A DNA stretch of 64,000 nt from Branchiostoma floridae. Taxonomy: Eukaryota; Chordata; Leptocardii; Amphioxiformes; Branchiostomatidae. A program made the translations under genes and the position numbers. The stretch covers positions 14,418,266-14,482,265 of the forward strand of contig NC_049987.1 in assembly GCF_000003815.2 (NCBI RefSeq), in the 5' to 3' direction. How positions within the stretch are numbered: position 1 is the first letter of the stretch; each line of letters opens with the position of its first letter. The notes beneath the pieces are model-generated. The model was not told the DNA's origin. It worked only from the letters and a program-made list of their open reading frames with translations, and made no database searches. Shown here piece by piece: positions 1-64,000 of the stretch.

Positions 1-45
1 CGATTGTCTCTTACATCCTTTCTCCCTTTTATGTTCTTTCAACAG

Positions 46-3000
46 AGAGTTTGTGGAACTGAACAACAAAGTAGACATGGGGATGAAACCAGCATCAGGC
101 CTCCGACCTCCCAAGGTCAAAGACAAGGACACTATAACTGCCGGCGAGCCCGGCCCGCTCCCCAATGAGAAGACTCGTCTCCTGAGCACGAGGGAACTGC
201 GGGAAGCGGAAAGGACGGCCACGGTACGGCCGGTCAGCGAAGGACTGAATGCCGTCCCGACCACGCCACAGGAAAAGTCTGACTGTAAGAAGAAACTGAC
301 ACCACAGGAGCTGCATCAGGTCGTCATTGGTAGGTCAAGGGTCAAGGCCCAAATAAACATTTCGTGCATATTTGTCAAAGGCCTTAAATGGCAAACATTT
401 TAAAAGCTGTTACACTAGTATTGTTTCGCAGTTATCTTATTTTCTCAGTGTAAAAATGTGTTAAGGGAGTTCCATAGCCTTTTTTAGGCTAATGTGGTCT
501 TATCCACTGTGTCTATGATACAGTATTGGAAGGTCGCGCCCATCCTTCCACACTTCCACAGCCTTTTACCTCCCCAACCAAAGTCACACCTGGATGGATT
601 GAGAAAAGTGGTGTGAAGTGCCTTTTCCAAGAACAAAACCTCTATCCAGGATGCCAGGAATTGTGTCCTAGCCTTCCCGCCAGGCCATTCGGCGCCACCC
701 ACCCTTTGATAATGATCATTTTAATGATTAAATAAACATGCTATAGCATTGTTTTGCAATAATTTGTTTTCCAGTGTACTGATGTTAGTAACTTGTTTTT
801 GCAGGACCTCCTACCATAGAGTTCGGGGAAGTGTGCCTGCGGTCCACCAGTGTGAAGGAACTGAACATCATGAACAACCTGAACCAGCACATCAGGGTAG
901 TGGTGGATGTAAGTAGTACATTTAAACCTGTTCAGATGGTGTATGAGGAGGATGCTATGTGGTCTCCATGCATAACATAGTTTGGAAGTGAAATTCAGTT
1001 TTAGCTCAATGTATGTCATGCCTTTTTCAGAGAAAGATTGCCATGGTCTATTATAAAAATATATCTTACTTTATGTCATACCTGGGCCGCGATAATGTTT
1101 GATACGTTTTTTTGGACCGGGTGATAATTTTCCCTATCACACAGGCTTCTTAGTTGTATCACACAGGCTTCCATTGATTAGTGTTGGAATGCACTCCACT
1201 GCAAGCAAACTAAGTTCTTTTGTTCAAATTTTTCTCAAACTGATGTTCTTTCAGAATAAAGTTGTTGGCGCAGGTCGAAACAATGTGTTGAATTTTATCC
1301 TTTTTATGAGTAGTTCAGCAACATAAAGTACAACACGGTGTATTCCGTATCACCCTCAGTCCCTCTCCCTCCCACGGGTCGGATCACATTCGGGTTGGTA
1401 CCTTGTTGTATTCTACATTTATGTATATTGAAATACTGACTGTTTTATGATGTTTCATCCCCCAGATTGACTGTACAGAGCTGCGCCAGACCAGCCCCCT
1501 GTCCCAGGTGGTCCCGCCCTGTGCCAAGGCTCAGCTGCCTCTCATCTTTGAATCCCACCATAAAGGCAGGTTTCAAAGGTGAGGACTCTTCCAGGCTTAT
1601 TACAAGGATCTATGTACTGTAAATCCATTTTCATTTTATTTTGCAGTATGACGGGATAGGCAGTTTTCTCAGTGTTTTACAGTAGCAGTTGAAACAGCTC
1701 TGTAGTAAATGCAAAAGCCGCAAAAATAAAACCTATAGTCCAGGATGAGATACCTGAAAAAATGTGGTTAGTAGCACACCCCGTACTTATTTACTTCACT
1801 ATCATAGAATGATATCGTGATGTCTCACAATAATTTTAAGGTATGTTGTTCTACGGTACAGGTGGGACATCATGGTTCTAGGGCTCTTTATGCAAATTAG
1901 GTAATTATGCCTGAATTCACAAAGTTCCAATGCTAAACTTTCTTCCAACACAAATATACACGGGTCAAATTTTCAATGATCACTGTTGCCAGTATTGATC
2001 CTGAAGAAGGCGATAGTGGTCTTTAAAAATTTGACCCGTGTAATTTAACTTTGTGTTGGAAGAAAATTTAGCATTGTACTATAATTACTATCACCACAGA
2101 TGAGCTTCCATGATAAAAAAAAACCTAATGACGTATAATCATTCTCTGTAGGGCAAGAAAAATAACCATTTCTGTTATCCTCCCTGGTAGGTCTGTGATG
2201 TACACAGTGAACGGGCACCACACCCACCATGTACTAGTGATGGCTGAGGTTGTGCCTGTTGCACTAGAGCTGTCCACTCAGGAGCTGATAGTCAAACCTT
2301 TCTCTGGGATGCCTGCTGATGCTGGTAAGTAATACGTTCGAAAACTGCACTATGTAGGAAAAGAAATAGAGAATTGAAGGGAACTCGCCAGTTAATGCAG
2401 AATAATCCTTTCCCCATCTTTTAAAAAAAGTTTTATAAAGATGCCTTTTCAGAATGCACCTGTGCTATGTTGGGTACTGTCCAGCATATAAAAAAAGGGT
2501 CGGAAAAGGAAAAGAGGAGATAATTGACTCAAAGTGACAAGATTCTAATGTTTATATGGTATAATGATTTATATGTATTTAAAAAAACAGTACTGGTATA
2601 CAGGATATTTTATTGAATGGTTAATTTTAACTAACCCTCTACTTGCTACAGATGCCTTATGGTACCTGATTTGTATTTCTTAATGGTTTCATTAGAGTGC
2701 TGAAGATTTCGGTGTTGCATTTGCATATGTACAGGTCTGAGGGGAACTGTCACACTACACAACAAGAGAAACTACCCTGCAGAGTTCCAGTGGCATCCCA
2801 TCCTGGGGGAGAGAGGCATGGCTTTCTCTATCAGACCTGCTTCAGGTGAGACAATGGGTTTGTTTTTGCTGTGATCTTAAGCAATCCTGCCTCTGGATTA
2901 CAAGATTCGATGTTCGAATCCTGAAGAATTTCTCAAGAAGGAGTACACCACAATATAGCTTCTCGTTATGAAATAAAAACTGATGCCCTTCATTCATACA

Positions 3001-3411
3001 CTTCAATGTATAGGGCATATGCCATCTCCATTTCTGTAGCCCTTGGGCTACACAGTTATGCGAGGCCTAAACACGGGGATTGTCTGCAGATTGGGGTGTG
3101 TGTTCAACTTGCATACTCTTTCTCATAAATGCAAAGTTCTAAGCAGAGAATACAGAATTGGAGCAAAATTCTGCAATGCAGCGGTTCGCGAATTTTGCAA
3201 TTCAGATTCTTACATCACTGCAAACAGTTGGGTTCAAATTACCGACGTTTGAGTTTTGTTTGTGTTGTTTGATGTTCCAGGAACTGTTGATGCTTTTAAA
3301 GACCTGGCCTGTGAGGTGGTGTTCCACCCCTCCTACCTAGCACCCGAGGAGGGAGAGTTCAACCTGCTGGTCAACGGGGGTGGGACGGAACATCTCAAGT
3401 GTTCTGCAAAG
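46..3411 (+). CDS. CFAP47: CFAP47 exons 1-6 of the window: linker and first ASH-like domain
   Basis: Exons: 46-329, 805-908, 1466-1578, 2191-2324, 2735-2845, 3281-3411. Exon 1 begins after an AG at 44-45, so the GTG at 53 is an internal valine codon and not a start. Exon 1 encodes a charged, probably disordered linker of about 90 residues ending LTPQELHQVVIG. Exons 2-4 encode a beta-sandwich starting GPPTIEFGEVCLRSTSVKEL, the usual opening of an ASH domain (same-height strand, then conserved N in MNNLNQHI). Exons 5 and 6 continue with TVTLHNKRNYPAEFQW and a short strand-rich segment. The introns carry two dispersed repeats, annotated separately. Confidence 0.85.
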
Positions 3412-6400
3412 GTGAGGAATTTTACTGAGGGGGAGGGGGTTGGGTAGATTGACAGGCTTTTTTTTTTACAAGAGTAATAAGTATTGAAATGACATTTGAT
3501 TAGTTTTGTTACCTTCAGTATTTTCCTGTTAGTCTTAGAATGTTTACAGTGGTTTCATTTTTGCGGCATATGCAGTGACTTCTACATCGAAAATTTATGA
3601 CACTGTGCATATGTATTCCCAATATATTACTTCTGGACTGCAGAGTTGTTTCAAACATAAACTGAAAACACAACAGATTTTTTGACCACTACCTCAAATA
3701 AGGTCCTGGCAAAAGTACAGTATTGTTGAGTACTGTAAATAATTTTATTTTTGCTAGGACACTCTGAGAGGTCAAAACACAGTCTTATTCATATTTTTAT
3801 CTGAATTCTAGTCACATAACTGTATGTAGCTTGTATAGCTTGTATATTCTACAACTAAACAGCATGTAGAATGTTCATGACTAAAAGTGCATGTTCCTGG
3901 TTCCAGTTGGGACAGACTGCGGTACAGTTTGTAGAGCGGCGGATCCTGTTTGGCTCGGTGCCCATCAACATGACGACGACTCGTACAGCTCTGTTGCACA
4001 ACACTAGCCAGCATCACGCCTACTACCAGGTGAGGAAATGTCTTTGAGTATTAGAATGAAGTCTGTGCAGGTTTGTTTTTAAGTACAGGAAGGTGTTATA
4101 TGTTTTCATTTGTTTCTTCCCAATAATAGTTCACTCAGTGTCTGAGAACTGTAGGCAAATGACAAAACCACCATGTAGTACAGTTCAATGATATTATTAT
4201 TGAAAAGTAAATAATTATATCTAATAATTGTTTTTTTTATTGATTTTGTTACGTTCTGTTTGCAGGTCGTTGACCCGAACCCCTTCCCCGGCCTGACTGT
4301 GTCTCCCATCCATGGAGCAGTGCCTGTAGGAGGCTATGCTGAACTCAAGGTAGGTTCTTACCTCATAGGAATATTAGTTACAGTTTTTGTGTCACAGTGA
4401 TATTCCTGACGCACAGTTGACGAGCTTTGGCTGTATATGTCCATCACCAAAAGGTCCCCCAATTGTAAAATTATGAGAGTCACACAATCATATTTTTGCC
4501 TGCAAATCTGCCCTATCATATATTACAGACTTCAGTAACCTGCAAAAATCAGCCAAATTGTGCAATGATCAGTGCTGAAAATGTCATTTAGAGTTTGCAG
4601 GTTCATTGGCAATTCAATGTTCATTAGCCTGATTAAATCTCGCTTATAGCAGCCCGCCAAACATCCGCCGGCCAACTAAAAGCGGGGAGGGGCCAGTTAC
4701 AGCCCTGGACAGCGGAGTTTGTGTTACACAGACTAAATGTTCATGTTGTGTAAGGCTGGGTTTTAGGTACAGGTTCTCAATATCAAATGCAAAGCACCTA
4801 TTTCTGACTTCAAAAACTATTCTGAGAGTGAAACCTTTACTTAGTATGCATTTTCTTTCTTTTTCCTCAGATTGAGCTGACTCCAAACGCAGTGATCAAG
4901 TTTGACACGAGGATCCAGGTAGCGATACGCGGCTGGAAGACCGTGGAGCTGCGGATGGGAGGCAAGGTGGATCCGCCGTGTGTCGACATCGACATGGTAC
5001 GGACAGAAACAGTTTTGTAGTTATCATTATGTTACAGGTTTCATCCAAGCTATGACTTGACTTGTGTTGCTCTTAGGCTAGTGGTTTGTAATCCAGTTTT
5101 TTTATCATTAGAATGGTATTTTTAACTGGAGTGTACCTATAAGTGTTCAATGTAGTCACAAATATCTGCCACCTTGAAAAACTGTGTCCAAAGAGATCTA
5201 TAAAATCAACAGTAATGTTCCAAAGTGTAATGCACTCCTGCATATCAAAAAAATTTTGTAACAGTGCATACATGTATCTGTGGGATACTGCACTAAACAC
5301 ACAAAAGTGGTGAATATAGGTAATCTGGCGAATAAATGTTAATGGGGTTACACTTCATCATACCAGATAGTTCCCAACATACAAGAAGTATAGCCTGATT
5401 GAATCTTGCTTATAGCAGCCCACCCAACATCGACCCAGCCTCTGCAGGGAGGGACCAGTTACAGCCCTGGACAGCAGAGTTGTGTTACATAGACTACAAC
5501 AAGTGTGCTTACAAAGATATTATTATTGACTTTTCTTTGTGAATATTTGTTCCTGTAGAAAGAGTTCAAGTTGGGAGGAGTGTTCTGTGGATCCCAGTTC
5601 ACCATCCCGTTTGTGCTGGGCAACCTGACCAGGACCAAGACTAAGGCTGAGTTTGACCTGACCAGATATATGGACTTCAGGATCAACTTCCTCAAGCAAG
5701 ACTTGGAGAGTAAGTTTTCTTAGAAATCTGTTTCTTGCCGTCAAAATGTAACCCAGTTACACTTTGAATTATAGTATATAAATTTCTTGTAGTTTAGTTA
5801 TCCCAACAACTTTGATTTTGGAAGAGGATTCTTCAAATTAGATGTGACTGTCGTGTTAGGCAATCTTATACAGAAAAATTTCACATATCATTTGGTACAA
5901 CAGCCAAATGAGTAATGTACTACCTTTTTTGTAAAAGATTATTTATATACAAAGCTATAGATATGTAAAAAAAACTGTGTTGAATGTGTCTTTCCAACTG
6001 TAACTGACCAAATTCAGTGCAGTTTTGTAAGATTGGTGGTTTGAGTAACATGTTCCCTCCCTCCCCCTACAGTTGACCCGATCGACCCCCTAACACCAGG
6101 GATGTACCGTATCATGCTGGAGGGGGAGGAGATAGTGCCGTGTGAGCTTGTGTTCAGCCCTACTGAGGTAAGATGCACTGAAATGACTTTGAATTCTTTT
6201 TATAAATCTAAGGGACTTCCAGACACCTCTAACACTTGTATGTATCATGGTAGAGATTGCAATATAGTGGAATCACCAACCATAGTGATTTTGATCAGTG
6301 TGAGCAGAATCTTTGGCAGTACAATCAGTGATTCTTGAAATACATATTGGAGTGTAAGAATTTTCTGGCCATGTATATATTTAGCCAAAAGACATTTAGC

Positions 6401-9400
6401 ACTTTTGGTTCTTGTTATTTTTGATCCATGGATTGACTTGAAACTCAAGATTTATGAATGGAAGACAACCCCATAGCATCCCGATAGGGATGTCTGTACA
6501 GTTTGATCATGATCACTACCAATATCGGCAATTCTGCCAGATTGCCATCCTTACACGGTATATACAAATGTAGAAATGGAATGAAGTATTCTATCATTTG
6601 TCATTAAAAAAAGGCTGACGGATTATTTAGGTAAGATTTTCTAAAAGTTAAAGCAAACTGGAATTTTGTCTCTGTAATATGTGATGCTTCTTAATAAATG
6701 CAATTTTCATCCACACAGGTTGCCTCATATGACTTCCTGATGCCAGTACACATCAACGCCATGGATGCACCCAGCCCCACCCCCAGCTCCTTCCCCCCCA
6801 CCCCTGCCCCCTCCGTCCAACACATCATCCCACCCCGCATCATCGAGGTTTCCATAGCGACACCTCGCAGGCGTATCCTAGCAACAGCCTTGAGGCAGCC
6901 ACTACAAGTGTCAAACTTGAACCTGGAGTTTTACCTGCCACCTGGGTTCATGGAGCTGGGGATAGCTTCTGATGTGGGACAGAGAGGGGTGAGTGGAGAA
7001 CAAACAGACACTGTTAACCTTTAGAAAGCTACTTTAACAAGAAGCATTTGCATTATGCTTAAGGTTAAGAACTCCTCAAGAAACTTGTTTACAAATTAAA
7101 ATGCTTTCAAATTCATAATCTTTCCAGGTGCATTTTATGTTGCTTTGCTTGCTAGTTGGGAGTGTCTTATGTAGACCTCATTTAAAGCCTAATCTAAAGA
7201 AATCATAATCATAATTGACAAAATTGTGTCGTGTTGTTGTTGTGACTAAAAACACATGTACATGCTTCTGTTGTACCCTAGTTGACAAGTAACGTTCTTC
7301 TGACTAATGTAATGATATAACATTTAGTTAATTGAATAGATTTTCATCATAGAACTAATCATATCAAGAAAAGACGATTGCGCCTCCTTGCTTTTATAAG
7401 ATGCTTTGCTTTAACTGTTGCGTCCTTTCCTGTATGCAATTTTTGTCAATTGCTATCCAATTTGACTTTAATAATTGAAATTCACCCACTAATTTGCTCT
7501 AATTGACATGTGTGTTTTGCTGTTTGACCTTGTGTGACCTCTGCATCCCTCCCTGCTTGCTTCCAGTCCAACAGTGCTGCTTCCCAGGTCCAGAACCTAG
7601 ATCAGGTTAGATGGCTTTCAGAGAGGTGTAGGGACAGATATGGTGTAGTGTAGACTAGGACAGTCAAAGTAGACATATACATGTACTACTAGACTAATAG
7701 CTTGTATACTTACTACATGGTACATTTTTAACACTGTACATCGGACGTATGAAGGATCATGACAAAATGATACTCTTTATAAAGAAATCATGATCCTTCC
7801 CTGTCCATTTGTTAAACTACCACCATTGGACATCTGGTGACCAACCCTCGCTTGTAGTCAACAACACAACCAGTCAGGTGCAGATACATGTATGGTGCTA
7901 TTTTCTTTACTGTCGGAAGAAGGTTAGCTTCCTTATTCTGGCAAAAGTCAATCCAACAGTTATTCCTTTTCAGTATTGTACCATTTTCTTAACTGCAATT
8001 ATTTCTTTTACACCTTTAGTACACAGTCCTAGTGAACAACAGCCCCTCTCCCATCACCTGGGGCCTGGATCTGGAAGCCTGTAAGTCGGAGGCCCTAGAA
8101 GAGGGGACCTTCAAGTTCCTGGGGCCGGGAGGAGTACCCTTTGTGAACTACCGGGAGAAAGGGATAGAGGGCACTCTTCAGCCTGGAGAGACATATGAGC
8201 TGGGGGTGCTGTTCTGTCCAAGTAAGAACAAATCATTTAACTTTGTCTGATAAAAAGTATGCAGACGTTTATATAGCATATGTTCTGGACTTCTACAAAG
8301 TGTACCCTTCTGTTGCGTCTACAGTCTTACAGAATGTACAATTCTACAGAAGCTTCAGTTTTACAGATTTCAAAGTTCTACGGTACATGTGGTTCTATAG
8401 AATTCACAGTTCTATAGAATTGCCAATTCTACAAAATCTACAGTTCTAAGGAATCTACTTTTCTGTGGAATCTACAGTTCTATAGAATCTACATTTCTAC
8501 AGAGTCTACATGTCTACAGAATCTACTGTTCTACAGTTTTTCAGAATCTACAGTTCTATAGAATCTACAGTTCTATAGAATCTACAGTTCTACAGATTGC
8601 TAATGATCAAACCTGAATATGTGTACAGTGCAAGAGTCTGTAACAGCATTTACAGTTTACATGTAGTCTGTATAAAGTCTTTGAATAGACATAAAATAAC
8701 ATTTTGTCATTTTCTCTCTACCCAGACTGCCCTGGCCAGTTCTATGCCAAGGTCCCCATTATCCTAAATGGCAAGCGGGAGCTCCCTTACCAGTACCTGC
8801 AGGTCAGGGGTAACATGAGGTCACCCAAAGTGACCTTTGACCCCTTACAGGTGGTGCTGATGCCAGTACCCCTGGCTACAGAAGTGTCAGCAGAGTTCAG
8901 CATTGTAGCGTCGGCCTACACCAAGTGAGTCGATAAAGCTTTATCTTGTATATGAGAATTTGCTTGTGTATTTTCTTGAAAACTTCAGAACAAGAAGACT
9001 TGATGAGAGTTAAGCAAATCACCATTAATAATTGTTCAATGTTGAAGACTGCTTAAGAGTTATTGTAGCAAAGGTTGTACGTTAATTTTTTGCAGTATTT
9101 TTACAAATGACACCAAAGCCTGTACATACATAACATCGTATCGCAAAACTTTCCTAAAATTCAAGCCAGGCCAATACTTCATCAGTTCGAATTACAAATT
9201 ATACCATTTTTCAAATCATTTCTACAGAAGGTGTCTTGTACAGTTGATTCAATGTACTATTCATAAGAAAGTTACAATACAAGGCAATCTACTATTTTTA
9301 CAGCTAGCTACTATACTATGGCATAATTTGACTGACCAATACATGTGTATAATCATCCAAACCTAGGCCCTCCTCCATCAAAGTGGAAATCCCTGACATT

Positions 9401-12400
9401 GAGTTGGACGACGGGAGTATAGCGTCTGTTCTGAAGGTCGACTTCCCAAAAGGACAGAACATCCAGCCGTGTTCGCAGGACGCGGGGCAGGAGGAACCGT
9501 TCATCTTCCCGTGTGTCGTGACCTTCGCCTCCCCGCGACCGGTCTCCTTCAGCCAGCCAATCACATTTGTGGATGATGAAGGGAGAAGGTGAGTTGTGAA
9601 CACTTGAAATTAGATATGCAACATACTGAAGACATTTATTTTCTTTCGTTCTTAATTTCATGACAGGAGGGGAAAGGAAGTTTTTGTGGTGTTTTATGTT
9701 TATGGTTTAAAGAATTATGTAGTGCAGTAGTAGTACATTGGAAACACGAATTAGATTGCAATGATTTTGGTCACTGCAAAAAAGGAAACAACTGGCCATT
9801 TGAAGATTTACATGAAAGGGTTACATTTATGCTGTTGCTAATGGAACTGGGACATCTGTAGAAGAAAGTATATTGCAAGGCCATTGAATGGTTAGAGCTA
9901 GCAGAGAAGCGGTGCAGAGGAGCACATAAAAAATATGATTCATTATACCTTCTACAGCTTCACCTTCCACGTGAGCGCTACCGCAGACAACTGCGTGCTG
10001 AGTAACTACCCGTTCCTCGCCAAGCATCGTACCGACCACCACATCATACGCAATGAGGAGGAGACAAGGGTAGGTCTGACAGCTGTGGAAATAGATACAC
10101 AGAACAACAATGACCGTTTCAGCACTAGGGACAGATACCAACTTCTATCTTAACTCACACCGGCTTGGCTGGAACTAACTGGCTATGACATTAATGCTGT
10201 TTAAGTTAATGAAAGTCATAATGTCAAATTTTGAAATATTTAATAATAATTGATATCCTTTTCAATAGATCAATTGATAGTCAATCAATGAATGTATGTC
10301 CATCTGCAATTTTGTGGGTCAGTCATTACCAGTGCAAGCTGCCTAGGCTGACCTGTGTAATTAGATGTACATGTGTATCAATGTGAATAAAAAAGAAAGA
10401 ATACGTTCAATTTAGTATCATAATGGTAGACACTATTTTGGTGGGTCTTTGAAATCTGTCTTATGTACATTTGAATTTTTTAGAAAGTTTGAGGAGAGTT
10501 TTGTCACTCATACCAGTATCACAAAATCATGTTTTCAATCAGGACATCTTTCACGATGGTAGTGATGTATCAAGCCTATCAATGTTATTTACTTACTGTT
10601 GACTATCTTGTAGGAAATTGTAGTACGTGAGGGGACCGGTGCTCTAGGTGAGGCCGTGATCATCCCGACAGCCTCCCCGCGCCGCCCCTCCACCCACGGC
10701 AGCACCACAGGCACGAGCACCGCGTTTGGCATGAGCAGCTCCAGCTACGAGGACACGTCCAATAGTGTAACAGGTAGGGCTTTCTTTGTGATGTAGATTT
10801 CAAATTACGTATGGTAGTTGTAATCATGTAGTGAGGTATTGTTATACACAGTTATATTCTTCTGTGTGTATGGGTGAAACCGGAATTTTTATGCTAGGAT
10901 AGTCTGAAAAACTGGCTTTTGGAGTGATTAGATTTTGAATTACACTGGTAAGCAGGCACACATTTGGGGCTCACCAGTCCAAGAAAACCACCATTCAGGA
11001 CCAAATCTGGTGTTTCATTCTAAATCTGAATTTTCGCATGTGACACAGTTTAAGAAAACAATCTTAAAGATTAAATCTAGTGGTTCATTCTAAATTTGAA
11101 TTTGTAACTGCCCCATACAGGTGACACCTATCCCAGCAGCCCTAGGGAAGGCGCGGTGCCCCAGCTGCCAGCCGCTGACTCAGAGATCCAGCAGGAGCGA
11201 CAGGAGGCGGCGTCACGCTCGCTGGGGTCGGCAGCGTTTCCCGAGGAGGACTCGGAGGAAGGGATCTTCCACGGGGAGGTGGCGCTGTCTGCACAGCGCT
11301 GGTTCTCCATGCATGGCTGGCCAGGAGGACCCTTCCCCATCACTATACCACAGTCTCTTAGGAAGTAAGTTTCTTCTACACATCTTTCAGTAATCTTTGC
11401 ACGCTGCCTTCTGAATGAATAACAGTAATTAACAGTAATACATTTTCAGAATGAAGAAAAAAAATTTGACTTGTTGATTCTACAATCTCTGCCCAAATGT
11501 TGGGGTGGGAAATGTTTTCTGTTTGCTGGTATTCTCTGATAGCAGTCTATCCCCATTATAATTCTTCTACTTTATCCATGTGTCTTACTTGCAATACCTA
11601 TCAGATTACTGGTAAGTTAAATACTTGCTAACATCTCAGATTGCTCCTACTAAATACTTGGACCCTTTCTGTATCTCTTTGCCTCAAAGGAAGGGACAAG
11701 CTTTCAAAAGGTACCTTGTTCTTATTATGGGACTCTAATTCTACCTTACTTGTAGAATGTTAAGAAGATTCTTCATCATTGTAAGATAGAGCTGATTTCA
11801 ACATTTTTCTTCGTAAGTCTTCTCTGCCATGGTACATATTGCACTTTCCAAGAACTATGTACTTTTGAAGACAAAACTGCTGAAGAATCTCATAGCCGTA
11901 CATTGTATGTCATCTATAACATTACTTCCATGTACCAGGGGTGTAAGCAGGATGCACACAGACCCAGACGAGCGCAGCAAGGTGACGTCCCGCGGCGGCA
12001 GCTGGGACGCCTCCAGTCTGAAGAAGGAGATCAAGACTGTGTACGACATGATCACCCACCTGAGCGGCCGCCCGGTCCCCGGGATCCCCATTAACCAACC
12101 CCTGCCTGTGGACCCTACAGAACGGGTTCTACAGCTACACTGGCAACATGCTACACTCCTCACTTTCATCAAGTAAGTGTTGTTTTTGCTTTGGATGATC
12201 TCAAAATTATAATCCTGGTCAGTGAGTTTGAGGGGAGGGACCAGCAATTGAGTTGTGCAGTTGAGTGCATGGTGCATACCCTGTACCTTTGACCTCAATA
12301 TTAACATATTTTTTTAAATAATTTTTTCCCTGGGCAAATTTGGACTTTTTTGAGTTTTCTGCTAGAGACGACAGAGGCATGTGTATGTTTAGAATGTAGC

Positions 12401-15400
12401 AATATAAATTATGATCTTTGCCATATTTGACCTGTAGTTGACCTCTAAATAGCAGCTCACAGGCTGGACTAACCCATTAGGACAGGGGGCCTGGGGTGAT
12501 ATCCTTGTGTCATTTCAACCTTCTGACTGTAGCTAAAATGCCAGAGATGCTCAGAGATGACCTCCCACTTTTTTTCAAGAAAAACAAACCTGTTAAACCA
12601 TCTCTTTTTAAGAATTTTGAAAGTGTAACTGTTTGAATTTGAATTACTCCAGGAGCCAGGGCGGTTGTGTTGCGGCCATCCGTCCTGAGTACCTGATGGA
12701 ACCTGAGGATTTCCGCTGGTGGGTGAAGGTGCAGGCCAGGAACAGGGTGAAGGAGGAGAGGAGGAGCAGGGAGATGGCAGCCGCTGCAGGGATAGAACCT
12801 GAGGTGGGATAAACAATGGAATACAGAAGTTCAGGGCTCTCAAAAGTTGTTTATACCAAAGTGTTCCATTAGGTCTTGGGATGGGAAAACCTGGCCAACA
12901 AGAAGCAAATTGTCATGAATTCAAGCCAAAATTAATCACTGTCAAAAATTGAGAAGGTGGTGCTGAGATTATAATGATGTGTTGCGGCTAGCTCCATTAT
13001 TATGGGAGAGACAAGAAGTTTATGATGTGCTTTTCATTACTCAACATTTTTGGGACTTAGGTTTATGGTTGAAGGAAAACATACATAGGCATTCACAGTG
13101 TTTCATGTTTGCAGTCAAAACAATACAGTAGTACCGGTAAGACATGAAGTACAGAGCATATTTTGCTGTGTGATGAGTTTACATCAATGTACAATGAGAG
13201 CTCACTGCAAACGTTAAAAAACTACTGCAAATATTGATTGATTACTCGTAGTACATGTACTTAGCAATTTAGCATCAATATAAGAAGCCTTATAGGGTAG
13301 ATGTCAAATCCTCTCCGACTCGTTTGAGCTATAGAAATTGTCGTATTTACCACAGGATTTTCTCCTCCCTGTACAGTTAACGTTTGAAGAGGAGGCAGAG
13401 AGGCGTGAGCTGGAGGAGGTTCTGTTTGAGTCTGTGTCCAAGAAAGCCTGGAGTGACGTGCTGCTACAGCTGCTCAAGGTCAGGGAAGGACGTTTGTAAC
13501 TGGTGTCTTTTAATGCATTTATGCTTTTTCGTGTCTTGTTTTCTTGTTTACAACACCCAGGGTTTTCTGAAACTGTGTTTATAGCCCCATCATTTCTATT
13601 CTCAGCAATTTTATTACCTTTCCTCCTGACTCAGGCTCATTTCCAGGCTCATATGACCTCTGACCTCACACCCTTTTGTGCTCTCCTTCCCAGGTTCTTG
13701 TGCTGTCCAGAATCACCCCCAGACAGTTCAAGAACATCCCCCTCCCCATCAAGGACATCCCCCTCCCCACGGTGAACCCTGACCCACTGGCCAGTAACAT
13801 TTACGGTGTGGGGGAGAGAATCCTGCTGGCATGGCTCAACCACTACTACGAACACATGAGGCACAAAGTCTGGGCTGACTGTGACAAAGGTAAGGGTGTG
13901 TTTTATTACAAATCATTTGGGTTTCTCTTATCAAGTTTATTATTTATTTTGATCAGGTTAATGGTAGTGACACTTTTGAAACATCAGTTGGTTAGTTGCT
14001 AAAATAAATTAGAAGGAAGTTGCTAGAAAGTGGGATATGTTGTAGACAATCTGTATGAAAAAATTTTTTATGATTAACGATTGTTGTAAGAAATGATAAT
14101 GCTTAACTTTTGGAATATTTTTTTAATCATTTTTAAACCTTTACAGGAATAAGGTTTCCATATCCATTCTGTCACATGAGTGACAAAGGTAACAAAGTGT
14201 TTGAAACATGACATTACAGAGAGTTTCCACCAAAAACATACATGGAGTCATAACTAATGCACACACCAACTAAGGAGGATTGGGGCAGATGAAAATTATG
14301 TAAAACATGAAATTTTTCCGTGCAAAAAATACAAAACATTAGATTCTGGAAAAAAATTGTTAACACCACTCAATCCTTCTTGGCATGTCCTTGCTTTGAT
14401 GTTCTGCTTTGGTGTGGCACCTTCAAGAAAAAAATTGTTTATTCTGACATTCATATTCTTATAGAGTTGAACTTAAGATATGTCTTGTACTTCCGCCTGT
14501 ATCAGAACTATTTCTGAAATTTCGGCCAGGAAGACATTTTTTTCCAACAGTTAAGTTTCAGACATGCACAGTCAAAAGCATACTTGTATTCATAGCACCC
14601 TGTCCTGAGTTGAAGTTCCTGTTGTGTTCTCTAGGTGGCGTCCCTCCGTCTCGCTGGGTGGTGAATTTTGACTTTGACCTGCTGGATGGACTGGTCCTGG
14701 GAGCTGTACTGGCGGCACATGTGCCCTTCCTGGTACGAACGTGAACTTTGACCTGCTGGTTTTCTCTTAAAGCACATTGTACTGAATGTATAAACTGTGA
14801 TAAGCCTTTGAGGATCCTCAGACAAAAACAATGAATGTAGATGTAAAGACGTTTTGCTGGATTTGTTTGATATACAACATACATATAGCTTACAAATCTT
14901 AACTTTTTTTTCATAGCTGACTTTTATAGTCATGTCAAGTATAAGCAATTGTAATTTGGTCATCTTTGAATTAATGTAACATACAGTATCTGTTTATATG
15001 CAGATTATTCTGCTTTCAGGTGGTGTAATGCTGAAAAAGCTGTAAATGCCAAATATTTCTGTTACAAGCACACCCATTCTGGTATATTTAACAATTTACT
15101 TTCTCCACAGATCAAGACCCATCTGAACAGTATGTACACCCACCCATCCACCCCAGAGCAGTGCCTACACAATGCACTCAAAATCACCAGTGCCTTCAAG
15201 ACCATAGGACTGGACTATGACATACAGGTGGGACATTCAAACTTTGTCATATCTCTCAGTGTTTGGTGTCACTTTTCTTGTTTACCTAATTCTAGCAGTA
15301 AAGTTGAACATATTGATGGTTGAAGACATAATATGCTAACAGGTCACATACATGCATGTGATCTGCCACACTGAAAAATACAGCTGAAGAGATCTCCTAT

Positions 15401-18400
15401 GCAATGTTCCCAGTACAATGCATTCCTGTATGTCTAAACTTTACATATTTGGGGGGTGCTTCAGTAGAGAGCTGTTAAACACATTGTATTTCAAAATGGC
15501 AGACATATGCCACATTGCAAGTGAATGCTAATGGAGGTTAGATATATAGAATTGCATCAAATTTTTCTTTTCCACTTTGATTTTTACTCAAATCTTTAAT
15601 CAACAAATGTTTAGATAATCTGTGTTAAATATGTATAATTACAGGATTTATTTATATTTCTTTTCTCAGGCTATTGACATCACCGACCCCAACCCAGTAG
15701 CCATGTTACTGCTGTGTGTTCACCTGTACCAGCGCCTGCCACACTATCTACCCAAGGCTACTGTGGAATTTGTGGGGTCCCTACATGCCACAGTGCAGAA
15801 AGAGGTGGGAATGGTCCTTATACAAGGGGACTATTTTGTGTCTGTTACAAGGTTAAATGCAATAGTAACACTTCAGCACCAAGGACAGGGACATTTTTAA
15901 ACCTGGGTTTTTCATCATTGGTGTATCAACCACAATCATTACGGTGCTTTTTATTAGAGTTGAGGTCTTTGTCATTATTGTATTTCTATGATATCTTACT
16001 TTTAATGTAAGGCACATTAAAATTTTGAAATATGACTGTATTGTAAACAACTGCTATCAGTAGTATCATATGGGAAACCCAGGTGTCTTGTCAATTTCAT
16101 CAAGAAAATATGAAATGCAAACATTCCGAGTTTGTCATAGATAACTAAATGTATAATAGCCAACTTTTCACATTAGCATTAAGCAAGATTTTGATATTGT
16201 ATGACAGTCTATTAGACAAGTATAGAAGATAAAGATTTTTTTTCTGCACTTTTTTTAGGTACGTCTGACCAACCCCAGCTCAAAGCCTTTGATCTACCAC
16301 CCAATGATTGCTGGCCGAGATGCCCGTGACTTCATCATCCCCAAGGCGGAGGCCATCTCCGTCCCGCCGCGTGGAACTCACAACCTTCCCGTGGAGTTCA
16401 CCAGTCGCCTGCTGCGGCCTGCGGAGGCCGTGTTGGTCCTGGTGGGGCGCAGGGCGGGCGCTTCCGTCGGATCCACCCTCGTGTTTAACCTCAGGACACT
16501 AGTGGACAACATCACACCTAAGGTAATACATTTGACCCTTGCACTTTCAGGTCACATTTCAAACTTTGGGGGAGGGGGGCAGGAAATGGCTAAACTATCA
16601 TTGTTTATAATGTTTGGGCTTGCTTTTTGTTTGGATTGCCCTTTTGCTTGCTTTATATAAAGGATTGCTGTTTTTTTTGTTTTATTGCCTAAATCAATCT
16701 ACTACAATTTATTTTTGGTATGTTGTTGACTACCAGAGGACATAATTCTGACCCTCTAGCAGCTTCCTTGAAACTGCAGAAAACTGTTAACTTGCATACA
16801 AAAATGTATTACAAGCGTGTGAATCCTCGTGTTCAGTCTATTTTGCCTTATAAGTTGTTTGCATGCAGCTGTGGTGGCTTTGCTTTAACTCTCTCCCCAT
16901 ATACTGCATCACCTGCAGTCCTTCTCTAACAAACAGGGCAACATCAAGATCGAGTCGCCCTGCTACGAGCTCTACAGGTGCAAGCTGAACGTCACCAACC
17001 CGTTTGACGAGCCAGGAGAGTTCCGTATCGTTCTCGTGGAAGCCCGCGAGCCCTTCCCTTCACCCAAGGCCAGGAAGTCGGCCTCTCAGAAGAGCAGCTC
17101 AGCAAAGTCAATGAAGAAAGTCAAGTCCAAGATTGATCATGGGTAAGTAGAGATAGCATATTATTTGTCAAATTCTGACTAATGGAATTTTCTTATAAGA
17201 ATTTGATAAATTAACTTACAAGTTTTGAAAACCTGGAGAATGTCACAAACATTTGAATGTTCTAAAAGCTTCCAGTTTTGTCTGTTTGCTATACAAAACT
17301 ATACTGATGACAGCAGTTTTAAGAAATGTTCTAAAAATGTGGTGCTTGCCCTTTCTTTCTCTTGCTTTCCATAGAGGAAGACAGCGTACGCAAAGGTATT
17401 TTCTCATACAACATTGATGGACGTGGTTTGTCTTAGTTTCAGTGTTGTTCACATTACCAATAGTCTGTCACTATAATACCAAGCAAATCGAAGTAAAATC
17501 ACAGAGGCTTGTGTAGTATTCTTGTAGTTTTATGATAGTACATGACATGTTATAACAGTAACAAATGTAGGTATTTGGTAGCATTTATCTACTAACAGGC
17601 ATTAGTGTTTGTTGGACCTGTTTTAGCTTTATGCTCATATTTGTTTGTCATCATTTCACCACAGCCAGAAGAAGGTGGATTCTCCTTCTCCTCCTCCTAA
17701 TGATGAGAAGATTGAAATCACAGCAGCAGTGGAAAAATGTAAGTCTACATACTTCAACTTAATTTGTGTGAATGCTATAAGCAAAAATGTGGTCTTTGCA
17801 TGAACTGAAAGATGTGGAATTGGCATTCAGGCTTACAATGTATGAAAAGATACTACCAAAAGCATAGCAAAGCAAAGCATTTATTTCTACTCCTGCCATG
17901 AAATCAAATCCCTGTAAAATTGAATAAAGTTACTAACAGTACTATGGTACAGTACTGAAGTTACACTACTGTGGTACATTATTGTTTTGACTGTGAACTT
18001 AAAACTTCATAGTCAAAACAATAATGTAGCGCAAGACTACATATTCATGGTGTCATTATTTAGGGCCTGACTCCGCTGTGAAAACTGTGAATTAGAAATA
18101 AAAACACTGCAATTAATTCAAAATTTACTGTAATGAAAATTATGAAACAGAAAATATCATAGTGAATTATGAATTCATACAACTTTCATTTAATTTGTCA
18201 TTCAGCAATGTGATGATGCAAACTAAAAGACAGCCTATTATGTAATATTGGTTTGAAAATACATTGTGTACTTCCCATGTTATTAAGATTTGTTTCTTCC
18301 ATTTTCCTACAGCCACCACAGACAACACAGTCTTTGGGTCCTTCTTCAGCCCTAAGGCTTCTGTCCACCTGGATGGGCGTGGCTCTGCGGAGGTGGAGAT

Positions 18401-21400
18401 CGAGTTTCTCCCGTTCCAGACCGGACATCGCCAGTGTTCCGTCCTCTTCATTAACGAGGAGGTGGGAGAGTTCCTGTACTCCATCGAGGCGTCCGCAGTG
18501 CTGCCGCTGCCGTCAGTGTTACCGTGGGTCCCCAGTCCGCACAGTGTGAGGATCAGCAGTGCAGCTGCTGCAGGTAGGTTTGGGATTTTGTCAATGGTCT
18601 CCTTCATGGATACACTTTATGTATCTGCATCTTCTGGTATTAGTTAGCCGACATACCCACTCTTCAGTGTCTCAAAAAACCCTCTCAGGTACATGCAATA
18701 CTAACTAATATTATCACCTGGTTTAATCACATTACACAACCTGTCAACCTAACATTTTTATATCCAACTCTAAGCATTGTTTCGAGTTATGAGGATGGCC
18801 TTACTGTGTATATTCTGTGCCTGTATTATTCTGCAGTCTTTAAGAGAAAAGCCTTAATTGTGGGCAATACATTGTACATTGTATGCATTGTAGTTGTCCC
18901 TAAGTTGTTCCATTCATCTAATCATCATCGGAATATTGAGTTGACAGAAATAGTACAGAAGATAGTAGAGGCAGAAGATGAAGAATAACTCAAGTTCTTG
19001 ACCTGTAAAAGATACATGTACGCTGTAGATATATTTTTTTTCATGACTCTTCCTATTAGCAAGCCTTTCCAGTGAAACAGTGAAATTTTCGTTTGTCCTT
19101 CTCTACAACTTCTTGTCCAATCATCTGCCCCCAACAAACAGGCTGCAGACTCCTCCCCAAGAGATGCAGTGCTCCTCTCCCAGGTCACATGATGTTTTGT
19201 AGTTCCCATGGCAACAATTGTTGCCATAAGTTCAAAGTTTATGCAATACAGTTTCAAAGTGGTTTTCAAACTTATCTTTTTTTTTTACCTCATCAAAAAA
19301 AGAAATATAATTTTTTTTTAGTTTCACACAGTAGTTTCAAAGTGGTTTTCAAATTTTTGTGCAAAAATTTAGATTCTTTGCCTCATTTGTTGGAAAACTG
19401 CAATTTTTTTAGTTTCAAGTTATTTTTGAAATGTCATATTTCTCACCACAATGTATTCAATATTAAAGTTGCAATAACTCACTTTTCCTTCAGAAAAATT
19501 TTTATGTATACATTTCTCTTGAGTTTCTCTAATTCATCTTTTACATAATTTTTTACTTGAAATTTTGATGCAACACAACTGTTCAGCTCAAATTCAAATG
19601 TTGTTAGATACTAAAATGAAGTAACATCATATGAAATATTGTACCTAACAATATCATTATTTTCCACAGGTAAGGGAAGAGGCCTGTTTGGAGGAGATGA
19701 TCGAGTGATCTACTGGAAGTGTGAGAACAACTCTGTCCTGAAGGAGAACCTGGTCATCCCCATCACAAACGCTGCCAGGGAGCGCTCACTTGTCATCGCT
19801 GCACAGCAGAGGATGTCCGAGTATGAGCGCGAGAGGAGAAAGGTGAGGAAACTTGACTTGATTGGCTATGTTTGTCTTAGGCACAAGAAAAGTCAAATTG
19901 AAGCTTTTTTGCTGTTATGGTTTGTAAAATATCAATTATATCAATAAATGGTCAGAAGAAGGTTCTCCAAAAAAGTTTGAAAGGATTGTTTGTTACAGAG
20001 TTCCTCCAAGCTAAGTTACCTAATAGTTCTGTAGAATGACAACAATAAAAACAAAATAATGTGAATAACAATAAACTACATAAAAACCAAGTTCAGTGTA
20101 ACAAATAAAAAATGAACAAAAGATACTCGTACTGTAGAATAATGTCAAAATACAACTTGTTGTTCATAAGTTGGTGTTGAGTAAAAAGTAATTACATTGA
20201 AAGTTTAACTTCATTGTTACTCTGCTCTCCCATTTGTAGGTTGCTGGTACGTTGGCCAGTGGAACTGTGACAGCGGCCATCGCGGCGATGGGTCTACACG
20301 ACCGCGTGGTGGATCGTTCTCGACACATCACCACCTCACACATGCTCATCGCCCCTCCAGAAGGTAGAAACTTTGTTTATGACTTTATTTTTGCCCATAT
20401 TTTTAACAACAATCACGTCCAATTTGGCATCCCCCCATTGATTTATGGTGCAAACATTACCCCTCTGTTTCAGGTCTTTTTATATAAAAAGAAATACTAT
20501 TTGAATAAACCTCTGTGTTTACTCATTTTGTACTTGCCATTTCTTTTTCAGGCACCACATTTAATGTACAGGTCAGCTCCCCGCTGTTTGACGCCCCCAT
20601 TCAAGTGTTTGTCCCCTCACCGCTCAACAACCGGCCCAAACCGGCTTCAGAGGTGGCCAGGGAGGGACCCAGGATGGAGAGATCAGCAGCAGGAATTGTT
20701 GGAAACCAGGGTGAGTAGTTATAACACTTAAGCTATTTCTGAAAATCACTCAAACCAGTAGACTAGCCCACTGCTGCAGTACTTGTATAGCTCACTATGG
20801 TCTAAGGGTTAAGAAAATGGAGATGGGTGCTGGCGACCGTGCTGCCTTATACACCATTTAGGCTAGCGTCACATTTCCAGACTGGGGCCCGGCCAGGCTG
20901 TTTGGAAAAACCAGAATAAAAATGTACACGTAAAAATATACACATTGTCAAATAATGTCCATGAGTATTTTCTTTATGTCTTGTGTAGTTAGTTGTCTTT
21001 ATTCATTCCCAAAGCCAGGCCCCGGTTTTGAAATGTCACGTAGGCCTTAGTGTGATTGATAAGGACTAACTCAAGAAGCATAAAAGCAAGAATTACATTG
21101 TACAAATGTATGTATTTTAATCTATTTGTTTGCCTGTTTCTTTGTCTGTTCTGCAGGTGTAATTTTAGACGACGGCACCATCAACATCCCGATCAAGTTC
21201 CAGCCAAAGGGCGCAGGCCACTACCCCTGCCGCATCGTCCTCTTCGCTCCTAACGACGTGCGAGTCTTCCAGCTGGAGGTTATCGTGAACCCAGACGGCA
21301 GCACTGCTGAACTGGAGTTTGTCACACCTGCACACCAGTCTGTGTCACAGGATATTCCCATTGTAAGTATTGTATCTATAAACACTGATTGGGTCAAACT

Positions 21401-24400
21401 GTAGTATGTAGCGGTGACTACAAGTTACTATGTAGTGGTCCAATTTTTGCTTACCTGTTGCCATTAAAGGAATGTGAAATGTAGATGTAAATTATTGGTG
21501 GTGTATGATATGAGGACAACTTTATTCAACATTCTAGAGAAAGAATATGCCCCATTCACAGCTTGTACAACTTGCAATTTGACCACTGCAAAGAGAAGGT
21601 TCCCTACCTGTGACCACAAAATACTTATTGATGCTATATTCGTCAAGTCTTTTGTATTGTTTCTAAACCCTTCTGTTTATTTCTCCAGCACAACCCGACC
21701 CTCCATGATTGGGAGTTGAAGGCAGAGCTGGAAGGAGACGGGTTCTATGGACCACCCCTGATGCTGGCCCGGGCACAGCAGACAACTCTGTACCCCCTCA
21801 TGTTCAGGCCAGTCTTGGAATGTCTGTCACTGGTAAGTAGCCAAATTGACTTTAAAGATTGCCAGAACTATTACATTGATGTCAGGTACAGTTTTGTTAA
21901 TGTTGGATGTGATTTCAAATCAATCTTTAATTTTTGTCTGGATGACTGCAAGAGGCACATAAAGCCTTTCCCCTTTGTCAAGAACAATGACTCTACTTTT
22001 TTCTTACAGGGAAGGTTGTTGCTAAGGAACCATGAAGATGGCACAGAGCACATCTTTAACCTTAAGGGACTGGGACAGAAGCCTCTGGCTCTGGACCACA
22101 TAATTGTGCCATGCAGGGCAAGGGAAAGGTGAGTTTGGTTTTCAGCTGGCTGTCAGACCTATCAGACTTCTCAGTAAGTGCCCAGTTGCATTCATAATGT
22201 GCTAGGCTGATGACAGGAAAGTAAGAGCATTCTTGTCATAGTTGCGGATGCTTTGTATAAGATCTTGCTTCCTTATGACAAAGAAATGTTGCAATAGATC
22301 CTTACCAATGGTTGGTTCTATTTTAGCCTCACTGAAAATCAGGGAGCAAACAATTTTTTGACAAATGAGACTGCACCTTACAAGTAGAATTATTCCCCGA
22401 TTCTTATTACACAAAGCCGAATGATTGCCTTACACAGTTAACCTTCTCCTAGCTAAAGAAGCCTCTTGGCTTCAAATTTTTCTTGATAATGGGGTTAGGC
22501 AGCAGGGCAAATGTTAAGCTGCTCTCACCAATTCACAGTAAGAAATAGGCATGTTATGTGATATGGCAGTTTACTTATGGTTTGGCTTCAGAGCTGACTT
22601 GAACTCCAACATTCCATATTTCCAGGGTGACCAAAGTGGTGCAGGTTCCCAACGTGTCCAACAGGAAGCTCATCTACCAGGTATCCTCCAGCCTGTCCTG
22701 CGTGTCGGGGCCACCCACGGTTACGGTGTTGCCGGGGCAGACCACGCCCTACAGGGTGTCAATCACCCCCTGGCAGAGGGGAACCTTCAGTGGTGTCATC
22801 ACCTTTGTGGCAGGAGATGCACAGAAACTACGGTACGACAACTTGTGAAATCCTATCCTAGTAGCTGATCGAGTACTTTGCATTTTCAGGAGTCCTATGT
22901 TTTTGCAAATATTTCTCAAAAACCCAAAATATGACAACTGTTGAAGCTCAACTTGTTCCCTTCTTGAGAATATACACTAACCATTATGAAAGGCAACTTA
23001 ACATTTCAAAAATCCTTTGCAAAAATACAAAGGCATCATTTTGGAAGCCAAACATGAAAACTGTATAGCTTCAGGAATATTGAATACCTGTCCTTGGTGC
23101 TGATATCTATGTGTAACAACCTAGGAAAGTTTTATTTGCAAGATCTTGTCTAAGGGCTAATTGCAACATTACATTAAATATTAAAAAAGTACAAACAGTG
23201 CAAGATAGTAATGGTGACAAGTGGGACTATTCTAATGATGTGGAATTCTGTGCATTACAATCTAAGCTTTAGGGTTTGACTTTGTTATTGGAAGCTGCAA
23301 GCAGTGTCCCACTTTTTTCTATAATGAGTGGGTTTGGGGATCTGCTAACATGATTGTTATACACAATAATGCTGACTTAAGCTGATTTTGACATTGTTTC
23401 TCCATCCACAGGGAAGAGGACTCTAGTAGTGATGAGGATGATGAACTGCCCACCTCCCCCGTCACGCCCAGCTCTCGAATGTCATCTTTTGCAGGAGATA
23501 GTAAGAACTGTCTTACTTTAACTTTGCTCCTCATTTCAGCCAAAATTTGCTCACATTTTCTTCTTATATGCTTAATGTTTTCTCCTAAATGCAAGCATTA
23601 GATGAATCAAAGTACAAGTGAATATGTACATGTATCTGTTGAGGTCATGACATGGAAATTAGTCAAGTTGATTGAAATTTTCATTGCCCATATTACAGCA
23701 GATGGAGACTTCCCTGGTGGTTACCGGGTGTGGTACTCCCTGGAGATCCAGGCCAGCCCACCTGAGCCAGAGAAGCGTCTCCAAATCACCTGCTCAGCAC
23801 AGGTAACGCACCTGCTGGCTTCTCAACTTCTGTGGCATGATTTAAACCTTTTTTGATACTAATTCTAACAAGTCTACAAATATAACCTACGTAACTCTAG
23901 AACATAATTGCATAACTACAAACTTTAAGTAACAAATAATGCAAGTTTGAGCTTCAATACCTATTACGTATTAGAAATAAGTGGATTTTGCATGTAATAC
24001 AACTCCTCAACTGCTGCTGTGATGTTTTGTTGATCTTTTTTGCTGTTGTGTGTTAATATTTCTAACAAACATTTGATATCTGTTGTCTCCAAAGCTGTTG
24101 GATTTTGTGAGAGAAGGTGGCGTTCCAAAGGTAAAGAAATAGAAAAAACATTGTGCATGCTGTCAGATGCCACGGCTTAAAGGCACAAGCATAAACTATT
24201 AGATTTATTAAAGCACATAATGCACTTAGTTTTTTGCACCGCCACAGTATGTCACTATGGACATCGAGGCTTGAATAGTTTATAGTCTGTATAGCTGGTG
24301 TAGGGTGTGTACAACTGCATGCACCACAGCACTTTGCACCCATTATGCATGCTTTAAATTGCACAGTGACACACATGAATTCCTGGGTAAAGGTTTAACC

Positions 24401-27400
24401 CTTTCTATCCCAAGTGCTGGTGGACAGGTAGGAGATCATTGTAGCTGCTACAGCTTGGGATAGGAAAGGTTAATGTTGATTATTTTGAAGCACTGTTTAA
24501 ATTCTTATAAGACTTGTGTATGCACTCCAGGGTTCTAGCCATCGTCCGTTTTTCTTCCTTCAACAGAATGTTGCTTATTCTGTCCTCTTTGATGGACAAA
24601 AATTGCATGGAATGTATACTTTTGGGTATCATTTGAACTAAGCTGAGTCTACCAGCAAAATTTGCCCCTCAAAATAAAGGAAATAGCATTTCTGTGGGTC
24701 TAGTTTTCAAAATTTTCCCGGGGAGTATGCCTCCTCCCCCCTAGGATCAGGCCATCAACAGGATTTCCATTAAAATCCAGGGGACGAAAAAAAAATTCAT
24801 TCTGGATAGAACACTGATGCACTCAATGGGATATCAATGACATGTGAATGTCACTTATATCTAGCTTTTTATTAAAGTTCATTCTTAAAATAACAATTTT
24901 TCCTTCACTTCACCAGTCTGCTGCCATGATGGAAGTTCCCATCCAAAACCCCACGAACAAGGAGCTGACCCTGTCCGTCACGATTGAGGGGGCGGGGCTT
25001 AGCGGGGAACCCAAGGTCACCCTGACCCCTGGGGAGGAGAAGTGGTACCAGCTGCTGTTTGCTCCGACCGTAGTGGGGAAAACCAGGGGAAGGTGGGCAG
25101 TGCTGTCTGTTTTGGCTGTCAATCATAATTGACATACAGTGATACTTAATCCTTAACACGTACATGTAGTTAGATTTTTTGAAGAAATCTTTCAAAGAAA
25201 TTTTTGTGCTAAATGCAATTTTCTTTTAAAAATGATAATAGACATACAGTGATACTTATTGTTAAACATGTACATTTACATGTAGATAGCATGGTTTTCT
25301 AAGAAATCTTCTAAAGAAATTTTCGTGCTAAATGTGATTTTATTTTAAAGATGGAATTTTTGTACTGGTATTTGTTTGAGAGAATTTGTTCTGAATCTAT
25401 GAGAATTCATCTATGAGAATTCCTTAAAAGATCATCTTTTATGCTCAACAGTTTGATCTTCTATGGTGAAACTGTGGGGGAGTTCTGGTATGACCTCGAC
25501 CTTGTAGCAAACACACCTGCACCAAAAGTCCTGCCGCAGATGGAATGTGAACTTGGAAGGTAAGAGTTCCTCTCCTCTAAATGTTTTTAATGTGAACCAT
25601 ACTGATATTTACAAGCTACAATATTTATCTTATCTACATCACACAAATGCTCCTGTCCTTGGTGCTGAACACCATCCACACACAGGCATACAAACTTGTC
25701 CCTGGTGCTGAACACCATACTATGTCCTTTTGTATATTGTTTTGCTGTAGAATAGTGTCAAGGGTACACAGAATGATTCATAAAAGAAGTTATAGTACGG
25801 CTTCAGCAAAAGAAACGGTGAAAGTTCTTTTATATATATAGATCCATGTCTTTTTTTAGATGTCAGACAATGTGGAAAAGAAATAATACCAGGGAAGTTA
25901 AAATGAAACATTGTTTTTAAAGTAGTCCAGGGTTTACTCTTTGTATGGGATTCCAAAACCTATTGTATTGCATGTTTATTATCATTATAAGAGTATTTCT
26001 TAAGATGTGTTTTTAATCACCCATTAGATGGACTCGCCAGTTCATCCGCCTGTACAACCCCACTGATGAGCCCATAGAGCTGGAGCCACAGAACAGTAAC
26101 CCCAACAACTTCAGTCTGGAGGTGGACCCTGCCAAACCTGTAAGTCTCCACTCTATAGGAAGAACAACTATTACTACCTAATACTAGGGGTATCATAGAC
26201 TCTACTTTCCTTTAGTAAGCTATATATAAGGGCTGCTTCCAGAAAAACATTGAGGAGGAAATAGCTAACAAAAAAAGAAAACAAACATGAAAACTACATT
26301 CTACCATCATGATATAGCTGTTGTGTATGTGTCCTAATCTGGACTTTTAATGAGTACATTTATTTTTACTTTTCTCCTCCACCAGATAATTCTGCAGCCC
26401 AGGTCCAGTCTCATGGTGCCGCTGCAGTTCCTTCCTTCAGCACTAGGGAGCGCTAATCACACAGCTGAGATCACCTTCTGTAGTGAACATGTGAGTGGGC
26501 TTTTTCTTGAAATTTCTTTTTATCTTGTCACAATTTACAACGTAATTAATTTCCTTTGGACATCTCAAGCGCCAGTAGTGTATATTCCACGGTAAAGACC
26601 AACAAGAGAATAGACTGATACTGACTGACCAGCACAAGTAGCAATAAGTACTATAACCAATGAGAGCAGCATTTCTAAGTTTATTTTGCATTTCTGCCTT
26701 TTCACTGTTTCACGAGTTGGGCTGGGTTATGCACTTGGCCAGTAGTTTGACTTTATGTATTAAGCTAAAATAGGATCAACATTTTGTTTTCCTTCCTCTA
26801 GTTGGGGGATTGGGTGTACCTGGCATCAGGTACCGGTATCCTACCCCAGCCCCTGGACCCAGTCATGGTCAGCGCGGAGTTCCAGTCCAACACCTCCCTC
26901 ATCATCCCCTTCAGAAACCCATTTGACGAACCTGTCATTGTGGATGTCATTCTGACAGGTATATCTTACACTTTCATCCAATGCCAAAACATCTTCTTTC
27001 AAATTATCATGGTAGCAGTCATAAACTTTCTTCCAACACTAAGGTGTACATGCACGAATCAAATTTTCAACGACCACTGTCACCTTCTACAGGATCAATA
27101 ATGACCAGTCACTTCAGAACGTAATCTCACGAGAGTTGTATGTACGTGATCTTATTGACACATGATCTTAGGAATACGTGGCGTCAGCAATTGGTGAAAT
27201 GTAACAGGAAGCTTTGCAAGTTTACGTTCTTAAGTGATCAGTCATCCTGTAGAAGGCGGCAGTGGTTGTTGAAAATTTCATCCATATACATCTTACTGTT
27301 GGAAGAAAGTTACACATTGTATTAAGTTAAACATCTTCCTTCATTTATGCAAACAGGCAGATCTATGTGTATCCAGTTTACTTTCATATTTTGTTAATGA

Positions 27401-30400
27401 TGTGTGAGGGTAAGAGGTTGATGTGCAGTGATATTGCAGATGATGTTTTTCAATGATTTTTCTCTTCCTAACTCTGCATGCCTCTACCTGTCCCTACACA
27501 CCTTCAGGTTATGAGCAGGGGAAAGGTATGAATGGTGATAGGATAGTCAGGTGCTGCTGTTTATGCATATATTTGCATATCATTGGAAAAATTCACCTGT
27601 TTACTTCCATTTTTAAACAATTTTCATTCATTGTTTAGTTTCCTCTTTTGTATTGCATGAAACATCCATTAGCCTAGCTTCGAAACAGCATGGTTGAATT
27701 GATAGTGCTTTGTATACTGTTGAAGCAGGTTTGTCTCACTGTCTCTGCCTTCTGTTTCTCTAATGTTTTTTTTTCTTTTAACAATGTCACTTTGTGGCAA
27801 TTTTCACGCCAGTTTGTCATCTCCATGCACTTGTTTTCTGAAGTCAGAGCTATTGAAAGTTTTGTTGGTGTTCAACATGAGTGTTTCAACTTCCAAACAT
27901 TGTTGGATCAATTTGTTCTCAGAAAAGAAATAGGTCTATCTTGTAAAATGTTGACACAATGTCTAGAGAAAATAGAGATAGATGCCTAGATCTGTAAAAT
28001 TAATGTAGCGTCAAGATCAGAAGAAACAGTGGTCATTCTGGCTGGCCGGAGTGATGGCCAGACATTAATTAAATCAGATCATAAATCAGTATCCAACATT
28101 AATTCACTTATCGTCATTTTTTCTACAGACCAAAAGCAGTTCCTCCACAAGATCAGTGAATCAGTCATCAAGCAGTCCATCACAACAGAGTCCGCCTTCT
28201 GTCTCCTCCTCAAACACCCTCACAACATCCACCTGGCGCCCAGGGCGACCCTTGACCTCCCCCTGACCTTTGCCCCCAACCGTATGGAGCTGCACGAGGC
28301 GGTGTGTGTGGTGTCCGTGAGGAGGGAGGACGGACAGAGCTGGAAGTTTGGGGCACAGGCCATGAAGATCGAGACACTGGACGGGGAAAGTGGAGAAAGG
28401 TAAGCAAAAACTATGTTTAGAAAACAAGTTTCTGGCATGTCGTTTTCTTATAGTTAAATGATTATGCAAATAAGGTGTTGATTGACATTACAAATGTCCA
28501 TACATCCCTTCCTAATATCAGTCTTTGATGAATGTGACAAGCAAAGAAAATACTGCGAAAACACAAATACACACACAGAAAACAATACCCCCTTATAAAC
28601 TAGTAGGCTCTTTCATTGACCCTATGACCTGGAGTGTATGTCAGTTGTCAAAAACAGTGACATGCTCTGGCAAATGACTTTTACTTTCTGTCGCTTTGTG
28701 GTGAATGTGACTAGCATATGGGAAATACTGAAACACAGAGAGACACCGAAACAATACTAACTGTTTCTTGTAGCTAGTAATCTGTAAAAAGCCTTGTTGC
28801 AAAGTAGGACAGTCGTTAACTATCAAGAATCAATGGAAATAAAATTAATCCAAACTGTTTTCTCACCAGGAGTGCGAGTAGGACCAGCAGCGGTGGTCTG
28901 CGTGACGTGCGCTGGATTTACCCCATTCACGGTGTCCCCGAGTCCCACCCTGTGAAGGACGCAGCGAGGGCGGCCACCGTGGAGTGTCAGGCCAGGAACA
29001 GGGTGGAGGAGAGGTTAGAGGTCACGCTGATGGGCGCTGCTCCCAGCTCGGCTGGAGGGTATCCCAACCCGATGAAGACCAGGGCCATCACTCCCATAGA
29101 TGCACAACGACCAAGTACAGATGGGGTCATTGTTGGAGAGGGTACGTATCTCCCGCTCCTTACCATTTTCTTACAGTCTATTCATTTTAGATGCATCCTT
29201 CTTTCTCTTGTACTATTTCCAACATATTTGTTTATTTGTTTATGATCCTATTTTTATGTTTAAGTGTTTGTTAATGTTTATGGTATTTTGTTAATATCAT
29301 GTTATAATGTTAGAAGACAATTTCAGATAGTCGAAGCTAAGAATTTTTATAGATATTAGTGCTTGCTTACATGTACTTTGCCACAAGAGTCAGTTTCCAA
29401 AGAATGTATAGAACTGACTTTGCACCAAGTATTACTCTACATTTTGTAAATCTCAAAGCATTTTGGAAGGCTTTATTCTTTTGTTTTTACAGTGCCTTTC
29501 TGCCACAAACATTTGTTTGTGCTACAGTATTATTTTGACTGCAACCTGTAGACACGTAAACCGTATACAACCAGCTCACTTCGAGCTCTTCGAACTAACA
29601 TCAAACCCACACCTGATGTTCGACTATCCATCAAAGAATGTGGCATAGACAGATTTCGCCGAGCAAGAGGATGCAGAGGGGGGAGAAACTTAACCCGCAA
29701 AGTCGTCATGCCTGCGACTGCCCCCACCTCACTACCCGCAATGTATGAAACAGAGAACAGGAATAATCGAACAGATCACACAGTTACAAGTACTGTTAGA
29801 TCCCCACTAAACAGACAAAGAGACAGAAAACTCGACTTATGGTACACCAACATACAAGGTCTGAGAGCTAAAAGGGACTACCTAAACGTACGGCTTGCAA
29901 ACGCCTACCCAAAGCCAGATATCATCATGATCACTGAGTCTAAGCTAGATGCGTCAATACCAGACGACAGCCCTGATATCAGCATTGAAGGTTATTCAAT
30001 AGAACGGAGAGACCGAAACACTGGAAAGGATTGGGGTGGCTGCCTAATCTACTATAAAGGTGGAATTGGCCTACACAGAAGACAAGACTTGGAACCTTCT
30101 GAGCACGAAATGATGTTATTCACCATCAAGCTGGACTCGGGCATTCTCCTGATGTCCCTTTTATACAGACCTCCTGGACAGAGAGTTGCAGACTGCGCAC
30201 CCATAGACTGGTATATAGAAAACCTAGACTCTCTGCGAACTAAAACAAAGGCCATTGGGACACTGCTGGCCGGGGATTATAATGCCCACCATAAGGAGTG
30301 GCTACTTAGTAAAAAGACCGACCCTCCTGGCAGGCACACGCTCACACTCTGTACCACTCACGGACTATCTCAGTTGGTAAACGGTACTACCCACCGCAAA

Positions 30401-33400
30401 GGAAACAGACTGGACCTGATTATGTGTGATACACCCAGCCTTTACACAGAAGTTCAAATTAGCCCTGAAATAGGGAAGTCAGACCACTACTTGTTAAGCA
30501 CATCAATAACCTGCTCTCCGGTTAGGAGAAAACTTCCCCAAGGAAGATCTGGATATACCAGAAGGCTGACTGGGACGCTCTCCGGGTAGAACTTGCACAA
30601 GCAAACTGGGACTCCATGCTAGACCAAGATAACCCAGAGCTCTCATGCACAAGGGTTACAACATGTATACAACAGGCCATGGAACATCACATCCCAACAA
30701 AAACGCTACGAACCTTCATAGGTAAACCAGAATGGTACAACGAGGCATGTGAAAAGGCACTACAGAAGAAACTAAAAACATGGCGACAGTACAAAGCGAA
30801 CAATACCCCTGAAACTCGAAACAGATACAACCAGTCTAGAAATGGCTACACATATGTTACCAGAAAAGCAATCAATGCCCACAAAAAGAGAATCAAAGAA
30901 AAAATGACCACTGACCTAAAAAAGGGAAGCAAGAGCTGGTGGTGGACCGCTAAGAGACTGATGGGTCAAGGAGGTAAATGTGACATCCCACTCCTGAGCT
31001 CCGAAAACCAAACATACATTCATCCCGAGGAGAAAGCGGAATGCTTTGCAAGCATTTTTGCTGAGAAATCCACCATTCCCCAAGATGAGAACGACAAGGA
31101 CGTCCCACAGGTAGAGAGCAAAACTGCTTCCAGACTGACAAGAATAGTATTTTGGCCAGAGCAAGTACAAAACGTTTTAGCTAAGCTCGACATCAACAAG
31201 GCCACTGGCCCGGACTCAATACCTGCCAGGGTCTTGAAACATGCTGCAACCGAGCTATCTAAACCCCTAGCAAAGCTCTTTCAGCTCTTGCTAGACAAAC
31301 ACTATATGCCGAAGCAGTGGAAAGTTGCCCACGTGATACCAGTTCATAAAAAGAACAACAAACACGACCCTAGCAACTACCGCCCAATATCACTTCTCAG
31401 CATTATAAGCAAAGTGATGGAATCAATCATAAACAAAGCCCTGTGGAAACACATCTCCGAGAACCATCTCATAAGTGACAAGCAGTTCGGATTCAGGGCT
31501 GGGCACTCCACAGCAGATGCACTGACGTACGTCATTCAACACCTGCATGACGCCAAGGACAAAAGACAGGAAAGCAGACTGATATGCCTGGACATAAGCA
31601 GAGCGTTCGACCGCGTATGGCACAAGGGGTTGATTGCCAAGCTGAAAGCCATCGGGGTCGACGGGAACGTGCTAAACTGGATTGAGAACTACCTTGCAGA
31701 CAGAGAACTGAAAGCCATTATCAGCGGAAAAACATCCACCGCCAGGGTCATTAACGCGGGAGTCCCCCAAGGCTCAATCCTTGGCCCCTTGCTCTTCATC
31801 ATTTATATCAATGATTTGACAGAAAAGCTGGAAAACACATCGATGCTGTATGCCGATGACTCATCAATCATGAGCATTATAAAAGAAAGACGTGAAAGAG
31901 CTAGGGCAGCCCAGTCACTGAACTCAGACCTGGAAGAAATACAAAATTGGGCAAACAGCTGGAACGTCATATTCGGAGCCACAAAGTGTAAGTGCATGAC
32001 AATTAGCAACTTGAAGGACGCAGTAGGCAACCACCCAGAACTCAGCTTCATGGACACTACACTCGCAGAGGTAGATGAAGTTGATCTCTTAGGCGCAACA
32101 ATCCGAAAAGACCTGACATGGAATCACCACATAAAGAAGATGGCCGCGGACGCAGGAAAACGCCTGGGTCTACTGCGAAGAGCCGCCCCCTACCTCAACC
32201 CTCAACAGAGAGCCATCATATACAAGAGTATGGTGCGATCCAGCATGGAATATGCCTCAACCGTCTGGATGGGAGCTTGCTCCACCTCACTCGACCTTCT
32301 CAACGCCATCCAAAGAAGGGCCACCAAGATCATAGACCTCCCCGAAACTGACCTGTACAAATATCAGATTCAGCCCCTGGAACAACGCAGAAACGTAGGG
32401 GCTCTCACCCTCCTGCACCGCATGTACAACCACGACGCACCTGCACCACTCAACAGTCTACTTCCTGAACCCTATACACATCGACGTGAAACCCGCCTGT
32501 CTACATCTCAACACTGCAACGCCTTGGAGCCTGTGAAATCAGCTACCACATCGCACCGCCGTACCTTCCTCCCGGCCACAACAAAACTCTGGAACTTACT
32601 GCCTCAGCACATAGTGACACTTAGGGACAAGTATCAACAACCACTTCAGCGACCTACGTCAGCGCCCTTAAGGACAGCTGCTAATGCTGAAGATCGGAGT
32701 ATGACTACATAGATAAAAAAAAAAAAAAGAACCATTTCCACTCCTGCTGCAAAATTGAAACCTAGCAAAAATAAACTTATTCGCTGTACTGTGCACAAAC
32801 TAAACAAGTTGTATCTGTTTCCCCTAGGCAACACTGTGGCAGAAGAGTTCTCGTATGAGATAGAGTATGACTCGGAGGATGCGCAGAGCCTGCTGGAACA
32901 CTCCCTGGGCCTGAGTCTGGTCAGGAAACAGCGAGACAGGGTCAGCGGGGTCGTGGTGCTCGTCTTTAACCTCATCTTTGCTCCTGCAAAGCCTCTCAGG
33001 TAGGACAGAAAATACTCTCATTTCTTCCTTTTTTCTTTCATTTATTTGTCCCATCATTCCTTTGTCTATCATTTATAAGTGTCCTTTACTTTGTCAACTT
33101 TTCTATTCATTTTTCAATCTTGGCTCTGACTTTTGAATTACCCATGTCGGACACGACAATCTCAACCAGAGGTCAAGCCCATTTTGTGCAAAATGATCAG
33201 TATTGTACAAAATGATACGTACCACTTTCATTGCTTTAGCTGTAGCCAACAGGGTCCTGTCCATGGTACTGAACAGTAGACAAATAAACACTATCCTGGA
33301 ATTAATTTTCAAAAAAGACCTGAGAACTGCTTTTAATCCAGTCTAAGATTACTTCATTCATTCATTTAATCCATCCATTCCTTCATTCAGTGAATTGTAT

Positions 33401-34619
33401 TTTTCTGTTACTCAGACATAATGTGGAGTTGCTGGTGAGGTCTGCTACAGGAGGGGTGTGGAGATTTCCCATCAGGCTGTGTGCCACTGAGCCAACCCCT
33501 GATGACATCATCACCATCGAATCTGTGGGTCTGAATAAGGAGTCTGCTGTCGCCTTCAGGCTGACCAGCCAACAGAGGTATGTACACTTTTGAAAGATAC
33601 TAAAAAAAGTACAAGTTAAAATCAAGATTGTCATCAACAGTGTTTTATTTAACTATTACCTTACATGTATACAAAGTGCTTCTATTTCTAATGCAAAGTT
33701 CTTCATTTTGTTTTTCTTTCCAGTCATCCTGTTGCCTTCCATGCATACTTTGTTGCGGGGAGTGATCCTGAGTTCCATGTGACTCCCCAGACCGGGGAGC
33801 TACTGCCGTTGGGAACAAACGGCACCCAGATCGGCATCTCCTTTACACCACGAATCTACGGCAAGCAATACAATGCCAAACTGGTCATACAGGTAACTAC
33901 TCAGGAACTAAGTTAACTTCTAAACAGCAAATTGTATCTACATGTATTCAACAAATTATGGGCTGCTTTAGTCTTCCTCAGTATGACAGACTTTAACCTT
34001 CTGATGCTGAGTATTCCTGATGATGCCCCCCTCCCACTTCAAAGATATTTCAGTGAAGTTTTCTAGCTTCCAAACGAAATATCTAAGAAACCCTACATTG
34101 CAAGTAGTTACTGCATATACAAACCTGTACAAGTGATTAGCTCTGTATAAGGACCCCTTGGAAAATGTGACCACTTTTTGGTGGTCCCATTTGGTGATAT
34201 TTCCCATTGACACAAGCATTAAGAATTCTGTCTATAGTGATCACATAGACCAGATTTTATCGGCCCTCTAAGTGGTCTTCTTGTGCTGTTTTGACTGTAT
34301 ACTGTATAGTGATGTAGGAATGTCTAGCTTTTAAAGTTTGTTGTAATTATTAATTTCCATTGTCTTTCAAAATTAATGCCTTTTACCAACATTTTCCTTC
34401 TCCCATCCCCAGACCCATGACATGCAGTGGACCTACAACATCCGCGGGATGCCCCAGGTCTACAAACCACCCGTGGGGCGCTCCTCCAGCCCCATCGCTG
34501 GCCCCCACCCCAAACCTACACTCTACGGGCCCAAACGTAACTTCCTGAAGGAGAACATGCAACTGGTCACCACTGGAGTCTCCTCACCGATCAAAGGGAC
34601 GTCCATTCTGCTTAAGTAG
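46..34619 (+). CDS. CFAP47: Cilia- and flagella-associated protein 47 (CFAP47), 3' part, at least 51 coding exons
   Basis: Fifty-one exons with AG/GT borders join without a phase conflict from the GAG codon at 47 to TAG at 34617-34619, giving about 2,670 residues. The 5' end is outside the window. From memory the vertebrate protein is about 3,100-3,200 residues, so roughly the first 500-600 are missing. The product is a scaffold of motile cilia and sperm flagella, built from repeated ASPM-SPD2-Hydin (ASH/MSP-like) beta-sandwich domains with one calponin-homology domain in the middle. What I see here is many beta-rich modules with P..V.F.P patterns, a CH-type block at about residues 1130-1312 of the window product, and a conserved C-terminal strand beginning THDMQWTYNIRG. 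Exon coordinates are in the block entries below. Intron 47 holds a LINE. Hydin-family relatives are the main alternative, but the single central CH domain and the tail favour CFAP47. Confidence 0.9.
1324..1423. repeat. Short inverted-repeat (MITE-like) element, copy 1
   Basis: The left arm (around tacaacacggtgtattccg) and right arm (ccttgttgtattctac) form an imperfect inverted repeat of about 100 bp. The left arm and the following gtatcacc are found again at 61348-61507, which identifies a dispersed family. No coding capacity is visible. It lies in CFAP47 intron 2. Confidence 0.6.
1929..2076. repeat. Long near-perfect palindromic element, copy 1
   Basis: The arms start aatgctaaactttcttccaa and end with its near reverse complement, meeting around position 2000. 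Inner arm sections contain acgggtcaaatttt and aaatttgacccgt. The element can fold over almost its whole length of about 148 bp. A longer, related copy is at 27023-27313. The inner ctgaagaaggcgatagtggt resembles terminal motifs I associate with Penelope-like elements, but no coding part is present. It lies in CFAP47 intron 3. Confidence 0.65.
3907..10773 (+). CDS. CFAP47: CFAP47 exons 7-18: tandem ASH-like domains
   Basis: Exons: 3907-4029, 4266-4349, 4871-4996, 5559-5709, 6073-6167, 6719-6988, 7567-7605, 8020-8221, 8726-8924, 9367-9588, 9958-10069, 10614-10773. Translation shows repeated ASH-type units, for example FVERRILFGSVPINMTTTR followed by LLHNTSQHHAYYQV, and LVNNSPSPITWGLDLEAC. A proline-rich linker (MDAPSPTPSSFPP and on) lies in exon 12. 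Exon 13 is only 39 nt (13 residues, S/N/Q-rich) in phase 0-0, so skipping it would keep the frame. Exon 17 carries SFTFHVSATADNC, a strand pattern I associate with CFAP47. Exon 18 ends in a Ser/Thr-rich linker. Confidence 0.85.
4625..4738. repeat. Dispersed repeat, copy 1 of a pair
   Basis: Begins tagcctgatt and runs through cttatagcagcc, ccagttacagccctggacag and gttacacagacta. The same order of blocks occurs in the same orientation at 5391-5494. No coding potential is visible. Its family is not known to me. It sits in CFAP47 intron 8, just upstream of exon 9. Confidence 0.6.
5391..5494. repeat. Dispersed repeat, copy 2 of a pair
   Basis: Direct-orientation relative of 4625-4738, sharing tagcctgatt, cttatagcagccc, ccagttacagccctggacag and gttacatagacta with scattered differences. 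The two copies lie in consecutive CFAP47 introns (8 and 9) at a similar distance before the next exon. This could reflect one segmental duplication or two insertions. Confidence 0.6.
7750..7799. repeat. Short hairpin
   Basis: The 12-bp arm gaaggatcatga near 7750 is matched by its reverse complement tcatgatccttc ending at 7799, with a loop of about 25 nt. It lies in CFAP47 intron 13. No flanking duplication is obvious. Confidence 0.45.
8318..8606 (+). repeat. Degenerate minisatellite in CFAP47 intron 14
   Basis: About 16-17 bp units of the form tctacagttctatagaa recur roughly 15 times with heavy variation; the last units (8540-8600) are the most uniform. Several units are themselves partly palindromic (ttctatagaa). 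The array ends about 120 bp before exon 15. No coding potential. Confidence 0.75.
11121..15804 (+). CDS. CFAP47: CFAP47 exons 19-26: pre-CH region and calponin-homology domain
   Basis: Exons: 11121-11364, 11939-12172, 12653-12803, 13377-13478, 13694-13889, 14635-14732, 15111-15227, 15670-15804. Exon 19 ends with the conserved W-F-x-x-H-G-W-P-G-G-P-F-P segment. Exon 21 has a basic/acidic helix (VKVQARNRVKEERRSREMAA). The CH domain spans exons 23-26, about residues 1130-1312 of the window product. It contains ERILLAWLNHYYEHMR (helix with the CH-type L-x-W-L/N), the core NFDFDLLDGLVLGAVLAAH, CLHNALKITSAFKTIGLDYD, and DITDPNPVAMLLLCVHLYQ. These match the order of CH helices, with D-x-x-D-G and D-P-N-x-x-x-M-L signatures. 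In other CH proteins the domain binds microtubules or actin; its partner here is unknown. Confidence 0.9.
14147..14188 (+). CDS. Candidate optional 42-nt exon of CFAP47 inside the CH domain
   Basis: An AG at 14145-14146 after a T-rich tract and a GT at 14189-14190 bound 42 nt that would read GIRFPYPFCHMSDK in phase 1-1, exactly compatible with exons 23 (ends 13889) and 24 (starts 14635). Its last bases (gtgacaaag then gtaa) repeat the end of exon 23, so it may be a decayed exon-edge copy instead of a used exon. Conserved CH domains do not need this insertion. It could be alternative or spurious. Confidence 0.3.
15872..15888 (+). promoter_or_regulatory. RE1/NRSE-like 17-mer, CFAP47 intron 26
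   Basis: TTCAGCACCAAGGACAG fits the published RE1 consensus NTYAGMRCCNNRGMSAG at every position. Seen directly; REST-type binding is not shown. It is one member of a dispersed set described in the findings. Confidence 0.45.
16259..22832 (+). CDS. CFAP47: CFAP47 exons 27-37: post-CH ASH-like domains
   Basis: Exons: 16259-16522, 16919-17142, 17665-17738, 18313-18573, 19670-19842, 20240-20363, 20552-20710, 21157-21362, 21689-21832, 22010-22128, 22626-22832. Exon 27 opens VRLTNPSSKPLIYHPMIAG and contains AGRDARDF, typical of the segment after the CH domain. Exon 28 has two in-frame acceptors 18 nt apart (AG at 16917-16918 and 16935-16936), so SFSNKQ may be included or not. Exons 28-29 contain a Lys/Ser-rich linker (KSASQKSSSAKSMKKVKSK). 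Exons 33-37 give two more beta-sandwich units, including VILDDGTINIPIKFQPKGAG and VPNVSNRKLIYQVSSSL. Confidence 0.87.
17972..18032. repeat. Short palindromic element
   Basis: The block cattattgttttgactgtga is followed after a short loop by its near reverse complement tcatagtcaaaacaataatg, arms of about 20 bp. It lies in CFAP47 intron 29, with no coding content. It resembles a small MITE remnant. Confidence 0.5.
23088..23104 (-). promoter_or_regulatory. RE1/NRSE-like 17-mer, CFAP47 intron 37
   Basis: The minus strand reads ATCAGCACCAAGGACAG, matching NTYAGMRCCNNRGMSAG at every position. Function unproven. Confidence 0.4.
23412..29141 (+). CDS. CFAP47: CFAP47 exons 38-47: further ASH-like domains
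   Basis: Exons: 23412-23500, 23699-23802, 24917-25092, 25452-25559, 26028-26139, 26386-26490, 26802-26958, 27508-27525, 28129-28399, 28870-29141. Exon 38 encodes an acidic Ser/Asp/Glu linker. Exon 40 begins SAAMMEVPIQNPTNKELTL, a clear ASH start. Exon 42 has WTRQFIRLYNPTDEPIELEP. Exon 45 is an 18-nt microexon (YEQGK, phase 1-1), bordered by ttcag and gtatg, and is the least certain member. Skipping it joins exons 44 and 46 in frame. Exon 47 ends phase 1 at 29141, just before the intron that holds the LINE. Confidence 0.83.
24395..24472. repeat. Small inverted-repeat element
   Basis: The arms ttaaccctttctatcccaag (24395-24414) and cttgggataggaaaggttaa (24453-24472) are reverse complements apart from two bases, enclosing 38 nt. 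Typical of a very short MITE; no coding content. It lies in CFAP47 intron 39. Confidence 0.6.
25653..25669 (-). promoter_or_regulatory. RE1/NRSE-like 17-mer with a second near-match 30 bp on
   Basis: The minus strand reads TTCAGCACCAAGGACAG, a full match to the RE1 consensus. A second copy near 25695-25711 differs only at the last position of the consensus. It lies in CFAP47 intron 41. Confidence 0.42.
27023..27313. repeat. Palindromic element, copy 2 (long form)
   Basis: Left end ataaactttcttccaacac, right end ctgttggaagaaagtt, and inner arms aaattttcaacgaccactg and cagtggttgttgaaaatttc. Both arms match the 1929-2076 element, but this copy keeps about 170 bp of unrelated centre. It lies in CFAP47 intron 44, between exon 44 and the 18-nt exon 45. 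Confidence 0.6.
29708..30589 (+). pseudogene. LINE AP-type endonuclease part (frame-shifted from RT)
   Basis: An apurinic-like endonuclease of the EEP fold. Catalytic motifs appear in the expected order: YTNIQGLRAK (Asn), MITESKLD (Glu), LLYRPPG, LLAGDYNAHH (Asp/Asn), NRLDLIMC and the terminal SDHYLL (Asp/His). In LINEs it nicks the target DNA to prime reverse transcription. The first ATG of the frame is at 29708, but the frame is open upstream to 29552, where it encodes a basic Arg/Gly segment (RRARGCRGGRN), so the true start may be elsewhere. The frame runs into TAG at 30587-30589. The RT frame takes over at about 30526-30580 by a -1 shift, which indicates loss of one base (or gain of two) in this copy. 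Confidence 0.88.
30616..32712 (+). pseudogene. LINE reverse transcriptase part
   Basis: Reverse transcriptase of about 700 residues from the first ATG at 30616; the frame is open from 30526. Visible RT blocks are RPISLLSIISKVMESII, the QFGFRAGHSTADAL motif, LDISRAFDRVWHKGL (motif A Asp), NAGVPQGSILGPLLFIIYIN (motif B), YADDSSI (motif C catalytic Asp pair), and a C-terminal part ending in a Leu/Arg-rich thumb-like region. It copies the element RNA at the nicked site. All key residues are intact, but it lacks its own start because of the upstream frameshift. The TAG stop at 32710-32712 abuts the A tail. Confidence 0.9.
32828..34619 (+). CDS. CFAP47: CFAP47 exons 48-51: C-terminal domain and stop
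   Basis: Exons: 32828-32999, 33416-33577, 33724-33892, 34413-34619 (stop TAG 34617-34619). Exon 48 resumes in frame after the retrotransposon-bearing intron (phase 1) with NTVAEEFSYEIEYDSEDAQ. Exon 50 encodes FHVTPQTGELLPLGTNGTQ and then IGISFTPRIYGKQYNAKLVIQ, the closing strands of an ASH unit. Exon 51 begins THDMQWTYNIRGMPQVYKPP, followed by a short proline- and lysine-containing tail. I recognise this segment as the CFAP47 C-terminus. Because both flanking exons still splice in phase, the LINE insertion has not obviously broken the gene. Confidence 0.88.
33257..33273 (-). promoter_or_regulatory. RE1/NRSE-like 17-mer with one mismatch
   Basis: The minus strand reads TTCAGTACCATGGACAG, which differs from NTYAGMRCCNNRGMSAG only at the M position (T). 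It lies in CFAP47 intron 48. Listed as a weaker member of the set. Confidence 0.3.
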
Positions 34620-35951
34620 TCGTGATCAACCCTATCAACACTATAAAACTATAGTACATTCTGGTCAAGGAATTTCAACATAGGATAAAACTACTATGCA
34701 ACAGTGAATAATGTTTTGTTCCATCCAGGTTTCAACTTAAAACTGAAATATCTTTCCGTCCGTAAGAAAGCCACAAAGTGAACTAATTGATGAAGTGTCA
34801 TATTTCAAGCTGCTATGTATGATTATTAGGAATACTTATATGGTGATACCATTTTCTGTTGAAAGTATAAAACATGTAAGTGCCTAAATCCTGTATACTT
34901 TGTACATAGAGTAGGTGAATATTCTTACAATAGCAGTGAAATACCCATGAACAATTGCCAAAATTATCCAACTTGCTGCTGTGTACTTGATTATAGTTAT
35001 CAAAAACCATCAGTCATAGTTTCTCAAAATCCCTAATTAAGGAATTCTACAGAATTTTTTTCAATGGGAAGGAGTTCATGTTTCTCATTGGAAGGGATAA
35101 GGAATACTAAACAGGATTGCACCACATTGCCAAACAAATCTTGAGTGAAGAAAAAATGTTTTAATGTAATGCAGTTTGTAAATGTTCACTTTGAATTTCA
35201 GATGTAGCAATACATGTGTACATGCATACAAGATTGTACAAGAAGCTTAGAATATGTGGTAAAAATACATGTAGATACAAATCCAAGAAAGTTAAGGGTA
35301 TAAACACAAAATAGCCTGTAAAGTAGAGTATGAGAATGATGACTATGCAGATAGGGGTTGTTGTTCATTTAACAGGGAGAATTCTCAATTTTGTACATGT
35401 GAAAGTTCGTGAATGGTGTTAATATAGAGCTTTAAGAATGGTTTACCTTCTGTATATACTGTGCGTTAAAGTCTGCACTTCCCGTGGATTGGACAAGTCA
35501 CTGTGCCTTATTCAGAATACATTATATGGTTTTACAACATAAGGATGTCTGGTTGTGTTCTAGTTTATCTTGTGTATACATTTTAAAGGTGTGCTATAAA
35601 CCATAAGAACTCACTTGTCCTGTAGATCATGGGTAAGTAATTACACACAACCATTTTCAAGGTGCAAAGTTCTTTACTCGAATATCTATCTCATGTGACA
35701 GCAAAAATTGTTAAGCTTTGGATGGCCTAGAAAACATATTCTGCATTACTTACATATCCTTACATGTACATATTGTTCCTTAAATCAGCTTTATAGTGTT
35801 TTACCACATTATACAGCTTGTCAAAATATTTAAAAAATCACACATTTGTAATACATGTATTTGGTGAAACCTTGGTGCTCCCTGAAGACTGGAGAAAAAC
35901 ATTGCAGTGGTCCAGACTTAACTTACATTATCGCACTATTACCAAAACCAA
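34620..35951. other. Convergent 3' intergenic region between CFAP47 and the KLHL gene
   Basis: About 1.3 kb of AT-rich DNA that must hold both 3' UTRs. I see no AATAAA on the + strand soon after the CFAP47 stop and no clear signal close to the KLHL stop. No repeat array, RNA gene or further coding frame is evident. Confidence 0.5.
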
Positions 35952-38920
35952 TTACAACAATGGCATTGACATTGTCACGTCTTTTGCAAAGGCTCTTAGG
36001 TGCTTCTGTGGAATGTCGAGATGACATCCTGAGGACGTTGGAGCTGGTCTGACTGAAGACACACCCGTTGTTGTATATGTACGCTCGAGATCTAGGAACT
36101 TATCCTTCAGAGTCAACATGTGTCCACGGTAGTACGTCTTCTCACTGTTTACACCTATGTTGTCATTGTCCAGAGTGCAGCATATAAAGATGTTTCCGTT
36201 GTGGACGGGTGTGTAGAGTGAAATGTTCTGAGGCAAAATAACACCAGGACTAAATACTGGCCAGTCAATGGTCACTGCAGTCCACTGGTCAGCGGCGATG
36301 TCGTAGTACTGGTAGAATCCGTCAGTGGTTGAGTCGCCGTCTACGAGGCCGAGAAAGTGAATCTTGTTGTCCCTGAGAAAGGATACCATGATCTGATTCT
36401 CGTCGTCTGCCCCCCTGCTCATCGAAATTGGGCAAGTTGCAGACACTTTGCTCCAGACATTTGTTTTCACATTGTAGTAGGGTAGATGGCCATTGCCAGC
36501 AATGTTTGTACCGTTTTGGTCCTTTCCGAAGGTTAGGTAGATGTGGTCGCTTGTCGCGACTGCCTCAACATCACTGCAGACTTTGGTCATGGATGGGATG
36601 TAAGACCAGGTGTGATTGGCTTCGTAGTACCGCTCTACCGTTGTCACGGGAACCTCGCCAATGGAGCCGCCCAGGAATATCCTCTCGCTCTTCCCACCGA
36701 TGGCGTACAAGCAGCCATTGCAAGGCACCAGAGCGAAGTTTGCTCTCTTGGCACTCATGTTGCGTACCCTCGTCCAGGAGTTCTCCACGACGGAGTAGCA
36801 TGAAACAAAGGAAGTCACGCGATTCTCAGGCCACAACCGTCCTCCCGCCACATAAACCTTTCCATTCAGCGCCGCTATTGCGTTAAACGTGACCGCGTAG
36901 TTAAGAGGACAAAGCTGGCACCATGTGTCCTTCCTGGGTAGATAACACAGCATCTCCGTGGTCCCCTCCTCATTGCCTGGCGACCTGCTCACCCCGCCTG
37001 TTACCATGACAACCTCCTCCATCTTTCCAGACCTTGCGTTCAATTGTCCAGACGATTCTTCCTCAGATGTAGACGTCTGCTTGGCAATGTATTTCTGGCA
37101 CTCCTCACTCTCCGTTACTAACTGCTCTGTCTTCACATATTCTTCCAAGTATCTTTTTGGAATGTCGGTGAGTCGAATGTTTGAAAATAGAGATGGGAAA
37201 TGGTCCTTTCTCTCTGGCAAATCGCGCTTGGTCCATGACACAAGGTAGCCAAACAGTTCCTCCTCCTTTGCTACTTGCAAAAGATCGTCCGCTAAGAGCT
37301 CTTGTACGCTCTGGAGGGGGATGTCCAGAGTTTCCTCCCGTTTGATGACAGCGTGGACGTTCTTGCGGATGGTCTCGTTGGCAGCTTTGAGGAGATGATC
37401 GGCCTTGTACACCTGAGCCAACGCCTTCATGGCCAGGCAGTTGGACACATCCAGCTGTTCCTGTGGGAGAGGAAATTTGTGAACAAAAACAATAGGAACA
37501 AGACCATATAGAAGATACCGGTAAAAATTCTACTGGTGCTCAAATGAAATGAAAGCAGCTAGGTGCTACACCTACAATCAAACTGGTGTGTTACGCCGAA
37601 GGGTGGTTATACCGGCTATATAGATACAGAAAAACCAGATATCATCACAATACAAGCACATCAACTACGTCAACCACTTGCCCACACATAAACATACATC
37701 ACGCCACTGAAAACAATACCTCCTTCAAGGAGGTCAAAATTACTGTGAATGCCAGTCTTTCCATCTTAACAATATAGTATAACCCACATCAGCTGAGTTA
37801 CAAACTGTATGTCACACTACAGGAAAAAATCCAGTAACAGCTACAGACAGGATACTGCAAACTATCATGCAGGGGAGATTCATTACTGACTAGGAGGTAC
37901 TGGATGCACAGCTCTTTGACCTCCGCCATCAGCAGGTGGTCTGCTGTCTTCAGTAGTTCCTCCACCATGTCCTCCTGTATCCGCAGCGAACCGGAGTACA
38001 TGTACGCCAGCAGCTCCTCCATGACCTCTGCAGAGGTGAAGTTCAAGGTCGCCATCCCACTCTGCTGTTCCATCATGTTTGTCTGGTTGGAGGAAAGGGT
38101 AATAAAAATAGCATTGCCATCACATTAGTTTGAATACTAGTTAGACTAGCAATAGACCAACCCTGACTGCCCATCACAATTAAAAGTTCAGCCAATGAGA
38201 CAGAGAGAATGGCAATTAGAAGTTTGACCAATGAGAGTCTGTCATATAATTGCATCTTTGTCTTGCATTTTTACATTTTAACTGAGATCGGTGGGGGCAT
38301 GTCCGTTAATCAGCTAATGCAGGACACAAATCATTAATCTCCAAGCAGATGTTTGAAAGGAAGAACCTAACACTTTCAAGTACCCTGCATGTTTGGCAAA
38401 GCTATGCCAATGGGAAAACAATAATATTGTACTGTAGGATCAAAATGTTTGTAATCTGCAGTTATAAAGGAGACTGTCGTTTCTTAAAAATCCAGGTAGC
38501 AAATAACGTTATCTCTTCTTTGTTCTTTGTAACTTTGTTCTTTTGGCTGAGGAGCGTTTTGCTAGTTCACTGGACCTAGAAAGAGCTAGGTTTATGATCA
38601 CAACTGGATCAACTAGTTTAGCAATCAAGCCTCAACCGCAAATTTATCGCTCCAGTCATCCAAAAAAATAACAGCTGCGAAGCTGACTAGTGACTACCAC
38701 ACCACACCGGAACCGCGCCAAAATTTACCTGAAAGAGTGTGTCGAAGTACGGGCTACAAGCGGCCAGCACATTGCGGTGGACGCGGAATTCCTTTCCCTT
38801 GGACTTCAGCGTGAAGTCCGTGTATTTGTCCTCTTCTCTCTGTCGGCTAATTCGCTGTAACAGCTCAATTTGGTGCCGAACCCACACCCTCCGTCCTCCA
38901 AGTTGCTGAGCGGCTGCCAT
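35952..38920 (-). CDS. BTB-BACK-Kelch protein (KLHL family), three exons, complete
   Basis: Exons on the minus strand: 38920-38729, 38082-37891, 37460-35952 (stop TAA), all joining in phase 0 to about 630 residues. Residues 1-64 (exon 1) begin the BTB fold: MAAAQQLGG, then DKYTDFTLKSKGKEFRVHRN and VLAACSPYFDTLFQ. Exon 2 completes it with FTSAEVMEELLAYMYSGSL. Exon 3 begins with a BACK domain (LAMKALAQVYKADHLLKAAN onward; ELFGYLVSWTKRDLPERKDH). A Ser/Glu linker follows, then kelch blades seen as VMVTGG, KVYVAGG and LYAIGG with following aromatic W positions; later blades are degenerate (YLTFGK). Family proteins act as substrate adaptors of Cullin-3 ubiquitin ligases; the target is not predictable here. 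The start at 38920 is preferred (AAG before ATGG) over an in-frame upstream ATG at 38956. I cannot assign a vertebrate KLHL number. Confidence 0.88.
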
Positions 38921-39253
38921 CTTGGAAAAAAAGTGAAAGTTTAGGTCATAGGTCACGACGCGTGTGCAGTCTACTGGAGTGAAATTTTAGCGGGGGAGGA
39001 GCCGCTTGAAGTCTCGAGTTCCTGTCCTTTTTTCAGCCATTCAGCTCAGGAAAATTCTTAAAGGATATTCGGGTCATCGAACAAGAAAGGCGGTTAACTT
39101 TTAACTGTCACGATCGCTTTAGGTAGGGGCTGGAAAATGAAGAGATTCGACAGCAAGACTAGTACTGTGTACTGAAAACGACTGGCAAATTTGTCAACAT
39201 TACTCCGTCGTTGGTGCCATATGGTAGTGTGTGTCTTGTAGATCTGAAGCACA
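38921..39253. promoter_or_regulatory. Head-to-head promoter region, KLHL (-) and ARFGEF3 (+)
   Basis: About 333 bp lie between the two divergent start codons. Part of it (38950-39010) is more GC/CpG-rich than the surroundings, with gcgggggaggagccgc around 38988-39005, a possible GC-box-like sequence. No TATA box is evident at a sensible place for either gene. The two 5' UTRs must lie here unless upstream non-coding exons exist. Confidence 0.6.
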
Positions 39254-42200
39254 ATGGAAGACGTCTTAACGCAGATCTCACGAGACGCCTCAAGTGCCAA
39301 ACACAAGGCGGTGAGAGATGCTTGCGTGGCAGCCAGTGGTGGGTACAATCTTGTGTTGTTTACGGGGTTTACACTAATCGGGTTCCGCCCCCCTCCCCCT
39401 TAAAACTTGTTAGGTAGGTTTGTTTCCACTTAACAGGTGTTTAACGTACAGGTGTAGCTAACATATTCAAAACAACAATAGAAGTATTAAGAACTCCTTT
39501 TAAAACGGTGCAATGATGTGTAAAAAGTATTATGTAAGCTTTAATATAAAACCAAATAGGGAAGTATTGTGCTTTTCATTGATTGATCATTGAGTCATCA
39601 TTGACAGTAGAGAGTCAAAAGAGTGTAGTTAATAAACTAAAAGGTGTGCATGTTTAGTGTTTTGTTTTGTTTTTCAGCTTTTTTCTTGTTACTGTTTGTT
39701 TAATTTCGCCTGATGTTAATCTAAAGGGTACTGTTTTCCGAGTTGAAGTTAAAGGCATAAAGTTTGAAATATAAAAGCTGTAATATGACCCATTTATTAC
39801 TTATGACTATAAACTGTCATCCTATACATGTTTTTACAGTTAAAAGTGTTTAGGCAGCTGTTATTGTGTTTAACTGTGGAGCATGTTTTGGCTAGCCAGG
39901 GACTTACAATGGGACGTATGTTAACATGCCTCTCAAGGAGTCAAACGCCACATTAACCAAGGCAGCCAGACCAGTTTGCTAGTAAAAAAATCCTACCATT
40001 TTGGCCAATTTCTTCTATTAGTTCAGCATCAAAAGAAATTCTTCTTGGGAGTAAGTAAGACAGAAATGTCCCAGACAATTTCTGTAGATACCAATGCTGC
40101 AATTTTCCTGGTTGGGTTATTCAACATGGCACCCTGATTGTCCTGGGGGATATAGTGAGGACAGCAATACATAATTTTAAATGCAAATTAGTGTCATAGT
40201 TGTTTAACCCCAATGAATAAAGTTGATTAAAGGGTGCAATAAACAACATAATCAGGAGACTTCCAGGTTTTAAGGAAGTACTAGTATTCAGAAATGACAA
40301 TTTGAGTTTTCTCAAAATTCATTTAAGATCAATTTGGGGAGAATGACTGTGGAGAATGCCTGCTAGGTATAACCTTATATTTTAGCAGTTGTTTTCCCTT
40401 TTCTAACTGTCATCCCTGAGAGCTAATTCCTGATAATTGGGAGGGGAAGGCCAAGAGAAAAGCACTAACAATCATAAAAATATACAAAATGCTGGAAATG
40501 AAGCTTAAAATCATTTTTCCAGAAAAAAAACTATGCCTCTCAGTGAGAGGCTCTCACCACCAACATCATATCAGATTTTTTTATTATCTAGTCAGTACAA
40601 CTACAGATTTTGTTGTTGCCATCTTTGTAATGTGAAATGTCACAAAAGCTTAAGCGCAGACACGAAACTATTTCTCTTATATTATTTTGTACACTGTCCA
40701 GCCAACATTACCATAGTCATGCAACATCCAGTTTGATTAAATGGGACTAAGTGTATGGTCCATATCAGTGTATTAACTACATATCAATTCATCTCCAGTA
40801 AATGCCCTGCAAATGTCAGAAGATCAATGATCCCGTGTTATTGATTTTCCTTCTAGACACAGATGTTTGCTTATGATTTGATGATACACACTACTATTAA
40901 TAGATTTAATAAAGACCAGATAGAGAGTATACTAGCCTGAAAGATCTCTGTAAGTGGCCCGCTAGCTAGGTTGTGCAGTCAAAGCATAATTTGTAACATA
41001 CTTGAAAATTTTTTTTTATGGGAAAGCGGAAAAAAGTATATACATGTATGTCCTTGTGGCAGGTAAAAATGCATAGAAATATGTATTTGAATTTTGAGTC
41101 AGTGATGAAACGTTAGTTTGGGCAAGTGGAATTGACCAATTGTACTTGCACGATTGGGCCAGTAAATTTGTGAAACCATTATGCTTATAAACTTAACTAT
41201 TTTGCATCATAATAGCAGTTTGGGTTGGCGTTTATATTATTTTAGTGAAAGTTGCACATAAAAGACCTCTCCCCTATGTCAGGTGACCTTACAATCCCGA
41301 GTAAGTAAATAGACAAACACTCAACCTTGCCGGATGCTTGACTAGACTCCAGTACCACGTAGCAGAGTTACCTACACATTAAAACACTATGTTTGCCAAT
41401 AGCTCCTTGGTAACTAAAAAGTGCCTCCCAAATGTTCTTGTTTTCAATGGTATTGGTAATAGATATGTTTGATTTAAGGAAAAAGCTCGGTTGAAAGGTC
41501 TAAAGTACAGGTTATATGGTCGAAGAGTCACGTAGTACACGTCATGGGTTTTCTGTACACACCCGGGTTTTGTATGCACCTTTGTTTGTAGAAGGTGTTG
41601 GGTAAACAATGTAAGAGATATGGGAAAGTGCACACATGCAATGTAGGTGTGGACTTTTTTTGCAGGGCCTGTTGAAATATTAACAGTTCATATGTTACAA
41701 AAGAAGTAGACACATTAAAAAAGCAATAAACTAAAAATATCTAATCACAATGATAATAATTATTATCTTAATTTTCAATTTAGATGAATGTGTATCTAAT
41801 ATGATACCATACAATATTAATATGAAACTTAAAATAGGAAACTGTTGCATCAAATCATTGTTTTTGTTTAAAAGAAGCCATTAAAGACATTTTTCTCTTT
41901 CCCAACAGGTATACTTGAAAATGAGGAACAAACCAAAGCACATGAACCATTCCAACTCAGGTGAGAGATTGTGCATTTCTATTTTGTTGTGAGAGCCACA
42001 GTGTGTATAATGGTCACCATACTTTTATTACTATCAGAATGGTAAATATCTTAAATACTGGAACTGTTGGACTCGGAAAAAATCTTTAAAAGAGCATAAT
42101 GATCATGAGTTCATTTCTTTTTTAGAGAAAAGGTCCTTGAGGCCTTGCGACTGGCTATGGAGACCAAGAGCAGTAAGCTGGGACAACAGGCAGTTGGAGG

Positions 42201-42878
42201 TATACAGGTAAAATGCTCTTGTCATGTTTGCTTTTGGAAGATACAAAGAACCAATGTTCTCATTAGGTTGTTCTGTACATTCGTTCTGTCTTCTTATCTC
42301 TTATTCTGTTCATCTTTCTCGTCCATTCCAGATTTCATTTTGATACTTTTTGTACAGTTTTGTGATTACTAATCTATTCACACCATAAACATACTCCTAG
42401 CCCATTGTCATTTTTGTCTATCATCCTTTAAACCTTACGAAGGGTCCCAATTTACACTCTATCATTCACCACTCAGAAAATGCTGGTTGACGATCGGTTC
42501 CTCTCACTGGGTGAGGAGACCAGAGAACAACAGATGCCGTACCAGATTCTGGAAACACTCAAAGTTGCACCCAACTGTAGCGATGATGTACAGATGGAGA
42601 TTATGAAGGTAGTGATTTTCTTTGTCTAGGTTTACACAAAGTTTGTCATTTGTTATCAATTGTTTCCAAAAGAACTCTTAGGATAGACTTGGATCTGAGT
42701 GCAAATTTTAAATGTTTTTAGGGTTCTTATCCATGGAAGAGGTTTGTACTCTTCGATTGCTTTTCTGGTGTGTTGCTAAGTAACTTCGTCTTTCCTTGCT
42801 ACATTACAGTTGTTCCTGAGTATGACATGTTCCCCCAACTGCTGTAACAGTGCCGAGACTATTCTCATTATAGCTGAG
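39254..42878 (+). CDS. ARFGEF3: ARFGEF3 exons 1-5: N-terminal helical (DCB-like) region
   Basis: Exons: 39254-39338, 41909-41960, 42126-42207, 42477-42608, 42810-42878, encoding residues 1-140. The start context is aagcacaATGG. The sequence reads as amphipathic helices: REKVLEALRLAMETKSSKLG followed by QQAVGGIQKMLVDDRF matches the start of BIG-family proteins (LALESK-xx-KL-xx-xAL-x-GxQKLL). EIMKLFLSMTCSPNCCNSAE ends the block. An alternative donor a few bases beyond 39338 exists, but only the 39338 border keeps the phase. Confidence 0.9.
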
Positions 42879-45800
42879 GTAGGTGCTAGTATATATATAT
42901 CATATTCTAGCAAGAGGTTAACAGGTGTTTTGATAGTTTATTTTTGACTAGAAAGCGAATAACAATGGAAACGTAAGAATAAGGTTTCCCGGCATGTTAT
43001 TTGTATGAAGGCTATGTTTTTACTTTCTATACTTTTTAATGAAAATCTTTACTGTCTGTTCTTTGTTAGACATTTTGAAAAGAATCTTCTTGTTTTTGAC
43101 ACTAAGTGTAAGAGGGTTCAGTGCTTTACATTAGAATATCTTAATTGAATTCATAAGTGATATTTTGGTCAATATGTTATAAAATGTGTTTTGTTCAGTT
43201 TGTGAAGTGTTTTCAATAAACACTAACATACATTTTGTATGTTGTACACTTATATCAGCAATGTGTACCTTTGATTAACACAATTACATGAACAGTCTGG
43301 CATTTTGCAGTTGGTAAGTTAGCAATCACAAAACTAATACCACAACAAGAAATCTGACATTGCACTTGGCCTTACAGGCTTACACACTTTTGCTGCACAA
43401 AACAGTGTCCGCAAACTAAAACAGAATAAAGCCTTCTGCTCTTTTTTACATATTCATTGTGGTATGATAATCTTTCCTTCATGTTATTTTGTTTCTTACT
43501 AATCTTACTAATTTGCTGTTATTCTAACTTTCTAACCATATTTTGTCTAACTGTATTTATTTGGTGTTACTCACAATTCATTCTATTTGGTTGATTTTGT
43601 TCAATAACTGAAGGGCTATCCTTTTTGGGTTTCATTTTTGGTTTCTTTTCTTTCTTTCTTTGCCGCCTCCCGCCGCCCCCCTCCCCACTAACCCTACAGC
43701 ATTGCTTTGTGGCCCATCTGGGTGGGAACAGACAGTTGAGTACCATGGCCAAGTCCGTGGTCATTCAAACGCTCAGTTTCCTCTGCCACCGCGTACTGAC
43801 CGACAGTCACAAGTCTATTTACAAGATTGCTTTCTCCAAGGTATGCACACACCAACCAACTGACAGGCACCAAATCTGTTCTAAAGCAGTCTCTTGAATG
43901 ATTGACGGAAATATAGGACAGCAAAATACACAATGCTACGACTAGTGGTAGCTGGCATCATATTTTGAAGACAATCCTTAAGAAAATGAGATGTTCCAAA
44001 ACAATTTTGTTTGTGTTGTCAAAATTCTTTTTTTTTTTCAAAAAACTTTGTTTTTAGTTGGACATTCAGAAAGTTATTTCCTTGATCTGCATCCCTAACA
44101 AGATATACAAAAAAACGAAGTTCTGCTGCAGTACCAAGGAATCCCACAAAGGGGCACAAAATCTAATCTTTTCTTTGATAGGTGAATGACACACCATTTT
44201 TTAATCCATCCATCCATAGCTTCTTGATTGATGTTATTCAGCCACAGACAAATGCTGCCACAAACTTCTTGACAAAGGTAAAAATCAACAATTACTGGAG
44301 ACATCTTAAACAACAGAATTGGTGTCTGTCAGTTACTATTGAAACTACAAGAAGCAAATTCTACTTTCAAATTGTTGTATAAACTAGCATCTGTCTCTAG
44401 ATTTCAGTAGAAACTTTCAAGTCCAAAGAAGCTAGCATAAAGACAGCTGTAACAGCTACAGTCAGCCAGATACTGTGTCAGGTGGCCGAGCAGCTGCGGG
44501 AGGCACAGATGCAGAGTTTGGTAAGATTTGAGACGTCTGGAAGAGGGTAGAGAAAAGGTTTGGTTACTGCATGCTGCATGCTGAGGTGTTGTTCAAGTTA
44601 TTTTTAGTGTTCGTATTGTTTGCCCTTGATATGTTTTCAAGTTTAACAATGAGCAAGTAAATTTTGAACAATTTATAAGAAATTCACAAATTTAGGTTTC
44701 AAGTTTTCTAAGCCAAATGGTTTGAACATTAAAGTGGAGAATGATTTTCTTTTGTGAAATTACAATGTGTACTTGAGGTGACTTCAGCACCAAGGACAGC
44801 ATCTGTTTCTATTTATACTATCAATGGTGTATGCTCTGTGGTTAGAAAAAAATCAGTACCAAGGACAGATACATGTACCAGGAAATCTTTTGTAGCTCCA
44901 ATCTATTGTACTGTTTCAGGGAAAGATAGTATGGCTTTTCCAGAAAGCCTTAAAAGGCATTGAAAGAAACATTTGAAGATACAGTGGGGTTTCATTTCAG
45001 ACTAAATGTTGTTTGTTCAATTCAATGTCATATGAGAGCAAGATAACCATGCTGAAATTGCTATCTTTGAGCTATTACATTGCAGCAATCCCAAAGTAAG
45101 GAGCAGAGTTATGCTGTAGGTTTATTGCAGTATTCATCATTGTTACCTAAGTCTACAAATTTTATCTGTTTTCATGCCCTTTAGACTGATGATGCCAATG
45201 ATGCCATCGCTGAATTCAGCTCCAAAGGTAGGAATTATCCGTCTTTATCTCACATGGTTTTTGTTTTGTAGTTCATTTGTTTCTAATGCTGTCCATATGG
45301 AGTGCTATGTTTAGTTGTGACCATAAAATTACAATGTGATGCTAGTACAAAGCAGAGCAACTGTTATAGCAGTACATGTAATAATTGCAGGAATCAGAAG
45401 AGCTTATATGAAAATGAACATTTGCCTGTTTGGTAGTGTTTATTACATCTTGCATTGATTTTATCATGTAGATACCAGAGGAAAGGTGGAGTCTCTCCTG
45501 GGGGATGTGATGAAGATACTGAAGTACTTCTGCGAGAAAATATCAGGGTGTTGTAGGTAAGTTACTCAGAAACTGTTTGGTCCTCTGTATTTTTGTTTGT
45601 TTTTTTAGAATAAAAAGATATGAATGTTAAATACACGTACACAAGTTGTGGCATTGTAAAATTACTCAGAAAGTTATCTTTCTTTCATATTTCCTTTTAA
45701 TCTTCGTTAAATAAAGATATAAGATTTACAGTTGCACTTTGTCAAATGACATTAACTTTCTTGTTGTTATTGGGTGGGTCAATTGCTCCTTATTTGCAGC

Positions 45801-48800
45801 CAGGGGCTGAATTGTGAAGAGTTTACAACATGTGGGGCTAAATTTCAAAGGTCTGGAGCAGCTGCCATTTGGCACTTACTCAGGTGACATCAATACAACA
45901 TCAGTAATTTCCCCAGGTGCAGCCATAGGACTGTAGGTTTTGAACCACTCACATCAGAAAGGACTATTTTTGATAATTGTATGATTGCATTTTCAGCAGT
46001 GTGACGAGCCAGCAGCCCAGCCCCCTCCTGCCCCTGTATCTGGAGTGTGTACACTCCATGTTCACCAGTTCTTCACCACACCTGCAGTACAACCAGGAGT
46101 TTCTCGACCTGGTCTGGTGGGTTGGAGAAAAGTTTGCCATATACCTTTGAAATGTGGACAAAATGCCCATACATCTAGTTCACCTTTATCCACGAGGTGA
46201 TGTTGTTTTTAAAAACAGTACTTAGGGATATCGAGTTGATGGGAAATGGTTTCAAACTTCAATGCTAGGAAGCTATTGCAGTTTGAAACCACCGTCTGTG
46301 AATACATGTAATATTATCGAGTATAAAAACCATGTTTATAAATACAAGAGATAGAAGTTAAAGGTGAACTAGCATTACATTAATCATGGAAAAAATTTAT
46401 ATCCTCAACATGTAAAGTGTAATATCATGATACATTTTCAAGTTCACATTAGGAGTTATATTCTAAGAGAACACTGTCTTAAAGATTTCTCTTGACAGAA
46501 AGTCATGCGAACACACACTAAATTCTTGCAAGATTCAAATGAAATCGTACATAGATGATAGTAGAATAAATTTCAACTCGATAGTATATGTTGTGAAGTA
46601 AAATGAATAAGTTTCATGTGCTGAATGTTTCTCTCCTGCCCCCCTCCCCCTGTAGGCAGCAGCTATGCCCCTCCCTGATCTTCCTGCTGGGCAGTCCAGT
46701 GACTGACAAGTCTGTCATGGCCACCAGTATGGACGACAGATTTGTGGCAGATCACGGCAGGGGGTCAGGTCAGTTTGGTCACTTTTTCAATGGTCACTTT
46801 TCAAATTGTTAGTCAGTCATTCAGACTGTAAGCCATACTGAATATATAAGATATTATACCTGGAAGTTCCGCTGTAGTGTCATAGGAAGCCACTAGGAAG
46901 CCCATTATCTAACTAACCCCTAGTCTCTCCCTACACCTACCCATCTACCTAATGATAAAAAAAGTAATATCATGAACATCTACCCACAGTTTCTGGTTCA
47001 GATTCGGAATTTGATATGACCATATGACGAAGTAGTCCGTGAAAATAAGCTGCAAATCATAGGTCACCACCCTAGTTTTGGCTCTCAATTTTTGGGCAAC
47101 CGCTAAAGCAGTATATGATATTAAGGCGGTAGCGCTTTTCTGAGAGACAGTCAAATCGGCCCCAAATCATTAAAAGAACTCCGAACCGAGACATTTCTAG
47201 AGTTATGCTGTTTACGTACAAACACATATACATCCACAGCCACTCTACCATAGCAAAGCCAAAAACATAGCCTTTTGGCAAAGCTAATGATCAAAATTGC
47301 TCTTGTCAGGCACATCTGCTGCAGCGCCTTCTGTGATTGGTCCTGCAGCTCGCACGATCTATGGGATCGCCGCAGAGCTGTTGCGATTGGTCGGCAGTGT
47401 GGAGTCGTTACGTCCAGTGTTACAGTCCCTGTGGCACAAGATTCTCCTGTACCCACCTCCTCATCATAGGTTAGAAGCACTCAAGGCTATCAAAGAGGTA
47501 AAAATTACTCTGAGCATATATTCTATTATTTTGTTAGGGTTACTCAAAACTGCATTGTATTCTAAGCACTTTTATTTGCCTTTTAGATATATCTTAAAAC
47601 ATATCAATGCAAAAACAAACTCATCTTCATTTTTTTTCTCTTTATATTCCCACTTTCCTTTCGTTTGGGCTTAGGCCACAATTTTAGCAGTCTTGCACAA
47701 GAGCTTAAATCCGTCTTTCAAATTTCAAAGTGTTTGAGTTTTTTTGCTTGTAATCTTTTAACCTCAAGCCTTCTAAGGGTGTCAGAATGTACTTAATGTG
47801 TGCTATTGGTCCTTCAGCAAGTTCGAATGTTAGCGGTTAAACTTTGAGTCCTACATTGCAGGTTTTATCAGTCCCGGAGAGAGTGGTAGACATTGCTGGC
47901 CCCTCCACCTCAGATGTAAGCACCACTAAACACCAGGCAAACCCAACCAAGAAGAGGAAGGCAGACACAGACCTACTCAAACTGTAAGTAATAGATAATC
48001 AATTTTCATGATGTAACATAAAATGTCTTGGCTTAGAAATTTGGTATAATAATGAACTTCAAGGTAAACAGTAAATGCTTGTTTGGATAGTTTAATGACT
48101 GTGTATATAGAGGACTGTTGGTACTGCATTGTAAACATTCCATAAAACAATCACTGTTTGTGACCACATCTATAAGCAGCGACACCTACATGTATTGCTA
48201 CTGTTAAAATAAATAACAGTACAATGTGAACCAGTCAGAATTGCCCCGAGGAAGGTTACAGACAGTCGCCAAAACATCAGTGGAAATAAAGCAAATTGTG
48301 AAAAAAGAGCGTCTTTATTCAGTGACATAACGGGGGCCGCCCTAAGATGCCCGCTTTTTTACGCGCTCGAACTCACGGTGCTCCATCACTAGTTGAAAAA
48401 GAGTGGTCAAGTTTTGATCAATGGATTTTCAACACATTCATCTAGAGACCATTATTGAATAAGGAAGGCATTCATACTGTTCATGAACTCTTCACCCTCC
48501 GCGTTACAACTGGCAACACCGAGGACGTTATCGTGAATATAAATTCCGATTTTGAGCCGCGTTGAACAGTGCACCCTACAGTCAACAGTGATGCTTATGT
48601 TGTTTTTTCTATGGCCGGTCTTCTACTCAACAAACATTTGAAGACCAATATTTGTAGTGTTTTATGAAGCTTTATTTCTTATGTGTATGACAGTTGTGTG
48701 GCTGTTTTTTTCTAGTTGTTTATTTATGGACACGAGCCACCAATACCTAGGGGACCACATTGATTTATTGTGAAAATTCTGTCTAAAAAAAAAAAGGGAA

Positions 48801-51800
48801 GTGAATATGTGTAGAAAAATTTTTAATAGAAAAAAAAGCTGTTTGTTTGGACTTGGTTTATTTACCTTTCTAATCATTATAGTCAGCAACAAACACGGCG
48901 TACTTATGCATAATAAGATAAGCAAAAAATCCGGGCATCTTAGGGCAGGGGGCATCTTATGGCGGCCCCCCGTTATATACCACCCTGATGAAACTATTTA
49001 CAAATGTTGTTTTTGTTGTAATTCCTGTCCAGGCTGGTAGATGGCATTGCTGAAGCTTCTCACTCCTCCAACTCTGACGTGTGCTACACCAGTGTGAGCT
49101 GCATTGCTGGGCTGCTCCGCTCCGTGGAGCTGATCAGTCAGGGGCAGGCCTTGACAGAAACACAGATAGAGGACATCAACAGGCAGATGGAGGAAGCTGA
49201 GGAGGAGGGGAGGGGGGTCACCGAGGGAGACAAGGGATTGGTCAATGGGGATGTGGGAGTGGAGTCAAAGTTCAAAGGTGAAGAGGAAGATACAAAGGTC
49301 AAAGGTGAAGAAGAATCCATGGTTGAGACACCTGACACAAAAAATGATGAAGAATCTAAAAATGACAAAAGTGTGGTAGAAGAAGAGTCACAGGCGAGCA
49401 AAGAAAATGTAGACAAAATAGAAGAACAGAAATCTGAAGATGTCCCTGGATCTGGAGAAGAAGAGAAAAATGAAGGAGATGGCTCTGAAGATGTGCAGGA
49501 GGTTGGAGAAAAGGAAAGAGAGGAAAAGCAGGAGGGAAGAGAACCTGGGGATGGTGCCAGTGGGGAGGATGATGGGAAGGCAGATCAGTCCACTTCAGAG
49601 AAAGAGGGGGATGCAGAGGGACAACAACAAGACACAGCGGAAGGTGGGACGAACAGCACACCTGCCACTGATGAAGAGAAAGTAGAGGAGAGAAAGACTT
49701 CCATTCAAAAGCCACCAGCAAGGTTTGTTAAAATTAGAATATATTGATTTTTAGACTAGAAGGCTCATCTTCATCATAGCATGTGAAATTGATAAAGTAG
49801 AACTACATATTGTATATTATTCAAATACAATTCAATCTCTACAACTGGATAAAAAACGGATATTTACTTCCGGACGTTTCGAGTGACATCCATCACTCTT
49901 CTTCAGCAAAAGCAGAATGAACTAGTCAGAACAATTCAATACCAGTACAGCTAACTAGAAAAACTGGTTTAACCACTAAATCGTTAGGATCATATGCAAA
50001 AGGTTACACAAATGTAAATCATGTTAGGATAGTTCCTATGGTCAGACAATACCATAGGAAAAAACTATTGTCCTTTGTGTTGCAAGGCGGGGTCCCATGT
50101 ACTGGAAAGTTCTATGCGCAGTCCTCCCTTCCGGTTTAAGGTGGGGTTGTAGATCCGCTCATAGATGGCCTCCTTGACACCCCGTTCGTATCACCGTGGT
50201 TCGCGGTCAAGAATGTCTGTAGTATCCAGTCTGAATGAATGTCCTTGGTGTAGCTGAGTGTGGTGGTAGATGGCAGAAGGATATCCACTTGCTGTAGCCC
50301 TGAAGTGTTGTTTGTACCTTGCCTTCAGTGGTTGACTGGTTTCTCCAATGTAGGTGTCGTTGCACTGTGGACCTTCACACTTAAGTATTGAATTGTTCTG
50401 ACTAGTTCATTCTGCTTTTGCTGAAGAAGAGTGATGGATGTCACTCGAAACGTCCGGAAGTAAATATCCGTTTTTTATCCAGTTGTAGAGATTGAATTGT
50501 ATTTGAATATTGCTTACCTGGATGTCTAACCTTCATAAACGTACATATTGTATATTCTTCTCAACCACCTTTTGTTGCCAAAAATGATGAAGATTACTAG
50601 TATTTTGATGTTTCTTGATGAAGTTCAAGTTGATACAATGCTAGTTCACCTTTATCCATGGAGCCCAGGTAACTCATATCTTTTTTTTTTAACGTAAAAT
50701 TTGGGTAGAGTTTTGGGAATATCAAGTCATGGATGGTGGTTTCAAAATGCAATATTTTGAATTAAGAATAATTTGTACGCTGTTTTTGAAAGCAACTGAT
50801 GAAAGTGAACTAGCATTAAGTATGCTTTTCTTGCTCTGCAGTTTTGAGATGGAACGCCAGGTGGCACTGCAGAGAGCTGAGATGGAGCGCATTGCCCATC
50901 AGAACAAGGAGCTGGAGAGGCAGGGTGCCCGTGACTTTGTGGACTGTCTGATTGGAGTTCTTCCCTCAGTCCTCCCGCTCATAGAGCCAGAGGGAGTGGA
51001 CGACGCCTTGCAGACCTTTGCCTCACGATTTTGTGCAGGTTTGTCTGTCGGATTGATACAAGAAATCAAACAACTCATTTTTTTTTTCAATTTCTTATCG
51101 TATTCATTATAGTCAATTTCTTGCTAATCCTGTCAAATACCCACAGGTTCACATAAAGTGACAGTAATGCATTTGGAAGGAAGTTAAAGACCAGAAGTAA
51201 GATAACCTACTCTGGGACCTTTCTGGAACATTTGACCTAACTTCCTGTCACTACTGTATTCAAATGATCATGGACACAGAAGCAAGCAAACAGACAAACG
51301 GAATCCAAAAAACGACATCTGTACGTTGCTGTTAAAGTTCTTTGTCCTTCAAAAGCTGAACTAACTATCACACTCACTCACTCACTATTCAGTTAAGCAT
51401 CTGCTGTTCCCCGTCTTGCGAGAGTTGGACATTGCTGGATGTCATTCAGGTCTGATAGCTGATCTCCAGATGCCTCTGTCAAGGGGGTAATGGCTTTTGC
51501 AGGTTCAGACTGCAGATATCTTCCTTGACATTGTCTGGTACCCATCTCCGCTTGGGGCGACCATATCAGTTCTGGCCCTCTACAGACAAGGTCATACATA
51601 TGTCAAAGAACTTGAGGACTTGGTTTCTTTTTTCCTGTCATTAGGAGTGATGGAGAAACACAAGCAGGGCCAGGGCTCTGCCAACCTGCCTGTGTTGAAT
51701 GCTGATGGGGTGTATGTGGCCACGTTCTCTGCACTGCTGCTGAACCTGAAGCTTGTCAGGATGGGACATTACAACGGACAGGACTGTAGACTACCCATGA

Positions 51801-54800
51801 CACAGGTATTGTGGAATAGATGGACAGATAAATGGAGGAAGTGGAGGAAGATGGAGGGAGGGAAGTAGGATGAAACTATTCTAGACTAGAACTGGTTGCC
51901 ACCAATAGCCACTGGTAGCTCATTGAGTAGCTTTAATTCAAACAATATTGCAGCGTCATGTGTAACAGTTAGGTGTAACACTAACAGTTTGTTCAGTGAA
52001 ATATAACAAGCTGCTGTCATGTGCCTGAGAAACTGGACTGCTACTTCTAAGGGCAATATACTGGCTACGCAGATTAGATGGATTGTACTAAAAACTACAA
52101 ATGTGCTGTCAATTCTGAAACACTTATCTGACGTAAAAATTTATGTCCCAAGACCAGACTTTACTGTTGAAATAGAAATGGTCTTGCAGGTGCCTTTTTT
52201 TCTGAAAATTGAACATTATATGACGGAATTCTTGTTACCTTTCCATCTGTGCAGAAACAGTTTATCGAGGATGTCCATGACAGCGGAGTGCTGGTGTACC
52301 TGTCCTCCACATGGCTGGGAGAGCTGTATAAGATGATCGTCACTGTTAACATCCTGGGGGCAGCAGGCTACCTGCCTGCCTCACCGCAGAGTAACCAGGC
52401 TCTTATAACCATGTTAACAGGTAACCCGGCTCTTATAACCATGTTAACAGGTAACCAGGCTCTTATAACCATGTTAACAGGTAACCAGGCTCTTATAACC
52501 ATGTTAACAGGTAACCAGGCTCTTATAACCATGTTAACAGGTAACCAGGCTCTTATAACCATGTTACCAGGTAGGGATAATTCCTCACCAACCAGGCTCT
52601 TATAACCATGTTAACAGGTAGGGATAATTCCTTACCGACCAGGCTCTTATAACCATGTTAACAGGTAGTGCCAAGTCATTGCATCTAGTATCTTATTAGC
52701 ATTGAAAGTTGAAATGTTTCTGTAAAAATCCAGGTCATAGTTTTGCCTGTGCATGCACAGCAAGATGCATTGTGTTAAAACAATTTTTGAATGGCTCATG
52801 CCCCCCCAAAAATCAAAGTTAAAGAATATTGACCTTCTGTTTCTAAGATTATGTTTTTTTCCTATTTCAGACATTGATGGAATGGGGAACAGACACATCG
52901 GGGGACAGATGATGCACGATGCCACTGTCAGTCTTGTGCTTCCTGTGCAGAAGGATGCTGGGAATGAAACGGCAGTTGCTGCAGGTACAGTAGACACTTT
53001 CCACAAAAATTGCTCAATTGTCGTTTGCACATTTATGAAAATTTTTTCCTTCATAATCTACTTTAAAACTTGATTGTGCAGATTCTTGTAAAAAAAGACT
53101 ACACTTTTGATTTGTTTTGCAGGTTTGGCACTAGTCAATAATATCCTCCTGGCTGGTTGTGTCATAGGTTAGAATCTATCCCATAATATTCTCCTGACTG
53201 TTGTGTTCCAGGTCAGAAGCTAGTCCATAATATCCTCCTGACCTGCTGGGACAGCATGGTGGATGTCATGGCCGTCCCTCTCAGTGCCAAGAACTCAGCC
53301 GGGATCAGCAACATCGCCCTCATCCTGGGGACGGAGGGAGCAAAAGAGCAGAACCTGAAGGACAGAGATGCCATCTGTATGAGCCTGGATGGGCTGAGGA
53401 AGGCTGCACGACTCAGTTGCACCCTGGGTAGGTTTAGGTTTCATAGAGGGAGACTGTGTGTTAGCTGTGCAATGTAAGTCTTTTTAACCTTTAGCACCCT
53501 GAAGTAGCCTTTTGGCACCTGAATCTGTATTGGTTATGGAGTTAGGTAGCAGGGAGAAGGTTAAACAAATCTGACCAAATGTTAAGCAATGTTAATAAGC
53601 AAGACTATGGGCTACTTTAGGGTTCCTGTCCTAGGTGCTGATTTTTTTGTTACTGTTTTTGTAGCTTTCTTGTTCTTGGGTCCAATTGAATTTTGTTTTA
53701 ATCTTATCAATCAATTTCTCCCAGGTTACTCCAATGTTTCTGACATGAGTGAAGTTAGAGGTCTGTGTTATTTGTTTGTGTTAAAAAGGAGTGTGGCTAA
53801 CATGGTTGGTCATGTAACTTTGGTGATTAACAGTGTGTGGTAAAATTTTTGCAGTTCATAACCCTAATGAATTGCTTCATGAATTCCCATCTTTCTTATC
53901 CCATTGATCTTAACTTACAGATTGGTATGACTACTTTTTCCTTCCAATACACTAACACAATGGGCAGTGAGGTACACAAACCACTGGTGCATTGAATCCT
54001 TATAAACAATAGATAGCATTTATCCTTCTTACAACAATGGATTGGACTGTCATCTTCAAGAGTAAATGCACTAGTACACCTAACATAAAAGCTTAGTTGC
54101 ACAGAAACAGTTTTTGGGTGTACAACACAAATCAAAGTAGAATTTTGGAAAAACCTAATTATTACAAATCTTCATACAGTCATGTACACCATAGGTTTCA
54201 AGACTGCTTTTCTTAAATGTCAATATGCTGTATGATAGTGTACAAAAGTACTTTCATACACACAGTTAATAACCATAACCATGTCGTGCTTTTGGGAAAG
54301 GCACTTTACACAACCTTCCTCACTTCACCCAGGTGTAAAAATGGGTATGGGACTTCCTGTCTGTACTTAGTATTTGGCTCTATTAAATAGAATAAGTTGA
54401 GTGCAATACCACATTGTTCTCGTATGTCAAAAAAAGTATTACGAGCCCTAATTCAGGTATCTTTCTCTTATCTCATTCCCCAGGTGTCCAGGAAAGGTGT
54501 GGTGCAGTGTTTGCCCAGTTGGCCAACGCCTCGTGTATATCACTGGAACCCAGCAAGCCTCAGGTATCCCCCGGGGACAAGAAGGGTCTGAAGGCCAAGA
54601 TGAACAAGCCACAGCCCCTCCGCCTGCACGCGGCTCACGTACTGAGCATGGACGCACTGCTCAACACTGGGCTGGAGATGGGCAGTCACTCTGCAGAGTG
54701 CTGGAAACATGTCTTTAGGTAAGGTAAACATAGATTCTAGGGACTATTGAGATGGGCAGTCACTCCCCAGAGTGCTGGAAACATGTCTTTAGGCAGGCAA

Positions 54801-57800
54801 TATGGTAGCACAAAAACACTTTTGCATGGTGTCATAATTTGTGAAGGGTCCTTGTAGAAGGTACGTAACTTTACAAAGTGGCTTGTTTCTTTTTAGAAAA
54901 AGATGCGTAAGGATGGAGGATGACTATGAATAAGCAGATATTTGTCAAACAGATTTCTGTTTGTTTTCACCAAATGAGTGTCAAAACTGATTAAAATCTT
55001 GCATCACATCGGCCCAAAGACTAAGTTTACCTATATTAAGCTTTTGAAACTAAGAGAGTGTAACTATACAGATTTAATGGACTGGACATACGACGGAGGA
55101 ACCCAGTTTCAATTTGTTGTTGCGCCTTTTTTGCCTAAACAAGATCTTCCCAACATGTACATGACTTGTACATCTTCCCCCCCCCCCCCCCCCCTACCAG
55201 GTGTTGTGCCTACGTGTCCCACCTAGAACACTCCCACTTCAGTGGAGGGGACAACCAGGCCAGCCTTCCCAAGGTGCAACACCAGAAGGAGCTTCCACAG
55301 GACATGTCAATGACCTATGATGACCTCTCAGGTAAGGGGTCAAGGCCAACATTGAAGCAAAGCTAGTTTTTTGTGCTAAAAATTCAATGCAGAGTCCAAT
55401 GACAGTTTAGTATAGCCAGCACTGTTGCTTTAGAAGAATTCTACTATATTGTAGGGTATGAAGGCCCATGATGAACTGACTACCATATCTGCTATGTTAA
55501 CTGTAAATGCGTTTGTGCTACAAGAAAATCAATGTGGCTAGTATTCTGTGTGTAGTGTTGCTTGTACATGTACTTGAATGTGGTTTGTCTGCTTTAACGT
55601 TTGTTGTCTGCAAACCCCTCCCTGGTGCTGGACATGCTTATAACTGTATGGTAAGTCTGTGGTACATGGTGATCACTGTTCATTATGCATGAGATGTGCA
55701 ACCTCGAGCTCATGGTAGAAAGCACTTGGAACATATGTAGGATACATGCATGCCATATGATTGAAAACAAATTGAAAATTAGCTGCCAGAGGGCCTTAGA
55801 TTTGATATCTTCTTCCTGATCAACCAAAGTTTTGCGTATAGTTACTGAAAAAGAAATTGTAAAAGTCTCACTGACAATCTTTTACTTATGGTGAATGCAG
55901 GAAAAACATGCAACCTCCTCAGTATAGTCATAGCAAATGGAAATTCCAGACTTGCTGTGATGCAGAACCCACAATGCATGTTGTTTTGGAACAGATCAAC
56001 AGTGCAATGAGCTACCAACAGTTTCTTTGTTCTGCATGTTCAAAGCTTGTTTCTTGTCATACAAAAATAAAGATCTTGTGCACGACAAGTTTCCAACTAC
56101 CACTTTGAAGAGTAGGAGGTTTCTAATGTGACATGCCAAAATGGAAGTCTTTAACTCTTGACCTTTAAACCTAGGTGGCCCTGAAGCCATGTATATGCCA
56201 GCAGCCAATCCGGTGATCCCCAGTATCAACATCCATGAGATGATCACAGAGGGGAGGAAGGAGACAGGACTGGAGATGTCAGCTAAGGGAGGCGGTGTGC
56301 TCAGCTCTGCTAATGCTGCCAAGGCTGTGTACAGACTGTCAGCTGATGTGGACAGGTCAGTAGTTCATCTAAGTACAATTAAGGGACTCCAATTAATAGA
56401 AAACACCTATGCAAGTCATATTTCATTTCAATTTACAGTATTTAAATATGCAAGAAATAAACCTCTATTTTGTAAATTAAGCTTTGATGCATCCTTGTTT
56501 TTATCTTTGCTACTTGATTTCATGATCAGGTACTTACAAATTATATTTGTAGAAGCGCACAAATTTCATGTAAAATAATTTGTAGCCTTTGACCTGTTTG
56601 TACGACTTGACATGTTTAACCTTTGCTCTTTGACCCCAGGTTGCAGATACAAGCCTTAATCTACCTGCATGCCCTGGTGTCTTTAAGTCTAACCTTTGCC
56701 CTTTGACTCCAGAGTGTTTGAGGACGCAGCTACTAGCCTGAATCTGCATGTTTCTAAGTCTAACCTTCACCCTTTGCCCCCAGGTTGTTTGAGGAGGCAG
56801 CTACCAGCCTGAACCTGCATGCCCTGGTGGGTTTCCTGACAGAGCTGAGACAGGTGTCAGCTGACCAGCTGTTCAGTACTGCCCCTGAGGTCATTGACCC
56901 TGTCATGATGCCCAAACCCACAGGTAGTTATCCTATGTGTAAAACATGTGTGTAACTTGTGTAGCCAGGTCAGGTTATGATTATGAATTCATATAATGAG
57001 ACTTCTGAATGAAGAAAGTATTGCAAGTTAGGATGTGTATGTATTTATACTTGAGTTGGGATGACAAGCCATTATGTAGACAAAGTAATAATGAAAATAG
57101 TTTCGCTCAGATCAACTGAAAGTACCAAGATATGCACATGAATAGCTATCACATACTCAAAAAAACTGAACAAAAAAACCCTGCACCAGCATTTTTAGCT
57201 CCCTCTACTCTATAGTCATTCTCGAGGTATCTTAAAGAGAAATAACCTTTGCAGGAAATGGCAGCCAGTTCAGCACCTACCTGCACCTGAGTCACCTGGG
57301 TGAGGTCATGCTGCGCTGTTCCCGCAGCTTCCAGCGACCACTGCTGCACATCATGCGTGCCTGGGGCATCGTAGCACCTCATTTAGTGGAGGTAGGCAGG
57401 ATTCAATTGTTTTTTTTTGTTTTTTTTTTACAAGTAAAGAATTGTCAATCTCACTGTCACTTTGTTGCAACTGTTGTTTTGGGGCATTGAAATATAATGA
57501 AGTAGAAGTATATCATGCTGACTTCAGCATAAAGGGTTGTCTTGTTACAAAAAGTCTATTACATACAGCAGGCCAATAAGATAGTTAAGTTTCACAAAAG
57601 CATTGTTATCTACTATTTATCAAAATAGAAGTGTGTTTGAAGAAGTGTCTGTCCTTGGTGCTGAATCAGGGGTTACACAATTCCTGAGATCAGAAAACAA
57701 AGCAGTTAGGATAGCTATCAACACAGATCTTAGTGGAACTTTTGCTTGCAAATGACTTGCATTTCAATACCCTGCAGACTTCCTTTTGCACAATATTGTA

Positions 57801-60800
57801 GCACATTTTTACAACAGGAGTGTACTGTTCCATTGAAGTTTCAATGATTTTGAAAAAAAAAGGTCTCACCAAGGGTTTTTGCAGGCTGCCTGCCACAAGG
57901 ATCGCCATGTCTCCAAGAGGGCGGTTACGTGTATCCATGACATTATGATCGAGCTGCTGAACAACCGAGAAGAGAAACCGCACTTCAACTTTAACGAGGC
58001 GCTCTTCAAACCGTTTGAGAATCTCCTGTGTCTGGAGCTGTGTGATAATGATGTACAGGACCAGGTAAGGACTGATGCCTGGTCAGTGGGGGAGGGGGGC
58101 ATCTATGTTGGAAGCTGTTCATACTAGTGTGTATGATTATGATAGGTAGCACCTATCACACATCAGCCAAGGAGTCTGCAAGCTCCAACTGACATTTTGG
58201 GCAGTAATACACTTGGTGTCCTCTCAATCATCAAGCACTTTTTGGGGAACCAAACCCAGTTTGGGTAGATTTTGTGGCAAAAAAAATGTGCATGACCCAC
58301 TGTTGATTTTTATATCAGGTGACTATCTTGCCATCAAATAATAACAAATTTGACTGTGTCACAGGGAAAATTGAAAAATTTAGGTGATAAAATAAATTTG
58401 TCTTCTTTAAAGAAATATTTCAGAAAGGTTATTTTTTAATACTATACAGGGAAATATCTTACTACATGTTATATACACCTGGAGACAAATTAATTGTATA
58501 TCAAAAGGGCAACATGCATATACTTGAATATGACAAAAGGTTCTGTCAGAATGATTCCAGACTTTTCATTGTTGAAATTTGTAACTTCTATTTTCTGATT
58601 TTTGTTGAGCACTTTGTTATATGGCATTATTTTATGGCGTTTTTATGTTTTGTTTTCTTCTCATTTTTGACAGCAATTGGGGCTATGGTGTCTTCTTCAA
58701 TGGACTCTTTCTTTTCAATCCCGAAGTATTTTTTTCTCTTCTGTTTTGGGTTTCCTTAACAAACTAACCCCTCTTTCTTCATCTCTAGCTCTGAACTGCA
58801 TTTCACAGTTTTGTTGCATAACCTATTTCTTTGGACACCATCATTCTGGTACAGTAACAATAGAAATCTTATATGTTGTGATAGCATTTTTTTTTAAAGA
58901 AAACTGTTGTGGATCACTCCGCTAATTTGATCTTATATCATAAAGCTCTTGTTCTAAATCTAACATACTTACATTGTACATAGCTTGACAATGTACATAT
59001 TTATGTTGTCAAAAAAGACTTGAAAGAATGTTTTGCTTGTAACTCAAAAATTTGTGAAATTTAGCATCGCAGTATGAAAAGCACTTGTGCATGCAATTTT
59101 TCACTACTTGAAGATTAGAGATATTTGAATGACAATTTGCAATACACAGTGCTCTCGTGAAATGATTTAGAACAGATTTACAGGATTTTGCTGATCTTTA
59201 GTTTACTTTTTTCTAGGTTGTGAGCTCCATAGCCGAGCTGGTTGAGGCCAGCACCACGAGTATTAAGTCAGGCTGGAGACCACTGTTTGGGGCTCTGAGG
59301 GTGGTCAAGGTTTACAAACCAAAGGTATAAACAGTTTTTACTATGCTGTAGATAATGCATTGATTTTTAGATATTGAATATTTTTTTCAAAGGTATTGTT
59401 TTTGAAGATGATACTCTAATCTTTTATTTAAATGATGATGACCAGTTTTCTTCATCATTGACAAAACATGTTGAATGATGTATATAGGTGGACTTTAATC
59501 ATTTCTCTAATAATTTGTTTCAATCCATATAATAAGCATGACTATTCTAATACTGCGGCATACAGTGGAAAAAGAAAAGGAGAATGAAAGCACTGGTTGG
59601 ATTGGACTGAGAGTTGGGGTCAGGGTTATTATACATAATGATTGTAATTTATTGTCAAGGTTGGGGATATAGAGGAAAATTGACAAGGAAATATGTATTA
59701 TCAGAAGAGATAGCTTAAGTGTTATTTTCTATTAATAAAAAGACATTGGATGCTATAGTCTACTGCAAGATTTGGGTCTACTGAGACTTCCATTTAAACT
59801 GTAGAATAGATATGGAAGTAAATGTTACTACAGTATTGAATTGTTTGGGTTGTCAGCCAACAGATAGATGTTCAGCTGTGTTACATAATGAATATCCGAA
59901 AACACAGAAATCAATAGTACAGAAGGATGTAGCTTGTAACTGACAACACAGCACTGCTTATAGTCCACAGAGAATTGTCAGAGATCTTTTCAGAATATTG
60001 TATCTAGTGAAATGCTGTCAGTCATGAGAAGAAGTTGCTACAATGGAAGGGTAATGTGTGCTATTGTTTGAATGTAATGTATTATAATACGACAGTCCAT
60101 GTAGTGTACATGTACATTTTGCATAGTGACATACAAGATTCCCTTTGTAATGAAGTAGCCTTTTTGTTATGATAAGAGGACCAAATTGTTTCACTTATGA
60201 CTTCTGACTAGGCCACGAGAAGAAGTTAATATTTCTTACCAGTATACTGAATACAGTTGGGTAGTACATGTATATAACTGTAACGTTAACTGTAAAGACA
60301 GAGACTGAATTAGATAGTTTATGGAACGATACCTATCTTCAGTCTTTTGTATTGAAGTATGAATAATCTGTACATGTAAATACATTTTAAGTTTATGTCA
60401 TAAACCTGACTCTTGTCATTTCTATGATTAATGTTACATCAGGGAGGAGATTATTTCATCAGTGAGGAGCGCCACGAGCAGCCGACCGCGCCAGTGTTTG
60501 ACGTGTTCGAGGCCTTCCTCGGTACGGAGAATGTCCACGTGTTTGCTAACGCTGCCATGGACTGTATCCTGTGTCTGCTCAAGTTCATCCGTGGGCCTCA
60601 TGGTAAGGAGAACAATGAAGAATTAGTGTTTGCAGGCAAAACCTACTTGTAGAATTTTTTCCCTGGACAATTATGTTGTACTGAGGTCAACTAAAACTCA
60701 AAATGGCTGCCTCAGCAAAAAGTGTCTTGCAGACAACTAATACATGTATTATGTACATTGCAGTCATACAGATATAATAACAGCATTGATTGTCCTTTGA

Positions 60801-63800
60801 TTACCATATTTGTGTAGAAAGCACTGTATTTTTTAATCTGTATATTCTGCAAAGGCCCTTCAGAGTAATGTCTGTAATGTATCACACTTTCACAGTCTTC
60901 TAAAACATGTTGGGATACTTGAAACATTTTCCTCACTGACAGGTTTTACGAGCAGAACATCCAACCATTGCAAAAGGTTAGACTCAGACAAACTTTCCTT
61001 CTTCTCCCCACAGGAGTCCGAGAGGGTGATTCGGACTCAGATGATGACGATGACACTGACAGTGACTTTGAGCAGGTGGAGGCCCCCCCACCCCCAGACC
61101 AGGAGGAGAGTAGGGAGCGTGGGGACCTGTGTCTGCCTGCCCTGGAGTACCTGCACAGGTGTCACAAGACTCTGGCCTCCATGTACACCATGCCTTCATG
61201 TCCTGTCTTCAAGGTGAGAGGTCGATCAGGGTTTGAAGGTCGAAAGATAGGTCAAAGGTCGAAGGTTATCCTTACTTTGTTTAAGTCTATTAGTGCAAGT
61301 ATTAGTATTGGTAGCATCTATTGATAACATATTGGCCTCCATGTACATACAGAATAGAACACAGTGTATTCCGTATCACCTGGGGTACCAGACTGACTGT
61401 GGGTAGGATGGCTCAACAGCTGAAGGTCAAAGAGTGATTGATCCCATAGGAGGTCTTGGATTGAGGGTGATATGCAATACACTGTGTTGTATCTTATTTA
61501 TGTCATACACTTCCAAGAAAACACATGTATCAATGCAGCATTTGCCAGTTGACAAAAGTTGGTGTCCTCAGAAAAAAAATTGTAACAATGGCAATTCCAA
61601 CATCTGAATCCAATATTGAATTTTTGACCGCAGCATATTTGGCACACGAGGCATGCATTGGAATTATTCTGTGGAAGCCTGTGTGATAACAGTAGAACCC
61701 CATGTGATATTCCAAGTTATCACCTGGTCCGGCTATTGTATATCAAAGTAGATGTCATAGTTCTTAGGCCCCCTAACCACTAGACAGCATGCTATTGAAC
61801 TGAAAAATAGTCATCAATAGCATCCTAAGATAATCAGTGTAATTGATTTTTTTCCCCCAGGGTGCCAATCACATCAACATCAACAATGTACTGAAGATAG
61901 ACACCAGGAGGGAAGCCGTAGATTCAGCAGCCAGGAAGAGGTCTACTTCAAGGTCAGGAGGGTCAGAGTATGACAGTGATGATGAGGAAGAAGAAGATGA
62001 AGATGATGGGAGGGAGAGGAAGACGTGCAACTATCCTGTCTTCTCTATGGATGACAACACAGGTAGTGTCTTAGATGTATCTCATTCTCGACCATCTTCT
62101 TGCTGCTTTAGCTTGTAAGCAATTGAAAATCCTACAAAACAAAAGCACCAAGAAAACACCACCGCTGCGAAGATGGCATATATAGTTTGGGGGATAGGAT
62201 TTACATGTATATGCATAGTTGTAGTCTGCAGTCTGGAACAAAGTTGCTAGGTGGCGCAATGTAGTTATCCTAAAGTATAGTTATCCTAAGAGACTTAAAG
62301 AGCACCCTCTACCTGTGCAGGTGTTATCCGGGTGTGGTTCCTGCTCCTTGAAGGGCTGACAGGTTCTGTCACTACCTGCCCTAAGACATACCAGCCTCAG
62401 ACCCTGGAGCTGCTCTTCAAACTCCTTAGATCTGTTGCAGAAGTGCCAGGTAAGAATGCTCACCTGTTTGCACACCTGTTCTATATGTGTGTAGGAACAA
62501 GCAGAAATGGATGCATCAGTGCTTGAGTTGAGTTCATTATTAGTGAAAGCTAGTTAAATCTTTTGGCTATGTAGCATGCTGGGGCATACTATTTTTATGA
62601 ACAGCAGTAGGTCATTTACCTTGCTCAATGTCTATCTCTCCTCAAATATAGATGAATAACTTGGAATGACTCTTTGAAAAGACTAAGTCTAGTATCTACT
62701 ATGATTAGTGTATCAACCAAGACTCAGAACACCATTGGGTGGAATATTAATTGAACCCCTGACCCTTTGATCCAGAAGCTGGGTTTTTAGCCACATGACC
62801 AGGGATCAATTGTATCTTTACACAATGTTTGACAGCTAAATGAATGCATTATGCCAAAGTCCACACTTATACTAGCTATACAATAAAGATACGTGCTGTG
62901 GTAGTACTAGAGTACCAATTGAGAAATAAGTATGTTGAAGGTAACTTTCTCACCACACTCATGTTTTCCCTACTATAGGCCCCCAGTTTGCAGTGTTCGC
63001 CGTGACCCACCTCCTCCTCCCAATGCTACAATCCTGGGTGCGGCGCAGCCACCACGTCCCGGACTTCTGGGACACGTCCAAGGCAAACTTCAAACACGCG
63101 TGCGGCCTGTCCACGGACCTGGTGGTGGAGCACACCAACCTGTTTGCCGCTCGAGACGAGGCCTGGGTGTCCACCGACGTGCCTGTGATGATCCGACAGC
63201 TGCTCAGTCTACTGGTGGAGTGTATAGGACAGCCTGTGGAGGCTATCTCTAGACTAGGATGTGCCTGTCTTAGGTAAGTTTGTTTTGAAGATTCGTAAAG
63301 ATTTAAGTTTTGTCCTTGGTGCTGAAGGTGTTTTCATGTTCTTTGTGCTGACTGAGTTTCCCTGTCCCTGGTACTGACAGTGTTTCCTTGTCCCTGGTGC
63401 TGACTATGTTTCACTGTCCTTGGTGCTGAATATTTCTCTTTTCCTGACTGTCTATCCCTGTCCCTGGTGCTGACTATTTTTCCCTGTCCCTGGTGCTGAC
63501 TGTGTTTCCATGTCCCTGGTGTTGACTGTGTTTCCCTGTCCCTGGTGCTGACTATGTTTATCTGTCCCTGGTGCTGACTGTGTTTCCCTGTCCCTGACGT
63601 TAAAATACATTTACTTGTAGTTAATCAGAATCCCAAGTACAACATTCAAACAATACCCTTGTATTTTCTTTGCATACTCCAGACATCTACTGCTGAGTGC
63701 TGGTCCATCCTTTACGGAGGAGATGTGGTCGGTGGCGTGTGAGGGACTGCTCCACGCCGTCAACGCCAGTCTGAAGAGCGTGAAGCTCCTGATGGCGTGC

Positions 63801-63911
63801 TTCAACGCTGGCTCGCTGGAGTTTAACGGAGACGTGGGACAGGTCAGGGTGTCGGCGCGGACGGACTGTTCCGAGATGGAGTGTATCAGGATACGCAGTC
63901 TGGCTCAGCAG
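39254..63911 (+). CDS. ARFGEF3: ARFGEF3 / BIG3 (brefeldin A-inhibited GEF 3-like), 5' and central part
   Basis: Thirty-two exons plus one candidate exon splice in consistent phase from ATG 39254 to 63911, about 1,770 residues; the gene continues past the window. Resemblance to vertebrate ARFGEF3 is strong throughout, from the N-terminal MEDVLTQISRDASSAKHKAV to PAARTIYGIAAELLRLVGSV, DAICMSLDGLRKAARLS, EAACHKDRHVSKRAV, QTLELLFKLLRS and SFTEEMWSVACEGLLHA. From memory the vertebrate protein is about 2,180 residues, so roughly 500 are missing here. It belongs to the large BIG/GBF ARF-GEF family of HEAT/ARM-like helical proteins. From what I know of the mammalian protein, its Sec7-like domain is considered catalytically degenerate and it acts in secretory-granule and Golgi traffic and in prohibitin 2 binding. 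Four exon edges are tandemly copied (see separate entries). Confidence 0.92.
39339..41908 (+). other. ARFGEF3 intron 1 (about 2.6 kb)
   Basis: The first intron is AT-rich and the longest single intron of this gene in the window. I see no coding frame, array or recognisable transposon in it. First introns commonly hold regulatory elements, but nothing can be named here. Confidence 0.5.
43700..43840 (+). CDS. ARFGEF3: ARFGEF3 exon 6, extra compared with the vertebrate protein
   Basis: A 141-nt exon in phase 0-0 encoding HCFVAHLGGNRQLSTMAKSV and then VIQTLSFLCHRVLTDSHKS to IAFSK, a helical segment. It is preceded by a long pyrimidine tract and ctacag, and followed by gtatgc. In my recollection of human ARFGEF3, the residues equivalent to the end of exon 5 (...IIAE) run straight into those of exon 7 (ISVETFKS...). 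This exon would then be an insertion or an alternative exon; removing it keeps the frame. Confidence 0.75.
44182..44277 (+). CDS. ARFGEF3: Candidate extra ARFGEF3 exon 6b
   Basis: A 96-nt block in phase 0-0 between tttctttgatag and gtaaaa reads VNDTPFFNPSIHSFLIDVIQ then PQTNAATNFLTK with no stop. Its position between exons 6 and 7 and its matching phases make it a plausible exon. I know no vertebrate counterpart. With exon 6 it would add 79 residues to the N-terminal helical region. It could be alternative or a chance open block. Confidence 0.5.
44401..47983 (+). CDS. ARFGEF3: ARFGEF3 exons 7-13
   Basis: Exons: 44401-44520, 45185-45227, 45472-45556, 45997-46116, 46656-46768, 47310-47497, 47862-47983. 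Translation gives ISVETFKSKEASIKTAVTAT (BIG-type TA-x-x-TxSQIL), VESLLGDVMKILKYFCEKIS, PLLPLYLECVHSMFTSSSPH, LCPSLIFLLGSPVTDKSVMA, ARTIYGIAAELLRLVGSVES and VLQSLWHKILLYPPPHHRLE. All are strongly ARFGEF3-like and in the same order. These are the helical-repeat segments between the N-terminal dimerisation region and the Sec7-like region. Exon 13 ends with a basic KKRKADTDLLKL segment. Confidence 0.9.
44783..44799 (+). promoter_or_regulatory. RE1/NRSE-like 17-mer, first of a pair, ARFGEF3 intron 7
   Basis: TTCAGCACCAAGGACAG, followed by CATC, fits the 17-mer consensus fully and most of the 21-bp NRSE. A second copy at 44852-44868 (ATCAGTACCAAGGACAG) has one mismatch. The pair is in the same orientation, 69 bp apart. 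Confidence 0.45.
46175..46372. repeat. MITE-like element with ctagttcacctttatcc ends, copy 1
   Basis: Terminal inverted repeats ctagttcacctttatcc (left) and aaaggtgaactag (right) enclose about 200 bp without coding potential. Related internal sequence and the same ends occur at 50641-50813, showing a family. It lies in ARFGEF3 intron 10. Confidence 0.65.
48239..48320 (+). repeat. Possible Penelope-like terminal fragment
   Basis: The stretch ccccgaggaaggttacagac then agtcgccaaaacatcagtgg, followed by aaataaagc, resembles termini of Penelope-like retroelements in marine animals (a GAAGG...GTCG..AAAC pattern). The resemblance is from memory and short. The TIR element 48330-48973 lies immediately next to it and may have inserted into its tail. 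Confidence 0.35.
48330..48973. mobile_element. Non-autonomous TIR DNA transposon with TA target duplication
   Basis: The left end ACGGGGGCCGCCCTAAGATG and the right end, whose reverse complement starts ACGGGGGGCCGCCATAAG, form inverted repeats of about 24 bp with one indel and one mismatch. Both ends are flanked by TA (48328-48329 and 48974-48975), the duplication left by Tc1/mariner-type and some other transposases. The right end holds a second internal copy of gcatcttagggc. No transposase frame is visible in the 644 bp, so this is a MITE-class element. It lies in ARFGEF3 intron 13. Confidence 0.75.
49033..49722 (+). CDS. ARFGEF3: ARFGEF3 exon 14: helix plus long acidic disordered region
   Basis: A 690-nt exon of 230 residues. 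The first 50 (LVDGIAEASHSSNSDVCYTS and VSCIAGLLRSVELISQGQ) match the ARFGEF3 helical core. The rest is a Glu/Lys/Asp/Gly/Ser-rich stretch of about 170 residues, with runs such as EEAEEEGRG and EEEKNEGDGSED, ending in KTSIQKPPAR. Vertebrate ARFGEF3 also has a long non-conserved linker here, but I recall it as Ser-rich rather than as acidic. Disordered and likely to vary quickly between species. Confidence 0.9.
49822..50508 (-). mobile_element. Penelope-like retroelement remnant with inverted flanks
   Basis: Two nearly identical inverted arms of about 120 bp (49822-49942 and 50385-50508) enclose a 440-bp core. On the minus strand the core and inner arm encode a GIY-YIG endonuclease piece (separate entry). 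GIY-YIG domains at the C-terminus, short terminal repeats and inverted partial copies are hallmarks of Penelope-like elements; the reverse transcriptase part is missing. Each arm contains CTGAAGA, a GAGTG/CACTC stem and GAAA, which recalls the hammerhead ribozymes reported in such elements, although one base of the core is extra. It lies in ARFGEF3 intron 14, antisense to the gene. Confidence 0.75.
50065..50398 (-). pseudogene. GIY-YIG endonuclease fragment of a Penelope-like element
   Basis: The minus strand reads LKCEGPQCNDTYIGETSQPL then KARYKQHFRA, the Y-I-G motif with downstream R and H of the GIY-YIG nuclease fold. IYHHTQLHQGHSF, LDREPR, YERGVKEAIYERIYNP (catalytic Glu region) and LNRKGGLRIEL follow, ending at TAG (50065-50067). 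A TGA at 50191-50193 interrupts the frame at a place where related proteins usually have Trp. The N-terminal RT is absent. A decayed copy with no expected function. Confidence 0.8.
50641..50813. repeat. MITE-like element with ctagttcacctttatcc ends, copy 2
   Basis: Begins ctagttcacctttatcc and ends gaaagtgaactag, with internal ggtttcaaa and related blocks shared with 46175-46372. Its right end is only about 28 bp before exon 15 (50842), so this element may supply part of the branch-point region of that intron. Confidence 0.62.
50842..53427 (+). CDS. ARFGEF3: ARFGEF3 exons 15-19: degenerate Sec7-like region
   Basis: Exons: 50842-51038, 51645-51805, 52255-52420 (longer forms to 52450, 52480, 52510, 52540 or 52570), 52871-52984, 53212-53427. 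Exon 15 starts with a charged helix (MERQVALQRAEMERIAHQNK), then FVDCLIGVLPSVLPLIEP and VDDALQTFASRFCAG, aligned with the Sec7-like domain of ARFGEF3. Exon 17 ends SNQALITMLTG and joins DIDGMGNRHIGGQMM of exon 18, as the vertebrate LITMLTDIDG does. Exon 19 gives GQKLVHNILLTCWDSMVDVM and SLDGLRKAARLSC. The active FRLPGE-type loop of real ARF-GEFs is not visible, in keeping with a non-catalytic domain. The end of exon 17 and the start of exon 19 are both tandemly copied. Confidence 0.88.
52391..52664 (+). repeat. Eight-copy tandem array of exon 17 end plus 5' splice site
   Basis: Six 30-bp units (52391-52420, -52450, -52480, -52510, -52540, -52570) and two 47-bp units (52571-52617, 52618-52664) each contain ggctcttataaccatgttaa and end cag before a GT. 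Each unit therefore carries a potential donor. The 30-bp units keep the frame and each encodes NQALITMLTG (NP in unit 2; unit 6 ends LPG). The 47-bp units shift the frame and meet TAA at 52603-52605. Donors 1-5 are followed by gtaacc, donors 6 and 7 by gtaggg (G at +5, nearer consensus), and donor 8 by gtagtg. One copy is sufficient by comparison with vertebrate ARFGEF3, so the others are added. Confidence 0.95.
53123..53254 (+). repeat. Three-copy tandem duplication of intron 18 acceptor and exon 19 start
   Basis: Units of 45, 44 and 43 bp (53123-53167, 53168-53211, 53212-53254) share (g)cta-tc-ataatat-ctcctg and each follows an AG: tttgcag, gtcatag, gttccag. Only the third gives the ARFGEF3-like peptide GQKLVHNILLTCWD and continues in frame. 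The first would read GLALVNNILLAGCVIG. Read-through from unit 1 or 2 into unit 3 shifts the frame. Units 1 and 2 therefore look like copies with decoy acceptors. Confidence 0.9.
53428..54483 (+). other. ARFGEF3 intron 19
   Basis: About 1.05 kb of AT-rich intron holding one RE1-like 17-mer (53626-53642, minus). No coding frame or transposon is recognised. Confidence 0.5.
53626..53642 (-). promoter_or_regulatory. RE1/NRSE-like 17-mer, ARFGEF3 intron 19
   Basis: The minus strand reads ATCAGCACCTAGGACAG, a full match to NTYAGMRCCNNRGMSAG with a different NN from most other copies (TA instead of AA). Confidence 0.42.
54484..57391 (+). CDS. ARFGEF3: ARFGEF3 exons 20-24
   Basis: Exons: 54484-54718, 55201-55331, 56175-56355, 56784-56923, 57255-57391. 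Conserved runs are LRLHAAHVLSMDALLNTGLE, MGSHSAECWKHVFRCCAYVS then HLEHSHFSGGDNQ, LFEEAATSLNLHALVGFLTE and SFQRPLLHIMRAWGIVAPHL. All follow vertebrate ARFGEF3 order. Exons 21 and 22 carry the less conserved linker between helical blocks. The exon 20 donor edge and the exon 23 acceptor edge have extra intronic copies. Exon 21 is preceded by an uninterrupted run of 18 C as polypyrimidine tract. Confidence 0.88.
54749..54793 (+). repeat. Decayed copy of the exon 20 end in intron 20
   Basis: The sequence agatgggcagtcactc, ccagagtgctggaaacatg, tctttag repeats the last 45 or so bases of exon 20 (ending 54718) with two changes, 30 bp into the intron. In this copy the donor GT has become GC (ttaggcagg), so it cannot serve as a normal 5' splice site. 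Confidence 0.85.
55177..55194 (+). repeat. C18 homopolymer forming the polypyrimidine tract of exon 21
   Basis: Eighteen consecutive C, then taccag and exon 21 at 55201. Pyrimidine tracts are usually U-rich; a pure C run this long can be length-unstable and binds poly(C) proteins in other systems. Confidence 0.9.
56615..56800 (+). repeat. Three-copy tandem duplication of intron 22 acceptor and exon 23 start
   Basis: Three units of about 71-75 bp (from 56615, 56690 and 56761) each carry taacctt-cctttg-ccccag followed by exon-like gt-ttgag--gcagctac-agcctgaa-ctgcatg. Their AGs are at 56638-56639, 56711-56712 and 56782-56783. Only the third leads into the full exon 23 frame. Units 1 and 2 shift the frame or hit a stop if read onward. 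Unit 1 retains gcatgccctggtg, which unit 2 has lost. Confidence 0.9.
57649..57665 (-). promoter_or_regulatory. RE1/NRSE-like 17-mer, ARFGEF3 intron 24
   Basis: The minus strand reads TTCAGCACCAAGGACAG, identical to the copies at 15872, 25653 and 44783. Function unproven. Confidence 0.42.
57885..63911 (+). CDS. ARFGEF3: ARFGEF3 exons 25-32: C-terminal helical repeats (incomplete)
   Basis: Exons: 57885-58064, 59217-59324, 60443-60602, 61014-61213, 61861-62062, 62321-62449, 62979-63273, 63683-63911. Recognisable segments are EAACHKDRHVSKRAVTCIHD, PHFNFNEALFKPFENLLCLE, VVSSIAELVEASTTSIKSGW, PVFDVFEAFLGTENVHVFAN, DLCLPALEYLHRCHKTLASM, VWFLLLEGLTGSVTTCPKTY, FAVTHLLLPMLQSWVRRSHH and GPSFTEEMWSVACEGLLHAV. 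Exons 28 and 29 carry acidic insertions (GDSDSDDDDDTDSDFE; SDDEEEEDEDDGRE). The reading ends in phase 0 at 63911; the remaining exons, including the conserved extreme C-terminus, are outside the window. Confidence 0.9.
58065..59216 (+). other. ARFGEF3 intron 25
   Basis: About 1.15 kb of AT-rich sequence. Short frames such as 58466-58759 have T-rich, low-complexity composition and no family resemblance. Nothing further is supported. Confidence 0.5.
59325..60442 (+). other. ARFGEF3 intron 26
   Basis: About 1.1 kb of AT-rich intron. No array, inverted repeat, RE1-like motif or coding frame was recognised. Confidence 0.5.
61348..61507. repeat. Short inverted-repeat (MITE-like) element, copy 2
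   Basis: The left arm agaacacagtgtattccgta with tcacc and the right arm gggtgatatgcaatacactg with tgttgtat are imperfect reverse complements. The ends match the 1324-1423 element. It lies in ARFGEF3 intron 28, immediately after a 15-bp echo of exon 28. Confidence 0.65.
63310..63600 (-). repeat. Minisatellite of RE1/NRSE-like units, ARFGEF3 intron 31
   Basis: About ten units of 26-50 bp (tccctggtgctgactgtgtt type on the + strand). On the minus strand five units match NTYAGMRCCNNRGMSAG fully: 63414-63430, 63458-63474, 63484-63500, 63536-63552, 63562-63578. Units near 63310, 63362, 63388 and 63510 have one or a few mismatches. Spacing of full matches is 26, 44 or 52 bp, consistent with a unit of about 26 bp and decayed members. 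It lies 80-370 bp before exon 32. Confidence 0.9.
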
Positions 63912-64000
63912 GTGGGGACTAGTTTGTTTGTTTGTTTGTTTGTTTGTTTGTGGCTCTGATGTATAAATTGACAGGTTTTAACACAAGTGTTCTTAGACTG

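What the first reader, a model, noticed from the sequence alone, without database searches (positions are those of the whole stretch)
52391..52664. Tandem array of splice donors: exon end and 5' splice site multiplied eight times
Each of the six 30-bp units contains the last 29-30 nt of exon 17 plus a GT donor context, and 30 is a multiple of three. Any of donors 1-6 therefore joins exon 18 in frame, and the protein would carry 1 to 6 copies of the NQALITMLTG decapeptide inside the Sec7-like region. The later 47-bp units shift the frame and lead to TAA at 52603-52605, so they form an out-of-frame tail. Donors 6 and 7 have G at +5 and should outcompete donors 1-5, which would favour the six-copy form. 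I know of no described gene with a minisatellite that spans an exon-intron border and multiplies its own 5' splice site in frame. It could act as a variable-length protein module generated both by splicing and by copy-number change.
Basis: partly seen in the sequence, partly recalled or inferred. Interest (0 to 1): 0.88.

Follow-up and report, generated by a model that had tools for sequence, protein, structure and literature searches.

The report
Amphioxus "mirage" repeat at exon end
A short DNA repeat at the end of one exon of a lancelet gene copies the exon edge and its splice signal several times; lancelet genes are already known to carry such repeats, so this is a good example of a known oddity, with the open question of which copy the cell uses.

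Summary
The array is real. Eight copies of a 28-bp exon-end core lie at 52393-52664, each followed by GT; the first six are 30 bp apart, the last two 47 bp apart. Donors 1-6 join exon 18 in frame; donors 7 and 8 read TAA at 52603-52605. The host gene looks like BIG3/ARFGEF3.

Minisatellite-like tandem duplications of exon-intron borders are a described amphioxus phenomenon, "mirages". A human IFI6 minisatellite provides alternative splice donors. Human tandem repeats at exon-intron borders that alter splicing are catalogued.

The same gene has three more border duplications. In a small survey, exon borders met local duplications about as often as flanking DNA (4 of 136 against 57 of 1768 windows).

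One correction matters. Only donors 6-8 carry intron-type sequence; donors 1-5 take +4 to +6 from the exon. The array is best read as an in-frame exonic repeat followed by a short true border duplication. Donor 7 is identical to donor 6 but gives a stop, so a six-copy product is not assured. No transcript data were available.

The parts
52255..52420 (+). Exon 17 in its shortest form (ends at donor 1): end of a Sec7-like domain plus one NQALITMLT copy
   Evidence: Frame and acceptor; weak Sec7 match
52391..52570 (+). Six 30-bp units (GTAACC...AACAG), in frame; donors 1-6 lie after 52420, 52450, 52480, 52510, 52540, 52570
   Evidence: TRF; unit scan; translations
52571..52664 (+). Two 47-bp steps: intron-type GTAGGGATAATTCC(T)(C/T)ACC plus a copy of the exon-end core; donors 7 (after 52617) and 8 (after 52664); TAA at 52603-52605
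   Evidence: TRF (array to 52668)
52871..52984 (+). Exon 18, the acceptor partner (DIDGMGNRH...)
53117..53250 (+). Second border duplication: 5' end of exon 19 with its acceptor, about three diverged copies, the last being the real exon start at 53212
   Evidence: TRF 53131-53242, period 44, 2.5 copies, 79% matches; copies printed; not detected by the stricter ungapped test
54675..54793 (+). Third border duplication: 3' end of the exon ending at 54718 copied once into the intron at spacing 74; the donor GT reads GC in the intronic copy
56612..56826 (+). Fourth border duplication: acceptor and 5' end of the exon starting at 56784, two copies by TRF (56684-56821) and a more diverged third seen by eye

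Best explanation
It is an amphioxus mirage: a recent minisatellite expansion at an exon-intron border, in two steps. In one, a 47-bp piece covering the exon end plus 19 bp of intron start was tandemly copied, which leaves spare exon ends and donors in the intron (donors 7 and 8). In the other, a 30-bp piece that is effectively all exon was copied; its break lies at a GTA shared by the exon-internal GTAACC and the splice site GTAGGG. That lengthens the exon by whole decapeptides and makes weaker donors (CAG|GTAACC) at each joint. Most likely the transcript is cut mainly at one or two donors among 1-6, with donor 6 the best-scoring in-frame one, so that the protein carries a neutral, variable NQALITMLTG repeat in the linker after its Sec7-like domain. 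Use of donor 7 or 8 would give a premature stop and probable decay of that mRNA. Shown: array, frames, relative donor scores, other border duplications in the gene. Inferred: order of events, splice choice, neutrality, variation between individuals.
For: Array anatomy; frames; intact BIG-family frame across 12 hand-picked exons, with the Sec7-like HDS domain at 8.9e-14; donors 6 and 7 outscore 1-5 on three matrices and in U1 pairing; three more border duplications in the same gene; clear acceptor copies at three other exons of this genome, L003, L008 and L066; the phenomenon is described for amphioxus Adh3, globins, PGBD5 and troponin C.
Against: No transcript, second haplotype or second species was examined, so use of any donor is unproven. 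Donor 7 equals donor 6 in all scores. The published mirages are reported not to disturb regular splicing, which would fit donor 1 alone as well as donor 6.
Confidence: 0.8

Rival explanations
1. Donor 1 alone is used. Units 2-8 are silent intronic copies, as in other mirages, and the protein has one NQALITMLT.
For: Published mirages are said not to disturb regular splicing. In the other border duplications of this gene the spare copies lie in the intron and have decayed.
Against: Donor 1 (U1 energy -8.0) is weaker than donors 6 and 7 (-11.2). Units 2-6 are nearly identical, so decay gives no information yet.
Confidence: 0.3
2. Several in-frame donors are used side by side, giving a ladder of isoforms with 1 to 6 decapeptides, as with the IFI6 minisatellite.
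For: All six donors are in frame. Donors 1-5 are within the range of the gene's own donors: 3 of 11 others pair less well with U1. IFI6 is a precedent for use of repeat units as donors.
Against: Donors 1-5 are identical to each other and weaker than 6 and 7; no RNA evidence.
Confidence: 0.3
3. Donors 7 or 8 win because they are nearest the intron or as strong as donor 6; much of the mRNA carries the TAA at 52603, so the array acts as a damaging or dampening allele.
For: Donor 7 has the same score as donor 6; the stop is certain if it is used. Preference for the intron-proximal of two equal donors is recalled, from no call.
Against: The reading frame of the rest of the gene is intact over the 12 exons joined, and known mirages are reported as harmless to splicing.
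Confidence: 0.15
4. Copy number is an assembly error or differs between haplotypes.
For: For PGBD5 two assemblies differ (2 against 7 copies and 3 against 6), and a globin mirage has 6 and 3 copies in two haplotypes, with one version judged misassembled in the draft.
Against: Units 2, 6, 7 and 8 carry differences that mark them, and the whole array is only about 280 bp. Only one locus is found in the genome.
Confidence: 0.2

Closest known systems
Amphioxus mirages (Adh3, BflGb6, BflGb9, PGBD5, troponin C)
   Same: Minisatellite-like tandem copies that span an exon-intron border, on either the donor or the acceptor side, with AG/GT signals in the copies (section 16 of PMC3087553; passages of PMC3902484)
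   Different: Here the first six units are in frame and open, so the copies could be coding; the reports seen say regular splicing is undisturbed
Human IFI6 (6-16, G1P3) minisatellite
   Same: A minisatellite at an exon end whose units act as alternative splice donors (passages of PMC4526556 and title of Turri 1995 in its reference list)
   Different: IFI6 use is shown in mRNA, here it is only possible. Unit length of 12 bp in IFI6 is recalled. Unrelated gene; the shared property is convergent
Internal tandem repeats of human segmental-duplication genes
   Same: About 30-bp minisatellites inside exons or at exon-intron borders that change coding length and splicing (passages of PMC2812944)
   Different: Recent human paralogues; no in-frame donor series seen in the passages
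[quoted passage not shown]
   Same: Duplication of AG|GT-bearing borders supplies spare splice signals (abstract of PMC4974935; model in PMC3087553)
   Different: No new intron is shown here; the 30-bp spacing is too short for one between neighbouring units

Membership tests
Amphioxus mirage | Tandem repeat units that span an exon-intron border | tested here: met
   47-bp units hold the exon end plus 19 bp of intron start. The 30-bp units abut the border but are effectively exonic
Amphioxus mirage | Minisatellite-size units (10-160 bp in the reports) | tested here: met
   30 and 47 bp; range
Amphioxus mirage | In a cephalochordate gene | tested here: inconclusive
Amphioxus mirage | Copy number varies between haplotypes or cells | not testable with these tools
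   One locus in one assembly
Amphioxus mirage | Regular mRNA splicing persists | not testable with these tools
   No RNA data available
IFI6-type multi-donor minisatellite | Each unit provides a usable donor sequence | tested here: met
   Eight GT donors; U1 pairing -8.0 to -11.2 against -5.7 to -11.5 for 11 other donors of the gene. Usable by score only
IFI6-type multi-donor minisatellite | Several donors are used in mRNA | not testable with these tools
   No RNA data available
BIG3/ARFGEF3 (host gene) | Divergent Sec7 domain followed by the HDS (DUF1981) domain with a long region between | tested here: inconclusive
   HDS met (8.9e-14); Sec7 weak and below its cut-off (0.011), and the genome-wide Sec7 search gave no match on contig C9; layout fits human BIG3 as described in passages of PMC4096751; no orthologue was aligned

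The most novel reading that the evidence does not exclude
An in-frame mirage in which an exonic repeat, by abutting the exon's last CAG against an exon-internal GTAACC, creates a new donor at every joint, so that splicing and copy-number change together produce a ladder of 1 to 6 decapeptides in one protein. The creation of donors by the repeat joint, not by copying the old splice site, would be a distinct route to alternative splicing.
Probability: 0.2. Interest if true: 0.55.

Novelty: new member of a known kind. Interest (0 to 1): 0.3.

Why it matters
It adds a gene with four border duplications to the list of amphioxus mirages and is a natural test of how the spliceosome chooses among a series of equal and unequal 5' splice sites 30 and 47 bases apart. 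Because five donors are identical and six are in frame, one RNA-seq experiment would show whether position alone decides. It also suggests that mirages may simply be the overlap of abundant local duplication with exon borders, since the small survey saw no excess at borders.

Tried and rejected
Rejected: that the feature is without precedent. Rejected: a dispersed element, since DNA search with 52250-52700 finds only the locus itself (that search skips simple repeats and common words). Considered: that border duplications are favoured at splice sites. In 68 exon loci, 4 of 136 border windows touch a local duplication against 57 of 1768 flank windows. The control is crude: flanks may hold other exons, and several loci overlap or come from one myosin cluster. 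In the 12 exons picked in this gene, 3 of 24 borders were touched by the strict test, and all three strict repeat clusters in that 12-kb stretch lie at borders, which leans the other way; numbers are too small to decide.

Led nowhere: the simple gene finder over-predicts (68 exons for 43000-63990), so 12 exons between 51645 and 60602 were picked by eye from its output and the open frames. The first donor matrix (39 sites) is noisy. No PDB chain matched the 116-residue stretch around the array at E up to 10. The Pfam hit of the array exon to a Tc toxin repeat (0.012, below its cut-off) is taken as chance. Of the survey hits, L060 is unclear, L074 is an intronic repeat, and L075 is an exon piece copied into the intron without the border.

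No structure was predicted and no fold search was made.

Full report
What is there. The array is real and nearly perfect. TRF gives period 30 with 6.1 copies at 52391-52573 and period 47 with 2.7 copies at 52543-52668. Eight copies of a 28-bp core run from 52393 to 52664; five are exact and three have one mismatch each, and all are followed by GT. The locus is the only match in the 513-Mb genome for 52250-52700, in a search that skips simple repeats.

Frames. I translated exon 17 ended at each of the eight donors and joined to exons 18 and 19. Donors 1 to 6 stay open, with one to six copies of the decapeptide. Donors 7 and 8 run into TAA at 52603-52605. A 30-bp unit will be in frame by chance one time in three, so being open is weak evidence of function. 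Two of the in-frame units have a base change, both altering an amino acid (unit 2, Q to P; unit 6, T to P), which is too little to judge selection.

Anatomy, a correction. The 30-bp units are GTAACC...AACAG. Unit 1 already starts inside the exon, after CGCAGA. The joint CAG|GTAACC in units 1-5 therefore has exon sequence at +4 to +6, while donors 6-8 read GTAGGG, GTAGGG and GTAGTG. The exon-internal GTA and the splice-site GTA are shared, so the exact break cannot be placed; but the 30-bp units add no unambiguous intron sequence. The 47-bp units do: 28 bp of exon end and 19 bp of intron start. I read the first part as an exonic repeat whose joints happen to look like donors, and the second part as a true border duplication.

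Donor strength. The same table retrained on the gene-finder chain gives 7.18, 9.85, 9.85 and 7.8; that chain includes array donors, so it is slightly circular. A matrix from 39 other exon ends gives 2.96, 6.49, 6.49 and -0.01, with all 39 training sites above donors 1-5. U1 pairing energies are -8.0, -11.2, -11.2 and -8.5 against -5.7 to -11.5 for 11 other donors of the gene, of which 3 pair less well than donors 1-5.

Host gene. Twelve exons from 51645 to 60602, picked by eye from an over-predicting gene finder, join in one open frame of 632 residues. Pfam finds the Sec7-like HDS domain (8.9e-14), and a Sec7 protein in the PDB aligns over residues 254-573 (1.3e-11, 8ucq_B). A shorter stretch gives a weak Sec7 match at residues 15-83 (0.011, below cut-off), with the first repeat at residue 100. 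A genome-wide Sec7 search scored 20 candidates and listed 16 matches, none on contig C9. This divergent Sec7 followed by HDS fits human BIG3 as described in passages of PMC4096751 (Sec7 592-798, DUF1981 1246-1303, a unique region between). The array would lengthen the linker just after Sec7. No orthologue was aligned.

Known phenomenon. [quoted passage not shown] It reports 6 and 3 units in two haplotypes, somatic instability at Adh3, undisturbed splicing, and a model for intron gain. Passages of PMC3902484 describe 60- and 108-bp repeats over splice sites of lancelet PGBD5, with copy number differing between assemblies, and mention troponin C. [quoted passage not shown] that paper is not held. 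Passages of PMC2812944 describe human repeats at exon-intron borders that generate alternative splicing. In the eight answered paper searches I saw no report of this particular locus.

Other border duplications. In the same gene I find an acceptor in about three copies (53131-53242 by TRF), a donor in two copies (54675-54793, the copy's GT reading GC) and an acceptor in two to three copies (56684-56821 by TRF). Their intronic copies have diverged. In 68 Pfam-selected exon loci (Sec7 8, myosin 30, kinesin 30), 4 had a local duplication touching the exon match: L003, L008 and L066 are clear acceptor copies and L060 is unclear. Of 20 further kinesin exons 2 were touched, but one is an intron repeat and the other an exon piece without the border. 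Border windows were hit 4 of 136 times and flank windows 57 of 1768 times. Within this sample there is no excess at borders. In the host gene 3 of 24 borders of the 12 exons were hit by the same strict test.

Conclusion. This is a new, tidy member of a known amphioxus class, with the in-frame multi-donor property known from IFI6. Which donor is used is open. The boldest reading not excluded is a ladder of isoforms from donors created by the repeat joints.

Noticed in passing
53117-53250: Acceptor and 5' end of exon 19 in about three diverged copies; one intronic copy has a stop in frame.
   Followed up: partly
54675-54793: Donor-side exon end copied once into the intron (43 of 45 bases alike by score), donor GT changed to GC in the copy.
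   Followed up: partly
56612-56826: Acceptor and exon start in two near copies plus one more diverged copy.
   Followed up: partly
L066:1174-1600: Kinesin exon start with its acceptor in three copies about 151-154 bp apart; the upstream copies still read as kinesin motor sequence.
   Followed up: partly
L003:1226-1560: Sec7 exon start with its acceptor in several copies separated by TTTG-rich tracts.
   Followed up: partly
63311-63596: 26-bp minisatellite with about 11 copies between two predicted exons of the same gene.
   Followed up: no
8318-8596: 17-bp tandem array of about 17 copies (TCTACAG-type units).
   Followed up: no
29552-32712: Two long overlapping reading frames that look like a non-LTR retrotransposon (endonuclease then reverse transcriptase); judged by reading only.
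   Followed up: no
L011: One myosin locus holds 99 local repeat pairs away from the exon match.
   Followed up: no
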